A stretch of DNA of 36,728 nucleotides from a virus, in the IMG/VR virus record IMGVR_UViG_3300035034_001476, positions 1-36,728 of that record; one strand, 5' to 3'. The notes under the pieces are model-generated. The model did not search any database, was not told the origin of the DNA, and worked only from the letters and a program-made list of their open reading frames with translations. This document shows positions 1-36,728 of this stretch, piece after piece (position 1 is the stretch's first letter; each line of letters begins with the position of its first letter). A program made the translations under genes and the position numbers.

Positions 1-127
1 TCATAGTTTCTCTGTGGGGTTAGTTAGTAAATTTCTTGTCGCACCATTTACACTTTGCATAATCTGGTATCTTTTGTTCTGGGTCGAAATATATAGCACC
101 ATTTTTTCTTTCTAAATTCCAAGTCCA
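1..127. repeat. Terminal direct repeat, left copy (circular join)
   Basis: These 127 bases are identical to 36602..36728. The copy runs to the last base of the window with no mismatch that I can find. A repeat of exactly 127 bp matches the largest k-mer commonly used by short-read assemblers, so it is most simply an assembly overlap showing a closed or circularly permuted molecule. A true physical terminal repeat is less likely. The repeat holds the helicase start codon and the 3' part of the next upstream gene. Confidence 0.95.
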
Positions 128-271
128 TGTATGGAATCCAATCCAGCATAGAAGATTTCTTAAAAAACTTCTATATTTTTCTGGTTGAGCAGGTACCCAG
201 TTACCATCTTTGTTTTGAGTGATTGATCCTCCTTCAATTATTTGACCTTGTCCTGTGTGTTCGTTTTTCAT
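20..271 (-). CDS. Small putative zinc-binding phage protein
   Basis: An 83-residue soluble protein. The middle holds Cys-Trp-Ile-Gly-Phe-His-x-Trp and the end holds Cys-Lys-Trp-Cys. A C-x3-H-x-W segment followed by a C-terminal CxxC is the pattern of small prophage zinc proteins (DUF1660-like), whose function is unknown. The assignment rests on the spacing of Cys and His only. Its ATG overlaps the TGA of the 47-residue gene upstream in an ATGA junction, which suggests translational coupling. On the circle it is followed after 15 bases by the SNF2 helicase gene, so it sits at the end of the small early genes. Confidence 0.75.
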   Translation of the reverse strand: MKNEHTGQGQIIEGGSITQNKDGNWVPAQPEKYRSFLRNLLCWIGFHTWTWNLERKNGAIYFDPEQKIPDYAKCKWCDKKFTN

Positions 272-411
272 ACTGTTTTCTTGTCTTTAAGGGCGAGGGC
301 TATTTCTTTTTCTATAAAAGGAGTAATATCGTTTGCCACCCACCCGTCCATCTCTTCGTAACCAAACTGTTTTTCAAACCTCTCTCTCATTGACTCTTTG
401 TTTGTTTTCAT
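268..411 (-). CDS. Small hypothetical protein (47 aa)
   Basis: A short reading frame of 47 residues, starting MKTNKESMRERF and ending ALKDKKTV before TGA. Both boundaries are fixed by context. Its ATG overlaps the TGA of the gene at 408, and its own TGA overlaps the ATG of the gene at 271, both as ATGA. Two perfect coupling junctions make a real gene likely despite its size. The protein is charged and probably helical at both ends, with no cysteine, membrane segment or motif that I recognise. It belongs to the early small-gene set between the YopX-like gene and the helicase. Confidence 0.75.
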   Translation of the reverse strand: MKTNKESMRERFEKQFGYEEMDGWVANDITPFIEKEIALALKDKKTV

Positions 412-539
412 GTTTGAAGTAACGTCCCGAAGGAATAATCTTGTAATAACTTTTTGAGTTTGATGTATGTCTGTATTCCTATCGAGTACTTTCTGTTTGC
501 TTCAATGTAGGTAAGTTTGTTTTGAGACATCAGTATCAT
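408..539 (-). CDS. Small putative helix-turn-helix protein (about 43 aa)
   Basis: The reading frame ends at the ATGA junction with the next gene. I place the start at the ATG at 539, which shares its A with the TAA of the YopX-like gene (TAATG) and has GGAAG seven bases upstream. ATGs at 551 and 617 are alternatives; 617 would overlap the YopX gene by 79 bases and is unlikely. The product begins MILMSQNKLTYIEANRKY. The order helix, short turn, second helix with IxAxRxY resembles a small helix-turn-helix, but this is weak. Possible role: a small early regulator. Confidence 0.6.
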   Translation of the reverse strand: MILMSQNKLTYIEANRKYSIGIQTYIKLKKLLQDYSFGTLLQT

Positions 540-856
540 TATCTCTTCCATAAGCTTTTTCTTTGATGAATATTTCCAATAATTAAGACGTCTTTCGGAT
601 AGCTTACTATTTCCCATCCTGGTATAGCGAATGGGTAGTATCCCCCCCCTTCAAGCTTCACTTCTTCCTCTGCTAAATACTTATTTGTAACTATGTCCCC
701 TTCATATATTCTTGCTCCTTTTTTGTCTCTGAGTCCGATGCTCTGTACCCACACTTCCTGTTGCCCATTATTATCCAACTGCTGGACCAGCATCTCTTTT
801 AGTGTATATTCACGAGTCCATCTTTCTCCATTCCACCCTTTAAATAATTTCTCCAT
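539..856 (-). CDS. YopX-family protein
   Basis: A 105-residue protein of the YopX family, common in phages and prophages and of unknown biochemical role. The middle carries the family signature IGLRDKKGARIYEGDIV, in which a beta strand is followed by G-x-x-I-Y-x-G-D. The C-terminus has the usual VLIIGNIHQ segment that closes the beta barrel. Length is slightly below the usual 120-140 residues. The gene follows the SSB gene by two bases and runs directly into the small HTH-like gene, so it is part of the early operon. Confidence 0.88.
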   Translation of the reverse strand: MEKLFKGWNGERWTREYTLKEMLVQQLDNNGQQEVWVQSIGLRDKKGARIYEGDIVTNKYLAEEEVKLEGGGYYPFAIPGWEIVSYPKDVLIIGNIHQRKSLWKR

Positions 857-858
857 AA

Positions 859-1287
859 TTAGAATGGTACATCATCTGGGTTGATATCCTCTGCTGGATA
901 TTCTATCTCAGGCTCGACCTTCTTTTCTTCTTTTGGTTGTTCTGCGCTTCCGGCTCCTGCTTTTGGTCCCATCTGCATCTTTTCGACAATGATTTCTGTT
1001 CGGTACATCTTTTTTCCCGAGTCTTTATCATCCCAGCTTTGGGTTTGCAGTCTTCCCTGGATCATCGCCAGCTGTCCTTTCTTCAGGTACTGTCCGATAA
1101 TCTCTGCCACCTTTCCGAAGGCTACGCAGTTTGAGAACTCGGGGTTCTCTACTTTTGTGCCATCTTCTTTTTTGTATGAGTAGATTGTCGCGATCGAGAA
1201 GTTTGTTACCTTGGTTCCGTTTGGTAATGCTTTGATTTCTGGGTCCCGTGTAAGGCGCCCGATAAGTGTTGCTTGATTAAGATTCAT
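859..1287 (-). CDS. ssb: Single-stranded DNA-binding protein
   Basis: A 142-residue SSB. The N-terminus MNLNQATLIGRLTRDPEI is the first strand and turn of the SSB OB-fold, and aromatic and basic residues follow through about residue 105. The linker is rich in Glu, Lys and Pro. The tail ends EDINPDDVPF, close to the classic acidic tip DDIPF that recruits replication and repair proteins. It would coat ssDNA during phage replication and recombination, alongside the YqaJ-like exonuclease and SNF2 helicase of the same early block. The upstream membrane-protein gene overlaps its start by 11 bases. No Shine-Dalgarno is visible; the ATG follows an A/C-rich leader. Confidence 0.97.
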   Translation of the reverse strand: MNLNQATLIGRLTRDPEIKALPNGTKVTNFSIATIYSYKKEDGTKVENPEFSNCVAFGKVAEIIGQYLKKGQLAMIQGRLQTQSWDDKDSGKKMYRTEIIVEKMQMGPKAGAGSAEQPKEEKKVEPEIEYPAEDINPDDVPF

Positions 1288-1531
1288 TTTGTGTGTTTAC
1301 GTTAATATTATAATACTCGCATTGGCTTCTTTCTGCGGTTGTCAGGTAGAAGCCTTTTATTACTTCTGCTTGATCCTGCCAGTTTTTACACTCGACTGTT
1401 GCTCTTTTTGCTTCTGCATAGCTCAGCCCATCGATGAGTAGGGATATCGATAGCCAGGCTACGAGTAGGGCTGTCCCTATGTATAGCGCTATGAGTGTCA
1501 GCATGAATGCTCCTTTTTTTATATCCTCCAT
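1277..1531 (-). CDS. Small single-pass membrane protein, first early gene
   Basis: An 84-residue protein with one clear membrane span near residues 9-34 (runs of Leu, Ile, Ala and Val), then a polar tail containing two Cys. I do not recognise a family. It is the first gene after the control region and overlaps the SSB start by 11 bases, so it should be among the first products made after infection. Its ATG follows a leader of about 160 bases from the putative promoter at 1697-1725. An early role at the host membrane is a guess from position and topology. Confidence 0.75.
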   Translation of the reverse strand: MEDIKKGAFMLTLIALYIGTALLVAWLSISLLIDGLSYAEAKRATVECKNWQDQAEVIKGFYLTTAERSQCEYYNINVNTQNES

Positions 1532-1618
1532 GTTTTAATTCCTGCGTTTAATAATAATCTGGGGCTTGCCTTGGCTCCATTGTTTTTAACAATACCGCAC
1601 GTTGCCTTTTTCTCCTAA

Positions 1619-1658
1619 CCAGTTCCAGGGGATAACTTCATCCCCTCCTGGTTTTTTT
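1619..1658 (+). other. Hairpin followed by T7 on the plus strand (terminator-like)
   Basis: On the plus strand AGGGGAT (1627-1633) pairs with ATCCCCT (1640-1646). CCAG (1619-1622) can pair with CTGG (1648-1651), and seven T follow at once (1652-1658). It looks like an intrinsic terminator for plus-strand RNA, although all genes run the other way. On the minus strand the same hairpin lies in the leader of the first early operon and has no T tract. It may stop antisense transcription or be a leader structure. Confidence 0.4.
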
Positions 1659-1696
1659 CTTGTAACTCTCTGTGTAGTCTCTGTTGTAATCTATGT

Positions 1697-1725
1697 ATAT
1701 AAGAGAATTTGACCGAAAGGGGCAA
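1697..1725 (-). promoter_or_regulatory. Putative sigma70-like early promoter
   Basis: Reading the minus strand, TTGCCC (plus 1725-1720) is followed after exactly 17 bases by TTATAT (plus 1702-1697). Transcription would start near 1690 and enter the early operon at 1531. The -35 box overlaps the first palindrome of the array (1723-1734), so a protein bound there could repress or activate it. There is no comparable match elsewhere in the gap. Confidence 0.5.
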
Positions 1726-1799
1726 ATCGATTTGTCCGAAACGGCACATTCGAATGTACCGAAACGGTCAAATTGAATTTGTCCGAAAGTTACAAATTG
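1705..1799. repeat. Palindrome array with ~23 bp period (candidate origin or operator)
   Basis: Three palindromes lie at even spacing: CAAATCGATTTG (1723-1734), ACATTCGAATGT (1746-1757) and CAAATTGAATTTG (1769-1781). Outer half-sites sit in register at 1706-1711 and 1793-1798. Between them the motif CCGAAA repeats at 1713, 1736, 1759 and 1783 in the same orientation. Centre-to-centre distance is 23 to 23.5 bp, about two helical turns, so dimers would line up on one face of the DNA. Known parallels are replication iterons and cooperative operators. The array lies between the late terminator and the early promoter. Confidence 0.8.
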
Positions 1800-1823
1800 A
1801 AAAACCCACATCGCTGTAGGTTT
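1796..1823 (-). terminator. Intrinsic terminator at the end of the late genes
   Basis: On the minus strand AAACCTACA pairs over nine bases (one G-U) with TGTGGGTTT across a GCGA tetraloop, followed by a U-rich run. It lies about 70 bases beyond the lysozyme-like gene, the last gene of the late block, and separates late from early transcription. Its T tract abuts the last half-site of the palindrome array. Confidence 0.75.
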
Positions 1824-1838
1824 CTCTGATCCAAGGCA

Positions 1839-1883
1839 GTCCAAGGTACACACGAATGGGGAGGAATACCCCTTACTTTGGAC
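1839..1883 (-). other. Structured segment, candidate body of a short RNA
   Basis: GTCCAA (1839-1844) and TTGGAC (1878-1883) form a six-base outer stem, and GGGG (1858-1861) with CCCC (1869-1872) an inner stem. Together with the terminator at 1796-1823 and the extended -10 box at 1897-1905 it could define an RNA of roughly 90 nt (about 1889 to 1797, minus strand). No reading frame of note is present. Production of this RNA is inference. Confidence 0.4.
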
Positions 1884-1894
1884 CTTGAACCTTT

Positions 1895-2335
1895 TTATTG
1901 TAGCACGCTTTTTGGTGCTGGTCCGAGTTTTTTTACACACCATGGGAATTGTTGATCCCATCGCACGCTCTCGTCCAGGACCATGTGTCGTACGATTTCT
2001 TTTTGAAGGTCGTATCGTTTGAGTAGTTCCATTATCTCCTCTTCTGTTTTTCCTTTTTCTAAGACTCCGTACTTCTCACCGTACCCTCTGAATGTTCCAG
2101 GTTTAAATTGGAAGCTGTAGTAGCTTGGAGTCCCATCGAGGTCTTCCTCGTTGATGGCTTCTTTTTCTCCTCGGCTCTCACACCATTCCAATGCCCCCAT
2201 CCATACCTCCTGTTGGTGGGTGAGGGTGATTCCTGGTTCCTCTATTTTGATTTCTTCTTCTTGTGTTGGTATGAGTAATATTATACCTGCGAGTATCGCA
2301 AATGTTACTGACCACACGATTGTGATATTTTTCAT
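1895..2335 (-). CDS. Membrane-anchored lysozyme-like (transglycosylase-type) protein
   Basis: A 146-residue protein. Residues 5-23 form an N-terminal hydrophobic segment, a signal anchor or signal-arrest sequence, followed by an acidic linker. Residues 45-90 carry WCESRG (Glu53 the likely acid catalyst), then SYYSFQFKPGTFRGYG, the Glu...S-x-x-x-Q-F arrangement of goose-type and Slt-type lysozyme folds. It should act outside the inner membrane on peptidoglycan, as an endolysin or spanin-like helper. It follows a holin-like gene and ends just before the late terminator. The start is an ATG five bases after a perfect hairpin (2341-2357). Catalysis is inferred from motif only. Confidence 0.75.
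   Translation of the reverse strand: MKNITIVWSVTFAILAGIILLIPTQEEEIKIEEPGITLTHQQEVWMGALEWCESRGEKEAINEEDLDGTPSYYSFQFKPGTFRGYGEKYGVLEKGKTEEEIMELLKRYDLQKEIVRHMVLDESVRWDQQFPWCVKKLGPAPKSVLQ
1897..1905 (-). promoter_or_regulatory. Extended -10 promoter motif TGCTACAAT
   Basis: On the minus strand TGC directly precedes TACAAT, matching the extended -10 form TGn-TATAAT. It overlaps the last codons and stop of the lysozyme-like gene. The same TGnTACAAT motif recurs before the portal (21896), terS (24090) and capsid (17860) genes, which argues for a shared promoter type. No good -35 box is seen. RNA from here would meet the terminator at 1796-1823 after about 90 nt. Confidence 0.4.
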
Positions 2336-2340
2336 AGTTT

Positions 2341-2357
2341 CAGGGATGCGCTCCCTG
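2341..2357 (-). other. Small hairpin directly upstream of the lysozyme-like gene
   Basis: CAGGGA pairs perfectly with TCCCTG around a GCGCA loop, and the hairpin ends five bases before the ATG. The downstream gene has no Shine-Dalgarno sequence. Similar GC hairpins precede other genes here, so this may be a leader element rather than chance. Confidence 0.5.
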
Positions 2358-2362
2358 TGGCG

Positions 2363-2623
2363 TTATACTCGTTGTATCATTTTTAGTACATCGTTCACGT
2401 AGTTTGATCCACGCCCGATTACTAATCCTGATATCACGAACCCTGCGACTGAGCTTGGAAGCCCCACCATTGCAGGAATGTCTATTTGGTATGCCACCGC
2501 TACCACCACTCCAAGTGCGAGTGCTATGTAACGAATGTATGACCGTCCCTCTCCTTCTCCGAACAAGTATGTGATCATACCTTCGATGAATGTTGCGAGG
2601 AATATTATTGCCAATATTTCCAT
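2363..2623 (-). CDS. Holin-like small membrane protein
   Basis: An 86-residue, strongly hydrophobic protein with an N-terminal span (about 3-21), a central span (about 31-48) and a third near 52-70, then a short basic tail with GRGSNYVND. The G-R-G-S-N-x-V-x-D ending is familiar from small phage holins of three-span type, but I cannot name the family firmly. It would form membrane lesions at lysis. With the lysozyme-like gene 27 bases downstream it makes a second lysis pair behind its own promoter (-10 at 2670-2675), separated from the main lysis genes by a terminator. Confidence 0.7.
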   Translation of the reverse strand: MEILAIIFLATFIEGMITYLFGEGEGRSYIRYIALALGVVVAVAYQIDIPAMVGLPSSVAGFVISGLVIGRGSNYVNDVLKMIQRV

Positions 2624-2669
2624 ATTTTGTGTGTGTTGATTATTTCAGGGTCGACTTGCCCTTGGGTTC

Positions 2670-2675
2670 ATTATA
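2670..2675 (-). promoter_or_regulatory. Perfect -10 box (TATAAT) for the second lysis pair
   Basis: The minus strand carries TATAAT preceded by AAGG, just downstream of the terminator at 2720-2749 and 47 bases before the holin-like ATG at 2623. A start near 2663 gives a leader with a small hairpin AGGG/CCCT around 2646-2663. No clear -35 hexamer is seen at 17 bases, so it may need an activator. Confidence 0.55.
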
Positions 2676-2719
2676 CCTTAAAAACTCCACACAGCTCGGT
2701 TTCTGGCTCCACAGTGCAG

Positions 2720-2749
2720 AAAAACCGCAGTATCATTGACTGCGGTTTT
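2720..2749 (-). terminator. Intrinsic terminator after the main lysis genes
   Basis: A near-perfect inverted repeat, AAAACCGCAG/CTGCGGTTTT (2720-2730 with 2740-2749), encloses a nine-base loop and has T on the 3' side in both directions. It begins ten bases after the stop of the endolysin gene at 2760. It should end most late transcripts there. Confidence 0.9.
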
Positions 2750-2759
2750 CCCCATACTT

Positions 2760-4112
2760 CTATTTGAAGTTTCCTATAACAAAGTCTGTTCCTATTTTTA
2801 GTTTCTGTGCTACGAAAGTTGCATAGTTTTCTGGATGGTTCCCATCGCTTGATGGTGCATATACTTGGAAGAATTCCAGGAGTGTCATTTCTTTTTGGTA
2901 GTTCCCCTCTGAGTCTTCTGTTGATATTTCCAGCTGTCTTATGAGAGCTTTGTATCCTATCTCATAGGTTGGATATTTACAGAATCCTGCCTTACCGAGT
3001 TCTGCATCTGACTGACCTATGTATCTAATGTTACCAGGGTTATTGTTCTGGTATGAGAGTGAACCTTCGAACCATCCTTCAAATTTCTGGATAGCTTTTG
3101 CCCAGTCATCATACGTTGGATTTGATTCTGTGTCGCTATTAAGTACGGCTCGTGTGTTTTTTCCCACGATCCCGTCAGCTACGAGTCCATTGAATTGCTG
3201 GAATGCTTTTACTGCGGATTGGGTGATTGGTCCAAAGTCACCGTCTGCAGTGATATCAAGTCTTTTTTGTAGTTGAGTTACTTCATATCCTTTTGACCCT
3301 CTTTTCAGGAATCCTGTGAATATGTATTGTTCTTTTTCTTTTTCTTTTTCTTTTATTATTTCTTCTTGAACTTCTACATATACTCTCACACTATAGATAC
3401 CTCCATCCATATCATCAAAGTTAAACGAACCGAAACCTTTATCTCCCCATGATTCATTCCATGAGTTCTTAAAAAGAAAGGTATCGCCATCATATCCTGA
3501 GAATATAAGCCTGTGGAATCCTGAATAATTGTCTGACTTTGAAACCTGGCCTTCTGTTCCATACATCCATCCTTTACTCCAATCCACACCGACTGTGAAG
3601 CATACTGTTCCATATTTTGCGATTGCTCTCTTTATATTATCCTTTGTTGCAGGAACGCTAAGGTAGGCAAGTACCTTTTGTTTTGGTCTATCAGCTATTA
3701 TCTCGGGCGTTTCTACATAAGCAAGATACTCAAGGTATGAAAGGTCGTTATTATCTGGCACGAGACTTCCTTTCGCCACTCCTGTATTCACCATGATTGA
3801 AGATGCATATCGTGAAGCTGTTCCTTGCCATGGTCTACCGTCTATGACTTTGCATTGAGTATACAAATCACGTCTTGAGATATGTTCTGTTTTTCCTTTT
3901 CGTGTTTGCATGACCTGAAGTGCTTCTCCTTCCGCTTGACCAACACATGTACCATTTCTCTTTTGGTCCATTACTGGTTGCTCGTAGAGTTCTATTACCT
4001 TATAAGATTTTGGCACGTCACCTGTAAAAATATCAGCGAAGGTCGGGTCTGTCATTGCCCAGTCTCTGATATCTACATCGTCTATTATTGCTCCAAGTTT
4101 TGGTTTGTTCAT
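2760..4112 (-). CDS. Endolysin-like fusion: papain-like peptidase, peptidoglycan-binding domain, lysozyme-like domain
   Basis: A 450-residue protein with three parts. Residues 40-235 match a papain (C1A) peptidase: Gln50 and Cys56 in QKRNGTC, His200 in GFHRLIFSGYD, Asn216 in KNSWNESWGDKGFG. After a Lys-Glu repeat linker (about 252-262), residues 268-325 are a peptidoglycan-binding 1 domain (LQKRLDITADGDFGPITQ). Residues 335-450 carry NNNPGNIR and a helical fold typical of phage lysozyme-like domains. It lies next to a holin gene and ends at a terminator. The peptidase may cut peptide cross-links, an S-layer or other envelope protein; which one is unknown. There is no signal peptide, consistent with holin-dependent release. 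Confidence 0.88.
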   Translation of the reverse strand: MNKPKLGAIIDDVDIRDWAMTDPTFADIFTGDVPKSYKVIELYEQPVMDQKRNGTCVGQAEGEALQVMQTRKGKTEHISRRDLYTQCKVIDGRPWQGTASRYASSIMVNTGVAKGSLVPDNNDLSYLEYLAYVETPEIIADRPKQKVLAYLSVPATKDNIKRAIAKYGTVCFTVGVDWSKGWMYGTEGQVSKSDNYSGFHRLIFSGYDGDTFLFKNSWNESWGDKGFGSFNFDDMDGGIYSVRVYVEVQEEIIKEKEKEKEQYIFTGFLKRGSKGYEVTQLQKRLDITADGDFGPITQSAVKAFQQFNGLVADGIVGKNTRAVLNSDTESNPTYDDWAKAIQKFEGWFEGSLSYQNNNPGNIRYIGQSDAELGKAGFCKYPTYEIGYKALIRQLEISTEDSEGNYQKEMTLLEFFQVYAPSSDGNHPENYATFVAQKLKIGTDFVIGNFK

Positions 4113-4558
4113 TATTTTTTTTGGACTAATTCTTTTAATTTATTGTAGAGGATTGTCGGCATAGGGTACCCTCCCTTTACTGCGTTCTCAAGTATTGATA
4201 TCAGCTCCGTGAGGGCTAAGAATATCATTATTGTTTTTGAGATGAAGAGGTCTACACCGATTACAAGCTCTGCAAAGTATCCAGCTGACACCACGAGAAA
4301 ATACAAAACGAATTTCCAGGCGGTTCTGAATACTTTTGAGGACTCTACATTCTCACCTAATACATGTGCAGACCATATCCCTGTGATAAAATCAAACAGT
4401 ATCAGCATGAATAAAGCGGACAGGAGTGCTGGCGAAATATCTCCGAAGCTAAATTGTATAAGTATTCCAATAAGTACCCCTACACACTTGACCGCTATAT
4501 GCGTACAAGCTTCTGTTATGTAGTTTGCTGTATGTGAGATTTTATCCATTGTTTCCAT
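4112..4558 (-). CDS. Phage holin (TcdE / holin-4 type)
   Basis: A 148-residue membrane protein with spans near 25-40, 45-60, 80-100 and 105-122. The motif LFDFITGIWSAH in the second span and ELISILENAVKGGYPMP near the end are the hallmarks of the TcdE/phi29-type holin family (Phage_holin_4). It should open the inner membrane at the end of infection and let the adjacent endolysin reach the wall. It overlaps the endolysin gene by one base and the giant virion-protein gene by one base, so the three are co-translated. Confidence 0.93.
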   Translation of the reverse strand: METMDKISHTANYITEACTHIAVKCVGVLIGILIQFSFGDISPALLSALFMLILFDFITGIWSAHVLGENVESSKVFRTAWKFVLYFLVVSAGYFAELVIGVDLFISKTIMIFLALTELISILENAVKGGYPMPTILYNKLKELVQKK

Positions 4559-7500
4559 TATAACTTATTTTCGAGGTCTACATATATTTTGTACACACTC
4601 TTTGTTAGTAATCCATCTTCGACCATTTCCTTCAGTCTTTTCTTTTTCTCGTTTCCTTCCAGGTCTGAGACTGCCTCTACCACTATTCTTGCTCTCGCTT
4701 CGGTTGTGATATCTTGGATTGAGTTACTTATCGTTCTCTCTTTTTGTTCTCCATCCATATCATTCCATCCTTTCATTTTCATGAGTTGATCTACTTGATT
4801 CTTTCCAGCCATACCTGCGATCCTCCACAGCTTTGTATTCTCTTCTGGACTGAGTGATTTGTATCCTTTACTTGGTCCAAGCTGTGCTGGGGCTACCAGG
4901 TATCCTTCGTCTCGGAGTTTCTGCATCTCTTTGAGTACGGGGTCATTCAGGTCTGTGGTTGGTTCTGTTGGTCGTGTTGGATTTAGTAGCGTTGTGAAGA
5001 ATGCAGGAGTTTCTACTTCTTCCCCGAATGCGTTTACTTTTGGTTCCAGGGTTTGCCTTAGTCCTGGTATTCGTGATTTGATTCTTTGCATTGGCGTTGC
5101 TGTGCGTCGTTCGTTTGAGTCTATTGACCGAGCTATATCTGAGATAAGGGTCGGCACGATTGAACCTGCCATCGATGAAGCGTATCCATTCCATGACCTC
5201 TTTGGATCCATGACTGCTTCCATGGCTTGGTTTATTCCACTCAAGAATGTTTGGTCTGTAAGAATTTGAAGCGTGCCTGGGATGGATGATGCAAGTCCTC
5301 CAACGAACGATCCTGTCTCTTCTATTCCTTCTTGAACGTATGCACCCATTACAAGCGCATATCCAATCGGTCCAAGCACCGCAGGGCTTCTCCATTTTCC
5401 ATTGATCTTGATTGAGTTTGATTGTCTACCTTCAAGCTCCCACAGTTCTCTTTCTTTTTCACTCTGGGGGTAGGATGTTGTTACCATATCATTTAGACCG
5501 AGTTTCATTCCAATGTACATCGCACCTGTTCCTGTTATTGCTCGCCCCATTCCTTGACTGAATAGTCTCTGGTCAAATTTCCCTTTTCCGATGTTTTGAA
5601 CAATCGTTTTCACTATTCCTATTGGTGAGTAGTTTACCAGTTGAGTTGCAACAGCAGATGGTGTTTTTCCAAAAGGAAGTACTACTTCTCCTCCTGGGAT
5701 TTTCTGTTGGAATACTTTTGCAGCATCTCCAAGAGCTGTTTTGTTTTGGAACACTGCAGTCTCTGCATCAAGGAGTGCGTACTTGAGCATTTCGTCTGTT
5801 GGGTTTGCCACCAGGTTCTCTATAAATGTTTTAGCTTCTTGTCCTTTTAGTCCTGCATTTTTTGCTTGTGCGATTGCTTGACTGTACATACTTCGAGCTT
5901 TCGCTCCGTAGTACATAGGTTGGTCCTGCGCTCCGAGTGATCGGAAGATTGTTTCTTCATAAGTTTGTAGTGCTTTTGCGAATTTACTTTCTCCGAAGCT
6001 TATATTCTTATAGTCAAGTTTTGCCCCAATGTCTCTTTCATCGAATCCTGTTTTGAAGTAGTCCCATCCTTTTGTTACCCCCTCTTTCATTCCTTTCCCT
6101 TGGTTTTTTGTTGTAAATCCAAGACTTCTCTTTCCAGTAAAAAGAGAGATTACTTTATCCACCAATACACCTGGCACATCTTTCAGTATCTCTGTTCCAG
6201 TATGAGCGGTGTTTGAGGCTACGTTGAGTCCCGTTGTTTTGAGACCTGTCAAAAGTCCAGCCTTCCAAAGCGTTACAAGTTTTGAGTATAGTGATTCTGG
6301 CACCTTAGGGTTTACTTTTTCGTCAAGTACTTTTCGAATAGCTTTTGCTACTTCCAATGGTGTTTTTTGATCGAGTGCTTCTTGCATTGCTTCCGCTATT
6401 TCTTTTGCATCTTCTGCGTTTAATTCTGGCACCTTATCATTTACTTTTCCTCTTTTGAAATTATCAAGGAAGCTTCTTGCTCCAGGTTCCAGGGCTTGCT
6501 CTACGTTTCTGTTGTGAGTTTTGATTTTAGTTGCTACGTATCGCACCATTCCCTCAGGTGTCATTTTTCCAAGGATTGAGGCTGACTGAATAGCACGACC
6601 GTGTTCGGTAAGTGCTTCGGCTGTCTCGTTCGCCACCCTTGCTATCTCATCCCACAGTTTGAGCTTTTCTCCTCCTGTTGGCATTGCCTTTGCTTTCTTT
6701 ACGCTCTCGTCAATGTATCGGCTGGCGATTGCAACGGATAGGTCTGAGTCCCCTTGACGTGCGATTGCGAGGGCTTCGGTTAAGTCTTTGGCTATAAGTT
6801 CATCAGCTTGCTCTATAAGTTTCTCTGTTGATCGTACGTCCTTTTGACCATCCAGGAGAGGTGTGAGTTCCTCTGCCATGGTTCGGACTCGGGATGTGAA
6901 TCTTCGTTCTCCTTTTTTTGTGACATCTCCGACATTGTTTGATTTCTCCCACGTCTCTTGAATACTTTTCAATGATGGAGCTTTAGGGAATAATTCTTCA
7001 TATACATTTTTTGATTCATCCAAACTAATCTTTTGACCGTTCGCCTTTTCCCATATTTTCTGCAGGTCTCTTGAGCTTAGGTATACAGGTATTTCTCCTG
7101 CTCCATCTCGCAGATTGTTTGCCACTCTATGATGACCATCTGTAACATAGTACACTCCATTTCTCTCCTCCACCGAAACTGGAATAAAGTCTTTGTCATA
7201 TTTCTTAAGCTCCTGGTTTGTTACCTTCTTGTCAAAAGGTTCTGTGAAGTCATCCCTGAATGTACTCCAGGAATCAGCTTCGGTTGGTTCAAGATATTCT
7301 TTTGATATTACTGCATGAGCATCTTTTGTACCTGTTGAGCCTCCTCCTCCATTGATATCATATGCTTCATATTTTTTAATGTAGTCTTTGAATGGCATTT
7401 CATATGCATCTGTATAGATTTTTTCATTGTCCATACTTTTATACCCTTCATCAAGTCTCTTAGACCACCCCCTCTTTTCTCCCATCTCTACGGAGTCATT

Positions 7501-8343
7501 GAAGTTTTTATATGTTGCTTTTCTAAAATCTTCGAAGTTTGTATATTCTTTTGGATCCAATCCCTCAAGCTTCACTGATTCAGCCACCGCCTTCACGGGT
7601 GTTTCACGTGAAACCTCTGGCTTCACCCCCCCCTCTATAATCTTCTTCACGTCAGCAGTCTTTGTAGCCTTAGTGATATCTCCCACAAGGTTCTCTGCAG
7701 TCTTTGCATCTACTCCACCGTTCACAAGTATCTTCAGGATGTTCTTTGGTCCTTTTGTCTTTGCCAGCACGCTAATCTCGTCTGCGGTGATTTTTAGCCC
7801 CTTGATTACCCCTTTAGCTTTCCCTTGACCTCCTGGAATCATGTCAGCTCCCACGAGGGTTCCTCCGATTATTGTTGCCAGTAGGGGGTGCTTCTCTGCG
7901 TTGATTCCTACTTCTTCCTCTGCGAGCTTGTCGAGTGAGTCTTCTCTCTTTGTGTTGCTACCAAACAATACACGATCGAGTGTCGTGTCTTCTTTTTTGC
8001 TCAGGTCTTTGAGGTTGCTTGTGAAGTCTACTCCCGTTATTTTTTCCAGGGGTTTGTAGACTGTGTTGAGTACCTTTCGTCCAGCGAAGTCCAGGGACCG
8101 TGCGGTTCCTTGTGCGATTTCCTTTCCTACATCGTAGGTTGCTTTTGGTACTTCTCGGATGACATCTCTTACCCTTGTTTTTTCTGCAGATGGTTTGAAG
8201 TAGTCCGATATCTTTGTGGTGGTATTTTCAAGCTTGGTTTTCTTTTTCCCTTCAGCTTCTTCCTCTGGGGTGTACGTGAAAAGGTCCGCGATTTTACTTG
8301 CGGTCTTTTCAGCCTTTTTTCCAATGTTCTTGAATAGTGCCAT
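4558..8343 (-). CDS. Giant internal virion (polyvalent) protein with LPD38-like region
   Basis: The largest gene, 1261 residues. The N-terminus is basic and helical. Residues about 360-435 contain FIPVSVEERNGVYYVTDGHHRV, with the DGHHR motif of ParB-like nuclease folds. The middle (500-680) is helical. Residues about 690-1080 contain several hydrophobic helices and match the style of LPD38, a C-terminal domain of large polyvalent proteins carried in podovirus virions and delivered into the host. Such proteins often act as internal core or ejection proteins. Position between tail genes and holin fits that role. The domain name is from sequence feel, not a search. AAAGGA lies about 8 bases before its ATG, one of very few Shine-Dalgarno sites here. 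Confidence 0.82.
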   Translation of the reverse strand: MALFKNIGKKAEKTASKIADLFTYTPEEEAEGKKKTKLENTTTKISDYFKPSAEKTRVRDVIREVPKATYDVGKEIAQGTARSLDFAGRKVLNTVYKPLEKITGVDFTSNLKDLSKKEDTTLDRVLFGSNTKREDSLDKLAEEEVGINAEKHPLLATIIGGTLVGADMIPGGQGKAKGVIKGLKITADEISVLAKTKGPKNILKILVNGGVDAKTAENLVGDITKATKTADVKKIIEGGVKPEVSRETPVKAVAESVKLEGLDPKEYTNFEDFRKATYKNFNDSVEMGEKRGWSKRLDEGYKSMDNEKIYTDAYEMPFKDYIKKYEAYDINGGGGSTGTKDAHAVISKEYLEPTEADSWSTFRDDFTEPFDKKVTNQELKKYDKDFIPVSVEERNGVYYVTDGHHRVANNLRDGAGEIPVYLSSRDLQKIWEKANGQKISLDESKNVYEELFPKAPSLKSIQETWEKSNNVGDVTKKGERRFTSRVRTMAEELTPLLDGQKDVRSTEKLIEQADELIAKDLTEALAIARQGDSDLSVAIASRYIDESVKKAKAMPTGGEKLKLWDEIARVANETAEALTEHGRAIQSASILGKMTPEGMVRYVATKIKTHNRNVEQALEPGARSFLDNFKRGKVNDKVPELNAEDAKEIAEAMQEALDQKTPLEVAKAIRKVLDEKVNPKVPESLYSKLVTLWKAGLLTGLKTTGLNVASNTAHTGTEILKDVPGVLVDKVISLFTGKRSLGFTTKNQGKGMKEGVTKGWDYFKTGFDERDIGAKLDYKNISFGESKFAKALQTYEETIFRSLGAQDQPMYYGAKARSMYSQAIAQAKNAGLKGQEAKTFIENLVANPTDEMLKYALLDAETAVFQNKTALGDAAKVFQQKIPGGEVVLPFGKTPSAVATQLVNYSPIGIVKTIVQNIGKGKFDQRLFSQGMGRAITGTGAMYIGMKLGLNDMVTTSYPQSEKERELWELEGRQSNSIKINGKWRSPAVLGPIGYALVMGAYVQEGIEETGSFVGGLASSIPGTLQILTDQTFLSGINQAMEAVMDPKRSWNGYASSMAGSIVPTLISDIARSIDSNERRTATPMQRIKSRIPGLRQTLEPKVNAFGEEVETPAFFTTLLNPTRPTEPTTDLNDPVLKEMQKLRDEGYLVAPAQLGPSKGYKSLSPEENTKLWRIAGMAGKNQVDQLMKMKGWNDMDGEQKERTISNSIQDITTEARARIVVEAVSDLEGNEKKKRLKEMVEDGLLTKSVYKIYVDLENKL

Positions 8344-8345
8344 GG

Positions 8346-9356
8346 TTATTTTCCTTTGATTGCATTTAGTATTCGTTTAAAGAATCCAGGCTTTCCACTT
8401 TCTTCTTCTTCTTGTACATCTACCTCTGCGAATGGGTCAAATGGTTTTTCTCCTTCCTCTCCTGGATCAAGTTTTGTTATTGCTCCCGTGTATGGATTGA
8501 AGGTTGCTGTTGCGTTTCCGAGTGCGTCAGTTATAAGTTGGAGCTTTGGGTTGCTTGCGCTTCCCCCATCTGAGCTGTTCATTGTAGCTATGCTGAGTGC
8601 TTGTGCCAGTTGCTTTTCAAAGTTTGATTGATCCTGGGTATCTGCGAGCTGTTCTCTGTATTGTGTTGAGTACTCATTGATTGACTTGTCAGCTTCGTTG
8701 TATAGGTCATCCCAATATTGGTAGTCCAGGGATTTATCTTTCAAGCTGTTTTCTACCATCTTATCTATTTCTCCGAGGCTTCCGTTGTATGCGTTTGACA
8801 ATCCGTTTCTCTGCTCTATAAGGTTATTGATTACATTGTTTTGGTAGTCAGCTACCTTCTTGATGTCTCCTGTCATTTGAGAAGCTGACAGTCCTCGGTT
8901 CGATCGTATCTTGTATAGCTCATCATCTCGGAGCTTCTTCTCTTCATTTATCTGAGAATCGATTGAGTCTATTTCGGTCTTCTTGGTTCCAAGGTCGCGC
9001 TTAGTATACTCATCATCGTATGAGCTTGCTCGGAGGTCTTTCAGGTCATTGTAGGCGCTCTCTCGGTTTGTTTTGTAGGTGTCGAGGTCGGCTTTAGTCT
9101 TATCCATTCCATACAAGTCTGCTTCCTTTGGGGTGTCGTAGGTTCCGAATTCATCCTTTATGGCTGAAGTATAATCGTCCTTTGGAGCAACGAGTTTGTC
9201 TTGGTATTTCTCGAAGGCTTCTTGTGTCTTTGGACCGTACATCGAATCCTCCTGGATTCCTGCCCCGAGTTTGTTGAGTTGCTTTTGGAGGTCATGTGTT
9301 GACTTGCTTTTGTCTCCGTATGTAGCTGTTTCGTTTTGTGTTTCTTTGTAATTCAT
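8346..9356 (-). CDS. Virion protein with N-terminal peptidoglycan-binding domain and coiled coil
   Basis: A 336-residue protein. Residues 18-55 (STHDLQKQLNKLGAG then MYGPKTQEAFEKYQ) are a short peptidoglycan-binding 1 repeat. Residues 70-260 are charged helices with heptads, probably a coiled coil. Residues 262-310 are a Gly/Ser/Asn-rich segment including NPYTGAITKLDP, and the end is basic. It is two bases upstream of the giant internal-protein gene and downstream of the tail-fibre genes. An internal core or tail-needle protein touching the cell wall on ejection is plausible; the exact role is unknown. Confidence 0.75.
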   Translation of the reverse strand: MNYKETQNETATYGDKSKSTHDLQKQLNKLGAGIQEDSMYGPKTQEAFEKYQDKLVAPKDDYTSAIKDEFGTYDTPKEADLYGMDKTKADLDTYKTNRESAYNDLKDLRASSYDDEYTKRDLGTKKTEIDSIDSQINEEKKLRDDELYKIRSNRGLSASQMTGDIKKVADYQNNVINNLIEQRNGLSNAYNGSLGEIDKMVENSLKDKSLDYQYWDDLYNEADKSINEYSTQYREQLADTQDQSNFEKQLAQALSIATMNSSDGGSASNPKLQLITDALGNATATFNPYTGAITKLDPGEEGEKPFDPFAEVDVQEEEESGKPGFFKRILNAIKGK

Positions 9357-9363
9357 AATGTTT

Positions 9364-9564
9364 TTATTTTATATCTTTTTCAAGCTGATCAAGCGTTTTG
9401 AATTGTATTTGTGATTTTGCCATTTGTTCAAGGAAGAATTTCATTTTCTTCTCGTGTTGTTTCATGAGGTCTTCATTTTTCATTGCTTCTTCTTTGAATT
9501 TCTCGAACTCTTTTTTGTATTCCTTTTTCTTTGCTCGTATAGTTTTTACTTGGTTTTTATTCAT
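9364..9564 (-). CDS. Small coiled-coil protein (66 aa)
   Basis: A 66-residue, Lys/Glu-rich helix (KKEYKKEFEKFKEEAMK and so on) with hydrophobics at heptad spacing, so a single coiled coil. It lies seven bases upstream of the peptidoglycan-binding virion protein gene, in the same direction. It could be a small core component or assembly factor. There is no recognisable family. A/T-rich sequence makes this frame prone to chance openness, but the position with small gaps supports it. Confidence 0.65.
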   Translation of the reverse strand: MNKNQVKTIRAKKKEYKKEFEKFKEEAMKNEDLMKQHEKKMKFFLEQMAKSQIQFKTLDQLEKDIK

Positions 9565-9580
9565 ATCTTAATTCTAACAC

Positions 9581-9730
9581 TTATTTTTGTTTTTTACGCG
9601 ACCTTTTTGTGGATTTAAGTTTTTCCATTATTTTTTCCCTGTGTTTTTCAAGACTTTTTTCATCTCTCTTAATTCTCTTTTTTGGTTTTTTATGTTTCGC
9701 CTTTCTTATGATGTTGTGATTGTTTTCCAT
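9581..9730 (-). CDS. Small, very basic protein (49 aa)
   Basis: A 49-residue frame, MENNHNIIRKAKHKKPKKRI at the start and KSTKRSRKKQK at the end, ending TAA. About 40% of residues are Lys or Arg. Its ATG lies 25 bases inside the 3' end of the fibre gene, and it ends 16 bases before the coiled-coil gene, so it fills an otherwise empty 141-base gap. A nucleic-acid-binding or nucleoid-like packaging helper is possible. The low complexity lowers certainty, and GGAG sits only one base before the ATG, so initiation by coupling is assumed. Confidence 0.5.
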   Translation of the reverse strand: MENNHNIIRKAKHKKPKKRIKRDEKSLEKHREKIMEKLKSTKRSRKKQK

Positions 9731-10935
9731 GCTCCATTTAATCTTACTCTGATAACATCGTCACTTGTTCTATAGTACATCGACCCGTCCCTATAGTCTG
9801 ACCTGGCATCTGCCACGGATCCTGTCATTTGAGCTGGGTTAACAAACCCGGCGGTTACTTCCATGACTCCGTTTGTTATGAGAGCGTCTGCTCCTGATCC
9901 AAATTCCAGGGTTCCATTTATATCTATGTTTCCCCCAAGGGTTAGTATTTCGGATGTTACAAATGTATCCGCCCACACACTATGAAACTCTGACCCAAGG
10001 TCTCCAAGCCTCACGCTTGAGCCTATTGGCATGATATCCTTTGCTGTTATGTTCTCATCTGTAGCACCGTTTGCATAGAAATAATTAGTACTGTCTATAC
10101 CAAGAGAGGCTACCCCTAAAGCTCCACCACTAACAAACATACTTCCGCTACTTGAGGAAGCTTTAAAGAGCATTGAGGTTCCGTCTGCATAAATATCACC
10201 TATTGAGGTTCCACTTGCATTGTTGAAGTGCCACCCGTTCTCGTATCCTTGAGCGCGAAGAATACTTGATTTATATATTCGCATGTCATTGTTTGCCCCG
10301 TTGAGTTCTACTCTCGTTGAGCCTGTTGATGTTTTTATTGTCCCCCCTGTAATAGTCAAACCTACAATTGACCCGGCAGTGAGGTCCAGGGTTGTGATTG
10401 TATTGGTTTGTATTTCGTTTGCGGTCAGTGAGTTCGTTGCTATATTGTCCGCTGTCAAAAGTACCCCCACTCCACCCTTCCCTCCGAAGGCTTGGAAGAC
10501 TGCGCTTTTTCCTGAGGTTACGTTCTCTGCTACCGCTATCAGCATCTTGTTTGGACCCACTGCGTTGGCGCTTGAGGTTGTTTTTTGTAGGACTGTCTCT
10601 GAGACACTTACATCTATGTAGATGTATGTCACGCTCGACATCACTCCCGTGTTTCCTGAGCTGATTGAATACGTTTCACCGTTCTTAAACTTGATAGACC
10701 CTGCAGTCCAGGCTACCGTGTTGTGGTTTGTTGCTGAGAATGTCGCGTTGTATGACCACCCTTGAATTGAGATGTCTTCGAATCCTGATACTACCTCCGA
10801 CTCTACCGTAGTGAGTCTCCCCCCGTCTGTGGGTGAGAGGTCGTCAAGGCTTGTCGGTGACCCTACTATGTCGTCCCAAACTACCGCTTGTGGCAGTTCG
10901 ATGTCGTCTATAGTTTCTGGGTAGTATATTTTCAT
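9706..10935 (-). CDS. Tail fibre / appendage protein
   Basis: A 409-residue, Ser/Thr/Gly/Asn-rich protein with almost no Cys. Residues 150-200 hold alternating turns such as LTADNIATNSLTANEIQTNT and ITGGTIKTSTG, the beta-helical linker pattern found in phage tail fibres and baseplate appendages. Residues 200-345 continue as strand-turn repeats (GDIYADGTSM, VSGGALGVAS). The last 40 residues (YYRTSDDVIRVRLNGAWK) resemble the small C-terminal knob of fibre proteins. It lies downstream of the propeller-like tail gene. Host recognition is the likely job; the receptor is unknown. Confidence 0.8.
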   Translation of the reverse strand: MKIYYPETIDDIELPQAVVWDDIVGSPTSLDDLSPTDGGRLTTVESEVVSGFEDISIQGWSYNATFSATNHNTVAWTAGSIKFKNGETYSISSGNTGVMSSVTYIYIDVSVSETVLQKTTSSANAVGPNKMLIAVAENVTSGKSAVFQAFGGKGGVGVLLTADNIATNSLTANEIQTNTITTLDLTAGSIVGLTITGGTIKTSTGSTRVELNGANNDMRIYKSSILRAQGYENGWHFNNASGTSIGDIYADGTSMLFKASSSSGSMFVSGGALGVASLGIDSTNYFYANGATDENITAKDIMPIGSSVRLGDLGSEFHSVWADTFVTSEILTLGGNIDINGTLEFGSGADALITNGVMEVTAGFVNPAQMTGSVADARSDYRDGSMYYRTSDDVIRVRLNGAWKTITTS

Positions 10936-10937
10936 TA

Positions 10938-12374
10938 TTATATTCCGTTTAGAAAATCAAAGTATAAGTTGATTGATCGTATCTCTGGTGTGAGGTTTCC
11001 GTTTGGAGTGAGGTCTATTCGTACCTCGAATGTTTCCCCTTGACCTCCACACTTAAATGCTCCACCTGTTGAACCATCCACGTCTTGATCAAAGTCTGAA
11101 CCGTTTCGAAGGTCCAGGACGTTCCAGGTGTCTACTTCATTTCCTGTGAGTACTGAACTTCTCCATTTTACTGCATAAGAACATCCTGCTGGGAGTGAGA
11201 TTGTTTCTATCTTTATCACTTCCACCAGTTTATCCATTTGTCCTTTGCTCATGTTCAGTAGCATTGATTCGTAGACTGCTGGGGCTTTGTTTTCGGTGTC
11301 TATGATATCTATTCCATAGGTTGAACCGTCCTTCCATCCCACGTACAAAGTTTCCCCATCGGAGTTCACTGCCCCTATTTCTGTGCCTGTGAGCTTTCCA
11401 TGGCTTGGAATGTATTCCAGGTTGAGTGAGATTGAATCGTTCTTATCGAATCTCCCGACGGTATACACTCCATTTTTTGTACCCCCATTCATTCCGATGT
11501 GGACGATTGAATTATGGATACATGATGAGCCTGGGTTTGATGTGTCGGTTCCTGGGATCCTTTTGAATGGGTAGAACTCATTGAGGTTCCAGTATTTCAT
11601 TTGACCGTTTCCTCCGACTTGAGCGAGGAGTCCTCCTTCGAGCCACTCCATTGCATTGATTACTCTTCCTTGTGAGTCCTTTTTCCCGAACCATGAGTCT
11701 GCAAGTCTGTCCCATTGGAAGATGTTACCCTTCCCAAGTACTGACCCTGACCCTATGACTACTCTATCTGTGCTGGATCCTCTGTCTTTTATTGTTGTGG
11801 CTTGGGTTCCTGTTGGAAGGAGGAGGGCTGAGAAGTTTGCCACGTCCTGATAATCGTACAGGGCTACGGTATCTCCATCGAGTATAAATATTACCCCCAA
11901 GGCTTCCCACATTGTGTGGAGGTTTCCTGAGAGTCCATTGGTAAAGGTTCCCACGGTTGTGATATTCCCTGACCAGGTTCCTCCTGCATTCGTTAGGGTT
12001 ATTTTTTTGAGCTTTGTTTGAGTTGCGTACAGGATCCAGCTCTCGGCAGTTGAGACGTACTCGATCGCTCCTGTTATTTTTCCATCTCCATCAGTATATT
12101 TTAAGGTCCAGGTTCCCCCTGATTTTCTGTATATCTTACCCGTGTCTCCGAATGCATAAATAGCCCCATCGCTTGATGGAAATATTGCCAGGGGTAGGTC
12201 TGTTACGACTGAGCCTGAGTCTTTCTTTAGGGATTGCTGACATTTTAGTGAGTCTTCTCCGCTTCGGATATCGAGTCCTTGACCGTACTGAAACGCACCT
12301 CTGGGTCCGAGTCTTCCCTGTTCTACTATTCCTCCCCTGAAGGAGTTGATTGTGAGGGTTTCTGTATTATCCAT
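10938..12374 (-). CDS. Propeller-like tail / stabilisation protein
   Basis: A 478-residue beta-rich protein. The N-terminus NSFRGGIVEQGRLGPRGAF is typical of phage tail or stabilisation proteins, in which an N-terminal arm precedes a beta-propeller. Repeated blocks (IYAFGDTGKIYRKSGGTWT, TLYVGWKDGSTYGIDII) suggest blades through about residue 390, and a final beta domain follows. In podoviruses such proteins form the tail nozzle (tail tubular protein B type). The gene sits directly between the adaptor-like gene and the fibre gene with gaps of one and two bases, which fits a tail role. Confidence 0.75.
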   Translation of the reverse strand: MDNTETLTINSFRGGIVEQGRLGPRGAFQYGQGLDIRSGEDSLKCQQSLKKDSGSVVTDLPLAIFPSSDGAIYAFGDTGKIYRKSGGTWTLKYTDGDGKITGAIEYVSTAESWILYATQTKLKKITLTNAGGTWSGNITTVGTFTNGLSGNLHTMWEALGVIFILDGDTVALYDYQDVANFSALLLPTGTQATTIKDRGSSTDRVVIGSGSVLGKGNIFQWDRLADSWFGKKDSQGRVINAMEWLEGGLLAQVGGNGQMKYWNLNEFYPFKRIPGTDTSNPGSSCIHNSIVHIGMNGGTKNGVYTVGRFDKNDSISLNLEYIPSHGKLTGTEIGAVNSDGETLYVGWKDGSTYGIDIIDTENKAPAVYESMLLNMSKGQMDKLVEVIKIETISLPAGCSYAVKWRSSVLTGNEVDTWNVLDLRNGSDFDQDVDGSTGGAFKCGGQGETFEVRIDLTPNGNLTPEIRSINLYFDFLNGI

Positions 12375-12375
12375 A

Positions 12376-13038
12376 TTAGTTGAATCGTGAACTTGTAGCG
12401 TTTCCTATGAAGCCTCCTGGACCTCCTTCTTGAATTTGTTCCTTTACCATTGCCAGTATTCCTGTCTCTGGTCTGAATACATCTGCAAGTTCTTCTCTGG
12501 CTTCTCCATACTTCTTTGCTTTTCGGATAAGTTTTGCGAGTGCTACTTTTAGAATTGCTTCATCCAGCTCGTATGGTGTGATTGCTTCGTCTGTATCTGA
12601 CACCAGTTTCTGCCATCCTTTTACTCCATAGAGGTCCATGACCTTATCGTTTGCTGGTTTTGGGTGTAGGAAGTAATACCCGTTATGGTTTGCGTATATC
12701 AATTCGTCTGAGTCTGCTTGCTTGTGTTCCTGGAATTGTCCCCATGTTGTTTTTAGTCGTCCTGGTACATTGCCATTATATACTTCATCTGCTATGACAA
12801 TTTGGTAGATTGAGTTTGGTTTTAATCTCACCGCTCCTCCTGGATAGTCATAGTATTCACGGTCGTCTGAGGTTGTTATCTTCAGGGCGAGCTGTAGGAA
12901 GTTCCATTGGTGGTAGTTGCAAACCTGAACACCTCCATTGTTTATGGCTGAATCCTTTTCGGTGTTGGTCCAAAAACCTGCACTTACTGCGGATGATAGT
13001 CTCTCTGTTAATTCTTCTCTGTATTCTTGAAGTGTCAT
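12376..13038 (-). CDS. Head-to-tail adaptor-like protein
   Basis: A 220-residue mostly helical protein. The start MTLQEYREELTERL, the central RLKTTWGQFQEH, and the C-terminal helices with EAREELADVFRPETG resemble the phage adaptor (tail tubular protein A, gp4-like) proteins that bind the portal and carry the tail. The IYQIVIADEVYNG beta insert is also usual in these. The gene is one base from the propeller-like tail gene downstream and one base from the LamG gene upstream. Assignment is by fold and place, not by clear signature residues. Confidence 0.65.
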   Translation of the reverse strand: MTLQEYREELTERLSSAVSAGFWTNTEKDSAINNGGVQVCNYHQWNFLQLALKITTSDDREYYDYPGGAVRLKPNSIYQIVIADEVYNGNVPGRLKTTWGQFQEHKQADSDELIYANHNGYYFLHPKPANDKVMDLYGVKGWQKLVSDTDEAITPYELDEAILKVALAKLIRKAKKYGEAREELADVFRPETGILAMVKEQIQEGGPGGFIGNATSSRFN

Positions 13039-13039
13039 A

Positions 13040-15091
13040 CTATGTATATTTTATATTATATTCATCCCCATTGAAAGGATACTTTATCTGATAATCTGAT
13101 GACCTCACCAGCACCTCCTCTATTTCGAACAGTCCTACGACTGGGCTTGGGGTCAGTGCGTAGTCCAGGAAGATGCTTTGCGTTAGTGTTGTTGCGATAA
13201 GGTTCTGAGGTTCGGCGTAGATTGTCATTCCTATTCCCACTGCATAGGCTGGAATACTTGCGGTCATGACCTGCACCCCAGGTTCCAGTATGATTGGGAA
13301 CTGTATTGAGTAGGCTGGGATTGTAGCTATAAGGTTCTGCTCGTCTGGGATTATTTCTTGACCAATAACCACCTCACTTACTGGGAGGCTTGCTGTTACT
13401 TCCTGTGGATCCACGCTCACAATCTTACTTATCGCTGGGGTTGCTGTCGGTACAGTAAAGTTTGCGGTCTGAGTTGACGGTGTTATGAATGCATCGGGTG
13501 TCAGTACGTTTGCAGGAGGTGTGCTGAACGTCCCATTTTGCGCGTCTGGGGTGATTATGGCTTGACCTGTTGCGGTTGGTGATTGTGAGCTGAAGGTTCC
13601 CTCCTGGGTGTTTATGTCCAGGCTCTGGTCTGTTATGATCGAGCTACCTGGTAGGCTTGCTGTTACGTTTTGTGACCCTGGAGTTTCTGTGATGTCTGTG
13701 CTTGTACAAACACTTGGCACGTCTGTTGCAAAGACTGGTGAACCTGATGGTGTGAGTGTGTTTCCATTTGCTGAGGCATCAAGATATGTATCGTTGAATA
13801 TCCATTGACCTTGTAGGTTTGTTGTTGAGCCAAGAACTTTACACATATTGGCTGAAATCTCTGACGTTGTTCTGATTGTATCCCAGACTCTAACAAGCCC
13901 TGTTTTTCCATCGAAATATGCAGTAAGAGTATCAGGACGAACACCGATAGCAAAGTCTCCTCCTGTATTATCTATTGAAGTTGCCCCTGTTTGAGCAAGA
14001 GTTGTACTTCCTCCATCTACTCCGTTAATAGTAAATGAAGCGGTTTCAGCTGACACATCAACAGCAACAGCAAGGTGAACCCAGTCAGTTAACTGTGAAC
14101 CTGAAAGTGCGGCGTCTAACTCTATTCTTGTTTTGTTAGCACTGGAATCTTTATAATAAAACTGAAGTTTATTTGATGAGTTTAGGTAAAACGAATAACC
14201 ATACTGATTTGTTTTTGTTTTTCCAACAAGTCTTTGCCCAATTCCAGGACTTTCAAGCTTGAACCAACCCTCTATTGTAATATCCCCTGCTATGGCAAGT
14301 CCTGTTTGACTTGCATCAGCGATAGAAGCATATTGTGAGCTACCCTCCTCCAGGTCAAGGCTTTTTGTTGCATCGCTGTAATCACTATCTATAAGACAAA
14401 AAGTAGGGGCATCTGTCACAAAGGTTGCCGTGTTGTTATTTGTGAGTGTGTTTCCGTTTCCTGAGTTGTCTGTGAGAGCATTATTGAAAGCCCACTCTCC
14501 TTGCAGATTTGTTGTAGCTCCAAGTGCGAGACATGCGTTGTCTTGGATTTCTGATTGTGTTCGTATAACATCCCATATTCTTACATTTGCTATTCGCCCG
14601 TCAAAAAGGTTTGAGGTGCTACCACCTGGCTTTGCACCTATTCCAAAAGCTTCGGTGTTTGAACCAATAGCTGTGGCAGCTGAACTATTAGTTGTTGTTG
14701 ATTGTGCTACTCCATTTATATAAAAAACAACACTTGGAGTAGAAACATCAAGAACTGCAGCTATATGAATCCATTTACCAACGTCACCTGAAACAAAAGC
14801 TGTATCACATTCAAAACTTGAGCTATTAGATGAGTCATCTCCAATAGTAAAAATCATTTTATCGTTACTTGATGAAATCATCAATTGATACCCATCGTCC
14901 ACACCACCTGTTGTCTTTTTTGCAAAAACCACCCTGTTGTTACCTGCCGAGGCTAAAGACTCTTGTTTTATCCAAGCTTCAAAAGTGAGGTCTCCTGTTA
15001 TGCCAAGCCCTGTCTGAGAGGCATCAGTTATAGAAAAGCTCTGTGTAGAGTCTTTCTCGAGGTCTGCTGATTGTGTTCCAAAGTATGCCAT
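13040..15091 (-). CDS. Two-LamG adhesin-like virion protein with C-terminal repeats
   Basis: A 683-residue protein. Residues about 1-225 and 240-455 are two LamG/concanavalin-like domains, each with DASQTGL, then TFEAWIKQES or TIEGWFKLES, then GRIANVRIWDVIRT or GKTGLVRVWDTIRT, then LQGEWAFNN or LQGQWIFND. They are a clear internal duplication. Residues 460-650 hold about eight repeats of 22-24 residues built on Pro-x-x-Gln-x-hydrophobic-Thr-Ala-Ser (SQNVTASLPGS, EQNLIATIPAY, VQVMTASIPAY). LamG domains bind sugars or proteins. The protein may be a head or tail decoration used in adsorption; it lies between capsid and tail genes. Confidence 0.8.
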   Translation of the reverse strand: MAYFGTQSADLEKDSTQSFSITDASQTGLGITGDLTFEAWIKQESLASAGNNRVVFAKKTTGGVDDGYQLMISSSNDKMIFTIGDDSSNSSSFECDTAFVSGDVGKWIHIAAVLDVSTPSVVFYINGVAQSTTTNSSAATAIGSNTEAFGIGAKPGGSTSNLFDGRIANVRIWDVIRTQSEIQDNACLALGATTNLQGEWAFNNALTDNSGNGNTLTNNNTATFVTDAPTFCLIDSDYSDATKSLDLEEGSSQYASIADASQTGLAIAGDITIEGWFKLESPGIGQRLVGKTKTNQYGYSFYLNSSNKLQFYYKDSSANKTRIELDAALSGSQLTDWVHLAVAVDVSAETASFTINGVDGGSTTLAQTGATSIDNTGGDFAIGVRPDTLTAYFDGKTGLVRVWDTIRTTSEISANMCKVLGSTTNLQGQWIFNDTYLDASANGNTLTPSGSPVFATDVPSVCTSTDITETPGSQNVTASLPGSSIITDQSLDINTQEGTFSSQSPTATGQAIITPDAQNGTFSTPPANVLTPDAFITPSTQTANFTVPTATPAISKIVSVDPQEVTASLPVSEVVIGQEIIPDEQNLIATIPAYSIQFPIILEPGVQVMTASIPAYAVGIGMTIYAEPQNLIATTLTQSIFLDYALTPSPVVGLFEIEEVLVRSSDYQIKYPFNGDEYNIKYT

Positions 15092-15146
15092 AGTGATTGT
15101 ATTCCCATCCCCATCCCCCGTAAGGGACAGAGTGGAAACAAAATGT
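15092..15146 (-). other. Short leader between two structural genes
   Basis: This 55-base gap precedes the LamG gene. On the minus strand TCCC and GGGA flank TTACGG, giving a small hairpin, followed by a G-rich run and AATACAATCACT before the ATG. There is no reading frame and no Shine-Dalgarno sequence. Confidence 0.35.
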
Positions 15147-15569
15147 TTATCCCAAGTTTACGATCCCTTCAGCATTCCATTGAATGGTGAAGTTTCCGGC
15201 GCTTGAGCTTTTGTCGCTTCCGAAGTCCAAGTATGCAACGAGCAAGTCGTTTGCCGATACTCCTGTTGACTTGTATATCACTGCTCCTCGGGCGGTTATG
15301 GTTGATGATGACCATGTTACGTCATCCCCATCGTATACTCCCTCGTTGTCAGTGTTATCCTGAGTCACAGCACCGTTGGCAATTTCGGCTCCTCCTGCGG
15401 TGTACCCTGTTCCTGTTACCTCATTGGTCACATCAGCTCGGTCCACGTGAGTGTCCTGGTCTGGTGTGTAGCTCGACGTTACGAGCAGTACATTCATGGT
15501 GTCAGTATCAAGGTCGATACCTCCATTCATGATGTTCATTTTGAATGCGTTGTATATTACATCTGCCAT
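15147..15569 (-). CDS. Putative virion protein (140 aa)
   Basis: A 140-residue acidic beta-rich protein starting MADVIYNAFKMNIMNGGIDL. The pattern of a short helix, then DTDTMNVLLVTSSYTPDQDTH, then GTGYTAGG and VTWSSSTITARGAVIYKS, is common in phage structural proteins annotated as head fibre or decoration proteins. I know no defined biochemical role. It follows a small gene by two bases and precedes the LamG gene, so it is in the virion cluster. No start ambiguity is seen. Confidence 0.75.
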   Translation of the reverse strand: MADVIYNAFKMNIMNGGIDLDTDTMNVLLVTSSYTPDQDTHVDRADVTNEVTGTGYTAGGAEIANGAVTQDNTDNEGVYDGDDVTWSSSTITARGAVIYKSTGVSANDLLVAYLDFGSDKSSSAGNFTIQWNAEGIVNLG

Positions 15570-15571
15570 AG

Positions 15572-15871
15572 TTATGCTTCGTTACGTTGTGCTAATTCAG
15601 TTTCAAGGTCTGATATCTTCTTGTCGAGGATTGGAACCCCTGCAATGAATCTATCTCGCTTTGCTCCAAGGTGTGCAATTTGACGAGCCAGCTCTTTGTC
15701 CGTGAACTTGAGCTTCCCGTTTACATGCATCACTCCTCTTCGCGCTTCAATGATTGAACGTACTTCCATTTGTACATCGTATGGAAGCTTTGAGTAGCCT
15801 TTCTTTCGCTCTACCTTTGATTGGTTTGCGAAGTCCAGGGCTTTCTCTTTTGTTGTTTTGGTTGTTTTCAT
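15572..15871 (-). CDS. Hypothetical virion-cluster protein (99 aa)
   Basis: A 99-residue basic, helical protein ending in a coiled-coil segment (KKISDLETELAQRN). No family recognised. Its start follows a 44-base gap with a hairpin (CCCGA / TCGGG) and an A/T-rich stretch. The gene two bases downstream codes for a probable virion protein. It could be a small scaffold or joining protein, but nothing in the sequence decides that. Confidence 0.65.
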   Translation of the reverse strand: MKTTKTTKEKALDFANQSKVERKKGYSKLPYDVQMEVRSIIEARRGVMHVNGKLKFTDKELARQIAHLGAKRDRFIAGVPILDKKISDLETELAQRNEA

Positions 15872-15915
15872 TGTGAATGTAGCTTATTTATAATTCCCGA
15901 GTTCGACTGTTCGGG
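15872..15915 (-). other. Leader hairpin before the 99-residue gene
   Basis: On the minus strand CCCGA pairs with TCGGG around a ten-base loop, then AATTATAAATAAGC leads to the ATG at 15871. It follows the stop of the 172-residue gene directly. This is another case of a GC hairpin before a start without Shine-Dalgarno. Confidence 0.4.
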
Positions 15916-16434
15916 TTAATATGCCCCCTCGGAACCTTCTCCAGGGACCGATTGAGCTTCCTTGATCGCTTTGATTACCTTATCGTTTGATTGTCCAGGC
16001 CTGTAGACATCTTTGTCTATTCCAAGACCTTCTGCGATTTCATTCAAGGCTGTGCGTTTAAGGTCTTCAAGCTCATCTACCTTCCCTGTTTCCTGATTGC
16101 TTAGCTTTGCTTCTTTTTCAGCTAAGGCTTTCTCTCGTGCTTCGATATCCTTTTGTCGATCCTCAAGGTCTTTAAGCATGTCGTTTCGATGTTCTACTGC
16201 ATCTTTAGTATCACTTGGTACCTTGATGAAGATTGAACCGAACTCTGGTCGTTGCTCGAGCTGTTCGATAATGCTTGCGTTATCTGTCTCATAGAAGCCT
16301 CCCTCGAATTGCACGTCTTCCCCTTTGTGACTTAGTACTCTTCCATTTAGTTCTGAAGTGTATGAGGGTTTTAGTACGATTCTTAGCTGGCTATATTTTG
16401 AAACGTATCGTTCTGTTTTGTTTTCTGTTCCCAT
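15916..16434 (-). CDS. Hypothetical virion-cluster protein with coiled coil (172 aa)
   Basis: A 172-residue protein. Residues 10-65 are beta-rich (LRIVLKPSYTSELNGRVLSH, FGSIFIKV), residues 75-130 form a charged coiled coil (DRQKDIEAREKALAEKEAKL), and residues 125-165 form a small helical end domain with LGIDKDVYRPGQSNDKVIKAI. It follows the capsid gene and the pseudoknot element. A head-completion or capsid-associated role is inferred from position. No known family. Confidence 0.7.
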   Translation of the reverse strand: MGTENKTERYVSKYSQLRIVLKPSYTSELNGRVLSHKGEDVQFEGGFYETDNASIIEQLEQRPEFGSIFIKVPSDTKDAVEHRNDMLKDLEDRQKDIEAREKALAEKEAKLSNQETGKVDELEDLKRTALNEIAEGLGIDKDVYRPGQSNDKVIKAIKEAQSVPGEGSEGAY

Positions 16435-16466
16435 GATTATGTGTTTGGTTATTGGTTAATAGGATG

Positions 16467-16535
16467 CCCTTCGATTCCATCCTGATTGCCTTGGCTCCAT
16501 CAATCAGACGAGTGGAGCCAAGTACAATCGAAGGG
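16467..16535 (-). ncRNA. Nested hairpin with pseudoknot directly after the capsid stop codon
   Basis: Minus-strand RNA: CCCUUCGAUU (16535-16526) pairs with AAUCGAAGGG (16476-16467), an outer ten-base stem. Inside it CUUGGCUCCA (16522-16513) pairs with UGGAGCCAAG (16499-16490), a second perfect ten-base stem. The hairpin loop holds CUGAUUG (16507-16501), which is fully complementary to CAAUCAG (16488-16482) in the 3' junction, giving a seven-base pseudoknot. All three helices are perfect. The outer stem starts right after the capsid TAA and no T tract follows. It may protect the capsid mRNA or set expression of the next gene. Confidence 0.85.
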
Positions 16536-17705
16536 TTACAATGCTCCCTTTGATGCGATTGCGTGTCGCTTTTCTTGCTCGAATTGAAGTCCTACCTCTG
16601 ATAGGTATTCGTCAATTACTTCATCGACACCAGGTTGCTGACGGTTTGTCAGAAGCTTAGTGTCACGAGTATTGAGGTATCGGTATGATAGTGTCTCCAT
16701 GTCGAGAACGACACAGTAGTTACCATACTTTGCACCTGACAATAGTTCGTGCTTGATGAGGTTAAGCGTACCGTGAGCTGAGATGTATTTTACGATTGTT
16801 ATACCGTATGTTTGCTCGCTCTGTACGATTGTTACTTTGTTCTTTGCCCATTGATTTACTTGTGAAATGAATGAGGCTGAACAGTAAGCGTACTTTTCGG
16901 TGTTACCGTAGGCGAAAGCTGATTCCAAGAATGTCTCGAATTCAGCTTCTGTATCAACGTTCGCTGTTGCGTATGTTGAGATTTCTGAAAGTACTCCCAT
17001 TGTTGTTCGCTTTGGGTGAGAACCTGTTGTATCTTTGCTCTTCTTTCCAAATAGGAAAGCTCGCTCGATATCAATCATGTGTTCGATTCCTTTCTTTCTT
17101 CGCTGTAGTGCAAAGTCATTCTCCTTGATGAACGTTTGTGTGTTAGCTGATGTTTCAGTAACTCCAAACGGTGTTCGGAAGATTTGACAGTACCCTACTT
17201 TTTCTACTGATGTAGTTCCCTTGATCTCTCGTAGACCCGCACCTTCTTGGTTTGCATTTCCGATGATCCAAACGGTTAGTGATGATAGGTCTTCTGTTCC
17301 AGTTTGTCCACCAATCTCGTTTGATAGCGTAAGCGTATCTGTTGAAATTGCTGTGACAATAAACCTGAATGGTCCTGAAGCGTGGAATATCATAATCACG
17401 TCACCGACTGAAAATCGCGCACCTTCTCCTGATGCAAGCACCACTGATGGTGCTGATGCAATATTCTTCCCTGTTTGTCCTGTAGTTGTCGCACCAGTTC
17501 GTGAACCGAACTCGTCTTCGAACCATTTGAACTCTGGGTCGATTGTTGACTTCTTCTTCATTGCTTGTCCCTTCTTTGTTACTGGATCCTTTCCAGCGTT
17601 TGTCAGGATAGCGAGCATTGGGTATCGGTCTACTTGGAGTAGGGATACCACATCTGCAACGTCATACTTTCGTCCTGCTACACTTGATGTGTCTCTTGTT
17701 GCCAT
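16536..17705 (-). CDS. Major capsid protein (SU10 / DUF5309-like)
   Basis: A 389-residue HK97-fold capsid candidate of the SU10 type. The start ATRDTSSVAGRKYDVADVVSL, the central FIKENDFALQRRKKGIEHMIDIERAFLFGKKS (residues about 190-220), and the C-terminal VLDMETLSYRYLNTRDTKLL agree with the DUF5309/SU10 family, in which the ExAFLFG helix is diagnostic. It is preceded by an acidic scaffold-like gene and followed by the pseudoknot element, as expected for the most highly made virion protein. A leader of about 150 bases precedes it. Confidence 0.9.
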   Translation of the reverse strand: MATRDTSSVAGRKYDVADVVSLLQVDRYPMLAILTNAGKDPVTKKGQAMKKKSTIDPEFKWFEDEFGSRTGATTTGQTGKNIASAPSVVLASGEGARFSVGDVIMIFHASGPFRFIVTAISTDTLTLSNEIGGQTGTEDLSSLTVWIIGNANQEGAGLREIKGTTSVEKVGYCQIFRTPFGVTETSANTQTFIKENDFALQRRKKGIEHMIDIERAFLFGKKSKDTTGSHPKRTTMGVLSEISTYATANVDTEAEFETFLESAFAYGNTEKYAYCSASFISQVNQWAKNKVTIVQSEQTYGITIVKYISAHGTLNLIKHELLSGAKYGNYCVVLDMETLSYRYLNTRDTKLLTNRQQPGVDEVIDEYLSEVGLQFEQEKRHAIASKGAL

Positions 17706-17859
17706 AGTGTTTTACTTTGGTTAATTTGTAATAGTGAGGCGACCTTGACTTTGGGTCATTCACTTTTGGTTGCATTTCCGTTTTGGATTATCCTTTGGGA
17801 TTATCCGAGTGCGGGTCCTTTGGGGTCACGGGTAGGTTTTGCTTCCACCCTTATATTTT
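17706..17859 (-). other. Non-coding leader of the capsid gene
   Basis: This gap has no convincing gene on either strand. On the minus strand there is a small GGGTGG/CCTACCC hairpin, a direct repeat GGATAATCC (twice within 22 bases), and a GACC/GGTC stem just before the A-rich run that leads to the ATG. It begins downstream of the extended -10 motif at 17860. It looks like a regulated or stabilising 5' leader. Confidence 0.45.
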
Positions 17860-17868
17860 ATTGTAACA
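17860..17868 (-). promoter_or_regulatory. Extended -10 promoter motif TGTTACAAT before the capsid gene
   Basis: TGT directly precedes TACAAT on the minus strand, just beyond the scaffold gene stop. It shares the TGnTACAAT form with motifs before the terS and portal genes. Transcription would start near 17853, giving a leader of about 150 bases before the capsid gene. No strong -35 box is seen. Confidence 0.5.
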
Positions 17869-17869
17869 C

Positions 17870-18661
17870 TTAGAATCCAAGTCCTCCAAGTTTTTGTCCA
17901 CCTTTTCCACCTGCATCCATGATTCCTTGAACCACGTCGTCTTTATCTTTCTCAGGTTTCGGGTCTATTCCTTCATTCTTTTCCATGGCTGTTCTTGGTT
18001 TCTTCTTCACCTCTTTCTTTTCTTCCACTTTAATACTCATTGCTTTGTCCACTTGTGCGCAGGCTTCTTTAAGTGAGAGGTTCTTTCCTCTCGACTTTGA
18101 AGCTTCTATGCTGTCGAGAACGATTGCTCTGTATTCTTTGTTTGTTTTCAGGTGAGGGTGCTTTATCAATGTTTGAGCAATCTCTTTGCTGACGTTTCTT
18201 CGTACTTCATTTGACCGTGCTATTTGGTCTGATGCTATCTTTGTTGCTTTCTTTGCAATTCTACCATCAGCCCACTTTGCAAATTCTCGAGGGGTCATCT
18301 TTTTGATTTGCTCATCAGTCAGGTCGAAGTCATCCTCTTCCTCTTCTTCCTTCTTTGGCATATCAGTTAGCTTCAGTCCGCTCTTTGCAAGTAGTTCTTG
18401 AGCTTTTTTAACGGCTCTTTTGTCTACGCTTGATTCGAGGTTTCGGTACATGTCGACTACTTCTTTGGCTGTCTTGCCTTTGAATTTGTCATCTATATCC
18501 CCCTCTTCTTCATCTTCCTCCTCCTCTTCTACTTCCTCGGGATCAGTTTCAGAAGATTCTTCCTCTTCCTCTTCACCTTCGGTCTCAGTATCTTCTACTT
18601 CCTCCTCCTCTGAGAGAAGTGCTTCGAAGTCGAGATCTGGATTGTCGTTGGTTTTTGGCAT
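17870..18661 (-). CDS. Putative capsid scaffolding protein
   Basis: A 263-residue protein. Residues 10-55 are almost all Glu and Asp, residues 60-150 have helical stretches, and residues 160-215 are a basic helical segment. The end is Lys-rich and then Gly-rich (GGKGGQKLGGLGF). An acidic, disordered N-terminus followed by helices, located immediately upstream of the major capsid gene, is the usual look of a phage scaffolding protein. The basic C-terminal part would bind the capsid protein, as in known scaffolds. No protease gene is seen nearby. Confidence 0.78.
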   Translation of the reverse strand: MPKTNDNPDLDFEALLSEEEEVEDTETEGEEEEEESSETDPEEVEEEEEDEEEGDIDDKFKGKTAKEVVDMYRNLESSVDKRAVKKAQELLAKSGLKLTDMPKKEEEEEDDFDLTDEQIKKMTPREFAKWADGRIAKKATKIASDQIARSNEVRRNVSKEIAQTLIKHPHLKTNKEYRAIVLDSIEASKSRGKNLSLKEACAQVDKAMSIKVEEKKEVKKKPRTAMEKNEGIDPKPEKDKDDVVQGIMDAGGKGGQKLGGLGF

Positions 18662-18674
18662 AATAGTTATATGA

Positions 18675-18965
18675 TTATTTTAATTCTCCTAATAGTTTCT
18701 TGAGCATGCTGATGTATCCTGTTTGGAATAGTTCATCATCCTCTCCCATTCGTGACTGGTAGTCCTTCATGGTTTCTCCTTCGTCTTCTGTGAGCTGTCT
18801 ATTTCGTTCCCTCGCAGTTTCGTCCATCAGTTCCCTTCGTCCTTTTACGTCGCTCATGTTCTCCAGGGTTCCCTTTGCGAGGTCCGCAATATTGTTTCCT
18901 GCCTTCTTTACTCCGCTTTGGACATTCCCTTTGAGTGCCATGAGTTTGTCTATGAAGTTTTTCAT
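18675..18965 (-). CDS. Hypothetical head-cluster protein (96 aa)
   Basis: A 96-residue charged helical protein (MKNFIDKLMALKGNVQSGVKK), with no cysteine or membrane segment. It overlaps the upstream 89-residue gene by four bases (ATGA). It lies between portal and scaffold genes, so a head-assembly accessory is plausible. No family recognised. Confidence 0.65.
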   Translation of the reverse strand: MKNFIDKLMALKGNVQSGVKKAGNNIADLAKGTLENMSDVKGRRELMDETARERNRQLTEDEGETMKDYQSRMGEDDELFQTGYISMLKKLLGELK

Positions 18966-19231
18966 AATGTTGCTGACTCTCTTCGGTTCTCGATGTCTCG
19001 CACGATCGCTTTGACTTTATCAAGCCCCTCGATGAGTTTTACCTGGCTTACATATTCGACCCCTATATCCTGAAGGCTTTTGCCTTGCAGTTCCATGTTA
19101 CGCATTTCGAGCATGGCTCTATCCACTTCCGTTTGGATGTGGTCAAGGAGTATCTTCCATCCTAACTGTCTTTGCAGTTCCTGGATAGCGAGTCCTTCTT
19201 GTATGGCTTTTTCTCGGTCTGCTTCTGTCAT
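18962..19231 (-). CDS. Hypothetical helical head-cluster protein (89 aa)
   Basis: An 89-residue helix-rich protein (IQELQRQLGWKILLDHIQ; EVDRAMLEMRNMELQG), probably a coiled coil. It is coupled to the following gene by an ATGA overlap and follows the 82-residue acidic gene by two bases. Small helical proteins at this place often assist portal or scaffold assembly. The function is not known. Confidence 0.65.
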   Translation of the reverse strand: MTEADREKAIQEGLAIQELQRQLGWKILLDHIQTEVDRAMLEMRNMELQGKSLQDIGVEYVSQVKLIEGLDKVKAIVRDIENRRESATL

Positions 19232-19233
19232 GT

Positions 19234-19482
19234 TTAGTTTTCGTCTTCTGGTAATTCAAATCCTCCTGTGTCCCCGAGTCCTCCGAGTACTGATGAGGGT
19301 TGACCTTCTTCTCCTCCCTTTGAGGCTTCGAGTGCTTGGATAAGTACATCGATTGCTTCGTCCTTTGTCATGTCTTCTGTGACTCCTTCCATAGCTGATG
19401 CTACGAGTGCGTTCACTTCATCCATGACTGATTGTTCTACAGCTTCTACTTCTTGTCCTTCTATGATTTCTTCTTGATCCAT
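19234..19482 (-). CDS. Small acidic protein (82 aa)
   Basis: An 82-residue, very acidic protein (MDQEEIIEGQEVEAVEQSV), with a central helix and a Gly/Glu-rich C-terminus ending LPEDEN. It is similar in character to the acidic parts of scaffold proteins, and lies just upstream of the small helical pair. Not recognised. The start is unambiguous, with an A/C-rich leader and no Shine-Dalgarno. Confidence 0.65.
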   Translation of the reverse strand: MDQEEIIEGQEVEAVEQSVMDEVNALVASAMEGVTEDMTKDEAIDVLIQALEASKGGEEGQPSSVLGGLGDTGGFELPEDEN

Positions 19483-19516
19483 AGTGATTGGTTAGTTAGT
19501 TATTTGTAATTGCGAC

Positions 19517-19936
19517 CTATGAGATTATTGGGAATGGTTTTGACCAGTTTGCCAATACTCCTGTTACTGCGATTTCTACGTCATCTCCTGCTCCGCTTTC
19601 TTCGATTGTGAGTAACGCTCGAAGGTATCTTTTGCTTCGTAGGATTTGGAAGCTTTGGGTCAGGTCTCCTGCTACTACATCTACAGCTTCTCCTCCTTGA
19701 GCTGTTGTTGGTGAGCTGAAGTCTGATGCATCATCTTCCTGGATTGTTACGGTTGCAACATCCACGTCTGCTCCGACTTCTCCTATCACGGCTGTGACAA
19801 GCGCTGAGTCAAAGGTTTGGCTTTCACCGTTCTTTGTGTCGATTGCATCCCCTTCAAGTGAGGCATCTGCATCCCCATTATGTACTGTCAGCGGAATAAA
19901 TGTCACAAGCCTTATTTTATTTTTTAATTGTTGCAT
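19517..19936 (-). CDS. Putative virion beta-protein (139 aa)
   Basis: A 139-residue beta-rich protein, with strand blocks such as VATVTIQEDDASDFSS and LRALLTIEESGAGDDVEIAVTG. The alternation of Asp/Ser/Gly-rich turns with strands resembles phage capsid decoration or head proteins. The gene follows the portal gene by 21 bases. Its role is inferred; I see no motif that defines a family. Confidence 0.7.
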   Translation of the reverse strand: MQQLKNKIRLVTFIPLTVHNGDADASLEGDAIDTKNGESQTFDSALVTAVIGEVGADVDVATVTIQEDDASDFSSPTTAQGGEAVDVVAGDLTQSFQILRSKRYLRALLTIEESGAGDDVEIAVTGVLANWSKPFPIIS

Positions 19937-19957
19937 AATGTTTTTTATTTTTATCGA

Positions 19958-21886
19958 TTAATTTCCTCCACCAAGGAGGCTTTGGAGTAACCCTTGTGGC
20001 TCTCCTGTTTCGACCTCTGGCTCCAACATTGCTATTGGTTGCGGTATAGCCAGACTCTCTGGCGGTCTGGCTTGTACGTTCCCAGGGGGAGCTTCAGCCA
20101 CCTTTTCTTCCTTTGGTTTTGCTACTTCCTTTGGAGCGAGGATATCTGCATATTCCTCGTATCCAAGTTTGTCAACGATCAAGCGTTGCAGTGTGTTCTT
20201 TTTATTTTTCCACTGCATTATCTCTTCTTCGCTTCCTCCTTCAGGTTTGTCTTCGATTACAAACATTTCATACATCTTCATGACCTCCTCTGTTTGCTGT
20301 TCGATTGACTTCTCTTTATCTGGTTCGATGTCTACTTGAGCGTCCACGATTACTTCTTTGTCGCTTGCTTTGAACTCTGAGAACCTGAAGTTATTTCCGA
20401 GGATTCTCATTGACATTTCTTCATCGAGCCACTCCTGGTTCATCTGGATGATTGCGTTGGTCAGCTCGGTCATTGAGATTTCCATTTGCCTCACCAGGAT
20501 ACTGAATCGGATGTTTGATTGAGCGAGGAGTATCTCTACCTTTGAGGCTGGCTCCTGTGAGCTTTTTGGTGACCCTTGAGTATACTCTGACAGGGCAAGT
20601 GAGGTTTGTACTTCCCTTCGAAGCATATTGTCTTTCTCTACCCATGCTCGTGATGTTTCTGGGAGCTTCTCGAAGACTATGTCGTCTGCTTTATCGAGTT
20701 CCCATATCGCTCCTGGGCTATGTTTGAAGTCTTCCTTTTTGTATCCCTTCCCTTTCTTTAGCTTTCGGATTGGATCCAGGGAGAATACGATGTCATCCAT
20801 GGCTTGGTTTCGTGAGTCAGCTATCTCATGGATGGTTGTCTCTACAGGTTCCAGGTGTCCGATTGCGTAGTATTCCCACGGTACGGATATGTCAGGGAGG
20901 TCGATAAATGTTCGCCCTTTGTTTATGTTAATGTACGGATTCTCTTCGTCTCTCGCTACTACCTTTCTGTTGAAGATTACCTGAAGCTTTCCTGTGACAT
21001 GGTCGAAGCATTCCAGTATCTCTATGTTTCTATCTCCCTCATCTTTGTCTTCCCCTCCTGTGTCTGGTTCTCCTGTAGCAGACCCTTTCTTTGTGCCATC
21101 GTCTATTTGTCCCATCTTGAGGGTATTGAGTCTCTGGCGGTCACGTCTGGGGTCGTCAGAGCGTGACTGTTCGTCTTCTATGTCCTTCCATACCTTTGAT
21201 TTTATGAGAGGTTCGCTTATCACGTTTCCTTCCTTGTCTTTTCCTTTGGTGGTTGAGTAGAGGGGTTCTTCTTCATTCTTGATCCGCTCCTTCTCATTCT
21301 TTTCCAGGACTGCTTTTGTTTTGAAGCTTTGTTTGATTTCCCAGCGTGAGTTTTTCATCCTCTTCCCTGCTTGTGGGTCTACGTATAGGAGCCAGTTATC
21401 CACAACTTCGAGGTCTACTCCTCTTCCGTTCCACATGAATTGAATGGTTCCGTTTGCGTATAGAAGCATTGCATGGATCCAATCAATCTTCAGGTCTTTG
21501 AATCCTGCTTCCTGTAGGTTGTATTCCACGAGGTCTTCCCATGAGTTTATTGCTTGGTTGTTAATGTCCTCTTTCTTGGTTGGTAGGATGTTTACCTTGA
21601 TGTTTGCTGAGGATAGTCTTGGCTTTACTGTCTCGATAATTTCAAAGCCAATGGGTGGCATAAGGTTGGTACCGTAAGCGTAGTTCTGGGCTGTTCGGTA
21701 AGCCTTGTACAGTTTGTACATCCTCATGTTCTTATTATCTATTGGTTTTCTATACCTCTCGGCACGAGCAAAACGCTTGGTCCACAATGTGACTAAGCTA
21801 TCTTGTCGATCCTTTTCAGTTTGTTCTGTCCCCAGGTCGAGGTCTTCAGCATCAGGTGAGAGTGTTTGTGTTTTCTCTTTTGCCAT
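19958..21886 (-). CDS. Portal protein
   Basis: A 642-residue portal, long like those of podoviruses. The N-terminus is polar. Residues 60-130 hold AQNYAYGTNLMPPIGFEIIET and later WIHAMLLYANGTIQFMWNG, the familiar portal pattern of a helical wing and stem. Residues 320-420 include a beta region (VPWEYYAIGHLEPVETTIHEI) and the charged helix with RNQAMDDI. Residues 430-540 have ALSEYTQGSPKSSQEPASKV, common in this family just before the crown helices. It forms the twelve-fold ring through which DNA is packaged by the adjacent terminase. Its promoter motif is only about ten bases before its ATG. Confidence 0.9.
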   Translation of the reverse strand: MAKEKTQTLSPDAEDLDLGTEQTEKDRQDSLVTLWTKRFARAERYRKPIDNKNMRMYKLYKAYRTAQNYAYGTNLMPPIGFEIIETVKPRLSSANIKVNILPTKKEDINNQAINSWEDLVEYNLQEAGFKDLKIDWIHAMLLYANGTIQFMWNGRGVDLEVVDNWLLYVDPQAGKRMKNSRWEIKQSFKTKAVLEKNEKERIKNEEEPLYSTTKGKDKEGNVISEPLIKSKVWKDIEDEQSRSDDPRRDRQRLNTLKMGQIDDGTKKGSATGEPDTGGEDKDEGDRNIEILECFDHVTGKLQVIFNRKVVARDEENPYININKGRTFIDLPDISVPWEYYAIGHLEPVETTIHEIADSRNQAMDDIVFSLDPIRKLKKGKGYKKEDFKHSPGAIWELDKADDIVFEKLPETSRAWVEKDNMLRREVQTSLALSEYTQGSPKSSQEPASKVEILLAQSNIRFSILVRQMEISMTELTNAIIQMNQEWLDEEMSMRILGNNFRFSEFKASDKEVIVDAQVDIEPDKEKSIEQQTEEVMKMYEMFVIEDKPEGGSEEEIMQWKNKKNTLQRLIVDKLGYEEYADILAPKEVAKPKEEKVAEAPPGNVQARPPESLAIPQPIAMLEPEVETGEPQGLLQSLLGGGN

Positions 21887-21895
21887 TGTAGTTTT

Positions 21896-21904
21896 ATTGT
21901 AACA
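21896..21904 (-). promoter_or_regulatory. Extended -10 promoter motif TGTTACAAT before the portal gene
   Basis: On the minus strand TGT precedes TACAAT, in the gap between the terminase stop (21925) and the portal ATG (21886). The expected start point is near 21889, leaving only about three bases before the ATG, so the mRNA would be almost leaderless. No clear -35 box is visible. Confidence 0.45.
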
Positions 21905-21924
21905 TTATTTTTGTAATTGCAATA

Positions 21925-23523
21925 CTAAGATTCGGTTAACAACATCCTTTCTCGTCCTATCATAAAGTATACCATTGCATGGAGTAGGTCGTCCTTCCCT
22001 GTTGATACCCATTCCCTTGATATGTTTCCCTTTCGGTCTGTTACCATTCTGGCGTAGGTTGTTTCTATGTGCTTGATGAGCATTTTGATTCCCTGGTCTT
22101 CAGGTGAGTAGAAGAATGTGTGCGCTCCATGTTTCAGCTGTGCGAGTAGGAGGTCCAGCGCTCGGTCTCTTTCGGTTAGTACTTTGTACTCATCGATTGC
22201 CCTTGATCCTTTCTTTGTGAAGTCTCCCTCTGCCCATCGGATGATTTTGTCTTTACTTGGGTCGTCTTTGTACCAGTTTACCCACACTCTTCCTGGGAAC
22301 TTCTCGGCGTTCTCTATTACCTCATTGGGTGTGAATCCCCCATCGATAATACAGTACCGTACGTTGTAGGCTTCCATGACTTCCGCCCATCTATCCCACT
22401 TGCTTTTTCCTGTTGTTCCTCCGCTCTGTATAAACTCTTCGCTGTCTCTGAGTCTGAGTATCCCGTATATCCCCTCCTTACTCCCCAGGATGGCGTACAG
22501 TTCGTTTAACTGTACATCCATACCCATAATGCTATCTGTTTCCAGGTGGTCTCTCTGACGGCAATTCTGCAGGATGAGGCTCTTTGGAATCTGTGAGCTT
22601 GCTTCCACGTATGGTAGCCCCAGCTTGTGGTTGTAGAAGTACTCCATTGTCATCTCGTTCTTCCCCAGCTCGGCATCTCTGTACGTCTGGACTATGTCGC
22701 TTGGTTTTATCCAGGGGCATATCATTTGGGTTATCTGGTATCCACTTACCTTTCGGTCTGGGTATTTTGCCTTCCACTTCCCACCTCGGATGTCTTCTTT
22801 CTTCAGAGGCTTCCCACACTTGCTACAAATATATTCTTCCTTCTTCATGTCTATGTTATCGGGGAAGGTCATGTGTTGCTCGTGGTTGCAGTGTCCACAG
22901 TTTAATCTCCAATGCTTCTGGTCGCTCTCTTCGAACTTCAGGCTTATCCCGTATCCTGGAAGTGTTGGTGTTGAGATGTATCGCTTTTGTCTGAGTGAGG
23001 ACTCTCCCTCCATTCGGGACTCGTACGCTCCAATCTTGCTTTGGTCTGAGGCATCCAGCTCGTCATACCAGTTGCGGTCTGAGGATAGCATGAGGGTATC
23101 TGAGTCTCCTTTGGTTCCCTTGATGTAGAGGAAGGCTTTACCAAATTGCTTTTGTGATACGGCATCCACGTTCTTCTTATCCATTCCTGTTCGTATGTCG
23201 GGGTTGTGCTTTATGATTTCATTTATCTTTGATGGCACGAATTGCTGGACGTCTTTGTTTGCAGGGAGGGTATGTATCTGGTTGATTCCCCAGTACCGCG
23301 CATCGTGTAGCTCAGTCAGGATTGCCCAGGTTGACACTCCAGCCTGGGAGGGCTTCACTACTGCTATCTCATCTGCCTCGTCTGTATACAGGTCCTTCAG
23401 GAAGTAGTGAGGGCTATCTGGTCCTATCTTTATGACCTTACCGTTCTCATTCTTGATCTGTTTCTCCTGGATCCATACGTACGTGGAGTTCTTGATCGCC
23501 TCCTCTTTTATATCTTCCATCAT
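21925..23523 (-). CDS. terL: Terminase large subunit
   Basis: A 532-residue packaging ATPase-nuclease. Residues 55-65 (AVVKPSQAGVST) are a Walker A variant, and the Walker B region WYDELDA lies near residue 132. Residues about 210-245 contain a CxxC...CxxC zinc-binding insert (CGHCNHE, CSKCGKP) that resembles GpA-type terminases. Residues 340 onward include IMGMDVQLNELYA and CIIDGGFTPNEVI, which fit the RNase H-like nuclease with Asp at the metal site. It threads DNA through the portal. Its start overlaps the terS stop by four bases (ATGA). Confidence 0.93.
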   Translation of the reverse strand: MMEDIKEEAIKNSTYVWIQEKQIKNENGKVIKIGPDSPHYFLKDLYTDEADEIAVVKPSQAGVSTWAILTELHDARYWGINQIHTLPANKDVQQFVPSKINEIIKHNPDIRTGMDKKNVDAVSQKQFGKAFLYIKGTKGDSDTLMLSSDRNWYDELDASDQSKIGAYESRMEGESSLRQKRYISTPTLPGYGISLKFEESDQKHWRLNCGHCNHEQHMTFPDNIDMKKEEYICSKCGKPLKKEDIRGGKWKAKYPDRKVSGYQITQMICPWIKPSDIVQTYRDAELGKNEMTMEYFYNHKLGLPYVEASSQIPKSLILQNCRQRDHLETDSIMGMDVQLNELYAILGSKEGIYGILRLRDSEEFIQSGGTTGKSKWDRWAEVMEAYNVRYCIIDGGFTPNEVIENAEKFPGRVWVNWYKDDPSKDKIIRWAEGDFTKKGSRAIDEYKVLTERDRALDLLLAQLKHGAHTFFYSPEDQGIKMLIKHIETTYARMVTDRKGNISREWVSTGKDDLLHAMVYFMIGRERMLLTES

Positions 23524-24083
23524 GATTCCATTGCTTTTATGTAGGCTTCGACTGCTTTCTTTTCTTGTGGTGTTGGTACCTTCTGCTCGTCTTTCTTAAT
23601 GGTTCCAGTCTCCAGGGTCTGGCGTGGCTTCCCTGATACTCGGTCCAGGTAGGCTACGATTGCTCGGACGTCTCCTTTCATTCCTGAGGCGTGGAGCTTT
23701 TCGAGGAGTGCTTCTATCCTGGTCAGTCTTTTGTTTTCCTTTTTGTTTGTTTCTTTGTTGAAAGTTACCACATCCACCAGTCCTTCTGAGTGTTCTTCGT
23801 ATAGGTCATGTGCTTTCTTACCTGCAGGGGTTTCAGCAGTTGGAGTTTTTGTACCTCCGTTCTGTTTTCTCCCGTCCTCTATCAATCCTTCGTCTTTCAA
23901 TCTTTTTAATTCTTGATGCATTTCCTTTACGGTCATCTTTTCTGGGTTCAGAATACCAAAAAATTGCGCTCTTTCTATCCATTGCGCTTTAGTTCTATTC
24001 TTTTTTCTCTTTCTGGGCTTCTTGCTTGAGTCAGACCCAGGGCTTGGTGTCGTGTGACCCAAGTTATCCTTCTTGTCTTTCAT
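23520..24083 (-). CDS. terS: Putative terminase small subunit
   Basis: A 187-residue protein starting MKDKKDNLGH. I chose the ATG at 24083 over an upstream TTG that would begin inside the tRNA. The first third is Lys/Arg-rich and probably DNA-binding (KKPRKRKKNRTKAQW), residues 40-75 are helical, and the end has RIEALLEKLHASGMKGDVRAIVAYLDRVSGKPRQ, typical of small terminase-like phage proteins in which a basic loop ends the fold. It lies just upstream of terL, with an ATGA overlap. It would recognise the packaging site. No clear HTH is visible. Confidence 0.75.
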   Translation of the reverse strand: MKDKKDNLGHTTPSPGSDSSKKPRKRKKNRTKAQWIERAQFFGILNPEKMTVKEMHQELKRLKDEGLIEDGRKQNGGTKTPTAETPAGKKAHDLYEEHSEGLVDVVTFNKETNKKENKRLTRIEALLEKLHASGMKGDVRAIVAYLDRVSGKPRQTLETGTIKKDEQKVPTPQEKKAVEAYIKAMES

Positions 24084-24089
24084 ATATTT

Positions 24090-24098
24090 ATTGTAGCA
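24090..24098 (-). promoter_or_regulatory. Extended -10 promoter motif TGCTACAAT between the tRNA and terS
   Basis: TGC precedes TACAAT on the minus strand, 11 bases after the tRNA 3' end. The ATG of terS is only six bases downstream of the -10 box, so RNA from here would begin at about the start codon, that is leaderless. TTGCGA lies 15 bases upstream, a poor -35 with short spacing. Confidence 0.45.
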
Positions 24099-24109
24099 TA
24101 GTTTTAATG

Positions 24110-24182
24110 TTCGCAAGGTACGACTTGCACGTACTCTCTCGGAGGTATAAGCTCCGTGCTTTCCTTGGTAAGCTACTTGCGA
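24110..24182 (-). tRNA. tRNA-Ile(UAU)
   Basis: A 73-base cloverleaf on the minus strand. Acceptor TCGCAAG/CTTGCGA is a perfect seven-base stem. The D arm is GCTT-ACCAAGGA-AAGC with the GG pair. The anticodon arm CGGAG-CTTATAC-CTCCG gives anticodon UAU, reading AUA (Ile). A five-base variable loop follows, then T arm GTACG-TGCAAGT-CGTAC and discriminator A. No CCA is encoded. U54, C56, A58 and the G53-C61 pair are normal, but position 55 is G where U is expected. The phage uses AUA often, for example four of five Ile codons in the small gene at 32359. Confidence 0.9.
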
Positions 24183-24186
24183 TTGT

Positions 24187-24300
24187 CCCGGAGATTACAC
24201 TCCCCGGGTTAGGTGACCGCTTTTAGACTTCACCTATAAATTCAGTACGTACTGCTCCACCCTGATGGGCAGGCTTCAGGGGATGTTCTCCCCTGCTTGC
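24187..24300 (-). ncRNA. Structured non-coding region before the tRNA
   Basis: No gene fits here. The minus strand can form four hairpins in order: AGGGGA/TCCCCT inside GGCA/TGCC (24266-24300), the palindrome CAGTACGTACTG (24242-24253), TAGGTGA/TCACCTA with a 13-base loop (24210-24236), and CCCGGGGA/TCTCCGGG (24187-24208, one G-U). No second cloverleaf could be built. It lies between an operon end and the packaging genes, so a structured RNA or a terminase-recognition (cos or pac) region are the main options. Confidence 0.6.
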
Positions 24301-24304
24301 CTAC

Positions 24305-24754
24305 CTACGAAGGCTTGTGTGCCATTGGTCTTCCTTCATGGTCTCTCTTTGTTGGCTCTGGAGTAACTTGGTCTGTTACGGTTGAAGGTCCAGTGACGTT
24401 CCTTGTACCTTCTTCCCCGTTGGAATTTTGGGTGTCTTGGCTCTCCTCCATTTCTGGATTTGATAGTTTATCCTCTGTCTCTTCTACTTCGGCTGGTCCT
24501 ACAAAGTACCAGTCATGTGCGAAGATGCTTTCACATGACAAATCTACTGGGAATGTATCAGCTCCCTTAATCATTATAAGGTAGGGTTTCGTCATCTTGC
24601 TATCCACATCGGGGTATTGAGCCTCTATGTGACAAGTATCTCTGAATTGTCTACGTGCTACCTTTCCTCTTTGCTTTAGTATTCTCAGCGCTTTTGAGAA
24701 TCCAAAGTGTTGACCGTTATCCTGCGTTGTGTTTGGTGTTTCGTCTGGTGACAT
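24305..24754 (-). CDS. DUF2829 / Tad2-like protein (putative anti-Thoeris)
   Basis: A 149-residue protein. Residues about 17-85 fit DUF2829: FGFSKALRILKQRGKVARRQF at the start, then PYLIMIKGADTFPVDLSCES and IFAHDWYFVG at the end. The order hydrophobic-K-x2-G-K-V-A-R, P-Y-hydrophobic, then Asp-Trp is the family pattern. Tad2 is a known member; it binds and sequesters the cyclic-ADP-ribose-type signal of Thoeris defence. Residues 90-149 are a Pro/Thr/Glu-rich tail that most Tad2 proteins lack. The gene ends the operon just before the structured region. Activity cannot be judged from sequence. Confidence 0.75.
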   Translation of the reverse strand: MSPDETPNTTQDNGQHFGFSKALRILKQRGKVARRQFRDTCHIEAQYPDVDSKMTKPYLIMIKGADTFPVDLSCESIFAHDWYFVGPAEVEETEDKLSNPEMEESQDTQNSNGEEGTRNVTGPSTVTDQVTPEPTKRDHEGRPMAHKPS

Positions 24755-24775
24755 AATGTTATTTATTTTAATTGA

Positions 24776-25159
24776 TTAAACTTCTATTGATTCCTTCAGT
24801 ACTATTCCTTTGATCCATTCCCAGGCTTTCCCGGGTATCCAGGTTGGCTTGGGCTTTACCATCCTATTGAAGGCTTCGAGTCTTATCTCTACCTCCTGGT
24901 CGATGGTCTTTTTGATTCCCCTTTTGTATAGGCGGTTGACCTTCTTCATTATCTTGCTTCCCGACTTCCCTTCTCCGAGTCTCTCCACTGCCTGGCGAAC
25001 CTCAAGCCTCATCACTTCTACGCTTACCATTCTGGCTTCAGGACACAAAGTGTTTTGCTTACCCATACTGGTTGCTTTGCAGTGACGGCATTCCTTGTAA
25101 GTGTTTGGTCCAGCTTGTTTTGTTTCTATCTCGTGACCGTATGCCTCTAAGCTCGACAT
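24776..25159 (-). CDS. Hypothetical protein with N-terminal Cys cluster (127 aa)
   Basis: A 127-residue protein. The first third has CRHCKATSMGKQNTLCPEAR, a C-x2-C and a later Cys, with upstream His8-Glu as possible extra ligands. Rest: two charged helices (VMRLEVRQAVERLGEG; KIMKKVNRLYKRGIKKTID) and a C-terminal helix with KAWEWIKGIVLKE. It overlaps the previous gene by 13 bases and is upstream of the Tad2-like gene. Not recognised; perhaps a small zinc-linked nucleic-acid or regulatory protein. Confidence 0.7.
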   Translation of the reverse strand: MSSLEAYGHEIETKQAGPNTYKECRHCKATSMGKQNTLCPEARMVSVEVMRLEVRQAVERLGEGKSGSKIMKKVNRLYKRGIKKTIDQEVEIRLEAFNRMVKPKPTWIPGKAWEWIKGIVLKESIEV

Positions 25160-25470
25160 GCTGTTTTCTTTATTACAAACTCAGTGGCTCCTGGGTTTAC
25201 TTTGTTTGTTAGTACTACCCTTTTCCAGTTGACTCCTTCTCTCCGAGCGATCGTCTGTCTCTCTATGTCTCGGAGGAGTCTCATTGTGATTGTGTTCCCG
25301 GCTTTGTTTCGCTCCCGGGCAAAGGTTGCCTTTCTTCTTTTTATCCGATCCTCAATTTGAACCTTCCTTTTTATAAGGTTTCCTATTCGTGGGAATATCC
25401 CAGCTGATTTCCTTCGATCCTTTCTATTTGGTTGTGGCTCTTTTCCTTTTATCTTATCTAATATTGTCAT
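25147..25470 (-). CDS. Small basic protein (107 aa)
   Basis: A 107-residue strongly basic protein (PNRKDRRKSAGIF; KRKVQIEDRIKRRKATFARERN), likely nucleic-acid-binding. It has no Cys pair or membrane segment, and no family I can name. It overlaps its neighbours by 17 and 13 bases, in keeping with a tightly packed operon. Confidence 0.65.
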   Translation of the reverse strand: MTILDKIKGKEPQPNRKDRRKSAGIFPRIGNLIKRKVQIEDRIKRRKATFARERNKAGNTITMRLLRDIERQTIARREGVNWKRVVLTNKVNPGATEFVIKKTACRA

Positions 25471-25642
25471 GATTTTTTATATGGAACCAAGCTCCAGTGC
25501 TATCTTTTAATAATCTACCTTCACAAAACTTACAGGTTGAGGATTCTGATTTTCCTTTTTCTAAGACTCTCCATTCTATGGGATACCCCCAGTGTAGTTT
25601 GTCGTGAGTCCATCTCTTCACTCCCTCTATGAGTTTTCTCAT
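25454..25642 (-). CDS. Small putative zinc protein (62 aa)
   Basis: A 62-residue protein with CKFC (about residues 37-40) and His53-x3-His57 (FHIKNHDN), a possible CCHH zinc site. The ATG shares its A with the TAA of the gene upstream (TAATG), which supports the start. It is one of several tiny zinc-knuckle proteins of this phage. Function unknown; RNA or DNA binding is a reasonable guess. Confidence 0.7.
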   Translation of the reverse strand: MRKLIEGVKRWTHDKLHWGYPIEWRVLEKGKSESSTCKFCEGRLLKDSTGAWFHIKNHDNIR

Positions 25643-25965
25643 TATCGTAGTGTGCTTACTCTAACAATTCCTTCCTCGTGTTCGACTATGAAGAAGTCTC
25701 CTCTTCCTCCTCCGACCTTCTCTATCAGCGAGTCTGCTCCTGCTATTGCCCAGGCTCGGACGTTTGACATTCCGATCTTGATTGAGCTGTGACTCCCTGT
25801 TGTCTTATGTATCAGGGTCGCTGTCACTTCTCTATTCGCTATCCCTTTGATTATCTTTGTCAGGGCATCTTGTATCTCCTTTGGTTCCTTCTCAGCCACC
25901 TTCCCCAGTTTGATTGTTACATCTGTTCCCCCGTTCTCGTTTTTGGTTGTTTCTGATTCGTGCAT
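25642..25965 (-). CDS. Hypothetical protein (107 aa)
   Basis: A 107-residue protein with a helical first half (KEPKEIQDALTKIIKGIAN) and a beta-like second half (VRAWAIAGADSLIEKVGGG, RGDFFIVEHEEGIVRV). No motif identified. Start and stop are shared tightly with neighbours: TAATG with the next gene, and one base from the zinc-ribbon gene upstream. It sits in the operon of DNA-modification genes. Confidence 0.65.
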   Translation of the reverse strand: MHESETTKNENGGTDVTIKLGKVAEKEPKEIQDALTKIIKGIANREVTATLIHKTTGSHSSIKIGMSNVRAWAIAGADSLIEKVGGGRGDFFIVEHEEGIVRVSTLR

Positions 25966-25966
25966 A

Positions 25967-26203
25967 TTATTGTTCGCTTAACCTTTCTTTTAATGAATCC
26001 CTTTCGTTGTCCGACATGAAGGTATGAATAAGGTGTTCTTTGTCGTTGAGTATCTGGTAGTACTTCTTGTCCGAGATTGCGAAGTCACATTCTGGGCAGG
26101 CTTGGACGTACGTTGCTTCTGGAACCCTCTTTAATGCTTTGTTGCAACATGGGCAGTTTCTGTATACCAGGTTCTGCCATTTTTTTCTTATTTGTTCGGT
26201 CAT
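25967..26203 (-). CDS. Zinc-ribbon protein (78 aa)
   Basis: A 78-residue protein with NCPCCNKAL (residues 16-24) and ACPECDFAIS (about 35-44): two CxxC knuckles 16 residues apart, so a rubredoxin-like zinc ribbon. The C-terminal half is charged and helical. The gene's ATG overlaps the TGA of the first methyltransferase gene by four bases (ATGA). Zinc ribbons of this kind often bind nucleic acid or partners. Specific function unknown. Confidence 0.75.
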   Translation of the reverse strand: MTEQIRKKWQNLVYRNCPCCNKALKRVPEATYVQACPECDFAISDKKYYQILNDKEHLIHTFMSDNERDSLKERLSEQ

Positions 26204-26955
26204 ATCTTTTTTGCTTTAGCTCCTGTAAGTATTTCCCACCGTTCTATGATAGTTGCGATGTATTCATGATCCAGTTCAATCATTACACAATTCCTCTTCA
26301 GGTGTTCGCATGCGATGAGTGTTGAGCCTGACCCTCCGAATGGATCGTATATCGTTTCGTTTACTTTTGCGCTGTTTGGTATGAGCTTTCGGAGGAGTCC
26401 TATTGGCTTCATGGTTGGGTGTAGCTTTGCCTTTGCTGGCTTGGGGTGGTTTATAACGCTCTTTGCCTTGCTCTGCTCCATTTTATGCTTACCGTGCCAC
26501 CCGTATGCTATGACCTCGTGCATCGGAAGGAAGTCTTTTCTTCCTACTACTACGGTGTTCTTTACCCACACGAGCATTTGGCTGTAGTAGAATCCTGACA
26601 TTGATAGTCCTTCTCGGAGTGATGGGAACATTATGTCGCTGTTGAATATGTAGTAGGCATTGTATGGGGTCAGGTGCTTCTTGATTGGATCCAGCCACTT
26701 ACTTGTGAATATTTTATATTCCTCGTCTGTTTGGATGTGGTCGTTTTGAATCTTCTTGACGTTCTCTTTCCCGAGCTTGGCGAAGTCTTTCTTTCCTTCT
26801 ACGTATGCCACACCGTATGGTGGGTCCGTGAGTATCACGCGAACCTTCTCTTTGTGTACTTCCATCACTTTGTCCACGAACTCTGAGTCCATGCTTGAGC
26901 CACATCCTAAGGTGTGTGGTCCGAGTTTGAATATGTCTCCTTGTTTTATGTTCAT
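26200..26955 (-). CDS. DNA adenine methyltransferase (beta type)
   Basis: A 251-residue methyltransferase. Residues near 42-48 have TDPPYGVAY, the catalytic DPPY motif, and residues near 208-225 have YDPFGGSGSTLIACE, the AdoMet-binding motif. DPPY before FxGxG is the beta-type order for N6-adenine or N4-cytosine enzymes. The N-terminus MNIKQGDIFKLGPHTLGCG is the hinge that, in many phages, joins a ParB domain to the methyltransferase; the ParB domain is missing here. It may protect phage DNA from host restriction. Overlaps its neighbours by four bases on each side. Confidence 0.92.
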   Translation of the reverse strand: MNIKQGDIFKLGPHTLGCGSSMDSEFVDKVMEVHKEKVRVILTDPPYGVAYVEGKKDFAKLGKENVKKIQNDHIQTDEEYKIFTSKWLDPIKKHLTPYNAYYIFNSDIMFPSLREGLSMSGFYYSQMLVWVKNTVVVGRKDFLPMHEVIAYGWHGKHKMEQSKAKSVINHPKPAKAKLHPTMKPIGLLRKLIPNSAKVNETIYDPFGGSGSTLIACEHLKRNCVMIELDHEYIATIIERWEILTGAKAKKI

Positions 26956-27566
26956 GATGTTAGTGATTTATATAGTTTTAATGTCGACTCCACATCTCCG
27001 AGTGCGCGGTGAGCTGTTCCCATTTCTATTCCCCTTTCTTCACAGGATAGCTTCAGGTTGTACTTCACTCCCTTTCTTATTATTTCGTTTACTCTCCCTG
27101 CGAAGGTTCGGAAAGTTTCATTGTACTTCTGTTTCATTCCAAGCTTATCTGCTTTTACCATGACGGCAGTATCAAGTCCTGTAGTAAAAAGTTTATCTTC
27201 AAGTCTTGCGAGGTCCCCTTTACTATATAGTCCAAACTTATCTACCTCCCCTATAAGGAATGGTATGTCAAACTTGAATCCATTATGTGTTACATTTGCG
27301 TGGGAGTTTGATATGTGTCCGAGGAACTCTTCCAGGGCTTTCTCTTGGTCCTGCCCTTCAGCGTTCTTCTCCTCTGTTGTGATTCCTGTTATGTCGGTTA
27401 TGATCGGTAGGATGTTTCCTCTTGTTTTTAGTAGCCAAGACTTACTGCTTAGGACTTCTCCTCCATGCACGTGTGACATTCCTATCTCCAGGATGTTTGA
27501 ATTCTTGTGACTCAGTCCTGTTGTTTCTAAGTCCCATACTATGTACTCTATTGGGTATTCTCTCAT
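26952..27566 (-). CDS. DEDDh 3'-5' exonuclease (DnaQ-like)
   Basis: A 204-residue exonuclease. Motif I is VWDLETTGLS (Asp11 and Glu13), motif II THNGFKFDIPF (Asp at about 106), and motif III AHRALGDVEST (His and Asp near 187-192), so the full DEDDh set is present. The fold is that of the DnaQ proofreading domain. It lies between the two methyltransferase genes, with four-base overlaps. No phage DNA polymerase is in the genome, so it may partner a host polymerase or act in recombination. Confidence 0.93.
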   Translation of the reverse strand: MREYPIEYIVWDLETTGLSHKNSNILEIGMSHVHGGEVLSSKSWLLKTRGNILPIITDITGITTEEKNAEGQDQEKALEEFLGHISNSHANVTHNGFKFDIPFLIGEVDKFGLYSKGDLARLEDKLFTTGLDTAVMVKADKLGMKQKYNETFRTFAGRVNEIIRKGVKYNLKLSCEERGIEMGTAHRALGDVESTLKLYKSLTS

Positions 27567-28345
27567 ATCTTTTTTGCTTTTTGATTACTAAAGTTTTCCC
27601 AACGCTGGACTGCTATGTCTACGAGTACGGGGTCCGACTCCATTACCCTTGCCTTTCTTTTTAGTTGCTGTGAAGCGATGATTGTGTTTCCAGCTCCTCC
27701 GAATAAGTCAAGGATGATATGCCCTGGGGCTGTACATCTCTTGAGTGGCTTCTCCGCCAGGGTTACTGGCTTTTGGTTTGGAGTGTGCATGTCGGTGTCG
27801 TAGTTCTTTTTGTCGAGCCAGATTGTCAGCATGTCTTGTATCTGGTCGGTGACCTGATTTCCTTCCCCTATCTCAGCGTTCAGTATCTCGTTTAGGCTCT
27901 TTATGTTTGTGTTCAGGAATGGTTTACCTCTGGTCCCATACACACATGGCTCGTATATCTTATTGAATGCCAGGCTTGGTTTTAGTGTCTGGTCTGTTTT
28001 TATCCATAGACATACCCTTTCACTCTCTGTTTTGTTTGCATGGTATATCTCCTGGATAAGCCAGATGTACTTTTCGTCTGTCCAGTAGAATATGTGAGTG
28101 TTTGGTTTTGAGTACCCCAGGGCTTGCTGGATACTCAGGTCTATAAACTTTGCATACTCTGCTATCTTCTTACTCTTATCTTTTACCCCGTTGTAGTTTC
28201 CTTCCCCTTTCAAGCCTCGACTGTAGTCATGACTGATACTGTTTGGTGGGTCACAGTAGACCATGTCCGCCAGGTCTTCTTGCATGAGAGTATCCATGTC
28301 TTCTGCATTGAGTGGGTCTCCACACATGATTCGGTGGTCTCCCAT
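27563..28345 (-). CDS. DNA methyltransferase half of a split ParB-methyltransferase
   Basis: A 260-residue enzyme. The N-terminus MGDHRIMCGDPLN is the usual linker residue run that follows a ParB domain in fused ParB-methyltransferases. Residues about 29-36 have VYCDPPNSIS, a DPPN version of the catalytic motif, and residues near 215-230 have LDLFGGAGNTIIA for AdoMet. The gene starts at an ATG that follows the TAA of the ParB-like gene with no gap. Upstream and downstream frames are continuous apart from that single stop. Activity may depend on the partner chain. The DPPN motif could alter specificity. Confidence 0.88.
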   Translation of the reverse strand: MGDHRIMCGDPLNAEDMDTLMQEDLADMVYCDPPNSISHDYSRGLKGEGNYNGVKDKSKKIAEYAKFIDLSIQQALGYSKPNTHIFYWTDEKYIWLIQEIYHANKTESERVCLWIKTDQTLKPSLAFNKIYEPCVYGTRGKPFLNTNIKSLNEILNAEIGEGNQVTDQIQDMLTIWLDKKNYDTDMHTPNQKPVTLAEKPLKRCTAPGHIILDLFGGAGNTIIASQQLKRKARVMESDPVLVDIAVQRWENFSNQKAKKI

Positions 28346-28831
28346 TTAGTACACATCTCCTGGCATTGTATGAGGTGTTTTGATTTCCTTTACTGATTCA
28401 CCTCGGTCGAAGCTATCTTCGAACATCTCCACATCATCAAAGAACATCTGAAGGTCTTCATCTCCGAATCCCACCTCCAGGAGGAGTGTCAGGTCCATTT
28501 CCTTTAGTTTGTCGTGGTCCCAGGTTCCTGTGTTTTTGTTCAGTCGGAGGTTGAGCCTTCTCTCTTCGTCCTCAGTTAACTCCCTGGAAGGAACCATCAC
28601 ATCTACTGTCTCGTATCCGAGGTCTGCATATAGTGATGTTCTTTGGTGTCCCCCTATTAGAGTGTCCTTCCTTTTTCCTATGTTGACTACGATCGGTGTG
28701 ACTTGACCGAACTCTTCGATTGATTCTTCGAGGTCTCTTCTTTCTTGTTCACTAATCTTTCGAGGGTTGTAGTCTGCTGGGACAAGGTCCTGGACTTTTC
28801 GTTTTTCAGTTTTCCATGTAAGCTTTTTCAT
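28346..28831 (-). CDS. ParB-like nuclease domain protein (split from methyltransferase)
   Basis: A 161-residue protein. Residues 14-75 have LVPADYNPRKISEQER, EEFGQVTPIVVN and LIGGHQRTSLYADLG, the ParB/Srx N-terminal fold with the GGHQR motif. The second half is the helical linker found in fused ParB-methyltransferases, ending in TPHTMPGDVY. The TAA stop is directly followed, in the same frame, by the methyltransferase ATG. Its start shares an A with the preceding TAA (TAATG). Such domains are thought to select or nick DNA for the methyltransferase. Confidence 0.9.
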   Translation of the reverse strand: MKKLTWKTEKRKVQDLVPADYNPRKISEQERRDLEESIEEFGQVTPIVVNIGKRKDTLIGGHQRTSLYADLGYETVDVMVPSRELTEDEERRLNLRLNKNTGTWDHDKLKEMDLTLLLEVGFGDEDLQMFFDDVEMFEDSFDRGESVKEIKTPHTMPGDVY

Positions 28832-29400
28832 TACCAGTTTGGGGTTATGCTTCGGGGTCCGCCCCCTTCATGTTCTCCTCGTGTGTCTTCCTTAGGTCCA
28901 TCGCTATTCCCCATCGGAGTATCCTGTCCTGCAGGGTTGCTTTCCACAATGCCATCGACTCCCCTGCTAACACTTTGACCTTCTTCATTTGCATTGTCGT
29001 GTATTCCATCTCCTCCCTGGTCGTTACCACTTCCTCTGGATCCATCTTCTCCAGCATCTTCACTGCTATTTGCGCTTCGTATAGGCTGTGAATTAAATTC
29101 GCTGATAAATTGTCCAAGGCTTCCTTCTTCAAGTCGTTTTCTGATTTCATTGAATTGATTTTGATTATTTTTGTAAAAGTCTAATTGTATTTTTTCTGCT
29201 TCAAGTCTTTTGAATGTATCTTCTACGAGTTTCACTCTTTCTGGTTCTGTGAATGGTTCCTCCCATCCGTAGTATGTTTGTAACTCTTCGAGGGTTCCGT
29301 ACATGTGGAAGCCAAGCTGGATGAGACTATTTGATATGTTTCGCTCAAGGAGTTCGTAGAACAGTTTCTTTGATTTGAGGTTCATTAGTTTTTGTATCAT
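28831..29400 (-). CDS. Hypothetical protein, N-terminal part likely real (189 aa)
   Basis: The first 105 residues are a normal charged helical protein (LFYELLERNISNSLIQLGF, EPERVKLVEDTFKRLEAEK). From about residue 105 the sequence turns into a Gly/Asp/Asn/Ser-rich tail (SSEDAGEDGSRGSGNDQGG), like a frame shadow. The other frame of the same bases is the 101-residue gene at 28845. The ends look real: ATGA overlap with the gene at 29397 and TAATG with the ParB-like gene. Either a disordered tail is overprinted, or there is a frameshift near 29085-29180. Confidence 0.6.
   Translation of the reverse strand: MIQKLMNLKSKKLFYELLERNISNSLIQLGFHMYGTLEELQTYYGWEEPFTEPERVKLVEDTFKRLEAEKIQLDFYKNNQNQFNEIRKRLEEGSLGQFISEFNSQPIRSANSSEDAGEDGSRGSGNDQGGDGIHDNANEEGQSVSRGVDGIVESNPAGQDTPMGNSDGPKEDTRGEHEGGGPRSITPNW
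28845..29150 (-). CDS. Overlapping helical protein in the +1 frame (101 aa)
   Basis: A 101-residue helical protein: KKEALDNLSANLIHSLYEA, then VTTREEMEYTTMQMKKVKV and LAGESMALWKATLQDRILR. It lies fully inside the 189-residue gene in another frame. Its amino-acid composition looks coding, unlike the other frame over the same stretch. The frame opens after a TAG near 29181 and ends 13 bases before the ParB-like ATG. It could be a separate overprinted gene or the proper C-terminal half of the upstream protein after a +1 shift at an A-rich stretch. Confidence 0.6.
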   Translation of the reverse strand: MKSENDLKKEALDNLSANLIHSLYEAQIAVKMLEKMDPEEVVTTREEMEYTTMQMKKVKVLAGESMALWKATLQDRILRWGIAMDLRKTHEENMKGADPEA

Positions 29401-29897
29401 ATAATTGTTGCTTTAGGATTAATGGTTTCGTTTGGGTTTTGTTGTATGAATCTATCACGTGTTTCTTTTCTGACTTCTCCATTGAACACCCCTCTGAGTA
29501 TTAGTATTTCTTTATTCTCTTTCATCAGCTCGGAGGCTCGCTCCTGTTCTTCGTGGGTCAATGGACTTGTTTCCATCTCTTCGCTCCTCATTGCTTGTCT
29601 CATTTTCTTTAGGGATTCTTCTTTACAGTAGCATGTTCGTTTACCTTTGGTGTGCCACTCTTTATATTCACATTGCCACATGCCCTGCTTTATCATTTTG
29701 TACTCTTCGAACTGTTGGTCGTTGTATACCCCTTCTATGTTTGCGGTGTTTATTGTTATGTCCAGCTCTTTGATTTTTATGAATTGGTGACCTGATTGAT
29801 TTGCCAGTATGTCCTGGGCTTTGTCATGGACTTCCTTTGCGACCCAATGTATCAGTCCTGTCTTCATCATGATAGGGTATTTCTTTAGCTCTATCAT
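29397..29897 (-). CDS. Hypothetical protein (166 aa)
   Basis: A 166-residue protein. The middle has MWQCEYKEWHTKGKRTCYC (about 83-101), a Cys/His group that may bind zinc. The rest is mixed helix, rich in Glu and Lys. Overlaps by four bases with both neighbours (ATGA junctions). It lies between the wHTH replication-like gene and the ParB-like gene. No family identified. A DNA-metabolism role is inferred from position. Confidence 0.68.
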   Translation of the reverse strand: MIELKKYPIMMKTGLIHWVAKEVHDKAQDILANQSGHQFIKIKELDITINTANIEGVYNDQQFEEYKMIKQGMWQCEYKEWHTKGKRTCYCKEESLKKMRQAMRSEEMETSPLTHEEQERASELMKENKEILILRGVFNGEVRKETRDRFIQQNPNETINPKATII

Positions 29898-30556
29898 ATT
29901 GTTGTTCCGCTACCTGCTCGATTTCCTTGTGTGGTTTCCATTTTAGCGTTGCCGAGCCATGTGAGTAATCTTCTTTTGACATCAAAGGTTTTCTGTATCT
30001 GCCATCTGACCTTTGTCCCTGTCGAGTTTGGTTCCGTCCAGTAGAGGATAAACTTTTTAAACTCTGTCCCGAGTTTGTTTGGATCTGCACCTGTCTTCTC
30101 TAAGTAGTATTCAAATATTTCAGTTTGCAGTTCGTTTCTTGATCCCTCAGTCCAGTCAAAGAATTGTACAGCTTGCTTTCCTGGGGTGATTGCTTTTTCA
30201 GTTACCACTATCTTGGTTTTGTTTTTTGATAAGTATTCACCTACCAGTTCTATTGTTCTTTCAAAGTCTATCCTGTAGTGAATCTTTGGTGGGGATCCTG
30301 CGAGCTTCTCTTCCAGGACCCCGAGCTTCTCTGCGAGCTTTCGTGCGGTGTCCTGTTCTTTCCTGGATAGTCCTGTCTCATCGAACATCTCTACCTGGGT
30401 TTTGTATATCCATCCTTCCCTGTCTTTGGTCTTGTCGCTCCAGTAGTATAGCTGACTCCACATCAGGGCGAGCTTTACGCTCCCGAATGTTTTTGCTATG
30501 ACAGCTTGGTAGGCTATGGGTCTTTTGAGTAACTCTTTAATGATTGTGTGTTGCAT
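29894..30556 (-). CDS. Putative replication initiator / organiser (winged helix)
   Basis: A 220-residue protein. Residues 10-85 (RPIAYQAVIAKTFGSVKLAL, YYWSDKTKDREGWIYKTQVEMFDETGLSRKEQDTARKLAEKLGVL) form a winged-helix pattern in which a long helix is followed by GxSRKEQ and an xKLGxLEE wing, seen in DnaD-like and other phage replisome organisers. Residues 140-200 form a second helical block (EIFEYYLEKTGADPNKL). It leads the operon after its own promoter, as an initiator often does. A specific partner, such as a host helicase loader, is not shown. Confidence 0.7.
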   Translation of the reverse strand: MQHTIIKELLKRPIAYQAVIAKTFGSVKLALMWSQLYYWSDKTKDREGWIYKTQVEMFDETGLSRKEQDTARKLAEKLGVLEEKLAGSPPKIHYRIDFERTIELVGEYLSKNKTKIVVTEKAITPGKQAVQFFDWTEGSRNELQTEIFEYYLEKTGADPNKLGTEFKKFILYWTEPNSTGTKVRWQIQKTFDVKRRLLTWLGNAKMETTQGNRAGSGTTI

Positions 30557-30580
30557 AATATAATATCCTGTTATGAATAA

Positions 30581-30589
30581 AGTATACCA
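30581..30589 (-). promoter_or_regulatory. Extended -10 promoter motif TGGTATACT
   Basis: In the 55-base gap before the replication-organiser gene, the minus strand has TGG directly before TATACT. The expected start is near 30574, giving a leader of about 18 bases. No good -35 is seen at 17 bases. The motif suggests a second transcription unit starting with the organiser gene. Confidence 0.5.
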
Positions 30590-30611
30590 CTTGTTGCCTT
30601 TCTATCCCATG

Positions 30612-31169
30612 TTAGTTTTCCCCAGTTTTTCCTCTCATTCTTTTTTGGAGAAGCTCGATGGCAATGTCTTTTGATTTGCTTTCCCCGTAGGCTCCCTTTA
30701 GTTTTTCATACTCTTCACTGTCAGGGAATTCGTACCCGTTTGGTTCGAAGACTGTTTCCTTCGCTGTGTTGAGGAAGTCACTCCACTCCTGAACGTCTCG
30801 GAAGTCTGATGAGCTACCTCTTCTCCGTATGGTTCCTCCTTTGATAGCTATGTTGTATCCCAGGATCTCATCGAGGATTGTTTCTCGGTACATGTCTTTG
30901 TCTTCTTTTGTTACCCGCCCTTCATACTGATCACGATCTTGTATCGCGAAGTATTCTACTACTGGTCCATTGAAGAATTTCTGCTGTGATAGTACTTCGG
31001 GATTGAATATCTCGTACGTCACTTTTACTATCTTTGGTTTCCCTGCGGACTGTACGCTGTCCTGGACCACTGCCATCCACTTCTCTTTCTTCTCGAGGGC
31101 TGTTATCTTTGGAGGAATTACCTCTCGTCCTGTTATGCTATAGAACAGGGATATTTTTTTTGTGTGCAT
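30612..31169 (-). CDS. Hypothetical protein (185 aa)
   Basis: A 185-residue protein beginning MHTKKISLFYSITGREVIPP (the first ATG; an upstream TTG would lengthen it by eleven residues and increase overlap). Mixed alpha/beta, with KIVKVTYEIFNPEVLSQQKF and EYFAIQDRDQYEGR in the first half and a helical C-terminus (DIAIELLQKRMRGKTGEN). Overlaps the HNH gene by 32 bases. No motif recognised. It is the last gene before the promoter of the next unit and lies in the recombination-gene block. Confidence 0.65.
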   Translation of the reverse strand: MHTKKISLFYSITGREVIPPKITALEKKEKWMAVVQDSVQSAGKPKIVKVTYEIFNPEVLSQQKFFNGPVVEYFAIQDRDQYEGRVTKEDKDMYRETILDEILGYNIAIKGGTIRRRGSSSDFRDVQEWSDFLNTAKETVFEPNGYEFPDSEEYEKLKGAYGESKSKDIAIELLQKRMRGKTGEN

Positions 31170-31482
31170 ATTTTTTATCGAGTTGCTCTTTTCTCCATGC
31201 AAGGTCGACAGCCTTGCTGTATGTAATAATCTCTGCTTCGGTTGCTCTGTTTAGCATGAGCCAGTCCACGTAGTCCTTCAGTTCTTTTTCGTGTACCCTG
31301 TCATGCACCTCTCGAGCCAAGGGGAGGATGCACCACTTCTCATTCACTTGCCTTCCTGCAAATATAAGATTGTGATGCCAGTCTATCTTGGTTTCTTTTT
31401 TGTGCTGACCTGTCACACAACATCTATCGTAGTACGGGTCGGCTTCCATTTCTCTTCGGAGACTCATTGGCATTTTTCTCAT
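31138..31482 (-). CDS. Putative HNH-type nuclease (114 aa)
   Basis: A 114-residue protein starting MRKMPMSLRREMEAD; this ATG is one base after the TGA of the zinc-ribbon gene, so it is preferred over an upstream GTG. The core has CCVTGQHKKET, KIDWHHNLIFAGRQ and CILPLAREVHDRVHE: Cys-Cys, then Trp-His-His-Asn, then Pro-Leu and His, as in HNH nucleases of phage recombination modules. One or two metal ligands may be missing compared with typical HNH, so activity is uncertain. Confidence 0.7.
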   Translation of the reverse strand: MRKMPMSLRREMEADPYYDRCCVTGQHKKETKIDWHHNLIFAGRQVNEKWCILPLAREVHDRVHEKELKDYVDWLMLNRATEAEIITYSKAVDLAWRKEQLDKKYAHKKNIPVL

Positions 31483-31483
31483 G

Positions 31484-31663
31484 TCACCATTCCCAATCAC
31501 TTCTATTCGGCTCCCTGTAACTATCACTACCTTTTGTTATCCTGCTTAGTACTTTTTCTCTTATTGAGAAGTTGCACTCTTTACAAAAATGTAACTCTTT
31601 ATCCCCTTGAAGAGGGCTTCTGCAGGTTGGGCAGTTATAGTCTTTTAAGTTTTCCCATCTCAT
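31484..31663 (-). CDS. Small zinc-ribbon protein (59 aa)
   Basis: A 59-residue protein with NCPTCRSPL (residues 10-18) and HFCKECNFSI (about 25-34), a clean pair of CxxC knuckles, and a charged tail ending SDWEW. Its ATG overlaps the TGA of the upstream HNH gene (ATGA) and its TGA precedes the next ATG by one base, so both ends are supported. It is the shortest gene of the recombination block. Possible role: zinc-dependent nucleic-acid binding. Confidence 0.85.
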   Translation of the reverse strand: MRWENLKDYNCPTCRSPLQGDKELHFCKECNFSIREKVLSRITKGSDSYREPNRSDWEW

Positions 31664-32064
31664 GAATATTGATTGATTGCTTTTTTAATGATTACCTCTT
31701 TCTCGACCTCTTCTTTTCTTGCTTTCATTACCCTGGTTCGGAGTGATTCAAACTTTGCCACCCCGAGCCTCCTTCTCATATAGTCTCTGTAGGCTCCATG
31801 TTTATCATGCTCCCAGGACATCTCTCCTTTGTAGTGGCATTCTATGCACAGGGTTATACAGTTTTCAGGATCGTATCGTGCTATCCATTCGCTCCGCTTC
31901 CAGTAGTGTGAGCATTGAAGGTCTTCTTTTCCTTTACATCTCACACATCTCCCGTCCCTTGCACGGATCCATTTCGAGAACAAGATGTCTGCTTGTACCT
32001 CTGGTTCTAAATCTCTAAAATATTTTGCTCGTCTATGCCTTGGAGTGAAGGGTTTCGTTCCCAC
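31660..32064 (-). CDS. HNH nuclease, NinG/Rap-like
   Basis: About 134 residues from the GTG I prefer. A longer frame to 32193 exists, but its Arg/Pro/Thr-rich extension looks like a shadow of the wHTH gene. A TTG at 31983 is a further alternative. The core has WIRARDGRCVRCKGKEDLQC, SHYWKRSEWIARYDPENC and TLCIECHYKGEMSW: Cys pairs, then His and Asn, then Cys-x2-Cys-His, a clear NinG-style HNH. Lambda NinG (Rap) acts on recombination intermediates. It ends at the ATGA junction with the zinc-ribbon gene. Confidence 0.72.
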   Translation of the reverse strand: MGTKPFTPRHRRAKYFRDLEPEVQADILFSKWIRARDGRCVRCKGKEDLQCSHYWKRSEWIARYDPENCITLCIECHYKGEMSWEHDKHGAYRDYMRRRLGVAKFESLRTRVMKARKEEVEKEVIIKKAINQYS

Positions 32065-32384
32065 GTTCCGAGTGATAGCTCTATTCCTTCGAGGGCTTCC
32101 CGTGCTTTTCGGAGTCGTCCTTCGAGTGACTTTTTGTACTTGTGAATCTCCTCGAGGTTTCTTGGGTAGTAGTACCCTTTTCCGTTTGCGCATACTGGTA
32201 TTCCCTTTCTTCGGATTGAGTTGATAATTGAGCGGATGTCGGCTCCTTCTTTTCCTGAGTCTCTTTGCTTGAGTCCTATAGTGTGGGCAAGTGTTTTCCC
32301 TGTGATTTCGTTACCTCCCCAGTGCTGTCGGATTACTTTTATTGTGAGACTTTCTATGTTATTTAGATTTGTCTTTGAGTCCAT
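32007..32384 (-). CDS. Winged-helix DNA-binding protein (125 aa)
   Basis: A 125-residue protein. The first 60 residues give a winged helix (TIKVIRQHWGGNEITGKTLA, then KEGADIRSIINSIRRKGIPV) ending in CANGKGYYYP, the wing turn common in phage wHTH proteins, followed by NLEEIHKYKKSLEGRLRKAR. It overlaps the small 44-residue gene by 26 bases and the HNH gene by up to 58. It may bind DNA as a regulator or as part of the recombination set. No named family. Confidence 0.75.
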   Translation of the reverse strand: MDSKTNLNNIESLTIKVIRQHWGGNEITGKTLAHTIGLKQRDSGKEGADIRSIINSIRRKGIPVCANGKGYYYPRNLEEIHKYKKSLEGRLRKAREALEGIELSLGTWERNPSLQGIDEQNILEI

Positions 32385-32493
32385 AAATATCGAGTGCTGT
32401 TCTTATAACTGTCGACCTTTCGGGTGAGGTTATTTTTATCCCCTCGACTGTTGCAACGTAGCCATCTCCTTCTCGTGTTATGCAGACTGACAT
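32359..32493 (-). CDS. Small hypothetical protein (44 aa)
   Basis: A 44-residue frame: MSVCITREGDGYVATVEGIK at the start, then ITSPERSTVIRTALDIYG. It begins one base after the 293-residue coiled-coil gene ends, and its end overlaps the wHTH start by 26 bases. The opening strand-turn pattern with an ending helix looks like a tiny folded protein. Four of its five Ile codons are AUA, which suits the phage tRNA-Ile(UAU). It fills what would otherwise be a gap of 110 bases. Confidence 0.72.
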   Translation of the reverse strand: MSVCITREGDGYVATVEGIKITSPERSTVIRTALDIYGLKDKSK

Positions 32494-32494
32494 A

Positions 32495-33376
32495 CTATTT
32501 GATTCTAAAGTCTCCGAGCTTTTTCCATAGGATGATTTTGTCTCCTGTGTTTTGCTCCTTGTAATCTCCTTTGGTTTCTTCGGTCCAGCCGAGGTCTGTT
32601 CTCCAGGTTCGGTATGCTTCTTGTTTCTCGAGCTTCTCTTTTTCAGCCTTGTCTACTTCCTCAGAGTGTAGCTTTGCTTTTGCTTCTTCCTCTTCTTTGT
32701 CCTTAGCTTCCTGTGCCAGGCGCTTTCTCTCGTCCTCACGTGCCTGTTCTTCGCGCGCTCGGGCTTTCTTTTCCTCTTCCAGTTCACGCTCCTTCTTATC
32801 CAGCTCGGCTTGCCTCTCGTCCATTTCTGCCTTCTTGGCATCTATCTCAGCTTGCTCTTCTTGTTTCTTCTTGTTTTGAGCTTCTGTGATTTCAAGCTCT
32901 TTGGCTTCCAGGGCTTCTTTATCCTTCTGGTTCTTTTCAGCTACTCGTTTGTTGTAGTAGGCTTCGAAGTATTCTGCATCCATATCCAGGAGGTTTTCAT
33001 CTGGTTCTTCTATCCCGTCACCGATTTCTGACAGTCTTTCTTTTCGAGCTGGGAGTTTCTCGGCTCGGGCTTTTTTGATTTTTATCTCTTCGGCTTGGGT
33101 TTCGATTTCTTTGAGTCGATCCTCTTCAGGAGCTATGATTCCAATCAGCTCCTTTTCTTTTGTTAGTACATTTTTAAGGTACGCGTTTGCTTCCTCTCTC
33201 AGTTCCTTCCCGAGCTTCCCTATCTTTACTCGGGCGGTCTTCAGTTCGATTCTTGTTGATCGTACGATTTCCAGCTGTTCTTTATCTTCGAGGTCGGTTG
33301 CGTTGATTTTACTTGTTTTCTTTACAATGTTTTTTAACTCTTCGACCGTTGGGTCAAACTTTATAATATCTTTCAT
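32495..33376 (-). CDS. Coiled-coil protein of the recombination block (DUF1351-like)
   Basis: A 293-residue protein. Residues 1-135 are helical (EELKNIVKKTSKINATDLED; LRKELREEANAYL-type blocks), residues about 145-250 are a long charged coiled coil (KKQEEQAEIDAKKAEMDERQ and onward), and the end is a small compact segment (YRTWRTDLGWTEETKGDYKE). The layout helical head, coiled coil, short tail resembles DUF1351 proteins that accompany phage RecT/YqaJ systems. It is five bases from the YqaJ-like exonuclease. A recombination helper is a reasonable guess. Confidence 0.72.
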   Translation of the reverse strand: MKDIIKFDPTVEELKNIVKKTSKINATDLEDKEQLEIVRSTRIELKTARVKIGKLGKELREEANAYLKNVLTKEKELIGIIAPEEDRLKEIETQAEEIKIKKARAEKLPARKERLSEIGDGIEEPDENLLDMDAEYFEAYYNKRVAEKNQKDKEALEAKELEITEAQNKKKQEEQAEIDAKKAEMDERQAELDKKERELEEEKKARAREEQAREDERKRLAQEAKDKEEEEAKAKLHSEEVDKAEKEKLEKQEAYRTWRTDLGWTEETKGDYKEQNTGDKIILWKKLGDFRIK

Positions 33377-33381
33377 ATGTT

Positions 33382-34197
33382 TTAAAAATTACTTGGTAAT
33401 ATTATCTCTCTGAATCGTAGCCACTTGGCTCTGAATTCTATGAGTCTTTCTTTTGCTTCGCTTATGGCTTCTTGAAGTACTTCGTTCTTCTTTTCTATCG
33501 ACACTATGTATAGTTGTTTTTCCTCGTTGATGATTCTTGCATCGTAGACTCCGAAGTGTAGGGTTTCGAGGTCGGGGTTTACTATGAAGTAGTGGACTGC
33601 TTGCCACTTATACTCTGTGGGGATTCCGAGGAAGGGAGCGCCTGCGCTCGGCTTTCCTGTTTGTCCTTCGGGGAGTAGTTCCTGGAGGTCTTTTACCACA
33701 GCCTTTGGGTTGTGGTCTATGTTGTTTTTTTCCAGTATCTCGATCATCTCTGCTTTCAGGAAGCTTGATTCGAGTCCGAGTTCTGAGAGTGGAATCTTGT
33801 TATGCATTTCGTAGAGGATTCTTTTCTTTGTGTCTGGGCATTTTATCTCCAGGGCTTCGGTGTATATTCCTTTTTCGTTTTGGATGAGTCCGTCTGGTGA
33901 TTGTGCTACCCAGTCCCACTCTTCGCTCACACATAGTCCGACCCTGTCGACTTGTTTTCCTGTTCGTTTTTCAAATGCTTTGACTGCGAATATTTCTTCT
34001 ACGTTCCCTCTCTCCATTGTTTCTGTTGACCTCATGGTCTTTACCTGCTCGGTTGCTTCCTCTGCGAGTAGTTCTGCTATCAGGGTTGCTTGGGCTTTGT
34101 CGTCACCCATCACACTTGGTAGCTTGGTTCCTGTGATTTTTTGCATCCGATCATCAAGCCATTCCTTGGTTCCTTGCTCTGATTTTAATATGATCAT
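33382..34197 (-). CDS. YqaJ-type recombination exonuclease (lambda-exonuclease family)
   Basis: A 271-residue nuclease. The N-terminus EQGTKEWLDDRMQKITGTKL has the E-W-x3-R start of the YqaJ family. The centre has WDWVAQSPDGLI then EALEIKCPDTK, which provide the Asp and Glu-x-Lys of the PD-(D/E)xK catalytic core. YKWQAVHYFIV near 200 carries the Gln of motif III. It should degrade 5' strands at DNA ends for annealing by a partner. No RecT/Beta is recognised, so the gene at 34194 is a candidate partner. Confidence 0.93.
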   Translation of the reverse strand: MIILKSEQGTKEWLDDRMQKITGTKLPSVMGDDKAQATLIAELLAEEATEQVKTMRSTETMERGNVEEIFAVKAFEKRTGKQVDRVGLCVSEEWDWVAQSPDGLIQNEKGIYTEALEIKCPDTKKRILYEMHNKIPLSELGLESSFLKAEMIEILEKNNIDHNPKAVVKDLQELLPEGQTGKPSAGAPFLGIPTEYKWQAVHYFIVNPDLETLHFGVYDARIINEEKQLYIVSIEKKNEVLQEAISEAKERLIEFRAKWLRFREIILPSNF

Positions 34198-34712
34198 GAT
34201 AGTTTGTTTTTGATTAAGTCTTTTACATCCTCTATCTCTTTTACATCACGGACTGATTGTGGGAGTCGTTGCCAGTATTTCTTGAGTTCTTCAAGGTCTG
34301 TGAGCGATTCCAACTTCGCGATGTATTTTTTTGAGTCGACTTCTCTCTTTGGTACAAAGTCTCTGATGCGTAGGGCATCTTGTGTCTTCCCGAAGGCTTT
34401 CACTGATGCGCTATGTAGCTGTATCTGCTTTCCTACCCATTGGTCTGGGTGGGATCCATAGAAACTTGCTATCATGTTTGCGTTTGTTACGTTCAGTATC
34501 ATCTTTGGAACGTTTTCTTTGAAGTATAGTACTTGTTTTACCTTCTTTCCTTCTCCTGTTGCGACTTCTTCCTCCCCTTCGAATCGTTCGATTGTCAGGA
34601 GCATCTCTTCGCCTGGTTCGAGGTTGTGAGCGCCGAGGTAGTCTTTGTCTACGAAGTTCTTCCAGTGCCTATTCATTCCTTTTTCCTTTTGAGTAAGTAT
34701 TTTTACTGTCAT
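34194..34712 (-). CDS. Recombination-block protein of unknown function (172 aa)
   Basis: A 172-residue protein. Residues about 15-120 (WKNFVDKDYLGAHNLEPGEE, LLTIERFEGEEEV, MILNVTNANMIASFYGSHPDQWVGKQIQLH) are typical of a family that commonly sits next to phage recombination nucleases and has an OB-like strand pattern. The C-terminus is helical (DLEELKKYWQRLPQSV). Overlap of four bases with the exonuclease gene (ATGA). It could be an ssDNA-annealing or binding partner, but I know no experiment that shows this. Confidence 0.78.
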   Translation of the reverse strand: MTVKILTQKEKGMNRHWKNFVDKDYLGAHNLEPGEEMLLTIERFEGEEEVATGEGKKVKQVLYFKENVPKMILNVTNANMIASFYGSHPDQWVGKQIQLHSASVKAFGKTQDALRIRDFVPKREVDSKKYIAKLESLTDLEELKKYWQRLPQSVRDVKEIEDVKDLIKNKLS

Positions 34713-34735
34713 GTTTTCGTGTTTTTAATAATAAT

Positions 34736-35029
34736 CTATGAGCCGAACTCCATCCCTGGACCGTAGAGGGCTAAGAATTTCACGATGTTTTTTGCCTTGA
34801 TTGCGTATCGTGTGGATTGTCCTTTTCCGCTTATCTTTACTTTGAGTAAGTTTTTACCATCCATATCTTTTTGGACTATCGACCTGATTGTTTTTAAGTC
34901 CTTGGCTCCTGGGAATAGTCCGAGCTTTGTTATTTCACTCAGCCCGAGTTCTTCCTCTAATTTTTTGTTGAGCTTTTTGGTTGTGGTTTGTATCTTACTC
35001 ATGTTTTTTATTTTATCATTTGTTGCCAT
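34736..35029 (-). CDS. Hypothetical basic protein (97 aa)
   Basis: A 97-residue basic protein. It is helical at the start (KIQTTTKKLNKKLEEELGLS), then a beta-turn segment with LLKVKISGKGQSTRYAIKAK. The second half could be a small winged-helix or OB-like fold. Overlap with the helicase gene is 14 bases. It lies between helicase and recombination genes. Not recognised. Confidence 0.68.
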   Translation of the reverse strand: MATNDKIKNMSKIQTTTKKLNKKLEEELGLSEITKLGLFPGAKDLKTIRSIVQKDMDGKNLLKVKISGKGQSTRYAIKAKNIVKFLALYGPGMEFGS

Positions 35030-36605
35030 TGTTTCCTAACTTAGTTTTCCCCACCATTCGTTCCTTTAGTTTCTCAAGGAACTCTGAAGCCATTGATTTT
35101 TTATATTCTTCATCTCTGGTTCCATCCATGATGGTCTGTATAATTGATTTCTTTTTATCGAGGAGTTCGACGATGTCCTCTTCGATGGTTCCTTCCAGTA
35201 CGTAGTAGTATACGTTTACGGTATTCTTTTGCCCGATGCGGTGTGCGCGGTCTTCAGCTTGATTGTGTAGGGCTGGTGACCATTCCATGTCTGCGAACAT
35301 TATTGTTCTCGCTTCTGTGAGTGTGATTCCTACACCCCCTGCGATTATGTTTGCCACGAACACTTTTGTCTCTGGGTCGTTTTGGAATTTGTCCACCGCT
35401 TCTTGCCTCTCATCCTGGCTACTTTTCCCTGTGAGTGTCACATACTTTACTGATTCTTCCTTATCACCGTATGCTGAAGCTTTTTTTGTTTGCTTCAGTC
35501 CTTCGGTTATCATTTTGATTGTATCGGTATATTGAGTGAAGACAATCACTTTCTCTCCTTGGGATACTGAGTTCTTAATATCTGACACCATTCGCTCCAC
35601 CTTTTCTTGTGAACATATTTGTTTTAATTTTGTCAGTTCCACCAGGTGTTTTGCATCCATAATGTTTCCTATTTTTTCAGCCCTTTTGCTTTCGTCTTCG
35701 ACTTTCATTACGTTGGTTATTTTTTCAAGGTAGTCCTCCCATGCATTGTCGTATCTTTTTCTTCCAGCATTATCGAGTGAACATATTTGTACTGATATGA
35801 TTTTCTCTGGCAGGTCCAGTTCCTCGTCTTTGGTTCTTCGAAGGATCACATCCTTTGTCATTTCTCGAAGCTCTTCCAGGTTGCTTGATCCTGAGTCGTC
35901 ATAGAATCTGATTGGTGGTCTTCCTTTCTTCAGGATGATTTTCATTTGTCTGTCACAGTATCTTGTGTAGAACAATGTTTTGTTTCCGTACCGCCCCAGG
36001 ATATGGTCGATACCTACGAGAAGGTTGTATATCTCTGAAGGTCTGTTCATCACGGGGGTTCCTGTGAGGAAGTATACATTCTCGAGTCTCTTTACTATTG
36101 CCAGGGTATCTACCGCTCGATAGGTTTTCTTCCCTTTGATGTAGTGTGCTTCGTCGACTATTGCGGTGTCGATCCAATCTATCCCGAGGATCTGGTCGCG
36201 ATACTTTCTCAGCATGTCGTAGTTCACAATTATCCAGTCAGCTTTTTCTATGGTCTGTTCTTTACCTGATTGGATTACTTGTATCTTTTCTCCTGGGTAC
36301 ATGATGTCTATCTCCCTGCTCCAGTTTATTTTTAGACTGGCTGGGCAGATTACAAGAATACTTCCTTTTGTGCTTTCTTTTCCTGCTACGATTGCCTGGG
36401 TTGTTTTTCCCAGCCCCATTTCGTCAGCGAGGATTGCTTTCTTTTTTTCTTTGAGGAAGGCTACCCCCTCTTTTTGATGTTTGAATAATTCTCTCATTGT
36501 TTGTTGGTTGTACATATTATCTACCCCTTCTTCAAAAGACTCTTTGTCTTCAAAGTCTGGGTGTACTATTTTAAGATTGTTTCCTTGTTTAAGTTTGTTT
36601 GTCAT
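35016..36605 (-). CDS. SNF2-family DNA helicase/translocase
   Basis: A 529-residue helicase. Residues about 55-70 have AILADEMGLGKTTQAIVAG (Walker A with SNF2 signature), residues near 147-155 have VDEAHYIKGKK (DEAH, Walker B), and then LTGTPVMNRPSE (motif III). Residues about 340-480 are the second RecA domain, with KVIVFTQYTD, GVGITLTEA and QAEDRAHRIGQ (motifs IV-VI). Phages use such enzymes to remodel protein-DNA or stalled forks. On the circle it follows the small zinc-protein gene by 15 bases. Its start codon lies in the terminal repeat. Confidence 0.94.
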   Translation of the reverse strand: MTNKLKQGNNLKIVHPDFEDKESFEEGVDNMYNQQTMRELFKHQKEGVAFLKEKKKAILADEMGLGKTTQAIVAGKESTKGSILVICPASLKINWSREIDIMYPGEKIQVIQSGKEQTIEKADWIIVNYDMLRKYRDQILGIDWIDTAIVDEAHYIKGKKTYRAVDTLAIVKRLENVYFLTGTPVMNRPSEIYNLLVGIDHILGRYGNKTLFYTRYCDRQMKIILKKGRPPIRFYDDSGSSNLEELREMTKDVILRRTKDEELDLPEKIISVQICSLDNAGRKRYDNAWEDYLEKITNVMKVEDESKRAEKIGNIMDAKHLVELTKLKQICSQEKVERMVSDIKNSVSQGEKVIVFTQYTDTIKMITEGLKQTKKASAYGDKEESVKYVTLTGKSSQDERQEAVDKFQNDPETKVFVANIIAGGVGITLTEARTIMFADMEWSPALHNQAEDRAHRIGQKNTVNVYYYVLEGTIEEDIVELLDKKKSIIQTIMDGTRDEEYKKSMASEFLEKLKERMVGKTKLGNNGNK

Positions 36606-36728
36606 AGTTTCTCTGTGGGGTTAGTTAGTAAATTTCTTGTCGCACCATTTACACTTTGCATAATCTGGTATCTTTTGTTCTGGGTCGAAATATATAGCAC
36701 CATTTTTTCTTTCTAAATTCCAAGTCCA
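36602..36728. repeat. Terminal direct repeat, right copy (circular join)
   Basis: Exact copy of the first 127 bases. From 36621 onward it contains a truncated duplicate of the 3' end of the 83-residue zinc-protein gene at 20..271. That piece is not a second gene. Remove one copy when closing the genome; the circular length is then 36,601 bp. Confidence 0.95.

Follow-up and report, generated by a model that had tools for sequence, protein, structure and literature searches.

A conserved double-stem pseudoknot RNA behind the major capsid gene in a clade of probable Patescibacteria phages, a possible substitute for the capsid terminator

Virus record IMGVR_UViG_3300035034_001476, analysed here over its full 36,728 nt (the window), carries all of its genes on the minus strand. 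The major capsid protein gene ends with the TAA stop codon at 16538-16536 and is followed, on the same strand, by an element of 69 nt, which reads 5' to 3' from 16535 to 16467 and precedes a gene of unassigned function. The region comprises the following features:

16536 to 17705, minus strand: major capsid protein gene, 389 aa (PF17236 SU10_MCP, E 1.2e-41; phrog_1328 major head protein, E 6.9e-29)
16526 to 16535, minus strand: 5' strand of the outer stem S1, CCCTTCGATT; inverted repeat, covaries in relatives
16513 to 16522, minus strand: 5' strand of the inner stem S2, CTTGGCTCCA; inverted repeat, covaries, with 8 of 11 pairs double-changed in one sub-clade
16501 to 16507, minus strand: 5' strand of the pseudoknot helix S3, CTGATTG, in the hairpin loop; pairing with the 3' junction, kept in relatives
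16490 to 16499, minus strand: 3' strand of S2, TGGAGCCAAG; inverted repeat
16482 to 16488, minus strand: 3' strand of S3, CAATCAG, one base past the S2 3' strand; pairing with the loop, kept in relatives
16467 to 16476, minus strand: 3' strand of S1, AATCGAAGGG; inverted repeat
16462 to 16482, minus strand: possible helix S4, GGATG (16482-16478) with CATCC (16466-16462); seen by eye and present in the minimum-energy fold
15916 to 16434, minus strand: next gene, 172 aa, function unassigned; start 32 nt after S1, A-rich leader, no Shine-Dalgarno sequence

In RNA order, the UAA stop is followed by CCCUUCGAUU (S1), GUA, CUUGGCUCCA (S2), CUCGU, CUGAUUG (S3) and A, and then by UGGAGCCAAG (S2'), G, CAAUCAG (S3'), GAUGG, AAUCGAAGGG (S1'), CAUCC and the A-rich leader, with the next ATG 32 nt past S1'. 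All pairs are present in S1 (10 of 10), S2 (10 of 10) and S3 (7 of 7, extendable by one G-U). The earlier note on this DNA, which had described perfect ten-base outer and inner stems and a seven-base complement between loop and junction, starting directly after the capsid stop, was thus accurate: S1 opens at the base following TAA. S1 and S2 are the only perfect 10-nt inverted repeats with such spacing in the neighbourhood. S4 is a possible fourth helix of the element; it encloses the S1 3' strand and overlaps S3 by one base, so that it competes there. By eye, and uncounted, it occurs in the window and, unevenly, in several close relatives, and it is absent in others.

The Shine-Dalgarno sequence is absent in nearly all genes of the window phage. 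An IRES-like start of the next gene was considered and rejected, since this sequence is missing from almost every gene of the window phage. The commonest 7-mer in the zone before ORF starts is AAGGTCG, which is followed by an A-rich leader; of its 64 copies on the gene strand, 56 precede an ORF start by 27-65 nt (median about 37), and the other strand holds only 10 copies. The motif AAAGGTCGA was seen in the window (upstream of 17705, near 9590, and upstream of 32384) and in the relatives L014, L016, L018, L019, L020, L046, L048, L055, L101, L108, and L111; in one sub-clade it directly follows the pseudoknot. Its distribution makes it a candidate for a phage-wide promoter or translation-start signal.

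Several other features of the window were recorded. A tRNA-like gene at 24110-24182 (minus strand; Rfam tRNA, 53.9 bits, E 3.7e-11; anticodon UAU by eye) was missed by ARAGORN; it is preceded by a strongly folded stretch at 24183-24304 (minus strand), and the whole 195 nt fold with -78.8 kcal/mol (z -5.5). Positions 1706-1779 contain a cluster of overlapping palindromes (31-nt arms, 77%) with words like AATCGATTTG and ACCGAAACGG, a possible operator or origin. Two genes for DNA methyltransferases, both of family phrog_498, are located only about 600 nt apart at 26200-26955 and 27563-28345 (minus strand). A long hairpin at 15092-15146 (minus strand; -22.6 kcal/mol, no T tract) lies between the genes 15147-15569 and 13040-15091 and ends near the next start codon.

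The three-helix arrangement is not explained by chance. Among 394 shuffled strands, both strands of 197 dinucleotide-shuffled versions of the whole window, none contained a set of S1, S2 and S3 of the observed strength or any three-helix arrangement above the thresholds applied; the best summed score of the three-helix descriptor was 53 in the shuffles versus 68.5 observed, and the descriptor matched the window at one place only. The nested RNA fold of the 69 nt, with the pseudoknot left out, has an energy of -33.5 kcal/mol (z -5.2). In longer context, the nested minimum-energy fold swaps S1 for an extended S2 plus a downstream hairpin; this alternative is not kept in relatives, whereas S1, S2 and S3 are.

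Capsid searches yielded about 90 relatives, of which 13 lie in genome bins, and the 200 nt past each capsid stop were inspected for the element. The S1-S2-S3 layout follows the capsid stop in the window and in 24 relatives, with capsid identities down to about 50%, directly at the stop or within about 80 nt past it. In 433 kb of relatives' flanks, both strands included, the full element was found only at the post-capsid site, once per genome; the only other strong descriptor matches were reverse complements of the same sites. The descriptor scan was chosen for this survey; a covariance model of S1 and S2 from one sub-clade failed to cross sub-clades, recovering its own seven seeds plus three weak reverse-strand matches (E 1 or worse) and missing the other sub-clades because their sequences are too divergent.

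Some close relatives do not have the element, and it is therefore not indispensable; L009 and L010, for instance, have a gap of 45 nt only. On the capsid tree, the presence of the element needs five changes and extends to all main branches of the clade, which suggests an old element with several losses or replacements. Other arrangements were observed at the same site. L002, L003, and L064 (73-77% capsid identity) have a strong double hairpin of another kind instead of the pseudoknot. In the sub-clade of Microgenomates proviruses (L011, L012, L013, L015, L017, L049, and L102-L107), a conserved micro-ORF of about 20 codons, located within about 90 nt past the capsid stop and ending in KSLHTFLLS(A/V)VA, replaces it and is followed by a GGGGTGAGCGTTATCACCCC-like hairpin (by eye). 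An apparent S2 plus S3 in the group of L011, L012, and L102 was not accepted as a member, being explained, by eye, by the conserved micro-ORF KSLHTFLLSAVA. The sister clade L066-L098 plus L113 (about 35% capsid identity) possesses another structured post-capsid region, in which GGGACGATAAATCA and CCCGAC..CACGGGTNATTG are conserved; two loop-to-upstream pseudoknots can be made out there by eye, the first of which was backed by a simple scan in about 6 of 15 only.

A pseudoknot near the capsid stop, together with the long open frame past the stop in L021, would suit a recoding element that lengthens the capsid protein by stop readthrough or frameshift. We regard this as barely credible and rejected it: in several members the element is placed 20-80 nt behind the stop, and the reading frames that follow the stop show no conservation and are mostly short.

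Element sequences are mostly unalignable between sub-clades, and S3 was therefore tested directly. Regions were chosen by S1 and S2 alone (27 of 45), and pairing of the loop with the 3' junction was then asked. Of these 27 regions, 24 contain S3; comparison with shuffled loops and junctions gives p<=0.013 for every one of them, and when each S3 sequence type is represented by a single member the p values combine to about 2e-21. Loops joined to the junctions of other phages reached a mean score of 8.8 versus 18.7 for the native combinations. Within a seven-member sub-clade, both bases have changed in four S1 pairs and eight S2 pairs, 12 of the 26 in all, and 96% of the cells are paired, versus 31-45% when the partner is shifted by one to three columns. 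This sub-clade shows hardly any variation in S3, whose sequences in the other sub-clades are unrelated. The earlier note had made its fold depend on compensatory changes at homologous sites; such changes were found, with S1, S2 and S3 all re-formed. On this comparative evidence, the three helices are upheld by compensatory change, and the element is a real, selected RNA element because it occurs once per genome, only at the post-capsid site, in 433 kb.

The lengths of its parts are kept, the sequences are not. S2 measures 7-11 bp in a conservative parse (12-13 when extended), mostly 10-11; S3 has 6-9 bp and S1 6-11 bp. The first linker is mostly 3-5 nt and the second mostly 1-5 nt long, the third (S2' to S3') has 0-3 nt, and S3' adjoins S1' in most members. 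No loop base is invariant in all clades. These kept lengths suit a mechanical role better than a sequence-read one. As in H-type pseudoknots, the loop pairs, with covariation, with bases outside its hairpin. In the usual coaxial stack of this type, however, a third linker of 0-3 nt cannot cross a stem of 10-11 bp, and the third linker of the element (0-3 nt versus 7-11 bp of S2) is too short for that geometry. In a crude bead model, which addresses the feasibility of helix coexistence only and does not single out 10-11 bp as optimal, S2 and S3 can both form provided that their helices cross; this fits six of seven parameter sets, with a small violation in L048, and for the shortest linkers strain rises once S2 exceeds about 12 bp.

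The next start codon follows the end of the element at 14-62 nt, mostly 32-42 nt, across members. A pseudoknot succeeded by an unstructured A-rich leader recalls the T4 gene 32 site, where a pseudoknot bound by gp32 lies ahead of an unstructured leader (PMC3014915). By analogy, a phage protein might bind the pseudoknot and cover the leader of the next gene as a translational operator. We consider such an operator improbable, given that conserved unpaired bases are almost absent across clades, that the gap to the start codon varies, and that no recognised RNA- or DNA-binding domain was found in the 172-aa product of the next gene.

No family of Rfam 15 matched the window at gathering thresholds; permissive filters at 16400-16600 returned sub-threshold chance matches only, and none was found at the element in those relatives' loci that were searched. 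This agrees with the earlier note, which did not recognise the fold among described RNA families. A described pseudoknot at the 3' side of a phage capsid gene was not found in a literature search whose coverage left most subscription journals outside. The element is thus a new structured-RNA family, absent from Rfam 15: its kind, a viral cis-acting pseudoknot RNA, is known, and its layout is new. Elsewhere in the relatives, LOOT RNA (RF03000, 79 and 76 bits) was detected at L046:814-938 and L110:732-852, about 4 kb upstream of the capsid gene; the two carriers are nearly identical, and one is in a Doudnabacteria bin.

The longest T run near the element (within 20 nt, in the window and most members) is 2; L020, L021, and L046 are exceptional with four T. 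Of the features of an intrinsic terminator, the GC-rich hairpin is present (S2, S1), the U run directly after it is absent, and no terminator is predicted, so that the absence of a T tract, and hence of an ordinary terminator, had been noted correctly. Terminators in the post-capsid regions of the CPR-type relatives are essentially missing (one weak match). Hairpins with U tract do occupy the same gap in distant phages with a homologous capsid, namely Roseobacter CRP-810, Pseudomonas 119X/PaP2, Vibrio ABTNL-3, and Aeromonas P5, and strong hairpins occur at this site in Kuura, Mel-JY34, Tiera, and a Desulfofustis phage. This homologous position would fit a U-tract-independent terminator or pause site that yields excess capsid transcripts, like T7 T-phi after gene 10. 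Such a function is nevertheless rather unlikely: nearly all members are devoid of a U tract, the window phage has a normal, clean terminator with U tract at 2721-2749, after gene 2760-4112, and termination gives no reason for the conservation of S3.

Most of the 13 binned relatives belong to Patescibacteria (Woesebacteria, Daviesbacteria, Shapirobacteria, Gottesmanbacteria, and Doudnabacteria), and the host of the window phage, judged by these bins, is probably a member of Patescibacteria (CPR). Binning is not fully reliable, since one nearly identical phage is present in a Doudnabacteria and an Anaerolineaceae bin (L110/L109). The host bins encode PNPase (11 of 11), RNase J (9 of 11), and RNase III (10 of 11). 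An RNase R/II-type enzyme over the cut-off was identified in 1 of 11 bins (that of the distant L113, 39% identical), and a partial match in a Chloroflexota bin; a missing nuclease is weak evidence here because the bins are incomplete.

RNase III and two stems of about 10 bp could point to a processing site, at which this or another endonuclease would cut the stems and part the capsid mRNA from the downstream mRNA. RNase III favours about two turns of continuous duplex, however, and the stems have 7-12 bp and are broken by a junction; the pseudoknot would also be superfluous. We rate a processing site as very unlikely.

RNase J could instead meet the element from the 5' side. After a cleavage upstream, 5'-to-3' decay would halt at the knot and the RNA of the downstream virion genes would be spared, as with the exonuclease-resistant xrRNAs of eukaryotic viruses. 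In plant-virus xrRNAs, a stem-loop pairs through its apical loop with bases 3' of the stem, and the 3' end thereby wraps the 5' end (PMC12191101); the pairing of S2 and S3 follows the plan of a loop pairing just 3' of its own stem. Moreover, xrRNAs are without sequence similarity to each other, and a flaviviral xrRNA halts bacterial RNase J1 in vitro (PMC5760640). The frequency of RNase J in the host bins and the short distance from the element to the next start codon are also in line with such a block. On the other side, the 5' strand of the element is paired in S1 rather than threaded free through a ring, the non-canonical contacts of plant xrRNAs are not recognisable, with no invariant loop base, and the position suits the 3' end of the capsid mRNA at least equally. 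An xrRNA-like block of RNase J is thus unlikely, if less so than the operator; together the two are close rivals of the explanation that we put forward.

That explanation, which we hold with slightly less than even confidence, is that the element is a terminator substitute: it would mark and protect the 3' end of the capsid mRNA, with transcription continuing. Among the roles suggested in the earlier note (3'-end protection, processing, control of the next gene), the position of the element speaks most for the first, protecting or marking where the capsid mRNA ends, since exactly this place is taken by true terminators or strong hairpins in relatives with other hosts; the remaining suggestions are less likely. 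Terminator structures are known to shield bacterial mRNA 3' ends (PMC3997798). The element may thus replace the terminator of phages with homologous capsids and other hosts, a step that stands or falls, at not quite even chances, with the explanation as a whole.

The mechanism would be as follows. The hairpin S2 forms about one helical turn, its loop pairs with the bases just behind the hairpin (S3), and S1 seals the whole. Having no U tract, the element would release no RNA polymerase, and the downstream virion genes would therefore still be transcribed. Exonucleases would be halted mechanically by the sealed, crossed fold, PNPase on arrival from the 3' side and perhaps RNase J from the 5' side, and the capsid mRNA would as a result be stable and abundant and have a defined 3' end. 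Exonuclease blocking and its direction share the just-under-even standing of the explanation to which they belong. Two points speak against this explanation. Blocks of the xrRNA type are, to our knowledge, described for decay from the 5' side and not for decay from the 3' side. The pseudoknot is also conserved although a plain strong hairpin would already stop PNPase, which suggests a more demanding job. It is conceivable, if doubtful, that the element represents an undescribed class of viral exonuclease-blocking RNA in CPR phages. Such an RNA would be a pseudoknot of crossed helices, coded by length and not by sequence; by halting RNase J, PNPase or both, it would determine where the capsid message ends and how long it lasts, as an independent bacterial counterpart of eukaryotic viral xrRNAs.

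Across a deep clade of phages, a covariation-backed structured RNA is thus fixed behind the capsid gene; the hosts are probably Patescibacteria, whose phages have seen hardly any experimental work. Our data suggest that these phages may have swapped the usual post-capsid terminator for a knotted RNA that lets transcription pass. If exonuclease blocking holds true, the element would be the bacterial equivalent of viral xrRNAs and a small mRNA stabiliser that tolerates sequence change.

Comparison with known systems places the element between several types. It shares with the intrinsic post-capsid terminators (T7 T-phi and those of CRP-810, 119X/PaP2, ABTNL-3, and Aeromonas P5) the location right behind a homologous capsid gene and a strong stem, but has two nested stems with a pseudoknot of covarying loop pairing in place of a U tract. 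Like REP/BIME and other 3' stabilising hairpins, it is an intercistronic structure that could protect upstream mRNA; unlike them, it is pseudoknotted and no repeated palindrome, with a single copy per phage and none elsewhere in 433 kb. The gene 32 mRNA of T4/T2 also has a phage mRNA pseudoknot ahead of an unstructured A/U-rich leader, but the long S2 and very short third linker of our element argue against a coaxial stack, it is enclosed by S1, and a binding protein is only putative. From plant-virus xrRNAs it differs in being part of the mRNA of a DNA phage of bacteria, in an extra outer stem S1 that closes over the pseudoknot, and in non-canonical contacts, which are not recognisable in an element known here from its sequence. 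Because of this outer stem and the lack of recognisable conserved contacts, we do not claim it to be an xrRNA, only that, by analogy, it may work like one. The plant-virus xrRNA of the tombusvirus/solemovirus type (e.g. ST9a, PDB 9CFN) is nonetheless its closest structural precedent: in both, bases 3' of the stem pair with its apical loop, over 9 bp in the plant-virus RNA and 6-9 bp in the phage element, and in both the fold is kept without sequence conservation.
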